DNA of 45,027 bases from Saprospiraceae bacterium. Its GTDB lineage: Bacteria > Bacteroidota > Bacteroidia > Chitinophagales > Saprospiraceae. The position numbers were made by a program, and so were the translations under genes. The stretch covers positions 28,467-73,493 of the forward strand of contig JAHDHF010000001.1 in the NCBI GenBank assembly GCA_020631455.1, written 5' to 3'. Positions 1-45,027 of this stretch are shown piece by piece (within the stretch, counting starts at the first letter, position 1; each line of letters starts with the position of its first letter). Below the pieces are notes generated by a model that saw nothing but the letters and a program-made list of their open reading frames with translations, was not told the DNA's origin and made no database searches.

Positions 1-82
1 AGATGCAGCTAGACGAATACAAGCAGCATTATTCTTTCTTACTTTTCTGAAATATGGTCTAGAATAGACAAAAGGAAAGACG

Positions 83-90
83 TACATTTG
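83..90 (+). promoter_or_regulatory. rpsP operon promoter, -7 box TACATTTG
   Basis: TACATTTG matches the Bacteroidota housekeeping -7 consensus TAnnTTTG exactly. No good TTG -33 element is seen at the usual distance. It would give a leader of roughly 60 nt before the rpsP ATG at 155, containing a possible CCCGA/TCGGG pairing (about 104-136). Bases 1-80 hold no gene I can recognise. Confidence 0.55.
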
Positions 91-154
91 CGGCGTAAAG
101 CCCGACGCTTGCGAGCCAAAGAAATCGGGAATTGTTTATTTAATACATTTTGAG

Positions 155-712
155 ATGCCTGTTAGAATTAGACTACAGCGTCACGGACGTAAAAATCGTC
201 CTTTTTACCACATCGTAGCTGCAGACAGCCGCGCACCACGTGATGGTAAATTTATCGAGAAACTCGGTACATACAATCCTCTTACTAAGCCAGCTTCAAT
301 CGTTCTTGACAATGAGCGTGCGTATTACTGGTTGACAGTCGGTGCGCAGCCATCAGACACATGCCGTGCGATACTTCGCTACAAAGGCGTGCTTTACTTG
401 AAGCACCTTATGGGTGGTGTTAAGAAAGGCGCAATGACTGAAGAAGAAGCAATGAAGCGCTACGAAGAGCACATCGCTGCTAAAGAAGGTACGCACATGG
501 ATCGTGCAGCGAAGACAAAAGAAGAGCTAGCTGCATTCCACAAGGCAGTTTCTGGTACAGCTCCAGTGATCGAAGAGCCAGTAGAGGAAGTCGTCGAAGA
601 AGTAGCAGAAGCTACTGAAGAGACTGTCGCTGAGGCTGCTACTGAAGAAGCTCCAGCTGCTGAAGAAACACCAGCTGAAGATGCTCCAGCTGAGGAAACT
701 CCTGAAGCATAA
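155..712 (+). CDS. rpsP: 30S ribosomal protein S16 with long acidic C-terminal tail
   Basis: This is small-subunit ribosomal protein bS16, which binds 16S rRNA early in assembly. The start [20 protein letters not shown] and the following 80 or so residues are classic S16. The protein is 185 residues, about twice the core family length. Residues 85-125 are a charged helical extension. From about 135 to the end the sequence is almost only E, A, P, T and V, with repeats such as PAEETPAED. Extended S16 tails are known in Bacteroidota, so the tail is probably genuine. It is the first gene of rpsP-rimM-trmD, separated from rimM by a terminator hairpin. The ATG start is supported by alignment with the S16 N-terminus and by the -7 box 65 nt upstream. 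Confidence 0.97.
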
Positions 713-734
713 TCAGCTTCAATTAAATTTTGAG

Positions 735-765
735 CCCGCTAGCGTCTTTCGTTAGCGGGTTTTTT
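735..765 (+). terminator. hairpin plus T-run between rpsP and rimM
   Basis: CCCGCTAGCG (735-744) pairs with CGTTAGCGGG (750-759), with one G-U pair and loop TCTTT, followed by a run of six T. It has the form of an intrinsic terminator or attenuator. It lies 13 nt before the rimM start, so it would make S16 mRNA more abundant than rimM-trmD mRNA, by read-through or processing. Confidence 0.85.
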
Positions 766-778
766 GTTGTTTTGTACT

Positions 779-1300
779 ATGGCTACACCCAACATTGTCA
801 AAGTCGGACGATTGCTCAAACCGCATGGTCTTCAAGGCGAAATCAAAGTCGTTTTTGAAGACTATACAGAAGAGAGCATTGTCGAAAATGGTATTTTGTT
901 TATTAAAGAGGCTGGCAGCTTTGTACCGTACAAGATCAAGCAAGTACGAGGTGGCGGCTCAGCTATTATGATCTTATTTGGGATCAACGATCGTACTGCA
1001 GCAACACGTCTGAGCAACAAATCCATTTTTGCTGACGCCAATAAAATTGAAGCAGCTGAGCCAGATGAGCTTGAATATGAATTCCTTAAAGGCTTCGATT
1101 TAATTGACAAAACTTTCGGAAGTGTTGGTTCAATCGAAGACGTTCTAGAATATCCGCAGCAAGAAATGGCCTTAATACAATTTCAAGGAAGTGATATTCT
1201 CATACCACTCAACGAATCTTTTATTCAGACAATCGATCAAGACAAGCAGACAGTACTTGTGCAATTGCCTGAAGGCTTACTCGATCTTTATACTTCATAA
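779..1300 (+). CDS. rimM: ribosome maturation factor RimM
   Basis: RimM assists maturation of the 30S head domain and binds S19. The N-terminal signature is visible as GRLLKPHGLQGEIKV at residues 11-25, followed by a beta-barrel and a C-terminal PRC-like barrel near EYEFLKGFDLIDK. The start is placed at ATG 779 because the protein then begins MATPNIVKVGRLL, as in homologues; the frame is open a little further upstream only through TTG codons inside the terminator T-run. Product length is 173 residues, normal for the family. trmD starts 3 nt after the stop, so translation is probably coupled. The order rpsP-rimM-trmD is conserved across bacteria; rplS, which often follows trmD, is not found here. 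Confidence 0.95.
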   Translation: MATPNIVKVGRLLKPHGLQGEIKVVFEDYTEESIVENGILFIKEAGSFVPYKIKQVRGGGSAIMILFGINDRTAATRLSNKSIFADANKIEAAEPDELEYEFLKGFDLIDKTFGSVGSIEDVLEYPQQEMALIQFQGSDILIPLNESFIQTIDQDKQTVLVQLPEGLLDLYTS

Positions 1301-1303
1301 TTC

Positions 1304-1990
1304 ATGGCACTTCGTATCGACATCATTACCGTTTTGCCAGAGCTGCTCGAGAGTCCGCTGAGTCATAGTATCATGCAGCGCGCGCGTGACAAAAATCTTC
1401 TACACGTCGAGACGCATCAGCTACGTGATTATGCTTTAGGTGAGCGCCGCCAAGTAGATGATTATCAATACGGTGGAGGTGCAGGCATGGTTATGACCTG
1501 CGAGCCGCTTGCCGAGTGCATCGACCATTTACAGAGCCAGCGCGACTATGACGAGATCATTTATGTCACACCAGATGGCAATCGCTTTGATCAAAAGATC
1601 GCCAATCGATTTTCTCTTACTCAAAACTTAATCATTATCTGCGGTCATTACAAAGGGATTGATGAGCGCATCCGCCAGACCTACGTAACACAAGAGATTA
1701 GCATTGGTGACTACGTTCTTTCTGGCGGTGAACTTGCGGCTGCTGTTATTGTCGATGCGGTGGGGCGTTTATTGCCAGGCGTACTTGGCGACTCGACCTC
1801 TGCTTTGACGGATTCGCACCAGGACGGATTGCTTGCGCCGCCGGTGTACACGCGCCCAGCGGTCTGGCGTGATCAAGAAGTACCAGCCGTTCTACAAAGC
1901 GGCAATTTCAAGCTCATCGAGGAGTGGCGCACTAAGCAAGCACTCAAACGGACGCAAGAGCGCCGCCCAGATTTATTAGAAGACGGGTAG
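1304..1990 (+). CDS. trmD: tRNA (guanine-N1)-methyltransferase TrmD
   Basis: TrmD methylates G37 at N1 in tRNAs with a G36-G37 anticodon context, using S-adenosylmethionine, and so prevents +1 frameshifting. The SPOUT trefoil-knot motifs are all visible: YGGGAGMVM around residues 56-64, [11 protein letters not shown] at 113-123 and [16 protein letters not shown] at 131-146. The length of 228 residues matches the family. The TAG stop directly abuts repeat module B1, so the gene has no ordinary intergenic 3' region; the next gene converges from the other strand. Confidence 0.97.
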
Positions 1991-2127
1991 GGGCATCCGC
2001 TTCATTACATTCAGCAGCGGGCTATCCGCAGTACGGTAGCCTAGCTATCATTTAAAAAGCACGAGGCTTAAGCCCCGTGCTTTTTAAATGATATCCGCCC
2101 TTCGGGCGCTGCTCCTATCCCTATGCC
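1991..2127 (-). repeat. module B copy 1 (structured intergenic repeat)
   Basis: Read on the minus strand it has the B pattern. P1 is GGCAT/ATGCC. It is followed by AGGGATAGGAGCAGC, with P2 as GCAG/CTGC and P3 as CGCCC/GGGCG. P4 is a long hairpin (2046-2093, about 18 bp before the loop region). The conserved CTAGGCTACCGTACTGC and ATAGCCCG follow, then P5 as CGCT/AGCG and the closing strand of P1. It fills the gap between the convergent ends of trmD and the small gene at 2132-2452. It is paired with module A1 (2481-2597) in the same orientation, with that gene between. Confidence 0.85.
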
Positions 2128-2131
2128 AAAA

Positions 2132-2452
2132 TTATTTTGACTGATTTTGAAGTCTCACTTTTTCTAAATTAATCGTGTAGGCATCTATCAATTTTGCAAA
2201 GGAGCTCGATGTTACATTTCCGTGATAAAACTTTCCTTCTTTTCTATCAATGACTTGAAACGTATTCGTGTTGTATCCATATACTTCATATTTACCTGAA
2301 ACTGAGTTTACACCTCGTTTAGTTCTGGGAATTGATCTTTGTACCAATGCGTATCGATATTTATCTCGATCGTTAAATCTTTCCGTATTAATATCCTCAA
2401 TATTGAAAAAGATGTATTCACCTTTGTAATTATTTTGAACATGGTTTTTCAT
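2132..2452 (-). CDS. small orphan protein between repeat modules A1 and B1
   Basis: No family is recognised. The reading frame is open back to 2605, but the first 40 or so codons of that longer frame are antisense reading of repeat module A1. I therefore place the start at ATG 2452, the first ATG outside the repeat, giving 106 residues starting MKNHVQNNYKGEYIFFN. The product is polar and rich in N, K, Y and S, with no signal peptide or membrane segment; IPRTKRGVNSVSGKYEVYGY looks like beta-strand structure. Base composition is visibly more AT-rich than bioA next door. It may be a full small protein or the 3' end of a larger gene cut by the repeat. Confidence 0.45.
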   Translation of the reverse strand: MKNHVQNNYKGEYIFFNIEDINTERFNDRDKYRYALVQRSIPRTKRGVNSVSGKYEVYGYNTNTFQVIDRKEGKFYHGNVTSSSFAKLIDAYTINLEKVRLQNQSK

Positions 2453-2480
2453 GTATTTATCGAAACTTTTTCTATTTTTC

Positions 2481-2597
2481 GGACAAGCGCTGCGAAGTGG
2501 TGCTGCTTGCAGCAGACGCCGCAGGCGGCCGAGCGAATAGCGAGCCACGAAGCATAGCGACCCGAAGCTCACGAAGTGAGCAAGGGATGTCCCACAC
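2481..2597 (-). repeat. module A copy 1 (structured intergenic repeat)
   Basis: On the minus strand it begins GGGACATCC and ends CAGCGCTTGTCC; GGAC and GTCC can close the element. It contains the conserved GGTCGCTATGCTTCGTGGCTC. Hairpin 1 arms are GCTCAC/GTGAGC. The late hairpin is TGCTGC/GCAGCA, replacing TGGC/GCCA of other copies. It starts about 9 nt after the bioA stop. Confidence 0.85.
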
Positions 2598-2605
2598 TTA
2601 TTCAT

Positions 2606-3874
2606 TTACAGTGATTCTAGGAATTCAAGAATCGCTGAGTATATCGTCTCGAGCTGCTGATCGGTAATGCAAAATGGCGGAAGTATGTAAATCGTATTGC
2701 CGAGTGGACGTAAGATGATGTGGCGACTTTTGAAATGCTCCCAAATTTGATCTCGCAATGTAGCGAAGTAACTCGCTCCGTCTCCGACTTCAAAAGCGAT
2801 GATCGTCCCTGATTGGCGAATGTTTTTCGCAATCGGATAACTTTTGAGCTTGCTCTGAAATGCGTTGTGCATATTCATGATATGCGTTCTTTTTTGCAGA
2901 GTCTCTGGATCGAGTAGGAGATCGAGACTCGCACAAGCAGCAGAACAAGCAACTGGATTTCCTGTGAAGCTGTGTCCATGGAAAAATGTTTTGAGTTTGT
3001 CTTGACTCAAAAAAGCATCGTAAATGAACTGAGCGCAACACGTTGCGCCAAGCGCCATTGTGCCGCCAGTCAATCCTTTGCTTAAGCAGATTATGTCAGG
3101 TTTTACCTCTAGTTGGTCGGATGCGAAGAGAGTTTCTGTACGACCAAAACCGACCATGACTTCGTCAGCTATGCATATACCACCAAGCTGCTTGACGTGT
3201 TGAAGAATCGTATCGAGCTGCTGAGGCTTACACATTTTCATTCCACCAGCGCCTTGTATCAGGGGTTCGTAGATGATTCCAGCAATCGGCGATTTTATTT
3301 CATTTATAATTTTCAAGCCCTCATTTAATGTTTTCTCGCAAATTGGATATGGCAAAAAAGTAACATCAAATAAAAACGGATGAAACGGCTCAGAAAATGC
3401 CGAGCGATCGGCGGCACTCATCGCTCCAAATGTGTCTCCGTGATATGAATCGTGAAAGGCTAGGAGTGTAGTACGCTTTTGGTCGATATTAAACCAATAC
3501 TGGAAACACATTTTCATTCCGACTTCTACAGCTGTTGAGCCATTATCACTAAAAAACATTCGTTTCATCTCGCCAGGAAGTACTGGAAGAAGACGCTCTG
3601 CAAGCTCAATAGCTGGTTTGTGTGTGAAGCCTGCAAAAATGACATGCTCGAGAGTGTGTATCTGCTCAGATACGCGCTTGGCAATGTGTGGATGTGCATG
3701 ACCATGAGAGCAGGTCCACCATGATGAAATGCCATCAATCCATACATTGCCATCAATGTCAGTCAAGGTCGCGCCATTACCCGAAACCATCGGAATGGGC
3801 TCATCGACAAGTGCCATTTGCGTAAATGGCTGCCAAATATGCTTGTGCGAGCGTTCGGCAAGCGATTGATTCAT
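2606..3874 (-). CDS. bioA: adenosylmethionine-8-amino-7-oxononanoate aminotransferase
   Basis: BioA is a PLP-dependent class III aminotransferase. It converts 8-amino-7-oxononanoate (KAPA) to 7,8-diaminononanoate in biotin synthesis, with SAM as amino donor. The substrate-site motif ISSWWTCSHGHAHP is at residues 49-62, ADEVMVGFGRT at 236-246, and the PLP lysine is K266 in CLSKGLTGG. The length of 422 residues is normal. Its start overlaps the stop of the upstream trmH by 4 nt (ATGA), so the two are translationally coupled. The partner bioF is about 6 kb away in another operon; bioB and bioD are not in the window. Confidence 0.95.
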   Translation of the reverse strand: MNQSLAERSHKHIWQPFTQMALVDEPIPMVSGNGATLTDIDGNVWIDGISSWWTCSHGHAHPHIAKRVSEQIHTLEHVIFAGFTHKPAIELAERLLPVLPGEMKRMFFSDNGSTAVEVGMKMCFQYWFNIDQKRTTLLAFHDSYHGDTFGAMSAADRSAFSEPFHPFLFDVTFLPYPICEKTLNEGLKIINEIKSPIAGIIYEPLIQGAGGMKMCKPQQLDTILQHVKQLGGICIADEVMVGFGRTETLFASDQLEVKPDIICLSKGLTGGTMALGATCCAQFIYDAFLSQDKLKTFFHGHSFTGNPVACSAACASLDLLLDPETLQKRTHIMNMHNAFQSKLKSYPIAKNIRQSGTIIAFEVGDGASYFATLRDQIWEHFKSRHIILRPLGNTIYILPPFCITDQQLETIYSAILEFLESL

Positions 3875-4632
3875 ACTGAGAGTTTGAAGTGTGATGCTAA
3901 AATCCCAGCAGCTACAGCTGCATTGAGTGATTCTGCTTTTCCAAATTGAGGAATCTTAACTTGTTTGTCAAGAAGCTTGAGTAATGCTTGGTTTATCCCA
4001 CGACTTTCATTTCCTATTACGAGGATATGCTTTTCTTTCTTTTTGAATGTGCGAAGATCTTGCCCATCAAGTGTGGCACCTACTAAGGTGTGGCTCTCAG
4101 TGAATTTTGGTAAAAGCTCAGAAAGAATGCCTCGCTGCATAGGAACTCGAAACACTGAACCCATAGCACTTTGAATGACTTTGGGCGAAAACTCGTCAGC
4201 ACAATGATGACCAAGGATGATTGCTGCAGCAAACCAATCGGCGATTCGAATAATTGTTCCGACGTTTCCAGGATCTTGGATGTCGTCAAGTACAATTACG
4301 AGATCGGATCGAAGCAAATCGTCACTAGGAGAATAGTCTGGTAAGTCCGCAATGAATATTGGACCTTGAGGAGTTGCGAATGCAGATAATTCGTTGTGCT
4401 GACTTTTGCTAATGATCGATGGAACAATGTCAATTTGCTCAATAATCTCATTGTTATCTGCGAGCCATTCTTCCGTTGCAAACCATTCTTGAATAGGAGA
4501 ATGAGGAAGTTCAAGACATTCTTTGATAATTTTGCTGCCTTCGGCTCTACATTTGTTGAGTTCTTTACGCTTCTTTTTTTTGAGAAGTGATCGTAACAAA
4601 GAAATACGTCGTTGAGAGATAGGTTGATACAT
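3871..4632 (-). CDS. SpoU/TrmH-family RNA 2'-O-methyltransferase
   Basis: This is a SAM-dependent rRNA or tRNA ribose 2'-O-methyltransferase of the SPOUT fold. An N-terminal substrate-binding domain (residues 1-95, with the typical RSLLKKKKRKELNKCRAEG) precedes the knot domain. Its three motifs are DDIQDPGNVGTIIRIAD (116-132), VIGNESRGI (205-213) and IPQFGKAESLNAAVAAGI (227-244). Exact RNA target cannot be told; RlmB-like and TrmH-like enzymes share these motifs. It heads the minus-strand operon trmH-bioA. Its ATG at 4632 lies only 6 nt from the proposed start of the divergent TamA-like gene, so each promoter must lie inside the other gene. Confidence 0.9.
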   Translation of the reverse strand: MYQPISQRRISLLRSLLKKKKRKELNKCRAEGSKIIKECLELPHSPIQEWFATEEWLADNNEIIEQIDIVPSIISKSQHNELSAFATPQGPIFIADLPDYSPSDDLLRSDLVIVLDDIQDPGNVGTIIRIADWFAAAIILGHHCADEFSPKVIQSAMGSVFRVPMQRGILSELLPKFTESHTLVGATLDGQDLRTFKKKEKHILVIGNESRGINQALLKLLDKQVKIPQFGKAESLNAAVAAGILASHFKLSV

Positions 4633-4638
4633 ACAAAT

Positions 4639-6975
4639 TTGAGCGTCGAAAAGAATTTCGCTAAGCTGCTCAAAGGTATAGCCTTGTGTAGCCTTCTTGT
4701 CATTGCAATATCAAGTTTTCAATCTTGTGCAATAACCAAGCATCTTCAAGATGACGAATTGCTGCTCAATTCCAATGAGATTAAGTTTGAAAATAAAAAA
4801 GAGTTATCTCGTAAAGAGCGAGCTGCCTTGAGTATTGGTCTCGAGCAAAGTCAAGCTCAAAAGCCGAATTCCAAATTCTTATTTCTTTTTCCAAGTCGAC
4901 TTTGGTTTTATTATCAATCATCACAAGGCGATACTACTGAATTCAAGCAATGGGTCAACAAACGATTGAGCGAACCTCCAGCTGATTATTCGAATCAATC
5001 AGTAGAGCAGACAGTAGAGTCTATGCAATATTACTTGCAGAATAAAGGCTATTTTGATGCGCAAGTCAGAGCAAAACAAGATACAAGTAGCAAGAAAAAA
5101 AGAGTTAATGTTGAGTACATAATCAATACAAATCAACTCTATACGGTTGACTCAATTGGATATTATAGTGCAGACAAGCATATCGAAACAATTTTAAAAT
5201 CAATTGATTCAGAGTCTTTGCTTAAAGGCGATGCAGCTGTCAGTAATGTTAATTTTACTAATGAGAAAAACAGAATAACTACCCATCTTAAAAACCTTGG
5301 TTATTATTATTTCTATCCTAATTATATCACATTCTTAGGAGATACGACTGGAGTTAAAACAAGTGTGACTGTTCAAGCTGGACAACCTCAAGACACAAGC
5401 AAACATATTCCATATCGAATTAGTCACGTATATATTTTCCCAAAGCTTGGCTCAGCACAACCAAATCCATCAGTTGTATATGATACAATTCCATCAAGTA
5501 AAGAAGGATATTCCTTTGTAGTCGAACAAGGGCAAGAAATAGGAATACGAGAAGATGTTCTGCTCAAAAATATTCCTCTTCGCTCAAATGCTTTTTATTC
5601 ACTAAAAGAAGAACGTGCTACTGTCAACGCTCTCGGTAAAATGGGGATGTACCGATTTGTCAAAACACGATTTGATAAAGACTTCAGTAAATCAGGCGCT
5701 TGGATTTCAGCAAATGTTTTTTTAAGTCCTGCTAAAAAACAAGAAATAGGCGTTGATCTAGAATTAAATACTGGTACAAATGCTGCCATAGGATCTGGAG
5801 TAGGAGTGAGCTACAGAAACCGAAACTTCTTTAATGGAGCAGAGATTTTTAGTCTTAATATGGAAGGCGGAGTCGAAACAGCTTTTGGAGCAAATGACAC
5901 AAGCAGAGTTATCCGTGCATTGGATCTCAAATTATCCTCTCAATTATTATTTCCGTCATTTGTTTTTCCATTTAATAAGCGATTATTTGGATTGAATAAG
6001 CCACGGACAACTGTTTCGTTGACGTATAATTATTTAAGGCGTTTTGAATTTTATAATTACTCTTCTTTGACACTCAAAGCTGGATATATCTACAGCAAGA
6101 ATAATACGATTACGCATGAATGGAATCCAGTCAGTATCGAGTATCTTCGTCCTACTACTTTTGCTCGATTTAATTCTATTTTAGCGAATAATGAATTTTT
6201 ACGTCGAAGCTTTGATAATCAATTATTTGTCGGTAGCGATTATTCCTTTACAGTCAATAAAACGTTGAATTTTGAAGGTGAATCTATGTTTTTCAAAACC
6301 TTTGTCGCTACGTCTGGAAATTTTTTGAAGGCTGCTGACAATGTGATTAATCCTAATAATGATTTTTCATTATTTAGTGATACTGAATATTCTCAATTTG
6401 CTCTACTTGATGTCGACCTTCGCTATTACAATAAATCTTTTTCACGTAATGTTACTCTAGCTGCTCGCATTAATTCAGGTATTGGCATTTCTTACGGACA
6501 TTCTGTAAATGAACCACTACCTTATGTCAAACAATTTTATGTAGGAGGCGCGACAAGTATTCGTGCTTGGCGGATACGTGAGCTTGGACCTGGTAGTTTT
6601 GTTGATCTGAGCTACGATGGCATACCATATCAGACGGGCAATTTTAAATTACAAGCAAGTGCCGAAATGAGATTTAATATGGGCGCTTGGGTTGAAGGTG
6701 CATTTTTTGTAGATGCAGGGAATATCTGGTTGCTTAAACCAGATCCCGACCGCCCAAATGCTGAATTATCAAATCAATTTTTTAAGCAAATAGCAATAGG
6801 AAGTGGTTTCGGATTGCGATTAGACTTTAGTTATTTTATTATTCGCCTTGACCTTGCCTATAAATTGCGAAACCCGTTTCCTGACGGAGATGGTAATTAT
6901 GCAAATTATACCTCATTTAATCAACTTAAATTCAGTGATACGGTTTATAATTTAGCGATTGGTTATCCTTTTTAA
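4639..6975 (+). CDS. BamA/TamA-family outer membrane lipoprotein (Omp85 barrel)
   Basis: A large outer-membrane protein of the Omp85 superfamily, probably involved in inserting or exporting envelope proteins. A hydrophobic stretch ending ISSFQSC gives a lipoprotein signal with Cys near residue 30. POTRA-like repeats follow, for example the segment around VEQTVESMQYYLQNKGYFDAQV. The C-terminal half is an aromatic-rich beta-barrel with the conserved FYVGGATSIRAWR and FFVDAGNIWLL, ending in a terminal Phe (NLAIGYPF). There is no in-frame ATG before the signal peptide. TTG 4639 (778 residues) is chosen because it avoids overlap with trmH and leaves a normal signal length; TTG 4612 is possible. 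msrA starts 9 nt after the stop. A lipidated Omp85 protein beside trmH is a common Bacteroidota arrangement. Confidence 0.85.
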   Translation: MSVEKNFAKLLKGIALCSLLVIAISSFQSCAITKHLQDDELLLNSNEIKFENKKELSRKERAALSIGLEQSQAQKPNSKFLFLFPSRLWFYYQSSQGDTTEFKQWVNKRLSEPPADYSNQSVEQTVESMQYYLQNKGYFDAQVRAKQDTSSKKKRVNVEYIINTNQLYTVDSIGYYSADKHIETILKSIDSESLLKGDAAVSNVNFTNEKNRITTHLKNLGYYYFYPNYITFLGDTTGVKTSVTVQAGQPQDTSKHIPYRISHVYIFPKLGSAQPNPSVVYDTIPSSKEGYSFVVEQGQEIGIREDVLLKNIPLRSNAFYSLKEERATVNALGKMGMYRFVKTRFDKDFSKSGAWISANVFLSPAKKQEIGVDLELNTGTNAAIGSGVGVSYRNRNFFNGAEIFSLNMEGGVETAFGANDTSRVIRALDLKLSSQLLFPSFVFPFNKRLFGLNKPRTTVSLTYNYLRRFEFYNYSSLTLKAGYIYSKNNTITHEWNPVSIEYLRPTTFARFNSILANNEFLRRSFDNQLFVGSDYSFTVNKTLNFEGESMFFKTFVATSGNFLKAADNVINPNNDFSLFSDTEYSQFALLDVDLRYYNKSFSRNVTLAARINSGIGISYGHSVNEPLPYVKQFYVGGATSIRAWRIRELGPGSFVDLSYDGIPYQTGNFKLQASAEMRFNMGAWVEGAFFVDAGNIWLLKPDPDRPNAELSNQFFKQIAIGSGFGLRLDFSYFIIRLDLAYKLRNPFPDGDGNYANYTSFNQLKFSDTVYNLAIGYPF
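4671..4678 (-). promoter_or_regulatory. candidate -7 box for trmH-bioA (TACCTTTG)
   Basis: TACCTTTG on the minus strand matches TAnnTTTG and lies 38 nt upstream of the trmH ATG. It lies inside the signal-peptide region of the divergent outer-membrane gene. No clear -33 TTG is seen. Confidence 0.4.
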
Positions 6976-6984
6976 TGAATAATT

Positions 6985-7530
6985 ATGAACGAAATGGCAG
7001 TAATAGATCATGCGACATTAGGCGGCGGCTGCTTTTGGTGCCTTGATGCAATTTATCGAGATGTCAAAGGTGTTACTGAAGTAGAATGCGGCTATGCAGG
7101 CGGTCATATCCAAGATCCGACTTACGAGCAAGTATGTGGGAAAACGACTGGTCACATCGAAGTAGTTCAACTCACATTTGATCCAGCAGTTATTACGTAC
7201 GAATCTATTTTGAATATTTTTTGGCATATTCATGATCCGACAACGTATGATAAGCAAGGAGCAGATGTCGGGCCGCAATATCGGAGCGCGATTTTCTTTC
7301 ACTCGAATAAGCAGCAACAAATTGCAGAAAAAAGTCTAGCAGAAATTGATAAAAGCTCGCTGTGGAAGAATCCAATTGTTACAGAGCTACGACCCTTGAT
7401 GAATTATTTTTCTGCCGAAGCAGGGCATCAGAATTATTATAATCAAAATCAGCAACAAGGATATTGCTCAATTGTGATTGGGCCAAAAATTGCTAAGTTT
7501 AAAAAAGAGAACCCGCATTTATTGAAATAA
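6985..7530 (+). CDS. msrA: peptide methionine sulfoxide reductase MsrA
   Basis: MsrA reduces the S-epimer of methionine sulfoxide in proteins. The catalytic motif GGCFWC is at residues 14-19 (nucleophile C16), GHIEV at 56-60, DVGPQYRS near 94-101, and a C-terminal resolving cysteine C161 is in QGYCSIVI. No signal peptide is present, so it is cytoplasmic. Start may be ATG 6985 or ATG 6994; both precede the conserved domain. It lies 9 nt downstream of the outer-membrane gene and may share its transcript. Its stop is followed after 6 nt by repeat module A2. Confidence 0.96.
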   Translation: MNEMAVIDHATLGGGCFWCLDAIYRDVKGVTEVECGYAGGHIQDPTYEQVCGKTTGHIEVVQLTFDPAVITYESILNIFWHIHDPTTYDKQGADVGPQYRSAIFFHSNKQQQIAEKSLAEIDKSSLWKNPIVTELRPLMNYFSAEAGHQNYYNQNQQQGYCSIVIGPKIAKFKKENPHLLK

Positions 7531-7536
7531 GAGTGT

Positions 7537-7670
7537 GGGCCATCCGCATTATTTTAATAGTGTAAAATCACTATAAAAATAATGCGGTCGCTATGCTACG
7601 TGGCTCGCTGTTCGCTCGGCCGCTCATTGTATTCGCGTCTGGCTGCGCCACCACTTCGCAGCGCTTGTCC
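7537..7670 (+). repeat. module A copy 2
   Basis: It begins GGGCCATCCGC and ends CAGCGCTTGTCC. Hairpin 1 is an AT-rich stem of about 19 bp starting CCGCATTATT and ending AATAATGCGG. The conserved GGTCGCTATGCTACGTGGCT follows, then CGC/GCG and TGGC(TGC)GCCA stems. A 20-nt spacer (7671-7690) links it directly to module B2. Confidence 0.9.
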
Positions 7671-7690
7671 TCTCTGATTGTAAAGCTGCT

Positions 7691-7822
7691 GGCTGAGGGA
7701 TAGTAGGCAGCACTCGCGTAGCGAGTGGATTTTTATTTTCTATGAAATGGAAATAAAAAGCTAGGTTACCGTACTGCCGAATAGCCCGACCTGAAATGAG
7801 TGAAACGAATGAAGGGGAGCCC
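7691..7822 (+). repeat. module B copy 2
   Basis: P1 is GGCT/AGCC, the core is AGGGATAGTAGGCAGC, P2 is GGCAG/CTGCC and P3 is ACTCGC/GCGAGT. P4 is TTTTTATTT against GAAATAAAAA, then CTAGGTTACCGTACTGCCG, AATAGCCCGAC and P5. It separates the convergent msrA and UbiA-like genes. Together A2 and B2 account for the whole 7537-7822 gene-free stretch. Confidence 0.9.
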
Positions 7823-7834
7823 CTATTTATATAA

Positions 7835-8677
7835 TTAAAAAATTCTCCCTAAAAGAATTGCAATAGCGATTAGAAAAATGCTGCCATCTAAACCTGCAGT
7901 GTAAAAATAATCTGATCGTTTTTCTGAAGTTCTCGTAATAAAGGCAGCTATCAAGAAATATGTCAAAATCAAAATACCACTTGTTGTAATAGGAGCGATA
8001 CAAATAAGTAAAGCTGAAGCAAGCATTAATGAAAGACACGATAAATAAATTGTATTGCGAGTGCCAAGTGTATTTGATATGGTATTGACCGATTGCTTCT
8101 TATCTACTTTTCGATCTCGTATGTCAAATGGAAGTGTAATAGCAAAAATGAATACTGCTCGCTCTATGCAGAGCAAACTACAAGCGAGTAGCGAAACTGT
8201 GCCACTAAGTACCCAGGGAATAGCAATAGTGACAAGCGACCACGTAATACTAATAAGCACTATTTTTATGTAGTGAATATCGCGGAGGCGCTTTTTGAAA
8301 AACGGAATCGGAATAGCATAAAAAATGCTTGTGATAGCACAGGCTCCTAAAATTGGATAGACTTGGGTTGGTAATTGAAAGGCGCAAATTCCTATACCGA
8401 TTGCTGATACAATCGAAAAAAGATAATTCAACTGCCGAAGTGTAGTTATTTTTTTGACTCGAATTGTATGTACAAATGATTCAATTTTTGCTATTCCTAT
8501 AATGCGATGAATGAGATAAATGAACCATGTCGCAAAAAAAACAAGTCCCGTAGTTGCCCACGAGACTTGTCCTTGTACTAAATAAAATGATGAATACGTA
8601 AGAAATGCTGCTGCTAAGGCAATATATACATTTGTATATAAAATTGTATCTAAAGCAATTTTCGCATACTGTTTCAT
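7835..8677 (-). CDS. UbiA-like prenyltransferase family membrane protein
   Basis: An integral membrane protein of 280 residues with eight or nine hydrophobic helices. The second Asp-rich motif of UbiA prenyltransferases is present as FDIRDRKVD (residues 184-192; D185, D188, D192). The first Asp-rich motif (NDxxDxxxD) is not visible where expected, near residues 50-70, which reads IYLIHRIIGI. Either the family uses a different site there or the enzyme is not a typical prenyltransferase. Substrate unknown. It is the last gene of the minus-strand operon pyrE-bioF-M42-UbiA, 3 nt after the M42 peptidase stop. Confidence 0.65.
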   Translation of the reverse strand: MKQYAKIALDTILYTNVYIALAAAFLTYSSFYLVQGQVSWATTGLVFFATWFIYLIHRIIGIAKIESFVHTIRVKKITTLRQLNYLFSIVSAIGIGICAFQLPTQVYPILGACAITSIFYAIPIPFFKKRLRDIHYIKIVLISITWSLVTIAIPWVLSGTVSLLACSLLCIERAVFIFAITLPFDIRDRKVDKKQSVNTISNTLGTRNTIYLSCLSLMLASALLICIAPITTSGILILTYFLIAAFITRTSEKRSDYFYTAGLDGSIFLIAIAILLGRIF

Positions 8678-8680
8678 TAG

Positions 8681-9763
8681 TTATTTAATGTACCGAAAAT
8701 CTTGTCCATCTCTTAATTCTAGAACTGTTTCGTAAATTAATCGAATGACATTTTCGACATCTGATTTTGCGGCCATTTCGACCGTCGTGTGCATGTAGCG
8801 AAGTGGGAGCGAAATCAATGCAGATGGAACGCCCTTACCGCTATACGCAAATGCATCAGTATCAGTTCCTGTTGAGCGGCTTGCTGCTTCGCGTTGGAAA
8901 TCAATATTATTTTTTTCTGCTACATCGATAATCATATTCAGCAGATTATTCTGTACCGCAGGACCATACGTTAGAGAAGGTCCATTACCAGCTTTGACAT
9001 CACCCATTGTCTTTTTGACCATGAGTGGTGTATTTGTGTCATGTGTCACATCTGTTACGATCGCAACATCAGGTTGGATCGTATTGGCGATCATACCAGC
9101 TCCACGCAAACCGACTTCTTCTTGTACCGCATTGACAACATACAATCCGAAGTCAAGCTTCTTCTTGTTTTTGTGCAGCAAACGCGCAACTTCAGCAATA
9201 CAAAATCCGCCCATACGATTATCTAATGCGCGACCGTAATAATATCGATCGTTTAGAATATCGAGCTCGTCAGGATAAGTGATGACGCAACCAACATGGA
9301 TGCCCATTTCAAGGACTTCTTCTTTATTTTTTGCGCCTACATCAATAAAGATGTTGTCAATTTTTGGAGTCAAATTCGCTCGATCACCTCTGCGTGTGTG
9401 AATCGCTGGCCACCCAAAAACACCTTTGACTATGCCTTTTTTCGTATGGATATTGACACGTTTGCTTGCTGCGATGATTTGATCAGAGCCACCATTTCTG
9501 ATGACTTGAATAAATCCATCATCTGATATGTAATTGACAAACCATGCAATTTCATCTGCATGGGCTTCGATTACAACTTTGTATTTCGCATCGGGATTGA
9601 TGACGCCGTAGACTGAACCATAATTATCGACATGATAATCATCAACATAAGGTCGTACATAGTCTAACCATATTTGTTGCCCTGGATATTCGAATCCTGT
9701 TGGAGAAGCGTTGTTGAGATATTTAAACAGAAATTCTTCAGATTTTTTTGTGATCAGCTGCAT
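8681..9763 (-). CDS. M42-family metallo-aminopeptidase
   Basis: A cytoplasmic di-metal aminopeptidase of the M42 (endoglucanase M / deblocking aminopeptidase) family. Metal ligands are recognisable: H68 in EAHADEIA, D181 in RALDNRMGG, the EE pair at 215-216 in QEEVGLRGA (one catalytic, one ligand), D238 in VTDVTHD and H325 in RYMHTTVE. The length of 360 residues fits. Likely role is peptide turnover. It follows bioF by 12 nt in the same operon; no functional link to biotin synthesis is evident. Confidence 0.9.
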   Translation of the reverse strand: MQLITKKSEEFLFKYLNNASPTGFEYPGQQIWLDYVRPYVDDYHVDNYGSVYGVINPDAKYKVVIEAHADEIAWFVNYISDDGFIQVIRNGGSDQIIAASKRVNIHTKKGIVKGVFGWPAIHTRRGDRANLTPKIDNIFIDVGAKNKEEVLEMGIHVGCVITYPDELDILNDRYYYGRALDNRMGGFCIAEVARLLHKNKKKLDFGLYVVNAVQEEVGLRGAGMIANTIQPDVAIVTDVTHDTNTPLMVKKTMGDVKAGNGPSLTYGPAVQNNLLNMIIDVAEKNNIDFQREAASRSTGTDTDAFAYSGKGVPSALISLPLRYMHTTVEMAAKSDVENVIRLIYETVLELRDGQDFRYIK

Positions 9764-9775
9764 AAGGAGATGTAA

Positions 9776-10909
9776 TTATGAGATGTCAAATGTAATACGA
9801 CATTTGGAGATCATCGTTTTGACTAGATTTTCGATCTCTTGATGCGTATTGTGTGCATGAATATTGATTCGCAATCGTTCGCTTCCTCGTGCGACGGTCG
9901 GATATCGAATTGGGCGAACATCAAAACCATGTTTTTCTAAAATCAAGGAAGCAGAAATCACTTCACTATTACCTGGGACAAGGACTGAATAGATTGCAGA
10001 AGGGGATTGCAGACCTGTGAGTGATTCAAATGCTTTTTTGTTTTTGCGAAGGGTTGAATGAAGATCAGCCCTTCTTTCAAGCGCGTCATAAGCTGCACGT
10101 ATTGTCGCGGCAGTATGATTGCTCATGGCAGTCGTGTAGATCTGCGATTTAGCGAAATTGAGTAAGTATGATTTCAATTGTTGACTTCCGAGTACAGCAG
10201 CGCCATGAGTACCCATCGCTTTTCCGTATGTAACGACTTGAGCGAATATGAATTCTGCAAGTTTTAAATGCTTGACTAGCCCTTCGCCTTGCTTGCCAGT
10301 AACACCAATACTGTGCGCTTCATCTACAATTATATGCAGATTCGGATAGTTTTGCTTGAGCTCAACAAGCTGCAGAAGTGGAGCTTCATCACCATCCATT
10401 GAATAAACAGATTCAACTACAACAAAGCACACTTTTGTATGATCTGACTGAGATAATAAATCTAGTAAATGTTGTAAATCATTGTGCCGAAACTCAGTAC
10501 AATTCGCTTTTGAAAGCTGAAGGCCTACTCGAATACTTGAATGTGATAACTCATCATAAAATACGAGATCTCCTCTTCGAATAACTGTGCCAAGCAGTCC
10601 AATATTTGCCATGAATCCAGAACTAAACAAGAGCGCAGCTTCAACATCGTGAAAGTTTGCAATGATAGATTCTGTTTTGGATAAATATGCAGATTCTCCA
10701 GAAAGCAAGCGGCTACCAGTACTTCCAACCATTTGTTGATTGCTTACGAGCTGCTTTGTAGTTTCCTGATGAATTGTGTCTATAGAAAGTCCTAAGTAAT
10801 CATTGCTTGAAAAATCAATCAAGTGATTTTTATCTGAGATCGAACGAAAGAGACCTAAGTCTTTCCGTTTTTCTAAACTTGAAAATATTCTAGACTCTAG
10901 ACTTGCCAT
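9776..10909 (-). CDS. bioF: 8-amino-7-oxononanoate synthase (BioF/KBL family)
   Basis: A PLP-dependent alpha-oxoamine synthase that condenses pimeloyl thioester with L-alanine to KAPA, the first committed step of biotin ring assembly. Visible motifs are DFSSNDYLGL (32-41), GSTGSRLLSG (62-71), DEAHSIGVTG (196-205) and the PLP lysine K230 in VVTYGKAMGTHG. The length of 377 residues fits. Glycine C-acetyltransferase (KBL) is the main alternative; the short N-terminus and the presence of bioA nearby favour BioF. Its start lies 13 nt inside the pyrE 3' end. Confidence 0.85.
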   Translation of the reverse strand: MASLESRIFSSLEKRKDLGLFRSISDKNHLIDFSSNDYLGLSIDTIHQETTKQLVSNQQMVGSTGSRLLSGESAYLSKTESIIANFHDVEAALLFSSGFMANIGLLGTVIRRGDLVFYDELSHSSIRVGLQLSKANCTEFRHNDLQHLLDLLSQSDHTKVCFVVVESVYSMDGDEAPLLQLVELKQNYPNLHIIVDEAHSIGVTGKQGEGLVKHLKLAEFIFAQVVTYGKAMGTHGAAVLGSQQLKSYLLNFAKSQIYTTAMSNHTAATIRAAYDALERRADLHSTLRKNKKAFESLTGLQSPSAIYSVLVPGNSEVISASLILEKHGFDVRPIRYPTVARGSERLRINIHAHNTHQEIENLVKTMISKCRITFDIS

Positions 10910-11529
10910 TCAGAAGGATTCTGCTGCCATTGAAGGATGGACTGAATCTTATCCTCAGAGAACAATGCTTTGCTTTGCGCTAGCTTTAATAATGCTTCAA
11001 AATCGCTTAAACAATGAGCCGTTAGCTGTGCTTCAGATAATCGTTCTTTTCCAAGTGGAAGACCATAGGTAAATACAGAACAAACATGCGCGACAGTATG
11101 TCCTGCTTCACGAAGTGCCTCAGTAGCTTTGATGACACTACCTCCTGTACTGATTAAGTCTTCGACTAGTAAAACATTCCTTCCAGCACTAAGCTCTCCT
11201 TCGATAAGGTTTTTCATACCATGGCCTTTTGGTTTAGACCTTACGTAGCAGTACGGTAATCTAAGTCGATCTGCAAGTAAAGCACCCTGTGGTATACCAG
11301 CAGTAGCAACTCCTGCGATTGCATCGATTTCAAGAGTCCGAGCAATTTCGACAAACCCATTTAGTATTCGGGTACGGATATGAGGGTATGACAAGGTTTT
11401 CCGATTGTCACAATAGATCGGACTTTTGATTCCAGAAGCCCAAGTAAATGGTGGATCAAGTGATAACTTTACTGCGCCAATATCAAGAAGATGTTGAGCT
11501 ATCTTGTGCTTGAGCATTTCTTCTGCCAT
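10897..11529 (-). CDS. pyrE: orotate phosphoribosyltransferase
   Basis: PyrE makes OMP from orotate and PRPP in pyrimidine synthesis. The type I phosphoribosyltransferase loop KPKGHGMKNLIEGE (99-112) and PRPP-binding motif LVEDLISTGGSV (121-132) are clear. Two starts are plausible: ATG 11529 (210 residues) and ATG 11517 (206 residues). The promoter at 11535-11563 would put the transcription start about at 11529, so the first would be leaderless and the second would have a leader of some 12 nt. The gene is divergent from a NUDIX gene whose ATG is 8 nt away, an arrangement common in Bacteroidota. Confidence 0.95.
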   Translation of the reverse strand: MAEEMLKHKIAQHLLDIGAVKLSLDPPFTWASGIKSPIYCDNRKTLSYPHIRTRILNGFVEIARTLEIDAIAGVATAGIPQGALLADRLRLPYCYVRSKPKGHGMKNLIEGELSAGRNVLLVEDLISTGGSVIKATEALREAGHTVAHVCSVFTYGLPLGKERLSEAQLTAHCLSDFEALLKLAQSKALFSEDKIQSILQWQQNPSEWQV

Positions 11530-11534
11530 GAAAA

Positions 11535-11563
11535 CAAATGTACGTGTATAAAGTCTTTTTCAA
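11535..11563 (-). promoter_or_regulatory. pyrE promoter, TTG-N18-TACATTTG
   Basis: On the minus strand TTG (11563-11561), an 18-nt spacer and TACATTTG (11542-11535) give a near-ideal Bacteroidota promoter. Only 5 nt separate the -7 box from the pyrE ATG at 11529. The box overlaps the start codon of the divergent NUDIX gene (11538-11540). Confidence 0.7.
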
Positions 11564-12152
11564 TCGTATTCCACTGTCGATTGTGGATTCAGAATTTGCC
11601 TTTACTCAAAGTGAAGTGAAGAGACTTGTTTTTGAATGGGATAACTCTGCTGATCAAATAAAAACGATCATCGAAGACATAGCTTCACCTCGGATTAAAG
11701 TACCTGTATTTCTAAAAGCTCAGTCGTCCAGTAAAGCGATAGAATTATTTGAATCACAGTTTAAAATCATTGAAGCTGCTGGTGGACTTGTCCATGATGA
11801 GTCGGGAAGGATATTGTTTATCCATCGTCGTGGCTATTGGGATTTGCCTAAAGGAAAGATCGATCAAGGAGAGAATGAAAAAGACGCCGCAATACGCGAA
11901 GTCATAGAAGAAACAGGAATTAAAAAAGTCAAGTTGGGAGAAAAGCTACTAACGACACGACATGTGTATCGCACTAAAAAACATTTAATCCTAAAGCCAT
12001 CGCATTGGTACAGAATGAATGCACCCTGGCAAAAAACTGCCCCCCAAATCGAAGAAGATATTTTGAAATGCGAATGGCTCAGAGCCAAAACTATTCTGAC
12101 TCAACCAGATGAAACGTTTCCAAATATTTTAGAAGTCTTAAATCAGCTTTGA
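11538..12152 (+). CDS. NUDIX hydrolase
   Basis: A hydrolase of nucleoside diphosphates linked to another moiety. The full Nudix box lies at residues 106-128 (GKIDQGE...REVIEETGI), preceded by GGLVHDESGRILFIHRRG and WDLPKG. Residues 1-78 form an N-terminal region typical of the Bacteroidota proteins found divergent to pyrE. Substrate cannot be told. ATG 11538 lies within the pyrE -7 box, so promoter use on the two strands may compete. The downstream CD225, DUF2752 and aldo/keto reductase genes run in the same direction. Confidence 0.9.
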   Translation: MYVYKVFFNRIPLSIVDSEFAFTQSEVKRLVFEWDNSADQIKTIIEDIASPRIKVPVFLKAQSSSKAIELFESQFKIIEAAGGLVHDESGRILFIHRRGYWDLPKGKIDQGENEKDAAIREVIEETGIKKVKLGEKLLTTRHVYRTKKHLILKPSHWYRMNAPWQKTAPQIEEDILKCEWLRAKTILTQPDETFPNILEVLNQL

Positions 12153-12182
12153 TTCATACTTTTGAGCAAACAAACCCTACCT

Positions 12183-12437
12183 ATGGAAACTCCTAAAAAT
12201 TGGCTCGTTGAAGCCATTCTTGTTACACTTTTTTGCTGCCAGCCACTCGGTATCGTCGGGATCATTTTTGCAGCTCAAGTGAATAGTCTCGTCGCTGAGG
12301 GAAAAATCGAAGAAGCACAACGCAAATCTGATGACGCAGGTAAATGGGTCAAGTGGGGCTTTGGTCTTGGTTTGACTTTCATCGTTTTGTATTTCTTGTT
12401 CATTATGTTGGCTGTAGTTGCTGGCGAAATGGGCTAA
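12183..12437 (+). CDS. CD225/dispanin-family small membrane protein
   Basis: An 84-residue protein with two membrane helices, matching the CD225/dispanin pattern: NWLVEAILVTLFCCQPLGIV, then a polar loop VNSLVAEGKIEEAQRKSDDAGKW, then a second helix. ATG 12183 is chosen; the frame extends seven codons upstream only through a TTG. Members are widespread in bacteria with unknown function. It ends 6 nt before a DUF2752 gene, and the two families are often adjacent in Bacteroidota. Confidence 0.8.
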   Translation: METPKNWLVEAILVTLFCCQPLGIVGIIFAAQVNSLVAEGKIEEAQRKSDDAGKWVKWGFGLGLTFIVLYFLFIMLAVVAGEMG

Positions 12438-12443
12438 TCAAGA

Positions 12444-12869
12444 ATGAAGCTATCCAAACCAGCTAAATATTCTTTGATTGTCGCAGCAGCGCTGCTTCTT
12501 GTGGTCTTATTAGGCGTGTATTCGCAAGTCAATCCGCAAGGCAATTCATGGTTTCCTTCATGTCCTTTGCACAAATACACAGGTTTGCATTGTCCAGGCT
12601 GTGGTACGCAGCGAGCGATTCATCATACACTCAATGGTGATTTTGGTATGGCAATGCGGTACAATCCATTGCTACTTTATGGATTGGTTTCGTTGATTTA
12701 CGCTTACGGTATAAAAGCATACAAACGAATAAATCCCGACAGCAAAATCACCAACATCGTGTACACAGCGTTTTATGGTTGGTTTTCACTGGTATTGGTT
12801 TCAATTTATTTTGTCTTGCGCAATTTACCCTGGGAGCCCTTTACATATTTAGCGCCCCCAGTAGGTTAA
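12444..12869 (+). CDS. DUF2752 membrane protein
   Basis: A 141-residue protein with three predicted membrane helices. The DUF2752 hallmark is visible as CPLHKYTGLHCPGCGTQRA (residues 40-58; cysteines C40, C50, C53), followed by GDFGMAMRYNPL. The paired cysteines suggest a metal or redox site, but no function is established. The first helix (residues 9-27) follows a short basic N-terminus. It is probably co-transcribed with the CD225 gene 6 nt upstream. Confidence 0.85.
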   Translation: MKLSKPAKYSLIVAAALLLVVLLGVYSQVNPQGNSWFPSCPLHKYTGLHCPGCGTQRAIHHTLNGDFGMAMRYNPLLLYGLVSLIYAYGIKAYKRINPDSKITNIVYTAFYGWFSLVLVSIYFVLRNLPWEPFTYLAPPVG

Positions 12870-12913
12870 ACCTTTATCAAGTTCGTGAGTTAAATCACTA
12901 TAAAAAAAGAACT

Positions 12914-13900
12914 ATGGAATACAGAAGACTCGGCAAAAGCGGCTTACAAGTCAGCGCACTTTCATTTGGCTCATGGCTCACATTTGGCAAGCAAATCAGC
13001 GATGAAACTGCTGATGAGCTCATGACGTATGCATATGATAACGGCATTAACTTCTTTGATAATGCAGAAATCTACTCGCGAGGAGAGAGCGAGCGCGTCA
13101 TGGGGCGCATTCTACAAACTAAAGATTGGGAGCGCAGCAGTTACGTCATTAGCAGCAAAGTATTCTTTGGAGATGGCGGCCAAAAGCCGAATCAACGCGG
13201 CCTCAGCCGCAAGCACGTCATGGAAGGCTGCTACGCAGCGCTCGAACGCCTCCAACTCGATTACCTCGATCTGTATTTCTGCCACAGACCTGATAAAAAC
13301 ACGCCAATCGAAGAAACAGTCCGCGCTATGAATACGCTCATCGACAACGGACTCGTCTTGTATTGGGGAACGAGTGAGTGGAGCGCACAAGAAATTATGG
13401 AAGCGCACATGGTCGCCGAGCGACTTGGCTTGATCGGTCCGACGATGGAGCAACCGCAATACAATATGTTCCATCGCGAAAAGATGGAAGTAGAATTCAG
13501 CCAAATCTTCAAAACTGTAGGACTTGGTACGACGATCTGGTCGCCTCTTGCCAGCGGCGTTTTGACAGACAAATACCTTGATGGCAACAATCCAGAAGGC
13601 ACGCGCCTCAATATGGAAGGCCTCGAATGGCTCCGTGAGCGCTCACTTTCTGACGATCGACTTGTCAAAGCAGCCAAGCTGAATGATCTCGCCAAAGAAC
13701 TCGACACGACATTGCCGCGACTTGCACTCGCTTGGTGCTTGAGCAATCAAGATGTCAGCACCGTCATACTCGGTGCGAGCAAGCTGCATCATCTCGAAGA
13801 AAATCTCAAAGCGCTTGATGATGTTGCGAAGATCACTCCAGAGGTTAAAGAACAAATAGATGGGATCTTGGATAATGTACCAAGCCGTCCTGATTTCTAA
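12914..13900 (+). CDS. aldo/keto reductase, voltage-gated K+ channel beta-subunit type
   Basis: An NADPH-dependent oxidoreductase of 328 residues with a TIM-barrel fold. The catalytic tetrad is visible: D49 and Y54 in NFFDNAEIY, K82 in ISSKVF and H124 in YFCHRPD. The layout resembles Kv-beta-like bacterial reductases. ATG 12914 is used because it starts with the conserved MEYRRLGKSGLQVS; the frame is open upstream but there overlaps the DUF2752 gene. Base composition is more GC-rich and regular than that of its neighbours. Repeat A3 follows 16 nt after the stop. Confidence 0.9.
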   Translation: MEYRRLGKSGLQVSALSFGSWLTFGKQISDETADELMTYAYDNGINFFDNAEIYSRGESERVMGRILQTKDWERSSYVISSKVFFGDGGQKPNQRGLSRKHVMEGCYAALERLQLDYLDLYFCHRPDKNTPIEETVRAMNTLIDNGLVLYWGTSEWSAQEIMEAHMVAERLGLIGPTMEQPQYNMFHREKMEVEFSQIFKTVGLGTTIWSPLASGVLTDKYLDGNNPEGTRLNMEGLEWLRERSLSDDRLVKAAKLNDLAKELDTTLPRLALAWCLSNQDVSTVILGASKLHHLEENLKALDDVAKITPEVKEQIDGILDNVPSRPDF

Positions 13901-13916
13901 GGTTCATTTTTTTTAT

Positions 13917-14044
13917 GGGCCATCAGCAGCCTCGATTCTACTGATAGAATCGAGGCTGCTGTCGCTATGCTCCGTGGCTCGCTGTTCGCTCGGCCGCTCG
14001 TGATACTCGCGTCTGGCAAAGCCACCACTTCGCAGCGCTTGTCC
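13917..14044 (+). repeat. module A copy 3
   Basis: It begins GGGCCATC and ends CAGCGCTTGTCC. Hairpin 1 is a perfect stem starting CAGCAGCCTCGATTCTA and ending in its complement before GTCGCTATGCTCCGTGGCTC. The CGC/GCG stem and TGGC(AAA)GCCA hairpin are present. A 22-nt spacer (14045-14066) links it to module B3. A 67-codon antisense frame runs across both modules and is not a gene. Confidence 0.9.
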
Positions 14045-14066
14045 ACCTCAGTGTGTGACAGCAGCT

Positions 14067-14165
14067 GGCTGAGGGATAGTAGGTGTTGTCTGAACGTAGC
14101 GCGACCCTAGGAGCGCGGAGAGAGTGCCGAATAGCCCGACCCTGAGCGGAGCGAAGGGACAGCCC
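14067..14165 (+). repeat. module B copy 3 (shortened)
   Basis: P1 is GGCTG/CAGCC, the core is AGGGATAGTAGG, and TGCCGAATAGCCCGACC is present. P5 is CCCT/AGGG. The usual CTAGGCTACC segment and long P4 are replaced by a short GCGC...GCGC hairpin, and P2 is weak. This is the only B copy between tandem rather than convergent genes; A3+B3 lie between the aldo/keto reductase and a CotH gene. Confidence 0.8.
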
Positions 14166-14233
14166 CAATCAATCCATGATTTAATAATCCTTCTTGGCGT
14201 CGTACTTTGTGTCTAGACTTTAGCAACGTACTC

Positions 14234-15814
14234 ATGAAGGCTCGATTTGTAATTACTCTGTTCTCTTGTTTTATTGTCGGTTTACTTTCAGCTCAAGAGC
14301 CGCCAGTTGATGACTTTTATTCGACTACTCGCGTAGCAGAGATTAAAGTGACATTTGAGCAGCCAAATTGGGAAGAAGAATTACACAAAAAAAAGAAACG
14401 CAAAAAACGGCTACTTGCTTCTATTGAAATTGATGGCGTCAAATATGATAGCGTCGGCGTACGATATAAAGGAAACAGCTCCTACAATTATACGCGCAAA
14501 ATGAAATTTAAAAAGCTGCCGTTTAATATTAAACTCGACTGGAAAAAAAAGAAACAAAAACATCAAGGCTACGAAACACTTAAATTGAGTAATGTCTTTC
14601 GTGATCCGAGTTTTGTAAGAGAAATATTATCGTATCGTATAGCGCGTGATTATATGCCAGCCTCGCGCTGCAATTTTGCTAAGCTATATGTAAATGGAGA
14701 ATATCTAGGCGTTTATACCAATGTAGAAAGTGTCAGTGAAGATTATTTTTTTGAACGACATTTTAATGACAATGGTGATGGCTTATTATTTAAATGCGAC
14801 CCAAATTGGGAGGCTAGCCAAGCACAAAATTGCCCTGAATCCGAAAAATCAAATCTTGATTATATAAGCAAGGATAGCACTTGCTATATGGCTGCCTATG
14901 AATTAAAATCTGATTATGGCTGGACATCATTTTTAAAAATGATGAAAGTACTTGAATATGAGCAAGCACAATTAGAGCAACAACTCAACATTGAGCGAAG
15001 TATACGGATGCTTGCATTTAATACTGTACTTGTCAATTTAGATAGTTATTCTGGCAGACTTTGCCATAATTATTATATGTATCGCGATGAATTTAGTGAT
15101 ACTTGGCAGGCAGTCATTTGGGATTTAAATATGTCTTTTGGTGGATTTAAATTCGTCGATAAATCTGCACCGCTTACTGAAGCACAATTGCAGCAATTAT
15201 CTCCTTGGACACATTCAAAAAGTGAACGATTTCCGTTAATTTCTAAATTATTGGAAGTGCCGCGCTACAAGGCGATGTATGCGGCAGCAGTTCGTGAGAT
15301 TTTAGACGATTGGTTTGTCAATGGTCGATATCTCGAAGAAGCAAAAAAATATCAAAAACTGATCGAGCGTGATGTACAAGCTGATAAGGAAAAATTTTAT
15401 GAGTATTCTACATTCAAAGAAAATTTAAATTCATCTTCTACTATTGGTAAATCTACGATTATCGGCCTAGAAGAATTAATGAAACCTCGAACTGAGTATT
15501 TACTTGAAGATGAATGTATTGGAGCGTCAAAGCCAAGTGTACTTAATGCAAAAATGATCGGCAAGGATGGTAAAACGTATGTAACTGCAACTATTGAAAA
15601 TGCAGACAAAGCATTTGTTTTGATTTATCCAATCACTGGTTCATACATGCGAACGATCGAAATGCTCGATGACGGGAAAAATAATGATGGAGCTCCTGGA
15701 GATGGCGTTTATGGAAAGATATTCCATGCATCAGATCAATTCAAATCTTGTACAATTTGGGCTGAAAGTGGCTGTACAGGAAAATTCTTGAAGCTCAATC
15801 GTCAGGCTGAATGA
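14234..15814 (+). CDS. CotH-family secreted protein kinase
   Basis: An exported protein of 526 residues with an atypical CotH kinase domain. ATG 14234 gives a signal peptide MKARFVITLFSCFIVGLLSA followed by the mature start QEPPVDD. CotH hallmarks are VGVRYKGNSSYN near the glycine-rich site and IWDLNMSFGGF near the metal-binding region. A C-terminal beta-domain carries DDGKNNDGAPGDGVYG, a calcium-loop-like segment found in related Bacteroidota proteins. A second homologue lies at 21603-23216. The last 20 nt overlap the 3' end of the convergent cdaA. Substrate unknown; Bacillus CotH phosphorylates spore-coat proteins. Confidence 0.85.
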   Translation: MKARFVITLFSCFIVGLLSAQEPPVDDFYSTTRVAEIKVTFEQPNWEEELHKKKKRKKRLLASIEIDGVKYDSVGVRYKGNSSYNYTRKMKFKKLPFNIKLDWKKKKQKHQGYETLKLSNVFRDPSFVREILSYRIARDYMPASRCNFAKLYVNGEYLGVYTNVESVSEDYFFERHFNDNGDGLLFKCDPNWEASQAQNCPESEKSNLDYISKDSTCYMAAYELKSDYGWTSFLKMMKVLEYEQAQLEQQLNIERSIRMLAFNTVLVNLDSYSGRLCHNYYMYRDEFSDTWQAVIWDLNMSFGGFKFVDKSAPLTEAQLQQLSPWTHSKSERFPLISKLLEVPRYKAMYAAAVREILDDWFVNGRYLEEAKKYQKLIERDVQADKEKFYEYSTFKENLNSSSTIGKSTIIGLEELMKPRTEYLLEDECIGASKPSVLNAKMIGKDGKTYVTATIENADKAFVLIYPITGSYMRTIEMLDDGKNNDGAPGDGVYGKIFHASDQFKSCTIWAESGCTGKFLKLNRQAE

Positions 15815-16664
15815 TTGTAGCGGCTTTTTCTTTTTTCTTAGGTGTTTCGAGTTCTTGCTTTTTGGTCAAGTAATTCAACATGACATTTTGTAATTTGTCA
15901 GTGTCGATATTAAAGTGAATAATCCCGTCATGCGCATACGAAACATTTCCTGTCTCTTCACTTACAATAATTGAAAGGACATTACTTGACTCTGTAATCC
16001 CTAGAGCTGCTCGATGTCGTAAGCCTGCTTTTTTAGGCAGATTTTGATTTTCAGAAACTGGTAAGACTAAGCCAGCAGAATGTATCCGATTACCAGTAAT
16101 GAGCAGTGCTCCATCATGCAGCGGACTATCTTTTTTAAAGATACTCTCTATTAATAATGAAGTCGCTAGCGCATCAACTTGTGTGCCGACTGAAGATATT
16201 GAATCGACTTGTACTTGATCTCCAAGCAATATCAAAGCGCCAGTTTCTGATTTGCGCAGCTTATCTACTGCTCGACGCACTTCAAAGGCAAGTTTGTTGT
16301 GTTCTGCTTCTTGTTCGTCAGTTTCATTTAATCTAAGAAACTTCGATAAGAAATCAGACCTCCTCTTAAAAACACCTTTGCCAAGCATCAACAAAAAGCG
16401 GCGTATTTCAGGTTGAAAAACAATAAGTAGAGCAAGAACACCGACACTCATAAATTGTCCAATGATTGTACTCAAGAGATTCATCTCAAGTACATTCGTT
16501 AATTGGACAACAATGAAAAGCAAGGCAACACCAAGCAAAATATTAAAAGCTAGGCTGCCTCTTAAAAGCTTGTAGGCTTGATACATCAAGACAGCCACGA
16601 TAGCAATATCCAGGATATCCCAGATGCCAATATCAAGAAAGCCAATGCGTATCAAGTATATCAT
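15795..16664 (-). CDS. cdaA: diadenylate cyclase CdaA
   Basis: CdaA makes the second messenger c-di-AMP from two ATP. Three N-terminal membrane helices (residues about 12-32, 38-58 and 64-86) precede a DisA-N catalytic domain with the signature motifs DGA (184-186, in PLHDGALLI) and RHR (216-218, in GLRHRAALGI). The C-terminal 35 residues are charged and rich in K and E. The length of 289 residues is slightly longer than Firmicutes CdaA. The gene starts 5 nt after the stop of the prolyl oligopeptidase and probably shares its transcript. Confidence 0.95.
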   Translation of the reverse strand: MIYLIRIGFLDIGIWDILDIAIVAVLMYQAYKLLRGSLAFNILLGVALLFIVVQLTNVLEMNLLSTIIGQFMSVGVLALLIVFQPEIRRFLLMLGKGVFKRRSDFLSKFLRLNETDEQEAEHNKLAFEVRRAVDKLRKSETGALILLGDQVQVDSISSVGTQVDALATSLLIESIFKKDSPLHDGALLITGNRIHSAGLVLPVSENQNLPKKAGLRHRAALGITESSNVLSIIVSEETGNVSYAHDGIIHFNIDTDKLQNVMLNYLTKKQELETPKKKEKAATIIQPDD

Positions 16665-16669
16665 TCAGA

Positions 16670-18847
16670 TCAGTCGAGCTTGTATTGAGAGTCTGTATGA
16701 TATAGCATAAATGCAATCATATCTGCGACTTCTTGAATACGTTGTTCTGTACTTTTTCCAGCACCATGCCCAGCATCGACATCAATACGAATAAGCATTG
16801 GGTTTTCACCACTATTTGCTTTTTGCATAGCTGAAGCAAATTTATATGAATGAGCAGGGACTACTCGATCATCATGATCTGCAGTCATGACCATCGTAGC
16901 TGGATAATTTGTTCCTTCTTTTGCATTATGAACTGGAGAATATGCTCGAAGTGCAGCAAACATTTCTGGACTGTCATTGACTGTTCCGTAATCAGTAGCC
17001 CAAGCACGCCCAATCGTAAATGTGTGATATCTCAGCATATCCATCACTCCAACAATTGGAAAAGTAACAGCATATAAATCTGGACGCTGGGTAACACAAG
17101 CTCCAACTAATAATCCGCCATTGCTTCGTCCCTCAATTGCAAGCTTTTCTGATGACGTATACTTTTCTTGAATTAGATATTCGGCAGCTGCTTGAAAATC
17201 ATTAAAGACATTTTGCTTATCAAGTTTAGTACCTGCTTTATGCCATTTTTTCCCATACTCTCCGCCACCTCTTAAATTGGCTACAGCGTAAACCGCACCG
17301 GTCTCAAGAAGTGCACCTCGCGATGTTGCAAACCCAGGAGTCAAACTAATATTAAAACCACCATAGCCATAAAGTAGAGTAGGATTGGAGCCGTCTAGTT
17401 TTATTCCTTTTTTATGTGTGATAAACATCGGAATTTTAGTGCCATCATAGCTTGTATAAAATACCTGTTTTGTTTCATACTTCGTTGGATCAAAATCAAC
17501 TCCTGATGTTTTGAAAACAGATGATTCATTTTTATCGACATCATAGCTAAAAATCGTTGATGGGTATGTATAGCTCGTAAATGTGAAAAAAGCTTCATTA
17601 TCTTTTTTGTCTCCAGAAAGCCCGCCTACACTTCCAATTCCAGGAAGATCAAGATCGTACAAGTATTTACCAGCTAAATCAAAAACTTTGACTTGCGTGC
17701 TGACATCTTTCAAATACCCAACAAATAATTTTCCGCCGACAATTTGCGAAAAGCGAATGACATTATCACTGTCTTCAGGAATAATCGTTTTCCAATTTGT
17801 CTGTGCTGGTGTTTTTGTAGAGGCTACGACTATTTTTTCATTTGAAGCATCATCATTCGTGCGAATAAAAACTTTATCATTTACGACTCCAATGACAGAA
17901 TGATCTTTTTCAAACCCTTCAGCTATTGTTACAAATGGAGATGTCGCAAAGTTGTCATCAAGCTTCTTCATCAACAATGAATTCCCACTTGTGCTTTCAG
18001 AGATATAGACAAAAAGATAATCCTCATCATCAGTAGTCGAGCCATAAAAGTTACGATTCGGATTAGCACGATCATTCATTATTAAAATATCATCATTTTG
18101 AGATGTTCCGATTTTATGATAATACAGTTGATGAAATTCATTAAGCTGCGACAATTTTTCATCATCAGTTGGCTCCGGATATCGGCTGTAGAAAAATCCA
18201 TCTTTGTACCAGTTGATTCCAGTAAACTTTGCCCACTTAATCTCATCTTTTAAGTCTTTTCCAGTTTTCAGATCTTTTACATAAATACTAAACCAGTCAG
18301 AGCCTCCTTCAGCTTTTCCGTAAGCTGCATAAGTACCATCTTTATTGACAGCAAACCCTCGTAACGAAGTTGTGCCTTTTTCGCTCCACTTGTTAGGATC
18401 TAGTACAAGCTCAGGACTAGATGTTGAGTCAAGAGTTGTTTGCTTGAACAAAACAGATTGATTTTGGACGCCGTCATTCTTAAAAAAATAATAGACTCCA
18501 GCTTCTTTAAAAGGGCTGCTATATCGTTCAAAATTCCAAAGCTCACCTACACGCTCTTTGATCTGATTGCGGAATGGAATTTCCTCTAAATGAGCAAATG
18601 TTGCTTTGTTTTGCTCTTTAACCCAAGCTTTAGTTTCAGCACTATTCTCATCTTCTAGCCAACGATAAGGATCTGCTACTGTTTTTCCAAAGAAAGTATC
18701 AACGACGGAATGATCCATATACGTTTCTGGTACACCAAACGAGAGCGTATCACTTGTACTAGAATGATCTGTTTGAGTAGTCTTGCTGCAGCTTGAAGCC
18801 ATGAGTAAAATCAAAAAGGGAAGCGTTAAGCTATGAATGTATCGCAT
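16670..18847 (-). CDS. prolyl oligopeptidase, S9A family, lipoprotein
   Basis: A serine peptidase cleaving short peptides after proline. ATG 18847 is chosen: it begins MRYIHSLTLPFLILLMASSC, a lipoprotein signal with Cys20. The frame is open 25 codons further but without signal features. The mature protein has the seven-bladed propeller (about residues 75-450) and C-terminal alpha/beta-hydrolase domain. The catalytic Ser575 is in EGRSNGGLL, the Asp in TADHDDRVVP and His694 in DAGHGAG. Length is 725 residues. It is probably in the periplasm or at the cell surface. Confidence 0.93.
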   Translation of the reverse strand: MRYIHSLTLPFLILLMASSCSKTTQTDHSSTSDTLSFGVPETYMDHSVVDTFFGKTVADPYRWLEDENSAETKAWVKEQNKATFAHLEEIPFRNQIKERVGELWNFERYSSPFKEAGVYYFFKNDGVQNQSVLFKQTTLDSTSSPELVLDPNKWSEKGTTSLRGFAVNKDGTYAAYGKAEGGSDWFSIYVKDLKTGKDLKDEIKWAKFTGINWYKDGFFYSRYPEPTDDEKLSQLNEFHQLYYHKIGTSQNDDILIMNDRANPNRNFYGSTTDDEDYLFVYISESTSGNSLLMKKLDDNFATSPFVTIAEGFEKDHSVIGVVNDKVFIRTNDDASNEKIVVASTKTPAQTNWKTIIPEDSDNVIRFSQIVGGKLFVGYLKDVSTQVKVFDLAGKYLYDLDLPGIGSVGGLSGDKKDNEAFFTFTSYTYPSTIFSYDVDKNESSVFKTSGVDFDPTKYETKQVFYTSYDGTKIPMFITHKKGIKLDGSNPTLLYGYGGFNISLTPGFATSRGALLETGAVYAVANLRGGGEYGKKWHKAGTKLDKQNVFNDFQAAAEYLIQEKYTSSEKLAIEGRSNGGLLVGACVTQRPDLYAVTFPIVGVMDMLRYHTFTIGRAWATDYGTVNDSPEMFAALRAYSPVHNAKEGTNYPATMVMTADHDDRVVPAHSYKFASAMQKANSGENPMLIRIDVDAGHGAGKSTEQRIQEVADMIAFMLYHTDSQYKLD

Positions 18848-18911
18848 GGAGTGGAGAGATATTTGAACAGTTAAAGAATGAAGAGACATCATCGAGTATG
18901 TTATGTCTTCA

Positions 18912-18919
18912 TACATTTG
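18912..18919 (+). promoter_or_regulatory. candidate -7 box TACATTTG for the Lys-rich protein gene
   Basis: An exact match to TAnnTTTG, 27 nt before ATG 18947. It supports that ATG over any upstream start in the open frame, since those would precede the promoter. Confidence 0.5.
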
Positions 18920-18946
18920 CAAATCTATTCAGAAACTCACTTTGAA

Positions 18947-20173
18947 ATGTCGTTTCGTACCCTTATAGCAGCTTTCGCAGCTGTTTTTTTGCTTTTTTGC
19001 TCAATTTCGCCCCTCTATAGTCAAACTAGAGTTCAAAATGCAGATGGAGATTGGATTATCATAATGCCTGATGGTACTTGGCAATATGATGATAATGCTG
19101 TCGAAAAACCTGCAAAAGCAACAAAAAAGAAAAAAAGTAAAGCAAAGAAGCCTAAAACAAAGAAGTCGAAAACACCCAAGACTCAGAAACCTAAAGCAAA
19201 GAAGTCAAAAGCCAAAAAGCCAAAAAAGAGTAAAACTCCTAAAATCCGCAAGGAATCTTCAAACCCCGCTATTGATCGATCTCAATTGGCTGCTTCTGAA
19301 TTACAGCTCGAAAAAGCAGAAGCCGACTATAAAATTATCAAGCGTGATGTTTCTGCGAAAAAGAAAGAAATAGCCAAAGCAAAATCTGAACCCCAAAAAC
19401 TCAGACTTCAACAAGAATTAAGCGTACTTAATCAAAGAAAGAAGCTCGCTAAAGCCAATGTTAAGCTTGCTAAAAAAAGCTATTCAACTATAAAATCATC
19501 AATCAGTAAACAAGAAAAAGCAGCTAAAAGTGAGATAGCAGAAAGTCAATCTGTTCGTTCTAATAAATCGAAGTCCTCCAAAAAAAGTCGCGAAACTCAA
19601 ACTATTCAAGCGAGTTCACCAGTTCAAAATACAGCTTCAACTGGAGCTCGATTAATTAGCAAGATTCGCTACACTCCATGCTCAATAGCCATGCGTCAAG
19701 TTGATCCAATTTCAGGTCAGACTCAGATTAATTTACAAGAGCAGCCGTTTTTTTCATACACAGCGCCCGAAATGCGTAAATACATGAAAGGTTCTGACTA
19801 TCTCAATTGTTATGCTGGCTTGACACGTGTAGGAAATACAAAACTGCTCAATATCACATACCAGATCAATAGTAAGCTTGGACAAAAAGATTATGGATAC
19901 ATCGAAGACGAATCTTCGCTCATCATTCGATTGATTGATGGTTCGATGATCACACTGAAAGCCAAAAAACAAGATGAAGGCTTAGTAGACGCAATTAATA
20001 ATAAAACAACCTTCAAAAATTCATATTTAATTTCAGCTAAAGATGAGAAAGAGCTGCGTAAATATGAAGTCAGTTTCGTCCGAATGGTTTGGAGCAATGG
20101 CTATGAAGACTATGAAGTGTATGAGTTAGATTTTCTCATAGATATGTTTGATTGTTTAGACGAAACGCAATAA
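18947..20173 (+). CDS. secreted lysine-rich coiled-coil protein, function unknown
   Basis: No family is recognised for the whole protein (408 residues). It has a signal peptide (MSFRTLIAAFAAVFLLFCSI, cleavage after LYS), then a short WIIIMPDGTWQYDD motif seen in many Bacteroidota exported proteins. Residues about 50-100 are almost entirely K with A, P, T and S. A predicted coiled coil of about 80 residues follows, rich in K, E, A, L and Q. The C-terminal 170 residues form a folded domain with the conserved-looking KIRYTPCSIAMRQVDP and DFLIDMFDCLDE. The Lys-rich part could bind nucleic acid, LPS or acidic glycans; this is inference. Its TAA overlaps the miaE ATG by one base. Confidence 0.75.
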   Translation: MSFRTLIAAFAAVFLLFCSISPLYSQTRVQNADGDWIIIMPDGTWQYDDNAVEKPAKATKKKKSKAKKPKTKKSKTPKTQKPKAKKSKAKKPKKSKTPKIRKESSNPAIDRSQLAASELQLEKAEADYKIIKRDVSAKKKEIAKAKSEPQKLRLQQELSVLNQRKKLAKANVKLAKKSYSTIKSSISKQEKAAKSEIAESQSVRSNKSKSSKKSRETQTIQASSPVQNTASTGARLISKIRYTPCSIAMRQVDPISGQTQINLQEQPFFSYTAPEMRKYMKGSDYLNCYAGLTRVGNTKLLNITYQINSKLGQKDYGYIEDESSLIIRLIDGSMITLKAKKQDEGLVDAINNKTTFKNSYLISAKDEKELRKYEVSFVRMVWSNGYEDYEVYELDFLIDMFDCLDETQ

Positions 20174-20781
20174 TGAAAACATCGATCGACTCCAAAACCA
20201 TACTAGGCCTTCATTTGCCTACTGATCCGCGTTGGGTAGATTTAGCGTCAATGAGCCTCGAAGATATTTTGTCCGATCACGCATTTTGCGAACAAAAAGC
20301 TGCAACAGCGTGCATTTCATTAATTCAAAGTTTTCCTGACAAAGAAAAATTAGTTCGAGAATTATCGCCGATTGTTACAGAAGAGTGGGGACATTTTCGT
20401 CAAGTACTTGCTGAAATTGATAAGCGAGGTCTCAAACTCAAACGACAACGGAAAGACGAATACGTAAATGCACTTTTACAATTTAAAAAAACTGGCGTCA
20501 CACGCGAAGAAAATTTAATAGAACGCCTATTAATCTGTGCATTAATAGAAGCTAGAAGTTGCGAACGCTTCCGTCGATTATCGGATGGACTCCAAGATGA
20601 TTACTTCAAAAAATTCTATTACCATTTTATGGTTTCAGAAGCAGGACATTACCGTTTGTTCCTAGAGCTAGCAGAATTGTATGGAGAGAAAAAAGCTGTC
20701 CAAAAACGCTGGCAAGAATATCTAGAGTTTGAAGCAGAGTTAATTCAGACATTGACGCCACGAGGCGATCGAATGCATTAA
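20173..20781 (+). CDS. miaE: tRNA-(ms2io6A)-hydroxylase MiaE
   Basis: MiaE is a non-haem di-iron monooxygenase that hydroxylates the isopentenyl chain of ms2i6A37 in tRNA. The four-helix ferritin-like ligand pattern is visible: E40, E71-x-x-H74 (EEWGH), E126 region (LIEARSCERF), and E156-x-x-H159 (SEAGHYRLFL). The length of 202 residues fits. ATG 20173 overlaps the preceding TAA by one base, so translation is probably coupled to the Lys-rich protein gene. Repeat A4 begins 19 nt after the stop. Confidence 0.9.
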   Translation: MKTSIDSKTILGLHLPTDPRWVDLASMSLEDILSDHAFCEQKAATACISLIQSFPDKEKLVRELSPIVTEEWGHFRQVLAEIDKRGLKLKRQRKDEYVNALLQFKKTGVTREENLIERLLICALIEARSCERFRRLSDGLQDDYFKKFYYHFMVSEAGHYRLFLELAELYGEKKAVQKRWQEYLEFEAELIQTLTPRGDRMH

Positions 20782-20799
20782 GTTAATACGATTAATTAT

Positions 20800-20905
20800 G
20801 GGCCATCCGCACCTTCGGCGCGGTCGCTATGCTTCGTGGCTCGCTGTTCGCTCGGCTGCTCGTTTTACTCGCATCTGGCAGCGCCACCACTTCGCAGCGC
20901 TTGTC
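20800..20905 (+). repeat. module A copy 4 (short hairpin 1)
   Basis: It begins GGGCCATCCGC and ends CAGCGCTTGTC. Hairpin 1 is minimal (CCGC...GCGG). It has GGTCGCTATGCTTCGTGGCT, the TGC/GCA stem instead of CGC/GCG, and TGGC(AGC)GCCA. It is followed by the DUF805 gene and then module B4 in the same orientation. Confidence 0.9.
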
Positions 20906-20950
20906 AGCAGTTTTGTATTTCGATTATCTTCGTAGCTGAAATTGATGCTT

Positions 20951-21421
20951 ATGAATCCTTTACAATATTATTTTAAAGTATATCGTGACTATTTTAATTT
21001 TTCAGGACGCTCAAGGCGAGCAGAATTTTGGTGGTTTACTTTAATACATTATGCGATATTATTTGTCCTTGTAATTGGCGGCTTAATGATAGGTGGAATG
21101 CTGATTTCTGAAGGAAACTTGACAACCAGCGAAGAAGATTTAAGAATGCTCATTTGTTTGTCACCCGCCTTGTTGTATTATATCGCTTCATTTATTCCAT
21201 CGTATTCTGTTGCAGTGCGCCGATTTCATGATGCTGGAAATAGTGGTTGGCTTTTATTTGGTATCACGATAGGCAGTTTGATTATCGGATTGATTGGTAT
21301 TGCAGCTCTTGTGATTTATTGTACCGACAGTACAGCTGAAAATAAATGGGGTATAAGCCCTAAATACGGAGGCGACTTCAAAGTGAGTGATGAGAGTATT
21401 CTTGATGATGAGTTTTTATAA
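20951..21421 (+). CDS. DUF805 inner-membrane protein
   Basis: A 156-residue membrane protein. The DUF805 signature is clear: MNPLQYYFKVYRDYFNFSGR then SRRAEFWWF, a short hydrophobic region of four helices, SVAVRRFHDAGNSGW and the C-terminal ENKWGISP. Function is not established for the family. ATG 20951 is preferred because homologues begin at this point; ATG 20945 is also possible. It is one of three genes flanked by repeat modules in the order A-gene-B, all co-oriented. Confidence 0.9.
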   Translation: MNPLQYYFKVYRDYFNFSGRSRRAEFWWFTLIHYAILFVLVIGGLMIGGMLISEGNLTTSEEDLRMLICLSPALLYYIASFIPSYSVAVRRFHDAGNSGWLLFGITIGSLIIGLIGIAALVIYCTDSTAENKWGISPKYGGDFKVSDESILDDEFL

Positions 21422-21438
21422 TTTCTGTTTGATTTCTT

Positions 21439-21588
21439 GGCTGAAGGATAGTAGGCAGTCCCGATCTTTCGGGAGATGCAAGGCGTAGCCGCAGCAGCCG
21501 AGCGCACAGCGAGCTGCCGGATAGCCCGACGCGCAATAAAAAAGCTCCTTGTAAAATACAAGGAGCTTTTTTATTGCGGGGCAGCCCC
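21439..21588 (+). repeat. module B copy 4, chimeric with a piece of A
   Basis: P1 is GGCTG/CAGCC, the core is AAGGATAGTAGGCAG, P2 is GGCAG/CTGCC and P3 is TCCCGA/TCGGGA. The P4 position (about 21475-21512) holds sequence resembling the antisense of module A (GCAGCCGAGCGCACAGCGAG). GGATAGCCCGAC follows, then P5, a near-perfect 20-bp hairpin (21532-21578). It separates the convergent DUF805 and CotH genes. Confidence 0.85.
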
Positions 21589-21602
21589 ACATTGCAATTA
21601 AA

Positions 21603-23216
21603 TTATTCATTATCAAATTCAATAGTGAGTGGATCACTATGATAAGCTGAAGGGATGACACTTGTCGCACCATCGTTTTCGGCAATAAAGTAATATTGCA
21701 TTGTCAAACCTTCTTGTTTGATTTTAGCAGCAAAGATGCCATCTTTTTTGCCGCCATCATCATGGCGACCATTATCATACAGTGTAGCTATTTTGTATGG
21801 CTCACTATCATCAAATCTGTATGCAAGTGAGACTTTACGAGCTTTTCTACTTGCCTTTACTTTGACTAAAAACATTTTACTAAATCGCTCTTCTGGTATA
21901 GTTGTTAGATTTTCGATTTCAGGAGCTAGTTTTAGAATACCTCGTTCTTTTTTCAAAAACTCTACACGTCCTTCCATAAAATCTTCTATCCCATAAATAC
22001 TATTAATGTCTTCAGCATCTTTGTATTTGGTTTGTAGACTTTGCTTAAATTTTGAATAGTTGTAAAACGCATTTTTGTCACGCATTACATCGTTCGAAAT
22101 TTTACGTTGCGTTTCTTTTATTTCACTTAGATAATTGCCGCTTTTAAATTCATCATATAAAAACGTGCGCACGTAATGAATATACCGCTGTCTAAATTCT
22201 TTATGCTTCATCAGGGCTTTGATAAGCGGCCGCTCTGAATTGTTTGAATGTAAAAACGGATCAATGCGTTGGAGTTGAGGCTTATGCAATGATGGACCAC
22301 CATCTACAGCTTTAAATGATCCAAACAGCATATTCAAATCCCAAATGATCGGGACGAATTGTCCATTCTTCTTTTGATATAAATAGTAATTATGAGCATA
22401 GCGGCCGCTGTAGCTACTCAGATTGACGAGGACATTATTGTAAGCGTGCATCCAAAGTGTCTGATCGACATCTAGTACAGCTTCAATTTCTTCTGGAGTT
22501 GTAGCAGTTTTTAATACTCGCGTCAATTCCATGAGTGGTGCAAGAGCGCTGTCAGATTTAAATTCATAATTTAATTCGTAACAACGATCTCCTTTTTCCT
22601 CATATTCTAGATTTGAAAAAATGTCTTTGAGACAATTTGCAGGGCGATGAGCTTCTAAATCTGGACTCGCTTTAATAAATGCACCTTTTGATTCGCCAAA
22701 ATGACGTTTCAAAAAGTCTTTGTCTACTGATTCGAGATTTGCAAACAGACCATAGAATTGACCATTGACATAGACTCTCGCATAGTTGGCTCGAGGGGCA
22801 ATCATATATTTCGCTGCCAGATTATATCCAAACGTCTCACGAACAAAACTCGGATCATTGAAGATATTCGAGAGCTTAATTTTCTTAAGTCCGTTGTAGT
22901 TGGATTCTTTATCAGAAAAATTGAGCTTGATATTCAATGAGTTTTTCTTGCCCATTGATTGATAGCTGCTATTTCCCCTAAAACGTACACCTGCACCATC
23001 AATTGTTTTACCATTGATTGAGACAGATGCCCGAGTATATTCATCGCCATAAAATTTGAGCGAATCAAGAGCATCATTCCAATCGTGAGCATCGATTTGG
23101 ATTCTGATATTGTGGATTTGATCTTTCTTGAAAAAGTCATCCACTTCAGATTGAGCTGAAAGTGAAAAAAGCGCGCAGGTAAACACGCAAAGAGCAAGGA
23201 AGTAGCGTAGAGCCAT
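21603..23216 (-). CDS. CotH-family secreted protein kinase, second copy
   Basis: A 537-residue exported CotH-kinase-like protein. The signal peptide is MALRYFLALCVFTCALFSLS followed by AQSEVDDFF. Hallmarks are GVRFRGNSSYQ and IWDLNMLFGSFKAVDGG, with KIKLSNIFNDPSFVRETF closely matching LKLSNVFRDPSFVREILSY in the paralogue at 14234. The C-terminal domain has YDNGRHDDGGKKDGIFAAKI. The two paralogues are diverged, lie 6 kb apart on opposite strands, and each has a B repeat beside it: upstream of the first and at the 3' end of this one. Confidence 0.85.
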   Translation of the reverse strand: MALRYFLALCVFTCALFSLSAQSEVDDFFKKDQIHNIRIQIDAHDWNDALDSLKFYGDEYTRASVSINGKTIDGAGVRFRGNSSYQSMGKKNSLNIKLNFSDKESNYNGLKKIKLSNIFNDPSFVRETFGYNLAAKYMIAPRANYARVYVNGQFYGLFANLESVDKDFLKRHFGESKGAFIKASPDLEAHRPANCLKDIFSNLEYEEKGDRCYELNYEFKSDSALAPLMELTRVLKTATTPEEIEAVLDVDQTLWMHAYNNVLVNLSSYSGRYAHNYYLYQKKNGQFVPIIWDLNMLFGSFKAVDGGPSLHKPQLQRIDPFLHSNNSERPLIKALMKHKEFRQRYIHYVRTFLYDEFKSGNYLSEIKETQRKISNDVMRDKNAFYNYSKFKQSLQTKYKDAEDINSIYGIEDFMEGRVEFLKKERGILKLAPEIENLTTIPEERFSKMFLVKVKASRKARKVSLAYRFDDSEPYKIATLYDNGRHDDGGKKDGIFAAKIKQEGLTMQYYFIAENDGATSVIPSAYHSDPLTIEFDNE

Positions 23217-23251
23217 AGCTTAAGATTGCTGTTATGCTAAAATGATAGTCC

Positions 23252-23259
23252 CAAAAATA
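23252..23259 (-). promoter_or_regulatory. candidate -7 box TATTTTTG for the second CotH gene
   Basis: On the minus strand, TATTTTTG fits TAnnTTTG and lies 35 nt upstream of the CotH ATG at 23216. No clear -33 element. Confidence 0.35.
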
Positions 23260-23313
23260 ACCAAATACAAGCGCAAATCTTCATGATCTAACAGAATGAG
23301 TCAATATAGCGTG

Positions 23314-23321
23314 TAATTTTG
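23314..23321 (+). promoter_or_regulatory. candidate -7 box TAATTTTG for cca
   Basis: An exact TAnnTTTG match 36 nt before the cca ATG at 23358, in the 141-nt divergent gap. No clear -33 element. Confidence 0.45.
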
Positions 23322-23357
23322 CGCCCATCTTTGCAACAATCGACAAGATAGACGATT

Positions 23358-24788
23358 ATGTTAATGTCTTTACCCCAAGAAGATCGTGATGTTTTGCTTC
23401 GTATCAGTAATGCTGCCAACGAATTAGGACTTGAGTCTTATGTCGTGGGCGGCTATGTGCGTGATCGATTCCTTGGGCGCAAAAGCAAGGATATAGACAT
23501 CGTATGCGTAGGAGATGGAATCAAACTCGCCAAAGCAGCTGCACTCAAGTTTGATCACAAACCGCGTGTTACGGTTTACGGACGCTTTGGTACAGCAATG
23601 TTTCGAGTAGGAGAGCGTGATCTTGAGTTTGTAGGTGCAAGAAAAGAAAGTTATCGCAGCGATTCACGCAAACCGAATGTTGAGCCCGGATCACTCGAAG
23701 ATGATCAGCTGCGGCGTGATTTTACGATCAATGCTCTGGCTGTAAGCTTACAAGAACATGACTACGGAACAGTCGTAGATCCATTCAATGGATTGTCGCA
23801 TCTCGAAGAAAAGCGCATCCAAACGCCGCTCGAACCAGGAAAGACATTCTCCGACGATCCACTTCGGATGATTCGAGCGATTCGATTTGCCTCACAACTC
23901 GGTTTTGAGATTGAAGCTTCAACTTTTGAGTCGATTCGTGCATACAAAGACCGAATTCGCATCGTGAGCATGGAGCGCATCACGACTGAGTTGAATAAGA
24001 TCATCATGTCGCCTTTTCCAACAAAAGGATTTGAGCTGCTCGAACAATGCGGGTTGCTTGAATTGATCTTCCCAGAGTTTGTCAAGCTGCGTGGAGCAGA
24101 ATACCAAGATGGAATCGGGCACAAAGATAATTTCTCGCATACGCTCGAAGTACTTGAAGGTGTTTGCCGAAATTCTGATGACTTGTATTTGCGCTGGGCA
24201 GCTTTGCTCCATGACATTGGTAAACCACCGACTAAGCGGTTTGACAAAAAAGCTGGTTGGACTTTTCATGGACATGAAGTTGTCGGAGCAGCGATGGTTC
24301 CCCGTATTTTTCGTCGTTTGAAATTGCCGATGAATGATCGGATGAAATTCGTGCAGAAACTTGTGCGACTTCATTTACGTCCGATTTCTTTGACAAAGGA
24401 TAGCATCACAGATAGTGCTATCCGTCGCTTACTGTTTGATGCAGGCGATGATCTCGAAGATTTGATGACGCTTTGCGAAGCCGATATCACGACTAAAAAT
24501 CCAAAACGGAAACGTCGATTTTTATCGAATTACGAAATTGTCAGAGAGAGACTCAAAACAGTCGAAGAAGAGGATGAAATCCGCAATTGGCAGCCACCAG
24601 TTTCTGGCGATGATATTATGACAGCGTTTGATATCAAGCCTTCTCGCGAAATTGGAATTATAAAAGATGCAATTCGCGAAGCAATTTTGGATGGCGATAT
24701 TCCGAATGATCGTATGGCGGCGCTCCAGCTCATGCGCGAAAAAGGCGAGTCGCTTGGATTGACATTTCAAACGAATTTTAAAGGATGA
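23358..24788 (+). CDS. cca: CCA tRNA nucleotidyltransferase with HD domain
   Basis: It adds or repairs the 3' CCA end of tRNAs. The class II nucleotidyltransferase head has the motifs VVGGYVRDRFLGRKSKDIDI (GG and D-x-D), the conserved RRDFTINALA, and DPLRMIRAIRFASQL. An HD phosphohydrolase domain follows, with HTLEVLEGVCRN, WAALLHDIGKP and FHGHEVVGA. Length is 476 residues. Pure CCA-adding versus poly(A) polymerase activity is not fully separable by eye, but an HD-fused enzyme is the normal CCA enzyme in Bacteroidota. A second ATG lies 6 nt later. The MATE gene overlaps its stop by 4 nt. Confidence 0.92.
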   Translation: MLMSLPQEDRDVLLRISNAANELGLESYVVGGYVRDRFLGRKSKDIDIVCVGDGIKLAKAAALKFDHKPRVTVYGRFGTAMFRVGERDLEFVGARKESYRSDSRKPNVEPGSLEDDQLRRDFTINALAVSLQEHDYGTVVDPFNGLSHLEEKRIQTPLEPGKTFSDDPLRMIRAIRFASQLGFEIEASTFESIRAYKDRIRIVSMERITTELNKIIMSPFPTKGFELLEQCGLLELIFPEFVKLRGAEYQDGIGHKDNFSHTLEVLEGVCRNSDDLYLRWAALLHDIGKPPTKRFDKKAGWTFHGHEVVGAAMVPRIFRRLKLPMNDRMKFVQKLVRLHLRPISLTKDSITDSAIRRLLFDAGDDLEDLMTLCEADITTKNPKRKRRFLSNYEIVRERLKTVEEEDEIRNWQPPVSGDDIMTAFDIKPSREIGIIKDAIREAILDGDIPNDRMAALQLMREKGESLGLTFQTNFKG

Positions 24789-26155
24789 GTTTTTGGCCTG
24801 CCGTCAGTACACGCAGTAGCCAAATTCTTGGTGTTTCTGGTCCCTTGATTTTAGGCTCGCTCGGGCATAATATCATTGGAGCAACCGATACGTTTTTTAT
24901 TGGAGCAGCAGGCAAAACAGAATTGGCAGCTATCGGGTTGATGGCGCCTTTTTATTTATTGTTGACCATGATAAGCATGGCGTTGAGTCGCGGTGCGCAG
25001 ATCATTATTGCTCGGCGAGTAGGCGAGGGAAAGCTCAATGAAGTCGGCGCTATTTTTCAAAATAATGTCTACTTCGGAATTGTTTTATCAACGCTCTTTT
25101 TTCTGATTCTGAAACCACTCGGAGAACCCATTTTATCCTGGATGATCCAAGATCCAGAAATTCTATCGGCAGCCAATGATTATTTACAATGGCGATTGTA
25201 CGGAATTGTTTTTGGTTATGTCGGCGTTTCGGCTATTGCGATGTACACAGGCGTGTCGCGTACCACTGCTATTATTTTTAGTACGCTGGCGCTTGCAATT
25301 ACCAATATCGGTCTTGATTATGTCCTTGTACTCGGCCGATTTGGCTTCCCAAAAATGGGAATCGGCGGCGCTGGACTAGCAAGTGCAATTAGTGAGGTCG
25401 TCGGACTTGTAGTATTTGTTTTGTATGCTTTGACAATAGACAAAAAGAATACTCGACTCTACGAATTATTCAAATTTCATAAGCCTAATCTTACTCAGAT
25501 TAAGAAGCAAATTAATTTGTCATTGCCGATTGTTCTGCAGAGCATCGTCGGGCTGACTGCTTGGTTAATTTTCTTTTCTGTTATTGAAAAAATCGGAAAA
25601 GAAGAAATGGCATTTTCGAGCGTCCTTCGAGTGTTGTTTTTGTTTTTTGGTGTTCCGATTTGGGGCATTGGATCCGCTACAAGTAGCATTGTGTCAGAGC
25701 TGATCGGCAAGCGGAAAGTTCGAGAAGTGCTTTCTACAATGAATAAAATAGCCATTATTTCTGTTGCATTGACAATTCCATTTGCAGGACTTTTACTCAT
25801 TGCGCCAGAGTGGTGTGTAAATCTTGTCGCTTTGTCTGATCCATCAGGCGATGTACTCGATCCAGCATTTGTCGCTGCCAATGTTAATATCATCTACATG
25901 ATTTTTGGCGTCTTGATGTTTACAGCTATTTACACCGTATTTTTTAATGGACTTGTCGGGATCGGCGATATTAAAGCCAGTTTAATTCTTTCGATAATTT
26001 GCTGCACTGTCTACGTCGGCTATATTCTCGCCGTGTATTTCTCGACCTACGATTTTTATCTCGTCTGGACTGCTGAGATTGTCTACGCCTCCTTGACATT
26101 AATTCTTTTGTCTTTGTACCTCCGCAGCGGCTACTGGAAGCGCGTCACCGTATAA
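24785..26155 (+). CDS. MATE-family efflux transporter
   Basis: A 456-residue membrane protein with 12 predicted helices in two repeats, a Na+ or H+ driven drug/metabolite antiporter. The family pattern is visible in GPLILGSLGHNIIGATDTFF near residue 19 and ALSRGAQIIIARRVGEGKLN near residue 65. The second half has VGLTAWLIFFSVIEKIG and FGVPIWGIGSATSSIVSELI. Substrate unknown. Its start overlaps the cca stop (ATGA), giving coupled translation. Confidence 0.92.
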   Translation: MSFWPAVSTRSSQILGVSGPLILGSLGHNIIGATDTFFIGAAGKTELAAIGLMAPFYLLLTMISMALSRGAQIIIARRVGEGKLNEVGAIFQNNVYFGIVLSTLFFLILKPLGEPILSWMIQDPEILSAANDYLQWRLYGIVFGYVGVSAIAMYTGVSRTTAIIFSTLALAITNIGLDYVLVLGRFGFPKMGIGGAGLASAISEVVGLVVFVLYALTIDKKNTRLYELFKFHKPNLTQIKKQINLSLPIVLQSIVGLTAWLIFFSVIEKIGKEEMAFSSVLRVLFLFFGVPIWGIGSATSSIVSELIGKRKVREVLSTMNKIAIISVALTIPFAGLLLIAPEWCVNLVALSDPSGDVLDPAFVAANVNIIYMIFGVLMFTAIYTVFFNGLVGIGDIKASLILSIICCTVYVGYILAVYFSTYDFYLVWTAEIVYASLTLILLSLYLRSGYWKRVTV

Positions 26156-26171
26156 TTACAATAATAATTTT

Positions 26172-26394
26172 GGGCTGCCCTTCACTCATTTCATTCGTTC
26201 AGGTCGGGCTATACGCAGTACGGTAGCCTAGCTTTTTTTGCTTGTTTAATATTTGTCACTCCGCACTCCGTTGCGGAGTCTCTTTGCAAAATATAGATAA
26301 GAGATGCCGCAACGGAGTGTGGCATGACAAAAGCAAGTAAACCAACAAGCAAAAAAATCCGCTCGCAAGCTCGCGCTGCTCCTATCCCTCAGCC
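26172..26394 (-). repeat. module B copy 5, interrupted by an inverted-repeat element
   Basis: On the minus strand P1 is GGCTG/CAGCC, the core is AGGGATAGGAGCAGCGCGAG, and P2 is GCAG/CTGC. The conserved CTAGGCTACCGTACTGC and ATAGCCCGACC are present. P4 is a TTTTTTTGCTTG/CAAGCAAAAAAA stem whose loop is filled by element C1 (26254-26329). It is paired on the same strand with module A5, with the gene at 26640-27275 between. It separates that gene from the convergent MATE gene. Confidence 0.85.
26254..26329. repeat. inverted-repeat element C1 (TGTCA...TGACA) nested in B5
   Basis: A 76-bp element with imperfect terminal inverted repeats of about 30 bp. The left end is TGTCACTCCGCACTCCGTTG; the right end, reversed, is TGTCATGCCACACTCCGTTG. 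Each arm also holds a small hairpin (CTCCGTTGCGGAG type). It sits in the loop of the P4 stem of module B5 and looks like a non-autonomous MITE-like insertion. No clear target duplication. Confidence 0.65.
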
Positions 26395-26409
26395 ATTTTT
26401 ATAATTTTT

Positions 26410-26514
26410 TGTCATCGCGCACTTGATGCGCGATCCCACACACTACTATTTTATCAAATTAAACACAGAGTGTGTGGGATTGCGGATAAATGCGCTGCAT
26501 TTTCCGCAATGACA
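26410..26514. repeat. inverted-repeat element C2 with hairpin-bearing ends
   Basis: A 105-bp element with ends TTTTTTGTCAT. Each end carries its own hairpin, different in sequence: ATCGCGCA/TGCGCGAT on the left and ATTGCGGA/TCCGCAAT on the right. Both are followed inward by CCCACACACT. The core is AT-rich. It shares the TGTCA/TGACA ends with C1. Beyond it, 26515-26639 is AT-rich and holds nothing I recognise. Confidence 0.65.
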
Positions 26515-26639
26515 AAAAAGTAGCCGCTATTCGAAGCTTGTAGCTTCGGGTGAATATTTAAATAATTTTTAGTGAATTACTCAATAGATGCTGAAGGCTT
26601 CAAACAGCGGAAATATTTGTTTAAAAAATCTTGTATTAA

Positions 26640-27275
26640 TTACATATCGTATGTTTTCATTTCTTTTCTTACTTGTTTTATAAAATCATTTAATTCGCTT
26701 TGGGCATCTTTCATTATTGTAGACAAGTCTTTGAAGCAGAGTCTGAGTTCTTGATAGTTGGTCTCTAATTCTTTCCTAGTTAAGTATTCATACTCTGTGC
26801 CTTTGGATTTAATGAATTTAGCTTCCGATAAACTTATGCTTATGTTTAGTCTGTTAATTCTAGAAGCTCTATCATACAGCTCTTTTAGCGGATCGTAATT
26901 ATATTTACCACTAGAATCTAAGTCGAAATATAAATATACAGAATTTTGAATCTGATTCGATATTTTGTCTAATTCTGTAAATTTTATACTATATATTTCA
27001 TTTAGTTCTTTTACCCACTCAGCTTCTCTCTCATTTTGATTGGTAGAAATTCTATCATAGATCATGGCCATGTTTCCTAAATTGATTGAAGCCGAATACC
27101 AAAGTGCAATTGCTTTTTCAGCAGAGGCTAATTTTTTATCAAAATATGTTTTTCTAAATAAAAATTTGTATTCTTTATTTTTTTGGATTAACTCGATGAT
27201 TTTCGTTATGAATACAGTAATCAAGGAACCAGCCAACCCACTAAACACTGCTATAATTTTATAATCAATATCCAT
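26640..27275 (-). CDS. orphan membrane-anchored coiled-coil protein
   Basis: No family is recognised. The 211-residue product starts MDIDYKIIAVFSGLAGSLIT and has one N-terminal membrane helix (about residues 8-27), then a long, highly charged, mostly helical cytoplasmic part rich in K, E, N, S, I and L, which looks like a coiled coil. It is visibly more AT-rich than thyA and the MATE gene on either side. It lies between module A5 (upstream) and module B5 (downstream), co-oriented with both. Single-helix coiled-coil proteins of this kind occur in some defence loci, but nothing else supports that here. Confidence 0.7.
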   Translation of the reverse strand: MDIDYKIIAVFSGLAGSLITVFITKIIELIQKNKEYKFLFRKTYFDKKLASAEKAIALWYSASINLGNMAMIYDRISTNQNEREAEWVKELNEIYSIKFTELDKISNQIQNSVYLYFDLDSSGKYNYDPLKELYDRASRINRLNISISLSEAKFIKSKGTEYEYLTRKELETNYQELRLCFKDLSTIMKDAQSELNDFIKQVRKEMKTYDM

Positions 27276-27353
27276 ATTATTAATATTACTTGATTAAGTT
27301 TAGAGAAATGTAAATATAGGTATTTTCTTTTGGCAAAGAAAGCCATTACTCTC

Positions 27354-27484
27354 GGACAAGCGCTGCGGAGTGGTGGCATAGCCAGATGCGAGCGAAGCGA
27401 AGCAGCCGAGCGAACAGCGAGCCACGTAGCACAACCCTGAGTAGTCGGGGTAGCGACCTCGCGGCGCAGCCGCGGGGATGGCCC
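27354..27484 (-). repeat. module A copy 5
   Basis: On the minus strand it begins GGGCCATCC and ends CAGCGCTTGTCC. Hairpin 1 is GC-rich (CGCGGC/GCCGCG). It has the TGC/GCA stem and TGGC(TAT)GCCA. An extra hairpin of about 19 nt (CCC...GGG) is inserted in the otherwise conserved GTCGCTATGCTACGTGGC segment. It lies between the divergent starts of the orphan gene and thyA. Confidence 0.88.
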
Positions 27485-27547
27485 ATCATACATATTTTGC
27501 TGATCTCTATGTATAGAACTTGTGTAGAGCGCCTCGTAGAGTTCGGT

Positions 27548-27555
27548 TACTTTTG
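27548..27555 (+). promoter_or_regulatory. thyA -7 box TACTTTTG directly before the start codon
   Basis: TACTTTTG fits TAnnTTTG and ends only 3 nt before the thyA ATG at 27559. If used, transcription would start at or within the start codon, giving a leaderless mRNA. No good -33 TTG at 18-20 nt; the nearest is 25 nt upstream. Confidence 0.45.
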
Positions 27556-27558
27556 GGT

Positions 27559-28353
27559 ATGCGAGAATATCTTGATTTAGTCCAGCACATCATCGACCAC
27601 GGAAATGATCGGAGCGATCGGACAGGTACAGGCACTCGTAGTGTGTTTGGCTACCAGATGCGATTTGATTTGCAGAAGGGTTTTCCGATGGTAACGACCA
27701 AGAAGCTGCATCTGAAAAGTATCATCTATGAGCTGCTGTGGTTTTTGAATGGCGATACCAATGTCAAGTATCTGCAAGACAATGGCGTGCGCATCTGGAA
27801 CGAGTGGGCGAGGGAAGATGGCGATCTCGGCCCTGTCTATGGTAAGCAATGGCGCTCGTGGGAAGGCGCTGATGGAAAGTCATTTGATCAGATCGCTGAT
27901 GCAATCAATTTAATTAAACATAACCCTGACTCGCGCCGCATCATTGTCAACGCTTGGAATGTCGGGGATTTACCTGATATGGCATTGAGTCCGTGTCATT
28001 GTTTATTTCAATTTTATGTCGCAGATGGGAAGTTGAGCTGCCAGTTGTATCAGCGCTCGGCTGATGTATTCCTTGGTGTACCGTTTAATATCGCGAGTTA
28101 TGCTCTGCTGACGATGATGATGGCTCAGGTTTGTGGATTGGAGGCAGGTGATTTTGTGCATACATTTGGCGATGTGCATCTTTATAGCAATCACATGGAG
28201 CAGGCGCTTTTACAGCTAAGTCGTGAGCCGCGAGAATTGCCTCGCATGGAGATTAATCCAGATGTCAAAGAGATCGATCAATTTCAGTTTGAGGACTTCA
28301 AATTGCTCGATTATGATCCGCATCCACATATTAGAGCGATAGTTGCAGTTTAG
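27559..28353 (+). CDS. thyA: thymidylate synthase
   Basis: ThyA converts dUMP to dTMP with methylene-tetrahydrofolate. ATG 27559 gives exactly 264 residues, the same as E. coli, with the start [15 protein letters not shown] aligned. The phosphate-binding [11 protein letters not shown] is at 21-31, the catalytic C146 is in [14 protein letters not shown], and [20 protein letters not shown] follows. The frame is open 13 codons upstream but those residues do not match the family. No dihydrofolate reductase gene is adjacent, although folA commonly is. Confidence 0.97.
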
Positions 28354-28372
28354 TGAAAGAGTTGTATCTTTG
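28343..28372 (+). promoter_or_regulatory. rpmE2 promoter, TTG-N19-TATCTTTG
   Basis: TTG (28343-28345), a 19-nt spacer and TATCTTTG (28365-28372) match the Bacteroidota consensus in both boxes and spacing. The -33 box lies inside the thyA 3' end. The leader to ATG 28394 would be about 15 nt. Confidence 0.8.
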
Positions 28373-28393
28373 CGCTTTGAAATCGAAAAGATC

Positions 28394-28669
28394 ATGAAAA
28401 AGGATACACACCCAAGTAGCTACCGCGAAGTCATTTTCAAAGATATGACTTGTGATTACGCATTTAAAACGCGCAGTTGTGTCGATACAAAAGACACAAT
28501 CACATGGGAAGATGGCAAAGAATATCCACTTGTAAAGTTGGAAATCAGCAGCCACTCGCACCCATTCTATACTGGTAAGATGACATTTGTCGATACAGCA
28601 GGACGTGTAGACAAATTCAACAAGAAATTTGCGAAGTTTGACAAATACCAAGTCAAGCAAGAAGGCTAG
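28394..28669 (+). CDS. rpmE2: 50S ribosomal protein L31 type B
   Basis: Ribosomal protein bL31 of the zinc-independent type B. ATG 28394 gives 91 residues beginning [18 protein letters not shown]; the conserved [20 protein letters not shown] and HPFYTGK are present. It lacks the four-cysteine zinc ribbon of type A, with only two isolated cysteines (20 and 29). Its own promoter is clear, and a 45-bp palindromic terminator follows 21 nt after the stop. The adjacent GlmU-family gene is its usual neighbour in Bacteroidota. Confidence 0.95.
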
Positions 28670-28690
28670 GCGAAGCCGCTTTCAACACAA

Positions 28691-28735
28691 CCAAATGAAA
28701 AGCCGATTAGGATTCCTAATCGGCTTTTCATTTGG
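28691..28735. terminator. perfect 45-bp palindromic terminator after rpmE2
   Basis: CCAAATGAAAAGCCGATTAG (from 28691) is complementary to CTAATCGGCTTTTCATTTGG (to 28735), an unbroken 22-bp stem around a very small loop. The A- and T-rich shoulders allow termination on either strand. The stem ends 23 nt before the ATG of the next gene. Confidence 0.8.
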
Positions 28736-28758
28736 TCAAAATCAAAGACCTTAGCAGC

Positions 28759-29955
28759 ATGACACCACTTGTCTTTTTTGATTCGGGGGCAATTCAGTTT
28801 TATCCCTTGACTTTGACGCGATCGATTACAGATTTGCGCTGCGGAATTTTGACCTTACTGGAAAAATGGATGAAGCGTTTTGAAGAAGCTGCTTCGTTTC
28901 ACATTTGCGATCAAGAATATCTCAGTCCAAAATATACTTGTGATTTACCAAGTGGCGATGTGCTGGTCATCAATAGTCGTGTCTTTGCTAATGATGATCT
29001 TGTCAACGCCGCGCAAGCGCTTAAGCAAATGCAAGTTTTGCATAATGCTGATGGATTGATAGCAGCTTGTCTGCCAGGCGATGTTGTGCTTGGCATGAAA
29101 GAATCTGGTTTGCCTGATGGCTGCGAAATGATAAACTACTCTGGCGAAGCCAATCGCCTGAATCATATTTGGGAGCTCTTCACTCAAAATGATCGAGAGT
29201 TGAAAGCTGACTTTGAGCTTTTGACCAAAAGCCGGAAGTCTCAAAAGCTGCATGACTCCAATCATGTCTTTGGCGATCAAATCTTTGTCGAAGAAGGCGC
29301 TGAAGCATTGGCATCGACATTTAATTGTACAAGTAGTCCGATTTATCTCGGCAAAAATAGTCTCGTTATGGAAGGCAGTCATGTGCGCGGCGGCTTGGCA
29401 TTATGCGATCATTCGACTTTGAAGCTCGGTGCAAAAATTTATGGCGCAACGACGATTGGCCCGCATTCTAAAGTCGGTGGCGAAGTCGGTAATTCTGTCA
29501 TCATTGGATACAGCAATAAAGGCCACGACGGCTACATGGGCAATTCGCTCCTCGGCGAATGGTGTAATCTCGGAGCAGATACGAATACAAGCAATTTAAA
29601 AAATAATTACGCTGAAGTTCGCCTATGGAATTATGCCGACGGACGCTTCGCTAAAACGGGCGAGCAATTTTGCGGACTTGTGATGGGCGATCACAGCAAA
29701 TGCGGCATCAATACAATGTGGAATACAGGAACCGTCGTCGGCGTTTCAGCTAATGTGTACGGCGGAGGCTATCCTCGTAATTTTATTCCATCATTTAGTT
29801 GGGGTGGCGCTGCTAAAATGATCGAATATCGATTTGACAAAGCTTGTGAGGTTGCTGATATCGTCATGAAGCGAAGAAAAAAATCGCTTACAGAAATTGA
29901 GCAATCAATATTACAAGCAGTATTTGATTTAAGCTCAGAATATCGTAAATCGTGA
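28759..29955 (+). CDS. GlmU-family putative sugar nucleotidyltransferase
   Basis: A 398-residue protein with an N-terminal region resembling the nucleotidyltransferase part of GlmU (TPLVFFDSGAIQFYPLTLTR, residues 2-21). The C-terminal left-handed beta-helix is made of hexapeptide-like repeats (IYLGKNSLVMEGSHVRGG to KVGGEVGNSVIIGYSNKGHD). It differs enough from GlmU that the true substrate is unknown; Bacteroidota commonly have this paralogue besides a real GlmU. ATG 28759 is chosen because upstream codons in the open frame lie in the palindromic terminator. The next gene overlaps its stop by 4 nt (GTGA). Confidence 0.8.
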   Translation: MTPLVFFDSGAIQFYPLTLTRSITDLRCGILTLLEKWMKRFEEAASFHICDQEYLSPKYTCDLPSGDVLVINSRVFANDDLVNAAQALKQMQVLHNADGLIAACLPGDVVLGMKESGLPDGCEMINYSGEANRLNHIWELFTQNDRELKADFELLTKSRKSQKLHDSNHVFGDQIFVEEGAEALASTFNCTSSPIYLGKNSLVMEGSHVRGGLALCDHSTLKLGAKIYGATTIGPHSKVGGEVGNSVIIGYSNKGHDGYMGNSLLGEWCNLGADTNTSNLKNNYAEVRLWNYADGRFAKTGEQFCGLVMGDHSKCGINTMWNTGTVVGVSANVYGGGYPRNFIPSFSWGGAAKMIEYRFDKACEVADIVMKRRKKSLTEIEQSILQAVFDLSSEYRKS

Positions 29956-30626
29956 AGCTGCCTCAAATTCCAAAATGGAAAAATTGGTTAAGTCATCTTG
30001 TCGATCAGCATATTGTACAAGTCGATAGTGATTATTCTGAATATTTAAATTTGATTGTAAGCAAAGGACGTTTGTTATTAGCTACAGAAAATGCGTTTTA
30101 TAGCTACGATGATTTATACAATAATTATTTTCAAGCATTTCGGCATACAAAAATAGCCGAGCAGAAACCAAAAAACATACTGGTACTTGGAATGGGTTTG
30201 GGTAGCATCCCATTTATGCTTGAGCAATATTTTAATATTCAAGCAGACTATACATTAGTTGAAATTGATCCCGCTGTTATTCAACTCGCGTCTGAGTATA
30301 GTTTGCCGAGGCTTCATTCTCCTACAGAAATTGTTCAAGCAAATGCAGCTGCTTTTATGGCAATTACAGATCAAAAATTTGATCTTATTGCTGTTGATCT
30401 TTTTATTGATGATGTGACTCCATCGCAATTCGAACAGCAGGATTTTTTTAATCGATTGTATCATTCGCTTAATCCAAGTGGTCGCTTGTATTATAATCGA
30501 TATGCAATCACACAGGAGCTTGCTACTCTTTCCGAATCGTTGTTTTCTCAATTTATCGAGCCTCAGTATTCTGTGTCAGAAAAAATTCAAGTCAAGACAA
30601 ACCAAATACTTTTTGGTATTAAATAG
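29952..30626 (+). CDS. spermidine synthase-like methyltransferase-fold protein
   Basis: A 224-residue Rossmann-fold protein of the spermidine synthase / SAM-methyltransferase group. Motif I is NILVLGMGLGSIPFM (about 74-88), the acidic residue is in LVEIDPAVI, and the next motif is DLIAVDLFIDDV. The spermidine synthase gatekeeper region (GGG.G and catalytic Asp) is only partly present, so a polyamine role is unproven. Start is GTG 29952, overlapping the upstream stop as GTGA. Repeat A6 begins 13 nt downstream. Confidence 0.75.
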   Translation: MKLPQIPKWKNWLSHLVDQHIVQVDSDYSEYLNLIVSKGRLLLATENAFYSYDDLYNNYFQAFRHTKIAEQKPKNILVLGMGLGSIPFMLEQYFNIQADYTLVEIDPAVIQLASEYSLPRLHSPTEIVQANAAAFMAITDQKFDLIAVDLFIDDVTPSQFEQQDFFNRLYHSLNPSGRLYYNRYAITQELATLSESLFSQFIEPQYSVSEKIQVKTNQILFGIK

Positions 30627-30638
30627 AAAATAAATTTT

Positions 30639-30759
30639 GGGCCATACTGCTCGCATGGCTCGCAGCACCGCGCTGTTCCAGGGTTTCGCTGAACGCTCAT
30701 CACTCTCTAGCGTTCGTGAGCGCTCCATTTCATTTTGCGCCCCTTAACATCGCTTGTCC
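30639..30759 (+). repeat. module A copy 6 (divergent)
   Basis: It begins GGGCCAT and ends ATCGCTTGTCC, keeping the closing GGGC/GTCC ends. The interior is the least conserved of the seven; short segments such as ATGGCTCGCAGC and CGCGCTGTTC remain. A GAACGCTCA/TGAGCGCTC-type arm is present. A 22-nt spacer (30760-30781), similar to those of A2, A3 and A7, links it to B6. Confidence 0.7.
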
Positions 30760-30781
30760 AGTCTCAGTGTAAAGGCAGCTA

Positions 30782-30934
30782 GCGAGAGGGATCGGAGTGG
30801 CGCGAGCTTGCGAGCGGATTTTCTATTTCTTTTTCTTTGAAAAGAAATAGAAAAGCTAGGCTACCGTACCACGCAGAGCCCGACATGAAAAAAGCGTCTT
30901 CACATTTGTGAAGACGCTTTTTTCATGGCTCGCC
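30782..30934 (+). repeat. module B copy 6
   Basis: P1 is GCGAG/CTCGC and P2 is GTGG/CCAC, both changed on both strands relative to other copies. AGGGATCGGAG, CTAGGCTACCGTACCACG and AGAGCCCGAC are present. P4 is CTATTTCTTT/AAAGAAATAG. P5 is a perfect 19-bp stem (30885-30926) with a T-run on either strand, a likely bidirectional terminator. It separates the convergent methyltransferase and symporter genes. Confidence 0.88.
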
Positions 30935-30958
30935 ATAATTATTCAATTACATGAATAG

Positions 30959-33025
30959 CTATGCTTTTTTACTTTTAAATACTTTAATGTCATCAAGATA
31001 TTTCTTAAGCTCTTTCTTAACGACTGGCGCTAAGAAAATCAAGCCAATAATATTCGGGAATACCATTGCAAATACCATTGCATCAGAAAAATTAATCACA
31101 GAACCGAGACTAGCTGCAGATCCGATTACTACAAATAAGCAGAACAAAACTTTATAAACTGTATCTGATACTTTTCCTTTTCCAAAAAGATACTTCCAGC
31201 TTTGAAGTCCGTAATAACTCCAAGACAACATAGATGAAAATGCAAATAACACAACTGCAATAGTCAGTATATAAGAGAAGCCTGGAATAGCAGAATTAAA
31301 TGCTTGACTTGTGAGATCAACTCCATTTAATCCGTCAGGGTTGATATAATTTCCAGTGACAATAATGACAAGAGCTGTCATCGTACAAACAACTACTGTA
31401 TCAATAAATGGCTCAAGTAATGCGACGATTCCTTCACTTGCAGCATATTTTGTTTTTACAGCAGAGTGTGCAATTGCTGCTGAACCAACACCCGCCTCAT
31501 TTGAAAATGCTGCTCGTTTAAATCCTTGAATTAAAACTCCAATAAATCCACCTGCGACTGCCATTGGCGTAAATGCGCCTTCGAAAATTAATCCGAAGGC
31601 AGAACCAATTGCTCCAAAATTCATCACAAGAATGATAATACTCGCAGCTACATAAATGAAGACCATGAATGGGACGATCTTCTCAGCAACTGAACCGATA
31701 CGCTTAATACCGCCAATAATTACGATACCAACAAATACCATTAAAATAACTCCAAAGATTGCTCCTGCTGCCTGACCTTCAGCTCCAATCATTCCAAGGA
31801 ATTGTGAAGCAGCTTGATTTGCTTGGAACATATTTCCACCACCAAACGAGCCACCAACACACATGATCGCGAAGAAAACACCAAGCACTTTACCAAAGCC
31901 ACCTAGACCGCGTTCCTTCAAGCCTTTTGAGAGGTAATACATCGGTCCGCCGTGTACTGTACCGTCTGCATCGACTTCGCGATACTTGACACCAAGCGTA
32001 CACTCGACAAACTTTGATGACATACCAAGCAAACCTGCTAGGATCATCCAGAATGTTGCTCCAGGACCACCAAGTACAATCGCAATGGCAACACCAGCAA
32101 TATTACCGAGTCCTACAGTCGCCGAGAGGGCAGCTGTCAATGCTTGGAAGTGACTAATTTCTCCTTCTTGTCCTTCTACTTTAATCGTATCAGGATTGTC
32201 TCCACCCGAAATATTGACTTGATCAGATTCGACTCCAGGATTTCCGCCTTCGAGTTCATCATATTTGCCGCGTACTACATTTATTGCGAGTGGCAGTTTG
32301 GTGATGTTTACAAATCCGAAATAAAGTGTAAAGAATAAGGCGCCTAAAATCAAAACAATCAATACAATTGGAATTTTGATATTATTGACAACCATTCTAT
32401 AGCCTTCTCCAAATGCGAGCGGCTCCTTGACATCAATAGAAAATTTGTAACCGTCAAGATCCACAGTTTGTCCGACTGCTAAAGGTTTATTTGTCTCAAG
32501 AAGATCACCGTTTTCTGCATCATAGCGATGTGCATATGAATAACCACCATTCGCACGTGGCCTAATAAAAATGTCTTTATCGTAGGCAACATCACTACTC
32601 ATGTCAGGAGTAAATGCCACTTTTGGATTCGGGTCATAAACCTCTTGGATGCGTGGTACATAATCATACTCTGAAGTAACAATTGTTATGTCTTCTTTTA
32701 CTTTTTGTTCTAAAGTGAAGCTGCCATCCGCTGCAAAGATTGTGTCCATGTATGGAGTAGCAGTTACAATCGTATCTACTCTTGGTGTTTCAAGTTTGAC
32801 TGTATCTAAAATTGTCGTTTGCCTGTAAACAGCAACATCATCTTTGATTGGAATACCATAGAAAACGATTGATCCGATAAAATCAGAAATAGGTGTAAAC
32901 CAATTGTTGATTCGTTCATCAATCCCAAACTCTGTTTGAGCTTCTTCAATCGTAATAGTTTCTGATTGGGCAAACAGAGTTCCAGTAACGAAAAAACTGA
33001 GTGTAAGGAGAAGTATATGCTTCAT
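30959..33025 (-). CDS. AGCS-family Na+/alanine symporter with inserted periplasmic domain
   Basis: A Na+- or H+-coupled amino acid symporter of the AGCS family. A signal-like N-terminus ([20 protein letters not shown]) is followed by [20 protein letters not shown]. The usual family core resumes at [20 protein letters not shown] (218-237), with [36 protein letters not shown] and [20 protein letters not shown]. Between these parts, residues about 61-214 form a hydrophilic insert of about 150 residues absent from typical AGCS proteins and expected in the periplasm. The total of 688 residues compares with about 450-550 usual. It is divergent from an acyl-CoA dehydrogenase. Confidence 0.9.
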
Positions 33026-33097
33026 AGTGAGGTTAAAGTGTGTTCTTACAAGCCGTTAAGGTAACAATTCCGCCGCTTTTGACAGAAAGCAGTATTT

Positions 33098-33123
33098 CAA
33101 AAAAGACCGATCGGTCTTTTTTG
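33098..33123. promoter_or_regulatory. 26-bp perfect palindrome, candidate TetR-type operator
   Basis: An unbroken palindrome centred on GACCGATCGGTC, with A6/T6 flanks. It lies in the 137-bp gap between the divergent symporter (start 33025) and acyl-CoA dehydrogenase (start 33163). GACCGnnCGGTC-like sites are typical of TetR/AcrR-family regulators, which often control fatty acid degradation genes. A terminator is unlikely in a divergent promoter region. No regulator gene lies next to it. Confidence 0.6.
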
Positions 33124-33162
33124 TGTATTTTGTGGTCATAATCAGACTAATCGATAATCAAC

Positions 33163-34965
33163 ATGACTGCTAATCCAACAGAAGTAACCTTTTTGAAAGG
33201 CGGAGAATTTTTGGTCAAAGACCAAAATGAATCTCAAATCTTCATCCCTGAAGAGTTGAATGAAGATCAACTCATGATGGTTAATATGGCCAATGAAGTA
33301 CTTGACAAGCATATCGTACCGAATCTCGGCAAACTCGAAAAGCTCGACATCGAACTCACTTGTGAGCTTCTCGAAAAAGTAGGCGAAACTGGACTTCTCG
33401 GTACATGTATCGAAGAAGAATTCGGAGGATTTCCTCAAGACTTCATCACAAATATGAAGCTGACAGAAGTAGGAGCGAAAGCACGTTCGTTCGCGCTTTC
33501 GATGGGAGCACACATGGGCATCGGTACTTTGCCGATTGTCTATTTTGGTAATCCCGAGCAAAAAGCAAAGTATTTGCCAAGCCTCGCAACTGGACAACTC
33601 AAAGCTGCGTATTGCTTGACTGAGCCAGGAAGTGGTTCTGATGCTCTTGCGGCTAAATCTAAAGCAGTTTTGAGCGAAGACGGAACACACTACGTCCTCA
33701 ATGGGCAGAAGATGTGGATTACCAATGCTGGCTTCGCAGATATTTTTATAGTCTTCGCAAAGATTGACGGAGAGCAATTCACTGGTTTTATTGTTCACAA
33801 AGAATACGAAGGCGTCAGTACAGCTGCCGAAGAAGATAAAATGGGTATCAAAGGCTCATCGACTCGTCAAGTATTTTTTGAAAATGTCAAAGTTCCAGTC
33901 GAAAATGTACTCGGTGAGATCGGTAAAGGCCACAGAATAGCGTTTAACATTTTGAATATCGGCCGCATCAAGCTTGGTGCAGCAGTTGTTGGAGGTTCGA
34001 AGCTCGTCCTCGAGGGTGCAACTCAATACGCAAATGATCGCAAGCAATTTGGAAAGTCAATTTCTGAATTTGGAGCGATCAAGCATAAGATCGGAGAGAT
34101 GGCAACTCGCATTTATGCTGCTGAATCAGCAACATATCGTGCAAGTGCAGACATCGATCACAAGGAAAAATCATTAATGGCAGAAGGAGCAGACTTTAGT
34201 TCTGCACTCTTAGGCGCTGCTGAGGAATACAGTATCGAGTGTGCTTTACTTAAAGTGAGCTGCTCAGAAGTCCTTGACTATTGTGTTGACGAAGGCGTCC
34301 AGATCCTTGGTGGAATGGGCTACAGCGAAGAAATGCCAATGGCAGCAGCGTACCGAGATAGCCGAATCAACAGAATTTTCGAAGGAACGAACGAGATCAA
34401 CCGAATGCTCAGCGTCGATATGCTCATGAAGCGCGCGCTCAAAGGCAAAGTAGATTTGATGACGCCAGCGATGGCGATCCAAAAAGAATTGATGTCAATG
34501 CCTTCATTTGGCGAACAACCAGATGCAAATGATCCGCTCAGCCGCGAGCTCAAAATGCTCGAAGGCATGAAAAAAGCAGTTTTGATGACCGCTGGGATGA
34601 CTGCTCAAACCCTCATGCAAAAGCTGCAAGACGAGCAAGAAGTTCTCCTGTACATCAGCGACATGATGAATGATATTTATCTCGCAGAAAGCACATTGCT
34701 TCGCACCAAAAAATTGATCGGAATGCGTGGAGCGGAAGCTTGCGAGATTCACATCAGCGCGACGCGTGTTTATTTTGATGATGCAATTGAGCGCTTGACA
34801 CTCAATGCGAAGCGTGCGATCACAGCTTGGGCAGAAGGCGATATTCGTCGTACACTTTTACTCGGACTCAAGCGCTACACGAAGTATGAGCCAATTAATA
34901 CAAAAACGGAGCGCCGCAAAGTAGCTGACAAAGTCATTACGACTGGAGAATATCCATTTGTGTAA
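33163..34965 (+). CDS. acyl-CoA dehydrogenase, VLCAD-like
   Basis: An FAD enzyme for the first step of fatty acid beta-oxidation. Visible motifs are AYCLTEPGSGSDA (149-161) and WITNAGFADIF (185-195), both lining the FAD site, RKQFGKSISEFGAIKHK (293-309), and the catalytic Glu407 in NRIFEGTNEI. The 600-residue length, with about 180 residues after the catalytic domain, resembles very-long-chain type enzymes rather than the 380-residue short-chain enzymes. The start follows a perfect operator-like palindrome by 40 nt. No thiolase or hydratase gene is adjacent. Confidence 0.93.
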   Translation: MTANPTEVTFLKGGEFLVKDQNESQIFIPEELNEDQLMMVNMANEVLDKHIVPNLGKLEKLDIELTCELLEKVGETGLLGTCIEEEFGGFPQDFITNMKLTEVGAKARSFALSMGAHMGIGTLPIVYFGNPEQKAKYLPSLATGQLKAAYCLTEPGSGSDALAAKSKAVLSEDGTHYVLNGQKMWITNAGFADIFIVFAKIDGEQFTGFIVHKEYEGVSTAAEEDKMGIKGSSTRQVFFENVKVPVENVLGEIGKGHRIAFNILNIGRIKLGAAVVGGSKLVLEGATQYANDRKQFGKSISEFGAIKHKIGEMATRIYAAESATYRASADIDHKEKSLMAEGADFSSALLGAAEEYSIECALLKVSCSEVLDYCVDEGVQILGGMGYSEEMPMAAAYRDSRINRIFEGTNEINRMLSVDMLMKRALKGKVDLMTPAMAIQKELMSMPSFGEQPDANDPLSRELKMLEGMKKAVLMTAGMTAQTLMQKLQDEQEVLLYISDMMNDIYLAESTLLRTKKLIGMRGAEACEIHISATRVYFDDAIERLTLNAKRAITAWAEGDIRRTLLLGLKRYTKYEPINTKTERRKVADKVITTGEYPFV

Positions 34966-34980
34966 TGAAATAATATAATG

Positions 34981-35140
34981 CAGCCTGCTTGGGTTTTACT
35001 ATTAAAATTTAATAGTAAAACTCAAGCACCGCGCTATCCGTAGTACGGTAGCCTAGCTATTAAAAAATCCCCTAGAGAAAATTTTCTCTAGGGGATTTTT
35101 TAATATCCGACACTCCGGTCGCTACTCCTATCGCTGGCTG
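34981..35140 (-). repeat. module B copy 7
   Basis: On the minus strand P1 is CAGCC/GGCTG, the reverse of the usual pair. The core is AGCGATAGGAGTAGC, with P2 as GTAG/CTAC and P3 as CGAC/GTCG. P4 is a perfect 46-bp palindrome (35059-35104). CTAGGCTACCGTACTACGG follows, then P5, a hairpin of about 19 bp at 34987-35027. No module A accompanies it. It faces B8, 64 nt away in the opposite orientation. Confidence 0.85.
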
Positions 35141-35204
35141 AGCAGCCGAAAAATCTTTCTATTAGATTTAAGCTGGTTTTTCTAGTAAAGCAATAATAAA
35201 AAAT

Positions 35205-35378
35205 CGCTCAAGGATAGAAGGCAGCGCGAGCGAAGCGAGCGGCTTTTTGTTTTATATTCGAAATAGTAAAAGAATTCCTTCCATTTTCAAAGGAAGGAAA
35301 AAAGAAAGATTGATAGAAAAAAAAAGCTAGGCTACCGTACTGCCGAATAGCCTGACTCGCTACTTGTAGCGAGGAGCG
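35205..35378 (+). repeat. module B copy 8
   Basis: P1 is CGCTC/GAGCG, the core is AAGGATAGAAGGCAGCGCGAG, and P2 is GGCAG/CTGCC. CTAGGCTACCGTACTGCCG and AATAGCCTGACT are present. P5 is TCGCTAC/GTAGCGA. The P4 region contains a family D hairpin, TTCCTTCC/GGAAGGAA (35275-35299). B7 and B8 form an inverted pair between the convergent dehydrogenase and M23 genes; the 64 nt between them are AT-rich without other signal. Confidence 0.85.
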
Positions 35379-35412
35379 CAAAGTAACAAAAACTATAAAA
35401 TAAATTCCTTAA

Positions 35413-36765
35413 TTAAGGATCGACTTCAGCATTTGTTTCGCTCGTCACTGAGTCAATCGCAGTTGTCACGATCAGCATTTCGCTGGAATCTGCGATCGGT
35501 ATTTCATCAAGAATAAGTTTAAGCGAATCTCGTACTACAAAAAATGAATCAACAGCTGGGCCTTCCATAACTTTTGGCGGCGGCAAGTTCTCTTTAAGAT
35601 GATTGACTTGACGGCCATTTTTCCAGAAACGGAAGCAGACGTGCGGCCCTGTGGCTAGACCTGTACTTCCCACAAACCCAATGGTTTGTCCTTGCTTGAC
35701 ACGCACACCAGGTGAAATTCCTTCTGCAAATCTACTCATGTGCAAATATTGCGTCTCATAGGTTTTGTCGTGGCGCATTTTAATATAATTACCATTGCCG
35801 CGTGTGCGAGAAGCTTTTGTGATTGTACCATCAGCTACAGCCATAATTGGTGTGCCGTGTGGAGCAGCATAGTCAGTTCCGAGATGTGCTTTTCGCCTTT
35901 TCAGAACTGGATGAAAACGCCGTAAATTAAATCGAGAACTAATGCGACCATATTTCAATGGCGATTTCAAAAATGCTTTTTTCGTTGGGTGCGCATTTTC
36001 ATCAAAAAAGCCATCATACTCTTCGCTTGCAAACCGAAACGCATAAAACTCTGTATTGCCATTTTTAAACCAAGAAGCATGAAGCGCCTCAACACCGACT
36101 AGCTCTCCTTCGATATAATTTTCATCAAAAATGAGTCGAAATTTATCGTCTTTTTGAACGTGATAAAAATCAACATTCCATGCGAGAGCTTGCTCCATCA
36201 GCGAAGCAGTGGCTGGGTGCATTTCTGCATCTATAAGTGCTTGCCATAAGCTGCTTTTGATATGACCAGACGCCATACGCGTATGCGTCTCTATCGGTCG
36301 GACGACTTTGTGTACGCCCATCGTGTCTTGTAGATTAAAAACATAATATGAGTAAACACTCGGCTCATATATGAAATACTGAGCAGCTTTCGTCTTTGGA
36401 TCAGCTAAAACGGCGTAGCGTTTTCCAGCACGCATATTGCGAGAATCATAGATGTGACTTGTTTTTTTAACAAGTTTATCGATGTGTGAGTAATCCACTC
36501 CATGTCGAGTAAGTACTTGAGACCAAAATTCATTCTGCTTGAAAAGTGTATCTGTAATAATGTAGTCGGCTTCTTTAAATCCAAATACTCTTGGAGCAAG
36601 AGGTGCTTGCTCGCCAGCGGCTTGACCATAGACTATTGGAGCTTGTGATACCTTGCCCTTCTTTTTTTGGATAAGCAAATATGTGCTTCCACAGAGCGCA
36701 ACAAAGAGAAGAAGCACAATCATCAAAAGGATTGATTGCTTTGATGTTTTAGTTTTTGAAGACAT
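35413..36765 (-). CDS. M23-family peptidoglycan endopeptidase with HxC variant
   Basis: A membrane-anchored LytM/lysostaphin-type peptidase of 450 residues. One helix near the N-terminus (about residues 12-32) anchors it in the inner membrane. A middle regulatory domain resembling MepM/YebA (about 60-260) precedes the M23 domain. Zinc-site residues are H294 and D298 in HLGTDY, H342 in YLHMS, H375 in GPHVCFRFW. The final ligand position of the usual HxH is cysteine (C377). ATG 36765 is used because a -7 box at 36801-36808 excludes upstream starts. It probably trims peptidoglycan cross-links. Confidence 0.88.
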   Translation of the reverse strand: MSSKTKTSKQSILLMIVLLLFVALCGSTYLLIQKKKGKVSQAPIVYGQAAGEQAPLAPRVFGFKEADYIITDTLFKQNEFWSQVLTRHGVDYSHIDKLVKKTSHIYDSRNMRAGKRYAVLADPKTKAAQYFIYEPSVYSYYVFNLQDTMGVHKVVRPIETHTRMASGHIKSSLWQALIDAEMHPATASLMEQALAWNVDFYHVQKDDKFRLIFDENYIEGELVGVEALHASWFKNGNTEFYAFRFASEEYDGFFDENAHPTKKAFLKSPLKYGRISSRFNLRRFHPVLKRRKAHLGTDYAAPHGTPIMAVADGTITKASRTRGNGNYIKMRHDKTYETQYLHMSRFAEGISPGVRVKQGQTIGFVGSTGLATGPHVCFRFWKNGRQVNHLKENLPPPKVMEGPAVDSFFVVRDSLKLILDEIPIADSSEMLIVTTAIDSVTSETNAEVDP

Positions 36766-36800
36766 TCGGAATGATCGCGGGGTGATAATCGTGTGTGCGT

Positions 36801-36808
36801 CAAAGATA
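36801..36808 (-). promoter_or_regulatory. candidate -7 box TATCTTTG for the M23 peptidase gene
   Basis: TATCTTTG on the minus strand matches TAnnTTTG and lies 35 nt upstream of ATG 36765, making the longer open frame from 36855 unlikely. Confidence 0.5.
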
Positions 36809-36863
36809 GACTGAAAGCTGCAGCTTTGTTTGGGACTTAACGTATTTCTAAACACAGGCTGCT

Positions 36864-36871
36864 TACTTTTG
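36864..36871 (+). promoter_or_regulatory. candidate -7 box TACTTTTG for the QueD/PTPS gene
   Basis: An exact TAnnTTTG match ending 9 nt before ATG 36881, so the leader would be only a few nucleotides. No -33 TTG is seen at 18-20 nt. Confidence 0.45.
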
Positions 36872-36880
36872 CATCAAGAT

Positions 36881-37306
36881 ATGCAAGAAGTATTTCTCAC
36901 CCGTCGCGAGCGCTTTTCTGGAGCGCATAAACTTTATGTTTCTCATTGGTCAAAAGAGCAAAATGAAGAAATGTTTGGTAAATGTGCCAACGCAAATTTT
37001 CATGGACATAACTACGAGCTCTTCGTTACTGTAGCTGGGCAGCCAGATCCAGTCACAGGTTTCGTTATCAATGCGACCGATTTAAAGTCGATCATTCACG
37101 AATATGTAATCGATCATCTTGATCATGCCAATTTGAATCTCGATATCGACTGGTTTCAAAATGATCTCCAACCAACTACCGAAAACCTCATTATCGCAAT
37201 TTGGGACCGCCTCGAAGCTCATCTCAAAGGCTGCCGACTACATAAGCTGCGCCTTGTAGAAACTGAAAACATATCTGTCGAATATTTCGGCCCAACACAT
37301 TCCTAG
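36881..37306 (+). CDS. queD: 6-carboxytetrahydropterin synthase / 6-pyruvoyl-tetrahydropterin synthase homologue
   Basis: A T-fold enzyme acting on dihydroneopterin triphosphate, probably QueD in the queuosine (preQ1) pathway. Zinc ligands are visible: H16 in RFSGAHKL and the HGH (H41 and H43) in GKCANANFHGHNY, with the catalytic cysteine C35. VETENISVEYFG is the family's C-terminal motif. ATG 36881 gives 141 residues and follows a -7 box. The alternative is eukaryotic-type PTPS activity. It precedes the FKBP gene by 18 nt. Confidence 0.85.
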   Translation: MQEVFLTRRERFSGAHKLYVSHWSKEQNEEMFGKCANANFHGHNYELFVTVAGQPDPVTGFVINATDLKSIIHEYVIDHLDHANLNLDIDWFQNDLQPTTENLIIAIWDRLEAHLKGCRLHKLRLVETENISVEYFGPTHS

Positions 37307-37324
37307 CTCTCACAAACAACTTTT

Positions 37325-38584
37325 ATGCGCTACGCGTACAGCATTTTCTTACTTGCTTTTAGCATTTCGATCTTTTCATGTGAGTCTGATCCGTACAGTG
37401 ATTTCCAAACTCGTGCGTCAGACAATTTGAAATACTACAAGCATATTGACAATGATGGAGATAACATAATTGTCGGAGATTATATCAACTACCATGTTGA
37501 CTTTTTGGATGAAGATGGAAACGTACTCGAAACAACTCGCAAAGCAGGACAACACATGGAGCTTGTTTTTCCTGAGCCAGACATGCAAGGGCAATTGCTT
37601 TCCTTTTTAAATCTTATGACAGCTCAAGACAGTATGATCGTCGTGCTGCCTGTCGATAGTATGGAGCAGAGTAGTATTAAACAGAAATATCCAAATGGCG
37701 GAAATGCACTCGTTTCTATTAAAGTTTACGATGTTGAAAAAGCAGAGGAAAAAGCAAAGAAAAACGCTGAGATTTTATCGAAAGTCAAAGAAAATTATAC
37801 ACTCGACCCAAGTGGAGCTTTTTATTATCGAATTCCAGATCGAGGGACAGGAAAAGTAGCTGCTTCTGGAGATCAAATAGCATTTTTTGATACATACACT
37901 CGCAATAATGTACAAGTCGCGACTTCTTTTGGTGGTCAGCCAGCTCAAGTTGTACTTGATGAGCGGCGTCTCGATGCCGTTCCATTTTTTAGAAGTTTTT
38001 ATTACGTTGGCGAAGGCGACTCACTGCAAATTGCAGTGCCAATAGATTCTTTAAGCATGGTGCCGCCAGGTTATCAGCGCGGCGAAATCATGATGATTGA
38101 TTTTCGAATTTTGAATATTACACGTAAAGCCGAACTCATTGCGAATTACGAAGCAATAAAAAAGAAAGCAGAAGACGCTGCTCGAGTCGAAGTACAAACG
38201 ACTACAAATATCGGCTACTATAAAACTGGAAAACTCAAAAACTTAAAGCGAACAACTGAAGGCGTAAATTATGTTGTTCATAAAAAAGGTACAGGCCGCA
38301 AACCAAAAGCTGGTGATTTATTGACAGTTGATTATGTCGGTTATTTAATGGACAGTACTCGATTTGATGAATCGCTTTCAAGAGAGAGTTTCACATTTAC
38401 GGTCGGTCAAAATCAAGTGATCGAAGGCTGGGATAAAACACTTTTAGAATTGCCAGTTGGTACACAAGCGACTTTATTTATTCCGTACCGTCTAGGATAT
38501 GGAGAGCAAGGCGCTCCGCCATTAATTCCTGGGAGTGCTGATCTCGTCTTTTACGTCGATGTCAAAGACGCCAAAAAACAATAG
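37325..38584 (+). CDS. FKBP-type peptidyl-prolyl isomerase lipoprotein
   Basis: A lipoprotein of 419 residues with signal MRYAYSIFLLAFSISIFSC (lipidated C19). The sequence suggests three consecutive FKBP-like domains. The first (about 45-140) and second (about 150-270) are degenerate, and the third (about 305-415) is complete, with GDLLTVDYVGYLMDSTRFDE, VIEGWDKTLLELPVGTQATL and IPYRLGYGEQGAPPLIPGSA. A charged helix (about 275-300, KAELIANYEAIKKKAEDAA) links them. It is probably a periplasmic folding factor. Repeat A7 begins 9 nt after the stop. Confidence 0.9.
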   Translation: MRYAYSIFLLAFSISIFSCESDPYSDFQTRASDNLKYYKHIDNDGDNIIVGDYINYHVDFLDEDGNVLETTRKAGQHMELVFPEPDMQGQLLSFLNLMTAQDSMIVVLPVDSMEQSSIKQKYPNGGNALVSIKVYDVEKAEEKAKKNAEILSKVKENYTLDPSGAFYYRIPDRGTGKVAASGDQIAFFDTYTRNNVQVATSFGGQPAQVVLDERRLDAVPFFRSFYYVGEGDSLQIAVPIDSLSMVPPGYQRGEIMMIDFRILNITRKAELIANYEAIKKKAEDAARVEVQTTTNIGYYKTGKLKNLKRTTEGVNYVVHKKGTGRKPKAGDLLTVDYVGYLMDSTRFDESLSRESFTFTVGQNQVIEGWDKTLLELPVGTQATLFIPYRLGYGEQGAPPLIPGSADLVFYVDVKDAKKQ

Positions 38585-38593
38585 AAAGATTTT

Positions 38594-38726
38594 GGGCCAT
38601 CCTCGATTTATTCTAGTGAACATTCACTAGAATAAATCGAGGTCGCTATGCTACGTGACTCGCTGTTCGCTCGGCTGCTGCGCTACGCTTGCATCTGGCT
38701 GCGCCACCACTTCGCAGCGCTTGTCC
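38594..38726 (+). repeat. module A copy 7
   Basis: It begins GGGCCATCC and ends CAGCGCTTGTCC. Hairpin 1 is a perfect stem of about 18 bp starting CCTCGATTTATTCTAGTG. It has GGTCGCTATGCTACGTGACTC, the TGC/GCA stem and TGGC(TGC)GCCA. A 23-nt spacer (38727-38749) links it to module B9. Confidence 0.9.
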
Positions 38727-38749
38727 ATCTCAGTATGTGAGTGCAGCTT

Positions 38750-38916
38750 GCGATAGGGATGGTAGCAGCGCGAGCCTGCGAGCGGATTTTTGTGCTTGTT
38801 TTTACTTAAGTCCTTCCATTTTTAAGGGAAGGATTTAGGATGGGTATACAAGTACAAAAATCTAGGCTACCGTACTGCGAACAGCCCGACCGCTACACTT
38901 GTGTAGCGGTATCGCC
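38750..38916 (+). repeat. module B copy 9, overlapping the aminotransferase 3' end
   Basis: P1 is GCGAT/ATCGC, the core is AGGGATGGTAGCAGCGCGAG, and P2 is GCAG/CTGC. CTAGGCTACCGTACTGCG and ACAGCCCGACC are present. P5 is CCGCTACAC/GTGTAGCGG. P4 carries a nested family D element (38809-38844). P5 and the closing P1 strand lie within the last eight codons of the convergent aminotransferase gene. Confidence 0.88.
38809..38844 (+). repeat. family D hairpin repeat (CCTTCC...GGAAGG, then TTTAGGATGGG)
   Basis: TCCTTCC pairs with GGAAGGA, followed by TTTAGGATGGG. The same CCTTCCATTTT..AA.GGAAGG core occurs in the P4 arm of B8 (35275-35299). Similar CCTTCC/GGAAGG plus AGG-TGGG repeats are common in Bacteroidota intergenic DNA, as far as I recall. 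Confidence 0.55.
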
Positions 38917-39684
38917 CACATTATTTTTTAATTCTTTATCTACGATATGCTTTAGTTGTGCAATTAAGGAATTCGATTGCAGCATTTGTTTATCTATTGA
39001 ATGTACAATCTGAATGCCTCGTATTGCATTCGTAACAAAAGCAGCTTGTATTTGATTTATTTCAGAATAATCAATTGATCTGATTGTAATTTTGATATTA
39101 TTTTTTCGAGCAATTTTCAATACAAAACTACGCATGACTCCAGGCAGGCAGCCACTTGTAAGAGGAGGTGTAACGAGCACATCACTTATGAAAAGAAAAA
39201 TATTTGATCCGCTTGTCTCTGCAATTTGCTGCTTATGATTTAGTATCAATGCTGCGTCGGCTTGTTTGTGATTTGCTTGTCGAGCTGCGAGTACATAATT
39301 AATTGCTGAGCACGATTTGAGATGACTTAATTTGTCATAATGAATACGGAAATCAAAGCAAGTAATCAATTGGATTTGTTGAGTCAAATCGTTTGCATCT
39401 AATTGTTGTGCTTGGATAGAGTAGGAGAGATAATCCGATTGCGGAGTATACAGGCCATTAGCATCTCGATGTATAGTCAATCGGATACGCCAAAATCCTT
39501 TAGAGTGATATTCTTTTATCTGGTGTTTTAAATATCGGACAGCATCTGCTGGACCTGAACCGGCAAATGTATATAAGGCAGTGTCTAAACGCTGAATGTG
39601 TAAATCAAGCAGTCGTATACACCCATTAAAGACAAACATTGTTTCGAAGATGCCATCACCGTATAATGCTGCTCGATCACTCAC
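38893..39684 (-). CDS. class IV PLP aminotransferase (PabC/IlvE-like)
   Basis: A fold-type IV PLP enzyme: aminodeoxychorismate lyase, branched-chain or D-amino acid aminotransferase. The PLP lysine is K123 in HLKSCSAINYVLA, the cofactor-site Glu is E156 in AETSGSNIF, and GCLPGVMR is at 178-185. The only ordinary in-frame start is GTG 39684, giving 263 residues starting MSDRAALYGDGIFET. PabC-like proteins usually have about 15 residues before this motif, so the N-terminus is short or begins at an unusual codon. The last eight residues (VGDTATQV) and the stop lie in repeat B9. Confidence 0.8.
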   Translation of the reverse strand: MSDRAALYGDGIFETMFVFNGCIRLLDLHIQRLDTALYTFAGSGPADAVRYLKHQIKEYHSKGFWRIRLTIHRDANGLYTPQSDYLSYSIQAQQLDANDLTQQIQLITCFDFRIHYDKLSHLKSCSAINYVLAARQANHKQADAALILNHKQQIAETSGSNIFLFISDVLVTPPLTSGCLPGVMRSFVLKIARKNNIKITIRSIDYSEINQIQAAFVTNAIRGIQIVHSIDKQMLQSNSLIAQLKHIVDKELKNNVGDTATQV

Positions 39685-39783
39685 ACTGCTAAGATGCTGT
39701 GGAATATTGAAATCTCAATTTGTACAATTGAAAAAAAATACAGTTCTTGTTGTATTATTCATTCACCCTCAAAATTCTTTCTG

Positions 39784-40068
39784 ATGGAAAATTCTTTACC
39801 TAAAGCGCAAACAGCGATGATCATGGGGATTGTCTCTATTGTTCTTGCGTTCTGTTGTGCACTTATCGGTCTTATTCTTGGTGTAGTCGGTCTTGTTATG
39901 TCAAATGATGACTGGAACATGGCTCAACATAACCTAGATGACTATGTCGATGGATCTAAACTCAAAACAGGTCGTCTACTTTGTAAGATCGGAATCGGTC
40001 TCAACATTGTGATGATGATTGCTGGTGTTATTTTGAATTTGACTGGAACACTTGCTAATTTCCAATAG
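39784..40068 (+). CDS. CCC-motif small membrane protein
   Basis: A 94-residue protein with two hydrophobic segments. It starts MENSLPKAQTAMIMGIVSIV, followed by LAFCCALIGLILGVVGLVMS, then a polar loop NMAQHNLDDYVDGSKLKTGR, then GIGLNIVMMIAGVILNLTG. This matches the Bacteroidota CCC-motif / DUF4190-like group, although only two cysteines (CC) are kept here. Function unknown. ATG 39784 is chosen over an open but non-coding-looking upstream extension. A strong terminator follows. Confidence 0.75.
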   Translation: MENSLPKAQTAMIMGIVSIVLAFCCALIGLILGVVGLVMSNDDWNMAQHNLDDYVDGSKLKTGRLLCKIGIGLNIVMMIAGVILNLTGTLANFQ

Positions 40069-40090
40069 TAGCATTACTATTACTATTAGT

Positions 40091-40127
40091 AAAAAGCCCT
40101 TTGCAGATTCTGCAAAGGGCTTTTTTT
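40091..40127. terminator. bidirectional terminator between the CCC-motif gene and the AddB-like gene
   Basis: AAAAAGCCCTTTGCAG (40091-40106) pairs with CTGCAAAGGGCTTTTT (40110-40125) around a three-base loop. T-runs occur on both strands, and it serves the convergent ends of both genes. This junction has no B repeat. Confidence 0.9.
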
Positions 40128-42798
40128 ATAGCTCTACAAGAGAAGCAAATGGATCATATCGATGCGATTCGGCTTTCATAGGAAAGCAATCGAGTATTTG
40201 AGCTGCGTATTGATTGCTAATCCATTGATCGAGCACATCTGCATTTGTTTCAGTATGCAATGGCAGCACTCCATTCTTTAAATGAGTCATTCGGAGTTGA
40301 TATGTTTCTAAAATTCGGTCTTTGATTCGATCTTGAATCGCTTGGAGCGAATCATCTGTTGGTGGAATATCAGAAAATATCGAGCCGTCTCGTGCAATAG
40401 GTTTTTGTCCGACTAGAATGTAATACGCTGTTGGGATAAGCTGATCGGAATCATAGATTTCAGAATACGAAATGAGTTGAACATCTTCTTGATTGTCGAT
40501 TGCTTCTTGCTTGCTTTTTTTGCCGCCTGCTTTAAAGTCTACAATTGCAAGCTGCCCATTTTTTTCTAATACACAATCTATAAAACCGCCGAGCTTTATA
40601 GTACCAATTTTGCCTTCTACCCATTTTTCAGTTTCATAGAATGTCCAGCCATCATTTCGAATACGTTTGAAGAAATCGACTACACTATCGATAATTAATT
40701 TTTCGAGACGAAGCCGCTCTGGTTCGCGTCCATATTCGAGTAGATTTTGGGCGCTTTGTTCTATTTGTAGTGCGATACAATTTTTTGCAGCTAAACGAAG
40801 TGCAGATTCATCGTCATGGATTTCTTTTTGTTTTCCAAGCTCTTCAAATACTGCATGAGCAATTCTACCCTTTAGAGTAAAAATATCAACGATTGAATGA
40901 ATTGGAGCAGCCTGTAATTTAAACTGTCGTTCTAAAATTGGAATGTGCGGATAAAACAAGACTTTTTCTAACGTCGTTGGCCCCATCCTAAAATCATCTT
41001 CTAGGAAAAGCGCTGCTAAATCGATATTGAGTTCGAGTAATGGATCGGCTTGTATAGCTGGCTTGACTTCAACTTGTTTAGTTGATGTTGAAGATTCAAT
41101 TATTTCTGAATAACTTTTTTCTACAATTGAAATATTATTGCAAATGGAATGGAGATACGAAAAGATTGGATGCTCTGAAACTGAATCTCCTTGAATTGTA
41201 TCAGGGATTACTAGCGTACAAGTAGTTTGAGCTGCTTGAATAGGTTGAAAAATATTCCATAAAGCAAGTTGCGCTTTTTGCCGATCAGATTGAATAGTTA
41301 TATTATGTTCGGCTAATTGTTTTAATTCAGTTTTTGTCCAAACTGATTGCTGCGTACTCAATGTTTCGTTGCAGCAATTCCACCAGATGACATCTTGAGG
41401 TTGATCTGCAAAAGCACTCGAAGAAGAAATATGTTGCGGTGCAAAAATTGAAGCTTGCTCAATAGCAGAATATTCGTCTTCATAAATTGCTGATATAATT
41501 CGATCAAGTTGAAGAGCAGATAAGCTGCTCGACTGCTGTGGTAAAATGTCAAGTAATTCACTTGCACGTTTACCGAGCCCACTGAGCATGAGCAGACCTG
41601 TATGTGTTCCTTCAGTTCGGTATGTTTCGTATGCCCAATTGCGAATAAAATTCACTAGCTCTCGAACTTCTTTTATTGGAACTCGTTCTTGCAAATCATA
41701 TCGCTTGCGTTTAAACCAAGTGAAATACTGCTTTTTTATTTTTGATGTTGGTGGCTCTTGTTCTTTTGGAAATAAAAAACGTTGAACAGCACGTTTCCAT
41801 TCTCGACTTTTGAAGCCTGGACTATTTGCATATGCAGCTGCAAGTTGCTGACTCAGAGTTTCATCAAGCGGTTTTAATGGTAAGGTCAAAAATTCGAGGA
41901 CACGTTTTGTATCAATTGGTTTCCAGATAAATGCAGGGAGTAGCTTCAAGATCTGCAATGCTGGTCGCGAGTCACTGGGCTGTCCAACACCTAAAGAGGG
42001 AAATCCATGTTTTATACCTACTTGTTCAAGTTGTAAGAGCGAATCTTTACTAACGAGACAAGTTGTTTTTTGAAACAAATTCAAATGCGAAAACAAAAGG
42101 CCAGATGCTGCTTCATATTCTTGGGCAGCTTTTAAGATCGAAAACGAACCATCATTTTGTAATTCAAAGTGTGATTCAAAATCTCTATTCTGAAACGCTA
42201 CCTGCATTTTGCCTAGATCAGATGACGGTATTGAGATGACTTTTTCTCGTTTTTTAATTGTGCAATTTGATTGACTTAATGATTGAAAACATCTCTTTAT
42301 ATGTGTTGGGAGATATTCAAATGGTTCGATATGTTCAATTGAATGTATAGGAACAGTGTGCTCATTAAGTAGTTTCAAAATCGTTTGAAAGCGATCTGCA
42401 ATTCCAGCTTGAGTCGATAGCTTGGCAAAGCGCGATTCAATTTTCGAGAATGTACGAAGGCGTTCAGAACCACTTTCGACTAGCTGACCATTCCAGCCGC
42501 TGAGCACGAGTTCATCTCGCATATTCAATAAGGCTTCAGCTGTTGAGCGCTGATTATTGATAAACGACTCTCTATAAAAAAATGACTTATCATCTCGCGC
42601 AAGTGCTTCAAGACATTGTCGATATTGCTCTACACGTATATATTGTACAGAGCCATCTGCATAGCTAATACCAAATTGCGCTTCGAGAAGTGCAAGCAAG
42701 CCGTTTGGTCCGAGATGGAGTAATTGCGGATTGTTTCTTGTTTCAGTATAAACTGATTGATCAAATTCAAGCCCGAAAACAATATTACACTGGATCAT
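40126..42798 (-). CDS. AddB-like PD-(D/E)XK exonuclease/helicase-like protein
   Basis: An 890-residue protein resembling the AddB subunit of Bacteroidota AddAB-type recombination nucleases. The C-terminal PD-(D/E)XK nuclease motif is GGFIDCV...AIVDFKAG (D741, D754, K756 approximately), followed by QEDVQLISYSEI, a RecB-family motif. The N-terminal two thirds has no clear Walker A, consistent with the degenerate helicase fold of AddB. The partner AddA helicase is not in the window. The gene is divergent from recF (36-bp gap), placing two repair genes back to back. Confidence 0.75.
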   Translation of the reverse strand: MIQCNIVFGLEFDQSVYTETRNNPQLLHLGPNGLLALLEAQFGISYADGSVQYIRVEQYRQCLEALARDDKSFFYRESFINNQRSTAEALLNMRDELVLSGWNGQLVESGSERLRTFSKIESRFAKLSTQAGIADRFQTILKLLNEHTVPIHSIEHIEPFEYLPTHIKRCFQSLSQSNCTIKKREKVISIPSSDLGKMQVAFQNRDFESHFELQNDGSFSILKAAQEYEAASGLLFSHLNLFQKTTCLVSKDSLLQLEQVGIKHGFPSLGVGQPSDSRPALQILKLLPAFIWKPIDTKRVLEFLTLPLKPLDETLSQQLAAAYANSPGFKSREWKRAVQRFLFPKEQEPPTSKIKKQYFTWFKRKRYDLQERVPIKEVRELVNFIRNWAYETYRTEGTHTGLLMLSGLGKRASELLDILPQQSSSLSALQLDRIISAIYEDEYSAIEQASIFAPQHISSSSAFADQPQDVIWWNCCNETLSTQQSVWTKTELKQLAEHNITIQSDRQKAQLALWNIFQPIQAAQTTCTLVIPDTIQGDSVSEHPIFSYLHSICNNISIVEKSYSEIIESSTSTKQVEVKPAIQADPLLELNIDLAALFLEDDFRMGPTTLEKVLFYPHIPILERQFKLQAAPIHSIVDIFTLKGRIAHAVFEELGKQKEIHDDESALRLAAKNCIALQIEQSAQNLLEYGREPERLRLEKLIIDSVVDFFKRIRNDGWTFYETEKWVEGKIGTIKLGGFIDCVLEKNGQLAIVDFKAGGKKSKQEAIDNQEDVQLISYSEIYDSDQLIPTAYYILVGQKPIARDGSIFSDIPPTDDSLQAIQDRIKDRILETYQLRMTHLKNGVLPLHTETNADVLDQWISNQYAAQILDCFPMKAESHRYDPFASLVEL

Positions 42799-42834
42799 GC
42801 TGCTAATGTCTACAATAAATCATACTTATGCACT

Positions 42835-43923
42835 GTGAGAATCACAAGACTTCACATATCTCAGTTTAAAAACTACAATACACTAGATATTGAGCTTGAT
42901 GAGCAAATGAATTGCATCGTTGGGCAAAACGGAGTGGGGAAGACCAACCTCTTAGAAGCAATTTATTGCTTGAGTATGATTAGAGGTTTATTCGGTCTAA
43001 GTGATCGACTATTGACCAAGGATGATTGTGATTGGTTTCGTCTCGAAGGAGAATACACAATAGGAGACAAAATCAAAACTGCTTGTATTAAATATGCAAT
43101 TGGTAAAAAGCGTCGAGTCAGCATGAACGGAGTCGAATATGAAAAATTCTCAGAACATATTGGACGGCTGCCCATCACGTGTATCCTGCCTGATGACAGT
43201 TTGATCTTGAAGGAATCGGCTGAGTCACGACGCACGTTTATGAATGTATCGTTGAGCCAACTTGATTCGACATATTTATCGAGTCTCGCATTGTATCAAC
43301 GCTTACTCAAGCAACGGAATGCTACGCTCAAAGCAGATCGATATCCAGATAAAACATTGCTAAGTGTTTTGACTCAACAAATGAAGCTGCCGAGCCAAGC
43401 AATCATTCAAGCGCGAGAATCATTTCTTTATGAGTTAATTCCACAAGCTCAAGTTTTCTTTTCGCAACTTGGTGGCGAAGGCAAGCTCGATATTCAGTAC
43501 AAACCAAATACAGTCGCAGATCAAATTGAAAATGCGCATCAAGAATCTCTCGAAAACGATCTGCGGTTACGACGTACGAATCGCGGTCCTCATCGTGATG
43601 AAGTCGAAATTACTTTGAATAACCGCTCGCTTCGAAAATATGGATCACAAGGGCAAGTCAAACTTGTCTTGATTTGTCTAAAGCTTGGATTTTATTCCTT
43701 GCTTTCGGCTGCTAAAAGCGTCAAACCTATCTTGATGCTTGATGACGTGTTTGATAAGCTCGACCCAAGCAAAATCGATCATCTAATCCAATTGATAAGT
43801 GGAGAGCAATTCGGACAAGTCTTTATCACAGACACAGATCCAAATCGACTCAAAGTAGCACTCGACAAAGCAAAAACAGCAGCAACTTTTTTTCATATTG
43901 ATGACGGGCAGCTACAATTATGA
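42835..43923 (+). CDS. recF: DNA replication/repair protein RecF
   Basis: An SMC-like ATPase that loads RecA at gaps together with RecO and RecR. Walker A is GQNGVGKTN (30-38), the ABC signature region is YGSQGQVKLV, and Walker B is ILMLDDVFDKLD. Start is GTG 42835, so the protein begins MRITRLHISQFKNYNTLDIE as in homologues; the open frame further upstream does not match the family and would overlap the AddB-like gene. Length is 362 residues. The DciA-like gene starts 27 nt downstream. Confidence 0.95.
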   Translation: MRITRLHISQFKNYNTLDIELDEQMNCIVGQNGVGKTNLLEAIYCLSMIRGLFGLSDRLLTKDDCDWFRLEGEYTIGDKIKTACIKYAIGKKRRVSMNGVEYEKFSEHIGRLPITCILPDDSLILKESAESRRTFMNVSLSQLDSTYLSSLALYQRLLKQRNATLKADRYPDKTLLSVLTQQMKLPSQAIIQARESFLYELIPQAQVFFSQLGGEGKLDIQYKPNTVADQIENAHQESLENDLRLRRTNRGPHRDEVEITLNNRSLRKYGSQGQVKLVLICLKLGFYSLLSAAKSVKPILMLDDVFDKLDPSKIDHLIQLISGEQFGQVFITDTDPNRLKVALDKAKTAATFFHIDDGQLQL

Positions 43924-43950
43924 TGTACATTGCAATGACGAGCCAGCCGT

Positions 43951-44244
43951 ATGTTCAAAAAGCAAAATGACCAGTCTATTCAAGATATTCTCAAAGGAAT
44001 ATCTCAAGATGATCGCCTCAAAAGCGGCCTCTATGAAAATAAAATAAAAACATCTTGGTCAGTAATTGCTGGCGAAGCAATTGACAATCATACAGACTCA
44101 ATTGATATAAAAGGAAGGCGTGTCATTTTAGAAGTGACGAGTTCAGTACTTCGCCAAGAAATGAGATATCAAAAAGACAATCTCATCAACAAAATAAATA
44201 GTTATTTAGGCGAAGACTACATTAATGATATTGTGATTCGATAA
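43951..44244 (+). CDS. DUF721 (DciA-like) protein
   Basis: A 97-residue DUF721-domain protein. The pattern is IKTSWSVIAGEAIDNHTDSI followed by LEVTSSVLRQEMRYQKDNLI. The family includes DciA, the ancestral loader of the replicative helicase DnaB in bacteria without DnaC. It is commonly found next to recF in Bacteroidota, consistent with a replication role. Its TAA overlaps the mqnB ATG by one base, so it is probably co-translated. Confidence 0.85.
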   Translation: MFKKQNDQSIQDILKGISQDDRLKSGLYENKIKTSWSVIAGEAIDNHTDSIDIKGRRVILEVTSSVLRQEMRYQKDNLINKINSYLGEDYINDIVIR

Positions 44245-44927
44245 TGCATATTTTACTTGTAGCAGCCACTCAGTTTGAGCTCGAAGGAATTGATGTTCAA
44301 TTACCTTCATCTCGACCATTTTCGATGACGCGACTCAAAGTCACAAAACTCGTCACAGGAATGGGATCAGCAGCCACAAGTTTTGCACTTGGGAAAGCTA
44401 TTGTATCAGAAAAAATTGATCTTGTAATAAATGTCGGTTTAGCAGGAACGTATGATAAAACAAAGTTTCCTCTCGGATCGGTGACGACAGTTGGTTATGA
44501 TTGTTTTGCTGATTTAGGAGCCGAAGATCAAGATGGAACACTTATTACTGCGCAGCAACTTGATTTATCGCCGCTTCCCAATAATTTGATTAATTCTGAA
44601 GGCTATTTTTCAAATCCACATTATTCAGATTCGACTTTTTTGCCAGTTTCAAAATCAATAACTGTTAATACTGCTTCGGGTTCTATCCAAACAATTGAAC
44701 AACGAAAAAAACGCTGGCAGCCAGATATCGAAACACTTGAAGGAGCAGCAGTTGCATATTGCTGCCTGATGAGCGGAATTCAGTATTTACAATTACGCGC
44801 TATTTCTAATCTTGTCGAGCCTCGTAATCGTGATGCTTGGAAAATACAAGCTGCATTAACTGCTTTACGAAAAACAACAAATGAAATACTTGATTCGTAT
44901 ACCCAAATGCACTCACGCAATTCGTGA
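44244..44927 (+). CDS. mqnB: futalosine hydrolase
   Basis: A nucleosidase of the MTA/SAH type that releases hypoxanthine from futalosine in the alternative menaquinone pathway. Motifs are LVTGMGSAATSFAL, VINVGLAGTY, ETLEGAAVAYCC (active-site Glu) and RAISNLVEPRNRDAWKI, the last being a known mark of MqnB versus MTA/SAH nucleosidase. Length is 227 residues. If correct, this organism makes menaquinone by the futalosine route. It overlaps the DciA-like gene by one base and its 3' end overlaps a convergent partial gene by 15 nt. Confidence 0.85.
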   Translation: MHILLVAATQFELEGIDVQLPSSRPFSMTRLKVTKLVTGMGSAATSFALGKAIVSEKIDLVINVGLAGTYDKTKFPLGSVTTVGYDCFADLGAEDQDGTLITAQQLDLSPLPNNLINSEGYFSNPHYSDSTFLPVSKSITVNTASGSIQTIEQRKKRWQPDIETLEGAAVAYCCLMSGIQYLQLRAISNLVEPRNRDAWKIQAALTALRKTTNEILDSYTQMHSRNS

Positions 44928-45027
44928 TCCGTTTTTAATTTTTTGATCAGGATTTAATAATATAACACCATCATCTGTAAGCGCACCGAGCACAAGCACT
45001 TCACTCAAGAATGGTCCAATTTGTTTT
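44913..45027 (-). CDS. 3' end of an unidentified gene cut by the window edge
   Basis: An open frame enters from the right edge on the minus strand and stops at TGA (44915-44913). It encodes 37 residues ending LLNPDQKIKNGSRIA, with PFLSEVLVLGALTDDGVILL before. It could be the C-terminus of a phosphoribosyltransferase-like protein, but the fragment is too short to tell. It overlaps mqnB by 15 nt. Confidence 0.4.
   Translation of the reverse strand, partial: KQIGPFLSEVLVLGALTDDGVILLNPDQKIKNGSRIA

Follow-up and report, generated by a model that had tools for sequence, protein, structure and literature searches.

Module B, a Flavo-1-related repeat of a Saprospiraceae genome with a conserved outer frame and a variable inner domain

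Introduction

Flavo-1 (Rfam RF01705) was listed among probable RNAs in a table of PMC2864571 in 2010, and has since been described in PMC9723704 as matching indistinctly the sense and antisense strands of transcribed regions, with many matches lying in none. These two papers, as consulted, give no function for it, and in the literature searched no paper was found that treats Flavo-1 as a mobile DNA element. Subclass 1.2 of the IS200/IS605 TnpA proteins is described in PMC6006769 as lacking REPs and, for the most part, terminal hairpins as well.

Module B is an intergenic repeat of a Saprospiraceae genome, which was analysed starting from a single stretch of 45,027 nucleotides (hereafter the window). 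It has its outer frame in common with Flavo-1, from which the local type differs by the addition of arm P2, by a core that is private to it, and by the length of P4, which bears cassettes. It resembles a MITE, or other nested element, in being non-coding, multicopy and intergenic, and in accepting nested elements, but it has a multi-branched, covarying fold beyond terminal inverted repeats, and its terminal helix, P0, is of 5 bp. The reading developed here, which we consider probable, is that module B consists of a conserved outer frame and an insert-tolerant, swappable inner domain, the arms of which have been multiplied and exchanged among copies. Module B offers a natural system for the question of how folded repeats gain and exchange parts.

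Anatomy of module B and its copies in the window

The own genome comprises 2.9 Mb in 323 contigs, with the window on contig 321. AGCTAGGCTACCGTACTGC, the conserved 3′ shoulder of P4, matches 185 sites in it with up to two mismatches, against 0 for the reversed control, and the core, with up to three mismatches, matches 188. Read from 5′ to 3′, the element runs through P0, P1, a GNA internal loop, P1b, P2, P4, the core, the opposite GNA, the 3′ strand of P1, P3, and the 3′ strand of P0; its strands are GGCTG (P0), GGGATN (P1), GCAG or GGCAG (P1b), CTAGGCTACCGTACTGC(C) (core), N′AGCCC (P1 3′) and CAGCC (P0 3′). The outer frame, formed by P0, P1 with its GNA internal loop and the P3 side hairpin, closes around the inner domain, which in its commonest local form is made up of P2, P4 and CTAGGCTACCGTACTGC. 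The contents of P4 are drawn from a limited repertoire of cassettes, one to an arm: REP-like hairpins of four classes (R1–R4), a TGTCA...TGACA element, and hairpins of the CCTTCC, terminator-like or plain A+T kind. The nine copies in the window, with B5 in its parts, are as follows.

1992-2127, minus strand: B1; P4 tip with a REP-like hairpin of class R1 at 2059-2080
7691-7821, plus strand: B2; P4 is a plain A+T arm
14067-14164, plus strand: B3; inner domain of type II (GGTGTTGTCTGAAC...GAGAGAGTGCC) within the outer frame, without P4 and without core
21439-21586, plus strand: B4; an antisense module A-like inner domain (type III) within the outer frame, without P4 and core; P3 terminator-like
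26173-26394, minus strand: B5, whole element from P0 to P0′; fold computed
26390-26394, minus strand: B5 P0 5′ strand (GGCTG), pairing with 26173-26177 (CAGCC)
26383-26388, minus strand: B5 P1 5′ strand (GGGATA), pairing with 26206-26211 (TAGCCC)
26360-26375, minus strand: B5 P2 hairpin
26232-26359, minus strand: B5 P4 arm, 128 nt, with 14-nt stem strands at 26344-26357 and 26233-26246
26254-26329, minus strand: 76-bp TGTCA...TGACA element in the loop of B5 P4
26215-26231, minus strand: B5 conserved core CTAGGCTACCGTACTGC
26178-26205, minus strand: B5 P3 arm
30782-30933, plus strand: B6; P4 plain A+T, P3 terminator-like
34981-35140, minus strand: B7; P4 terminator-like, P3 a long A+T hairpin
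35206-35377, plus strand: B8; CCTTCC/GGAAGG hairpin at 35277-35297 in P4
38750-38915, plus strand: B9; CCTTCC/GGAAGG hairpin at 38812-38832 in P4

The strand of B5 folds at −50.4 kcal/mol with DNA parameters (z = −6.57), and none of 200 shuffled sequences folds as low. The original prediction placed foreign repeats in the P4 arms of four of the nine window copies, which is borne out for B5, where the 76-bp element lies in the P4 loop exact to the base, and for the CCTTCC/GGAAGG hairpins of B8 and B9, amounting to composite repeats in three of the seven P4-bearing copies. The fourth, B4, does not belong with them: it was thought to hold an antisense piece of module A in P4, but has neither P4 nor CTAGGCTACCGTACTGC, its entire inner domain having been replaced by an antisense module A-like sequence that spans GGCAG to CTGCC, pair included (21454-21518). 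Three types of inner domain thus share one frame within this genome, and seven further frames of the B3 type and four of the B4 type were read in the part of the genome that was sampled.

Several other features of the window were noted. Next to B5 (26410-26514) is another palindromic TGTCA...TGACA element, 105 bp long, with similar pieces in L062 and L107. Module A lies closely upstream of B2, B3 and B9 (7583-7669, 13957-14043 and 38638-38751), and such A-then-B pairs may be transmitted together. P2 hairpins of the CGCGAGC..GCGAGCG kind, such as that at 26360-26375, have GA facing GA, an arrangement which we take to resemble tandem sheared G-A pairs.

Compensatory changes in the helices

Module B is real as a repeat, and its helices are kept by compensatory changes. 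In P1, the N-N pair is A-T in 77, G-C in 18, C-G in 4 and A-A in 3 of 102 copies, while GGG/CCC is present in 79, GCG/CGC in four and AGG/CCT in three of 86. An additional C on the 3′ side accompanies GGCAG in 25/25 copies, against 1/56 of those with GCAG. The closing pairs of P2 are CGC/GCG in 68 of 89 copies, CAC/GTG in 16, CGC/GTG in four and CGA/TCG in one, in counts for which the parser demanded three standard pairs. P0 varies as an entire helix, as GGCTG/CAGCC, GGCAT/ATGCC, GGCTC/GAGCC and others, with the best match taken as the partner and at least four of five pairs needed. When 24 copies are aligned, 99.5% of cells are paired and both partners have changed in 8 of 16 pairs; covariation scores 0.210, as compared with 0.023-0.077 for slid partners. 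P0 and P3, which are misaligned there, are excluded from this count. The outer P4 stems are diverse in sequence but paired, with 1039 Watson-Crick cells, four G-T, three A-C and 12 others across 96 arms.

Relatives in the Bacteroidota and the relation to Flavo-1

The core appears to be private to this lineage in the collections searched. Its exact form has no match in the named genomes searched, a search from which records close to the window’s own may have been excluded, and an 18-mer of it has none in viral contigs; at two to three mismatches, in 39 other genomes, 12 have just one to three matches each, 16 in total, against 12 for the reversed control. The frame is a different matter. A covariance model found it in seven other genomes (120 searched, own included), all hits counting as frames, L161 and L162 too. 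A 14-base pattern from the 3′ half occurs in 16 of the 120 genomes, some of the single matches not being frames, and is most abundant in G013 (104), the own genome (68) and G106 (22). Sixty-nine loci were read, of which 55 gave frames by script, showing the same frame with other inner domains; the remaining 14 include two duplicates and some truncated or variant frames. In relatives the common form of the frame is GGGATAGNAGC...GCGGATAGCCCGACC, together with P0 and P3. Among the G106 copies read the inner domain measures 19 nt; it is 34 nt long in G098, 34-41 nt in G045, about 110 nt in G013 and 56-105 nt in G009. A gapped frame pattern derived from relatives yielded at least 119 stretches, and the 81 matches that were read lie in 80 named Bacteroidota loci, with Flavobacterium, Gillisia, Pedobacter, Sphingobacterium, Algoriphagus, Tannerellaceae and Saprospiraceae among the matches listed. 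The outer frame therefore recurs across the Bacteroidota, with an inner domain that varies between genera and between copies in one genome.

The Flavo-1 gathering score of 42 bits is reached at the frame in five of the 15 loci scanned from these 80. Saprospiraceae relatives match Flavo-1 only below it (4/7 and 7/11 in two scans), the best at 37.5 bits. In the own genome, L155 and nine other loci scanned have no Flavo-1 match, and the window itself gave only sub-threshold matches to Rfam up to E = 5, none of them to Flavo-1. Module B is thus a lineage-specific form of a Bacteroidota-wide element that is related to Rfam Flavo-1 and lies below its cut-off: it has the Flavo-1 frame, yet falls short of membership because its own copies are unmatched and its relatives in the family stay under the gathering score.

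A number of inserts and replacements were observed in relatives. In L254 (G045) the inner domain reaches 206 nt, because the frame carries a MITE-like palindrome between two ATTAGAG sequences; this insert adjoins AGCGGA, and not the arm tip. Three frames of G013 (L264, L270 and L275) are without the 5′ half, with tandem repeats such as CAACCAGCAACCAG instead. In Flavobacterium the frame commonly encloses another type of inner domain, TAGCTACCGAAGTAGC (L282, L285, L287 and others).

Contents of P4 and inserts elsewhere in the element

A sample of 97 core copies was assembled from the loci fetched among the listed rows of the 185 matches, plus the window. Eight could not be parsed (six at contig ends, one with a gap, one for P2) and three more were without the 3′ side, leaving 86, found by the core alone, in which P4 ranges from 22 to 128 nt. 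Classified by eye, with results that differ slightly from automatic ones, their P4 arms comprise 27 plain A+T, 31 REP-like (R1 11, R2 5, R3 8, R4 7), nine terminator-like and four short GC arms, and 15 long composites (TGTCA three, CCTTCC six, CCTCCCTGATCGC type two, other four). In this larger sample P4 is the most variable arm. It is not the only one: a 19-mer, TCCCGANTNCTCAGGAGGA, occupies the P2 tip in two of the 86 copies and J4/1 in three, and 12 of the 76 copies in which P3 could be measured (those with a 5-bp P0 partner) have P3 arms of at least 39 nt, nine of these with a terminator-like hairpin. P2 and P3 had been described as intact, along with P1, which was barely able to vary in the 86-copy sample because the parser required it.

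As copies found through the core cannot reveal a broken core, searches with the cassettes themselves were added. The TGTCA element has 11 sites in the genome, nine in P4 and two outside module B, and none elsewhere within B. The nine in P4 share one orientation and a similar arm frame (GCTT in the 5′ arm of 7/9, AAGC in the 3′ arm of 9/9), which suggests one or a few events that were then multiplied, and lends no support to the several independent landings implied by the original prediction. Among the 86 copies, none has the GCTT...AAGC stem of this class on a short arm, so that the TGTCA insertion is without an empty paralogue. Both the TGTCA and the CCTTCC cassettes are found outside B too. 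The 19-mer TCCCGANTNCTCAGGAGGA has 55 sites in the genome, of which 35 distinct ones were read; ten are at J4/1, two at P2 tips and at least three within inner domains of type III. The others belong to module A or other sequence, and none of the 35 is in P4. At the P2 tip, the genome holds a clean pair of filled (L035) and empty (L023, L024, L028 and L041) sites.

With patterns derived from P4 arms and applied to the whole genome assembly, R1–R4 hairpins were found at 42 sites, 40 within P4 arms of B and two flanking the gene of a Y1 transposase. The exact R1 sequence, GGGCTTNAGCCC, accounts for eight of these, six in P4 and the two beside the gene; all R2 (7/7), R3 (15/15) and R4 (12/12) sites are in P4, some being judged from one side at contig ends. 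R2–R4 occur in a single orientation relative to B, and an inner R2, R3 or R4 hairpin sits in several differing outer stems.

P4 does tolerate other repeats without loss of the outer pairing frame, as had been proposed, and this extends to G134, of another genus, where six of ten homologous elements have a REP-like palindrome of the TAGAGACGCATCAACATGCGGCTCTG type at the arm tip and four are short (‘empty’). Empty counterparts in relatives, which the original prediction had looked to, exist in this sense, although they are paralogues of one another, in another genus, and the palindrome is a different one. The notion of P4 as a special site fares less well, since other cassettes are housed in the P2 tip, J4/1 and P3; every cassette keeps to particular places, so that inserts have no general sink.

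The 19-mer TCCCGANTNCTCAGGAGGA was also seen often at the hairpin tips of module A (GGCG^CAGCC), with no visible target duplication (L148, L202, L205, L208, L217, L219, L226 and others), and it may be a minimal mobile hairpin.

The Y1 transposase and comparison with REPs

The own genome was found to have a single Y1_Tnp gene, on contig 126 (L101), which is flanked on both sides by palindromes of the R1 class, GGGCTTAAGCCC, the upstream one with GTAG. Its protein scores 72.5 bits with the NCBIfam IS200 model (cut-off 55), and 38.3 bits with the REP-associated model, under the cut-off of 80, and its nearest solved relatives are the IS608 TnpA chains 2a6m and 2vhg (E about 1e-6). Its motifs, DHIH, WQ and YIQNQEKHH, fit those given for TnpA subclass 1.2 (DH[IV]H, WQ and Y---Q--HH) in PMC6006769, as does its single copy, whereas the flanking palindromes set it apart from that subclass as it is portrayed there.

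The hairpins of module B are REP-like in being short, GC-rich, intergenic and present in many copies, and, as in REPtrons, two flank a single-copy Y1 gene, one of them after GTAG. They differ in that R1–R4 are not free-standing. A REP guide, GTAG or GTGG, at 0-2 nt 5′ of the hairpin foot is absent from all P4 hairpins listed from the 86 copies; on the other strand, a GTAG lies within the core, several bases away from the P4 stem. A link between the Y1 transposase and module B, as read from these sequences, is suggestive only.

Reassortment of arms and competing explanations

Arm combinations were examined in 102 copies parsed from 119 candidates, for which automatic classes misplace a few arms and class frequencies are biased, because the cassette searches brought loci in. 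P4 class shows no significant association with P1b type (p = 0.115) or with P0 type (p = 0.093), nor with the J4/1 insert, for which p = 0.83 comes from a test on six copies with little statistical power. It is linked with P2 class (p = 0.001), and the arms are thus not freely independent. The six copies with a 19-mer at J4/1, just ~20 nt from P4, adjoin six kinds of P4 (A+T, GC, R1, R2, R3 and TGTCA, by eye). The near independence of P4 class from P0, P1b and J4/1 type implies that arms reassort, and the mosaic patterns suggest an exchange of arms among copies. In the mechanism that we would propose, an arm is constrained chiefly to close as a hairpin, so that self-complementary arrivals at its tip would be tolerated; once acquired, an arm would be multiplied and exchanged among copies via short conversion tracts or template switching.

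The mosaic could be imagined to come from short-read assembly having joined wrong arms to wrong frames, in a genome of 323 contigs, several of which end inside P4 arms. Such wrong joins would break the match between the P1/P1b halves that flank P4, but the halves agree across it, with the P1 N-N pair kept in 99/102 copies and the extra 3′ C tracking GGCAG as described above, making chimaeras a very improbable source. Another possibility is that P4 arms evolve in place: at the replication fork, templated (quasipalindrome) mutation would rewrite hairpins while their strands stay complementary. The divergence of outer P4 stems that nevertheless remain paired is what this would produce, and the identical inner R2, R3 or R4 hairpins within several different outer stems can be understood in the same way. 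The recurrence of identical R2–R4 hairpins and TGTCA elements in many copies calls for the copying of arms and not just local rewriting, and TGTCA and CCTTCC cassettes are present outside B as well; as the main explanation, in-place evolution therefore seems quite unlikely.

The original prediction had also suggested that hairpin tips attract insertion, for which the agent would be a single-strand-specific Y1 (HUH) transposase placing hairpin cassettes into exposed loops of B. The palindromes around the lone Y1_Tnp gene, with the remaining six of eight exact GGGCTTNAGCCC sites at P4 tips, and the confinement of R2–R4 to P4 are consistent with this. The P4 copies are, however, without the GTAG guide that REPs have by the hairpin foot, and the single orientation of R2–R4 is compatible with plain co-inheritance. 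No Y1_Tnp match was found in G013, the genome in which frames are most numerous, and G106 and G098 fall outside the 88 of 120 genomes that have one, so that any link to the Y1 protein is to one P4 cassette and not to the frame. We give attraction a small probability, and within the preferred reading of a stable frame with exchanged arms, the single Y1 transposase might at most be connected with how one class of P4 hairpin arose.

RNA or DNA element

A further alternative is that module B is a transcribed RNA, of the Rfam class of Flavo-1, with P4 as a peripheral extension and its variable arms as neutral decoration. The table of PMC2864571, where Flavo-1 figures among the probable RNAs, and compensatory change, which is typical of RNA structures, speak for it. 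Against it, PMC9723704 reports no consistent strand of Flavo-1 relative to transcription. Among the own copies, 38 have near neighbours on both sides; these genes converge on the element in 22, both run with it in nine and against it in six, and diverge in one. G-T pairs, at 11 of 2379 helix cells, are few for an RNA able to use G-U, and not far above A-C at five, in a parsing that favoured paired cells. None of 47 copies examined lies in a long ORF. An RNA seems unlikely on this evidence; the rarity of G-T pairs and the orientation of neighbouring genes lean towards a DNA structure, without being decisive, and the element may act as folded DNA.

Given the constant frame and the exchanged, repeat-filled arms, the little-understood Flavo-1 “RNA” family appears closer to a modular DNA element. 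A more far-reaching proposal would be that Flavo-1 is a phylum-wide mosaic element folding as ssDNA, and not a regulatory RNA, whose frame is recognised and multiplied, whose arms are cassettes, and into whose loops Y1 HUH transposases, including subclass 1.2, deliver hairpins; we regard this as improbable. The ~190 copies of a Flavo-1 relative with swapped, hairpin-filled arms make the question of RNA or DNA directly testable.

Terminator-like P3 hairpins, mostly of the AAAAAGCTCCTAG...CTAGGAGCTTTTTT type, were observed in L014, L020, L044, L050, L061, L073, L077 and L088, and in B4 and B6 of the window. As most copies lie between converging genes, an element with such a P3 could serve as a two-way terminator.
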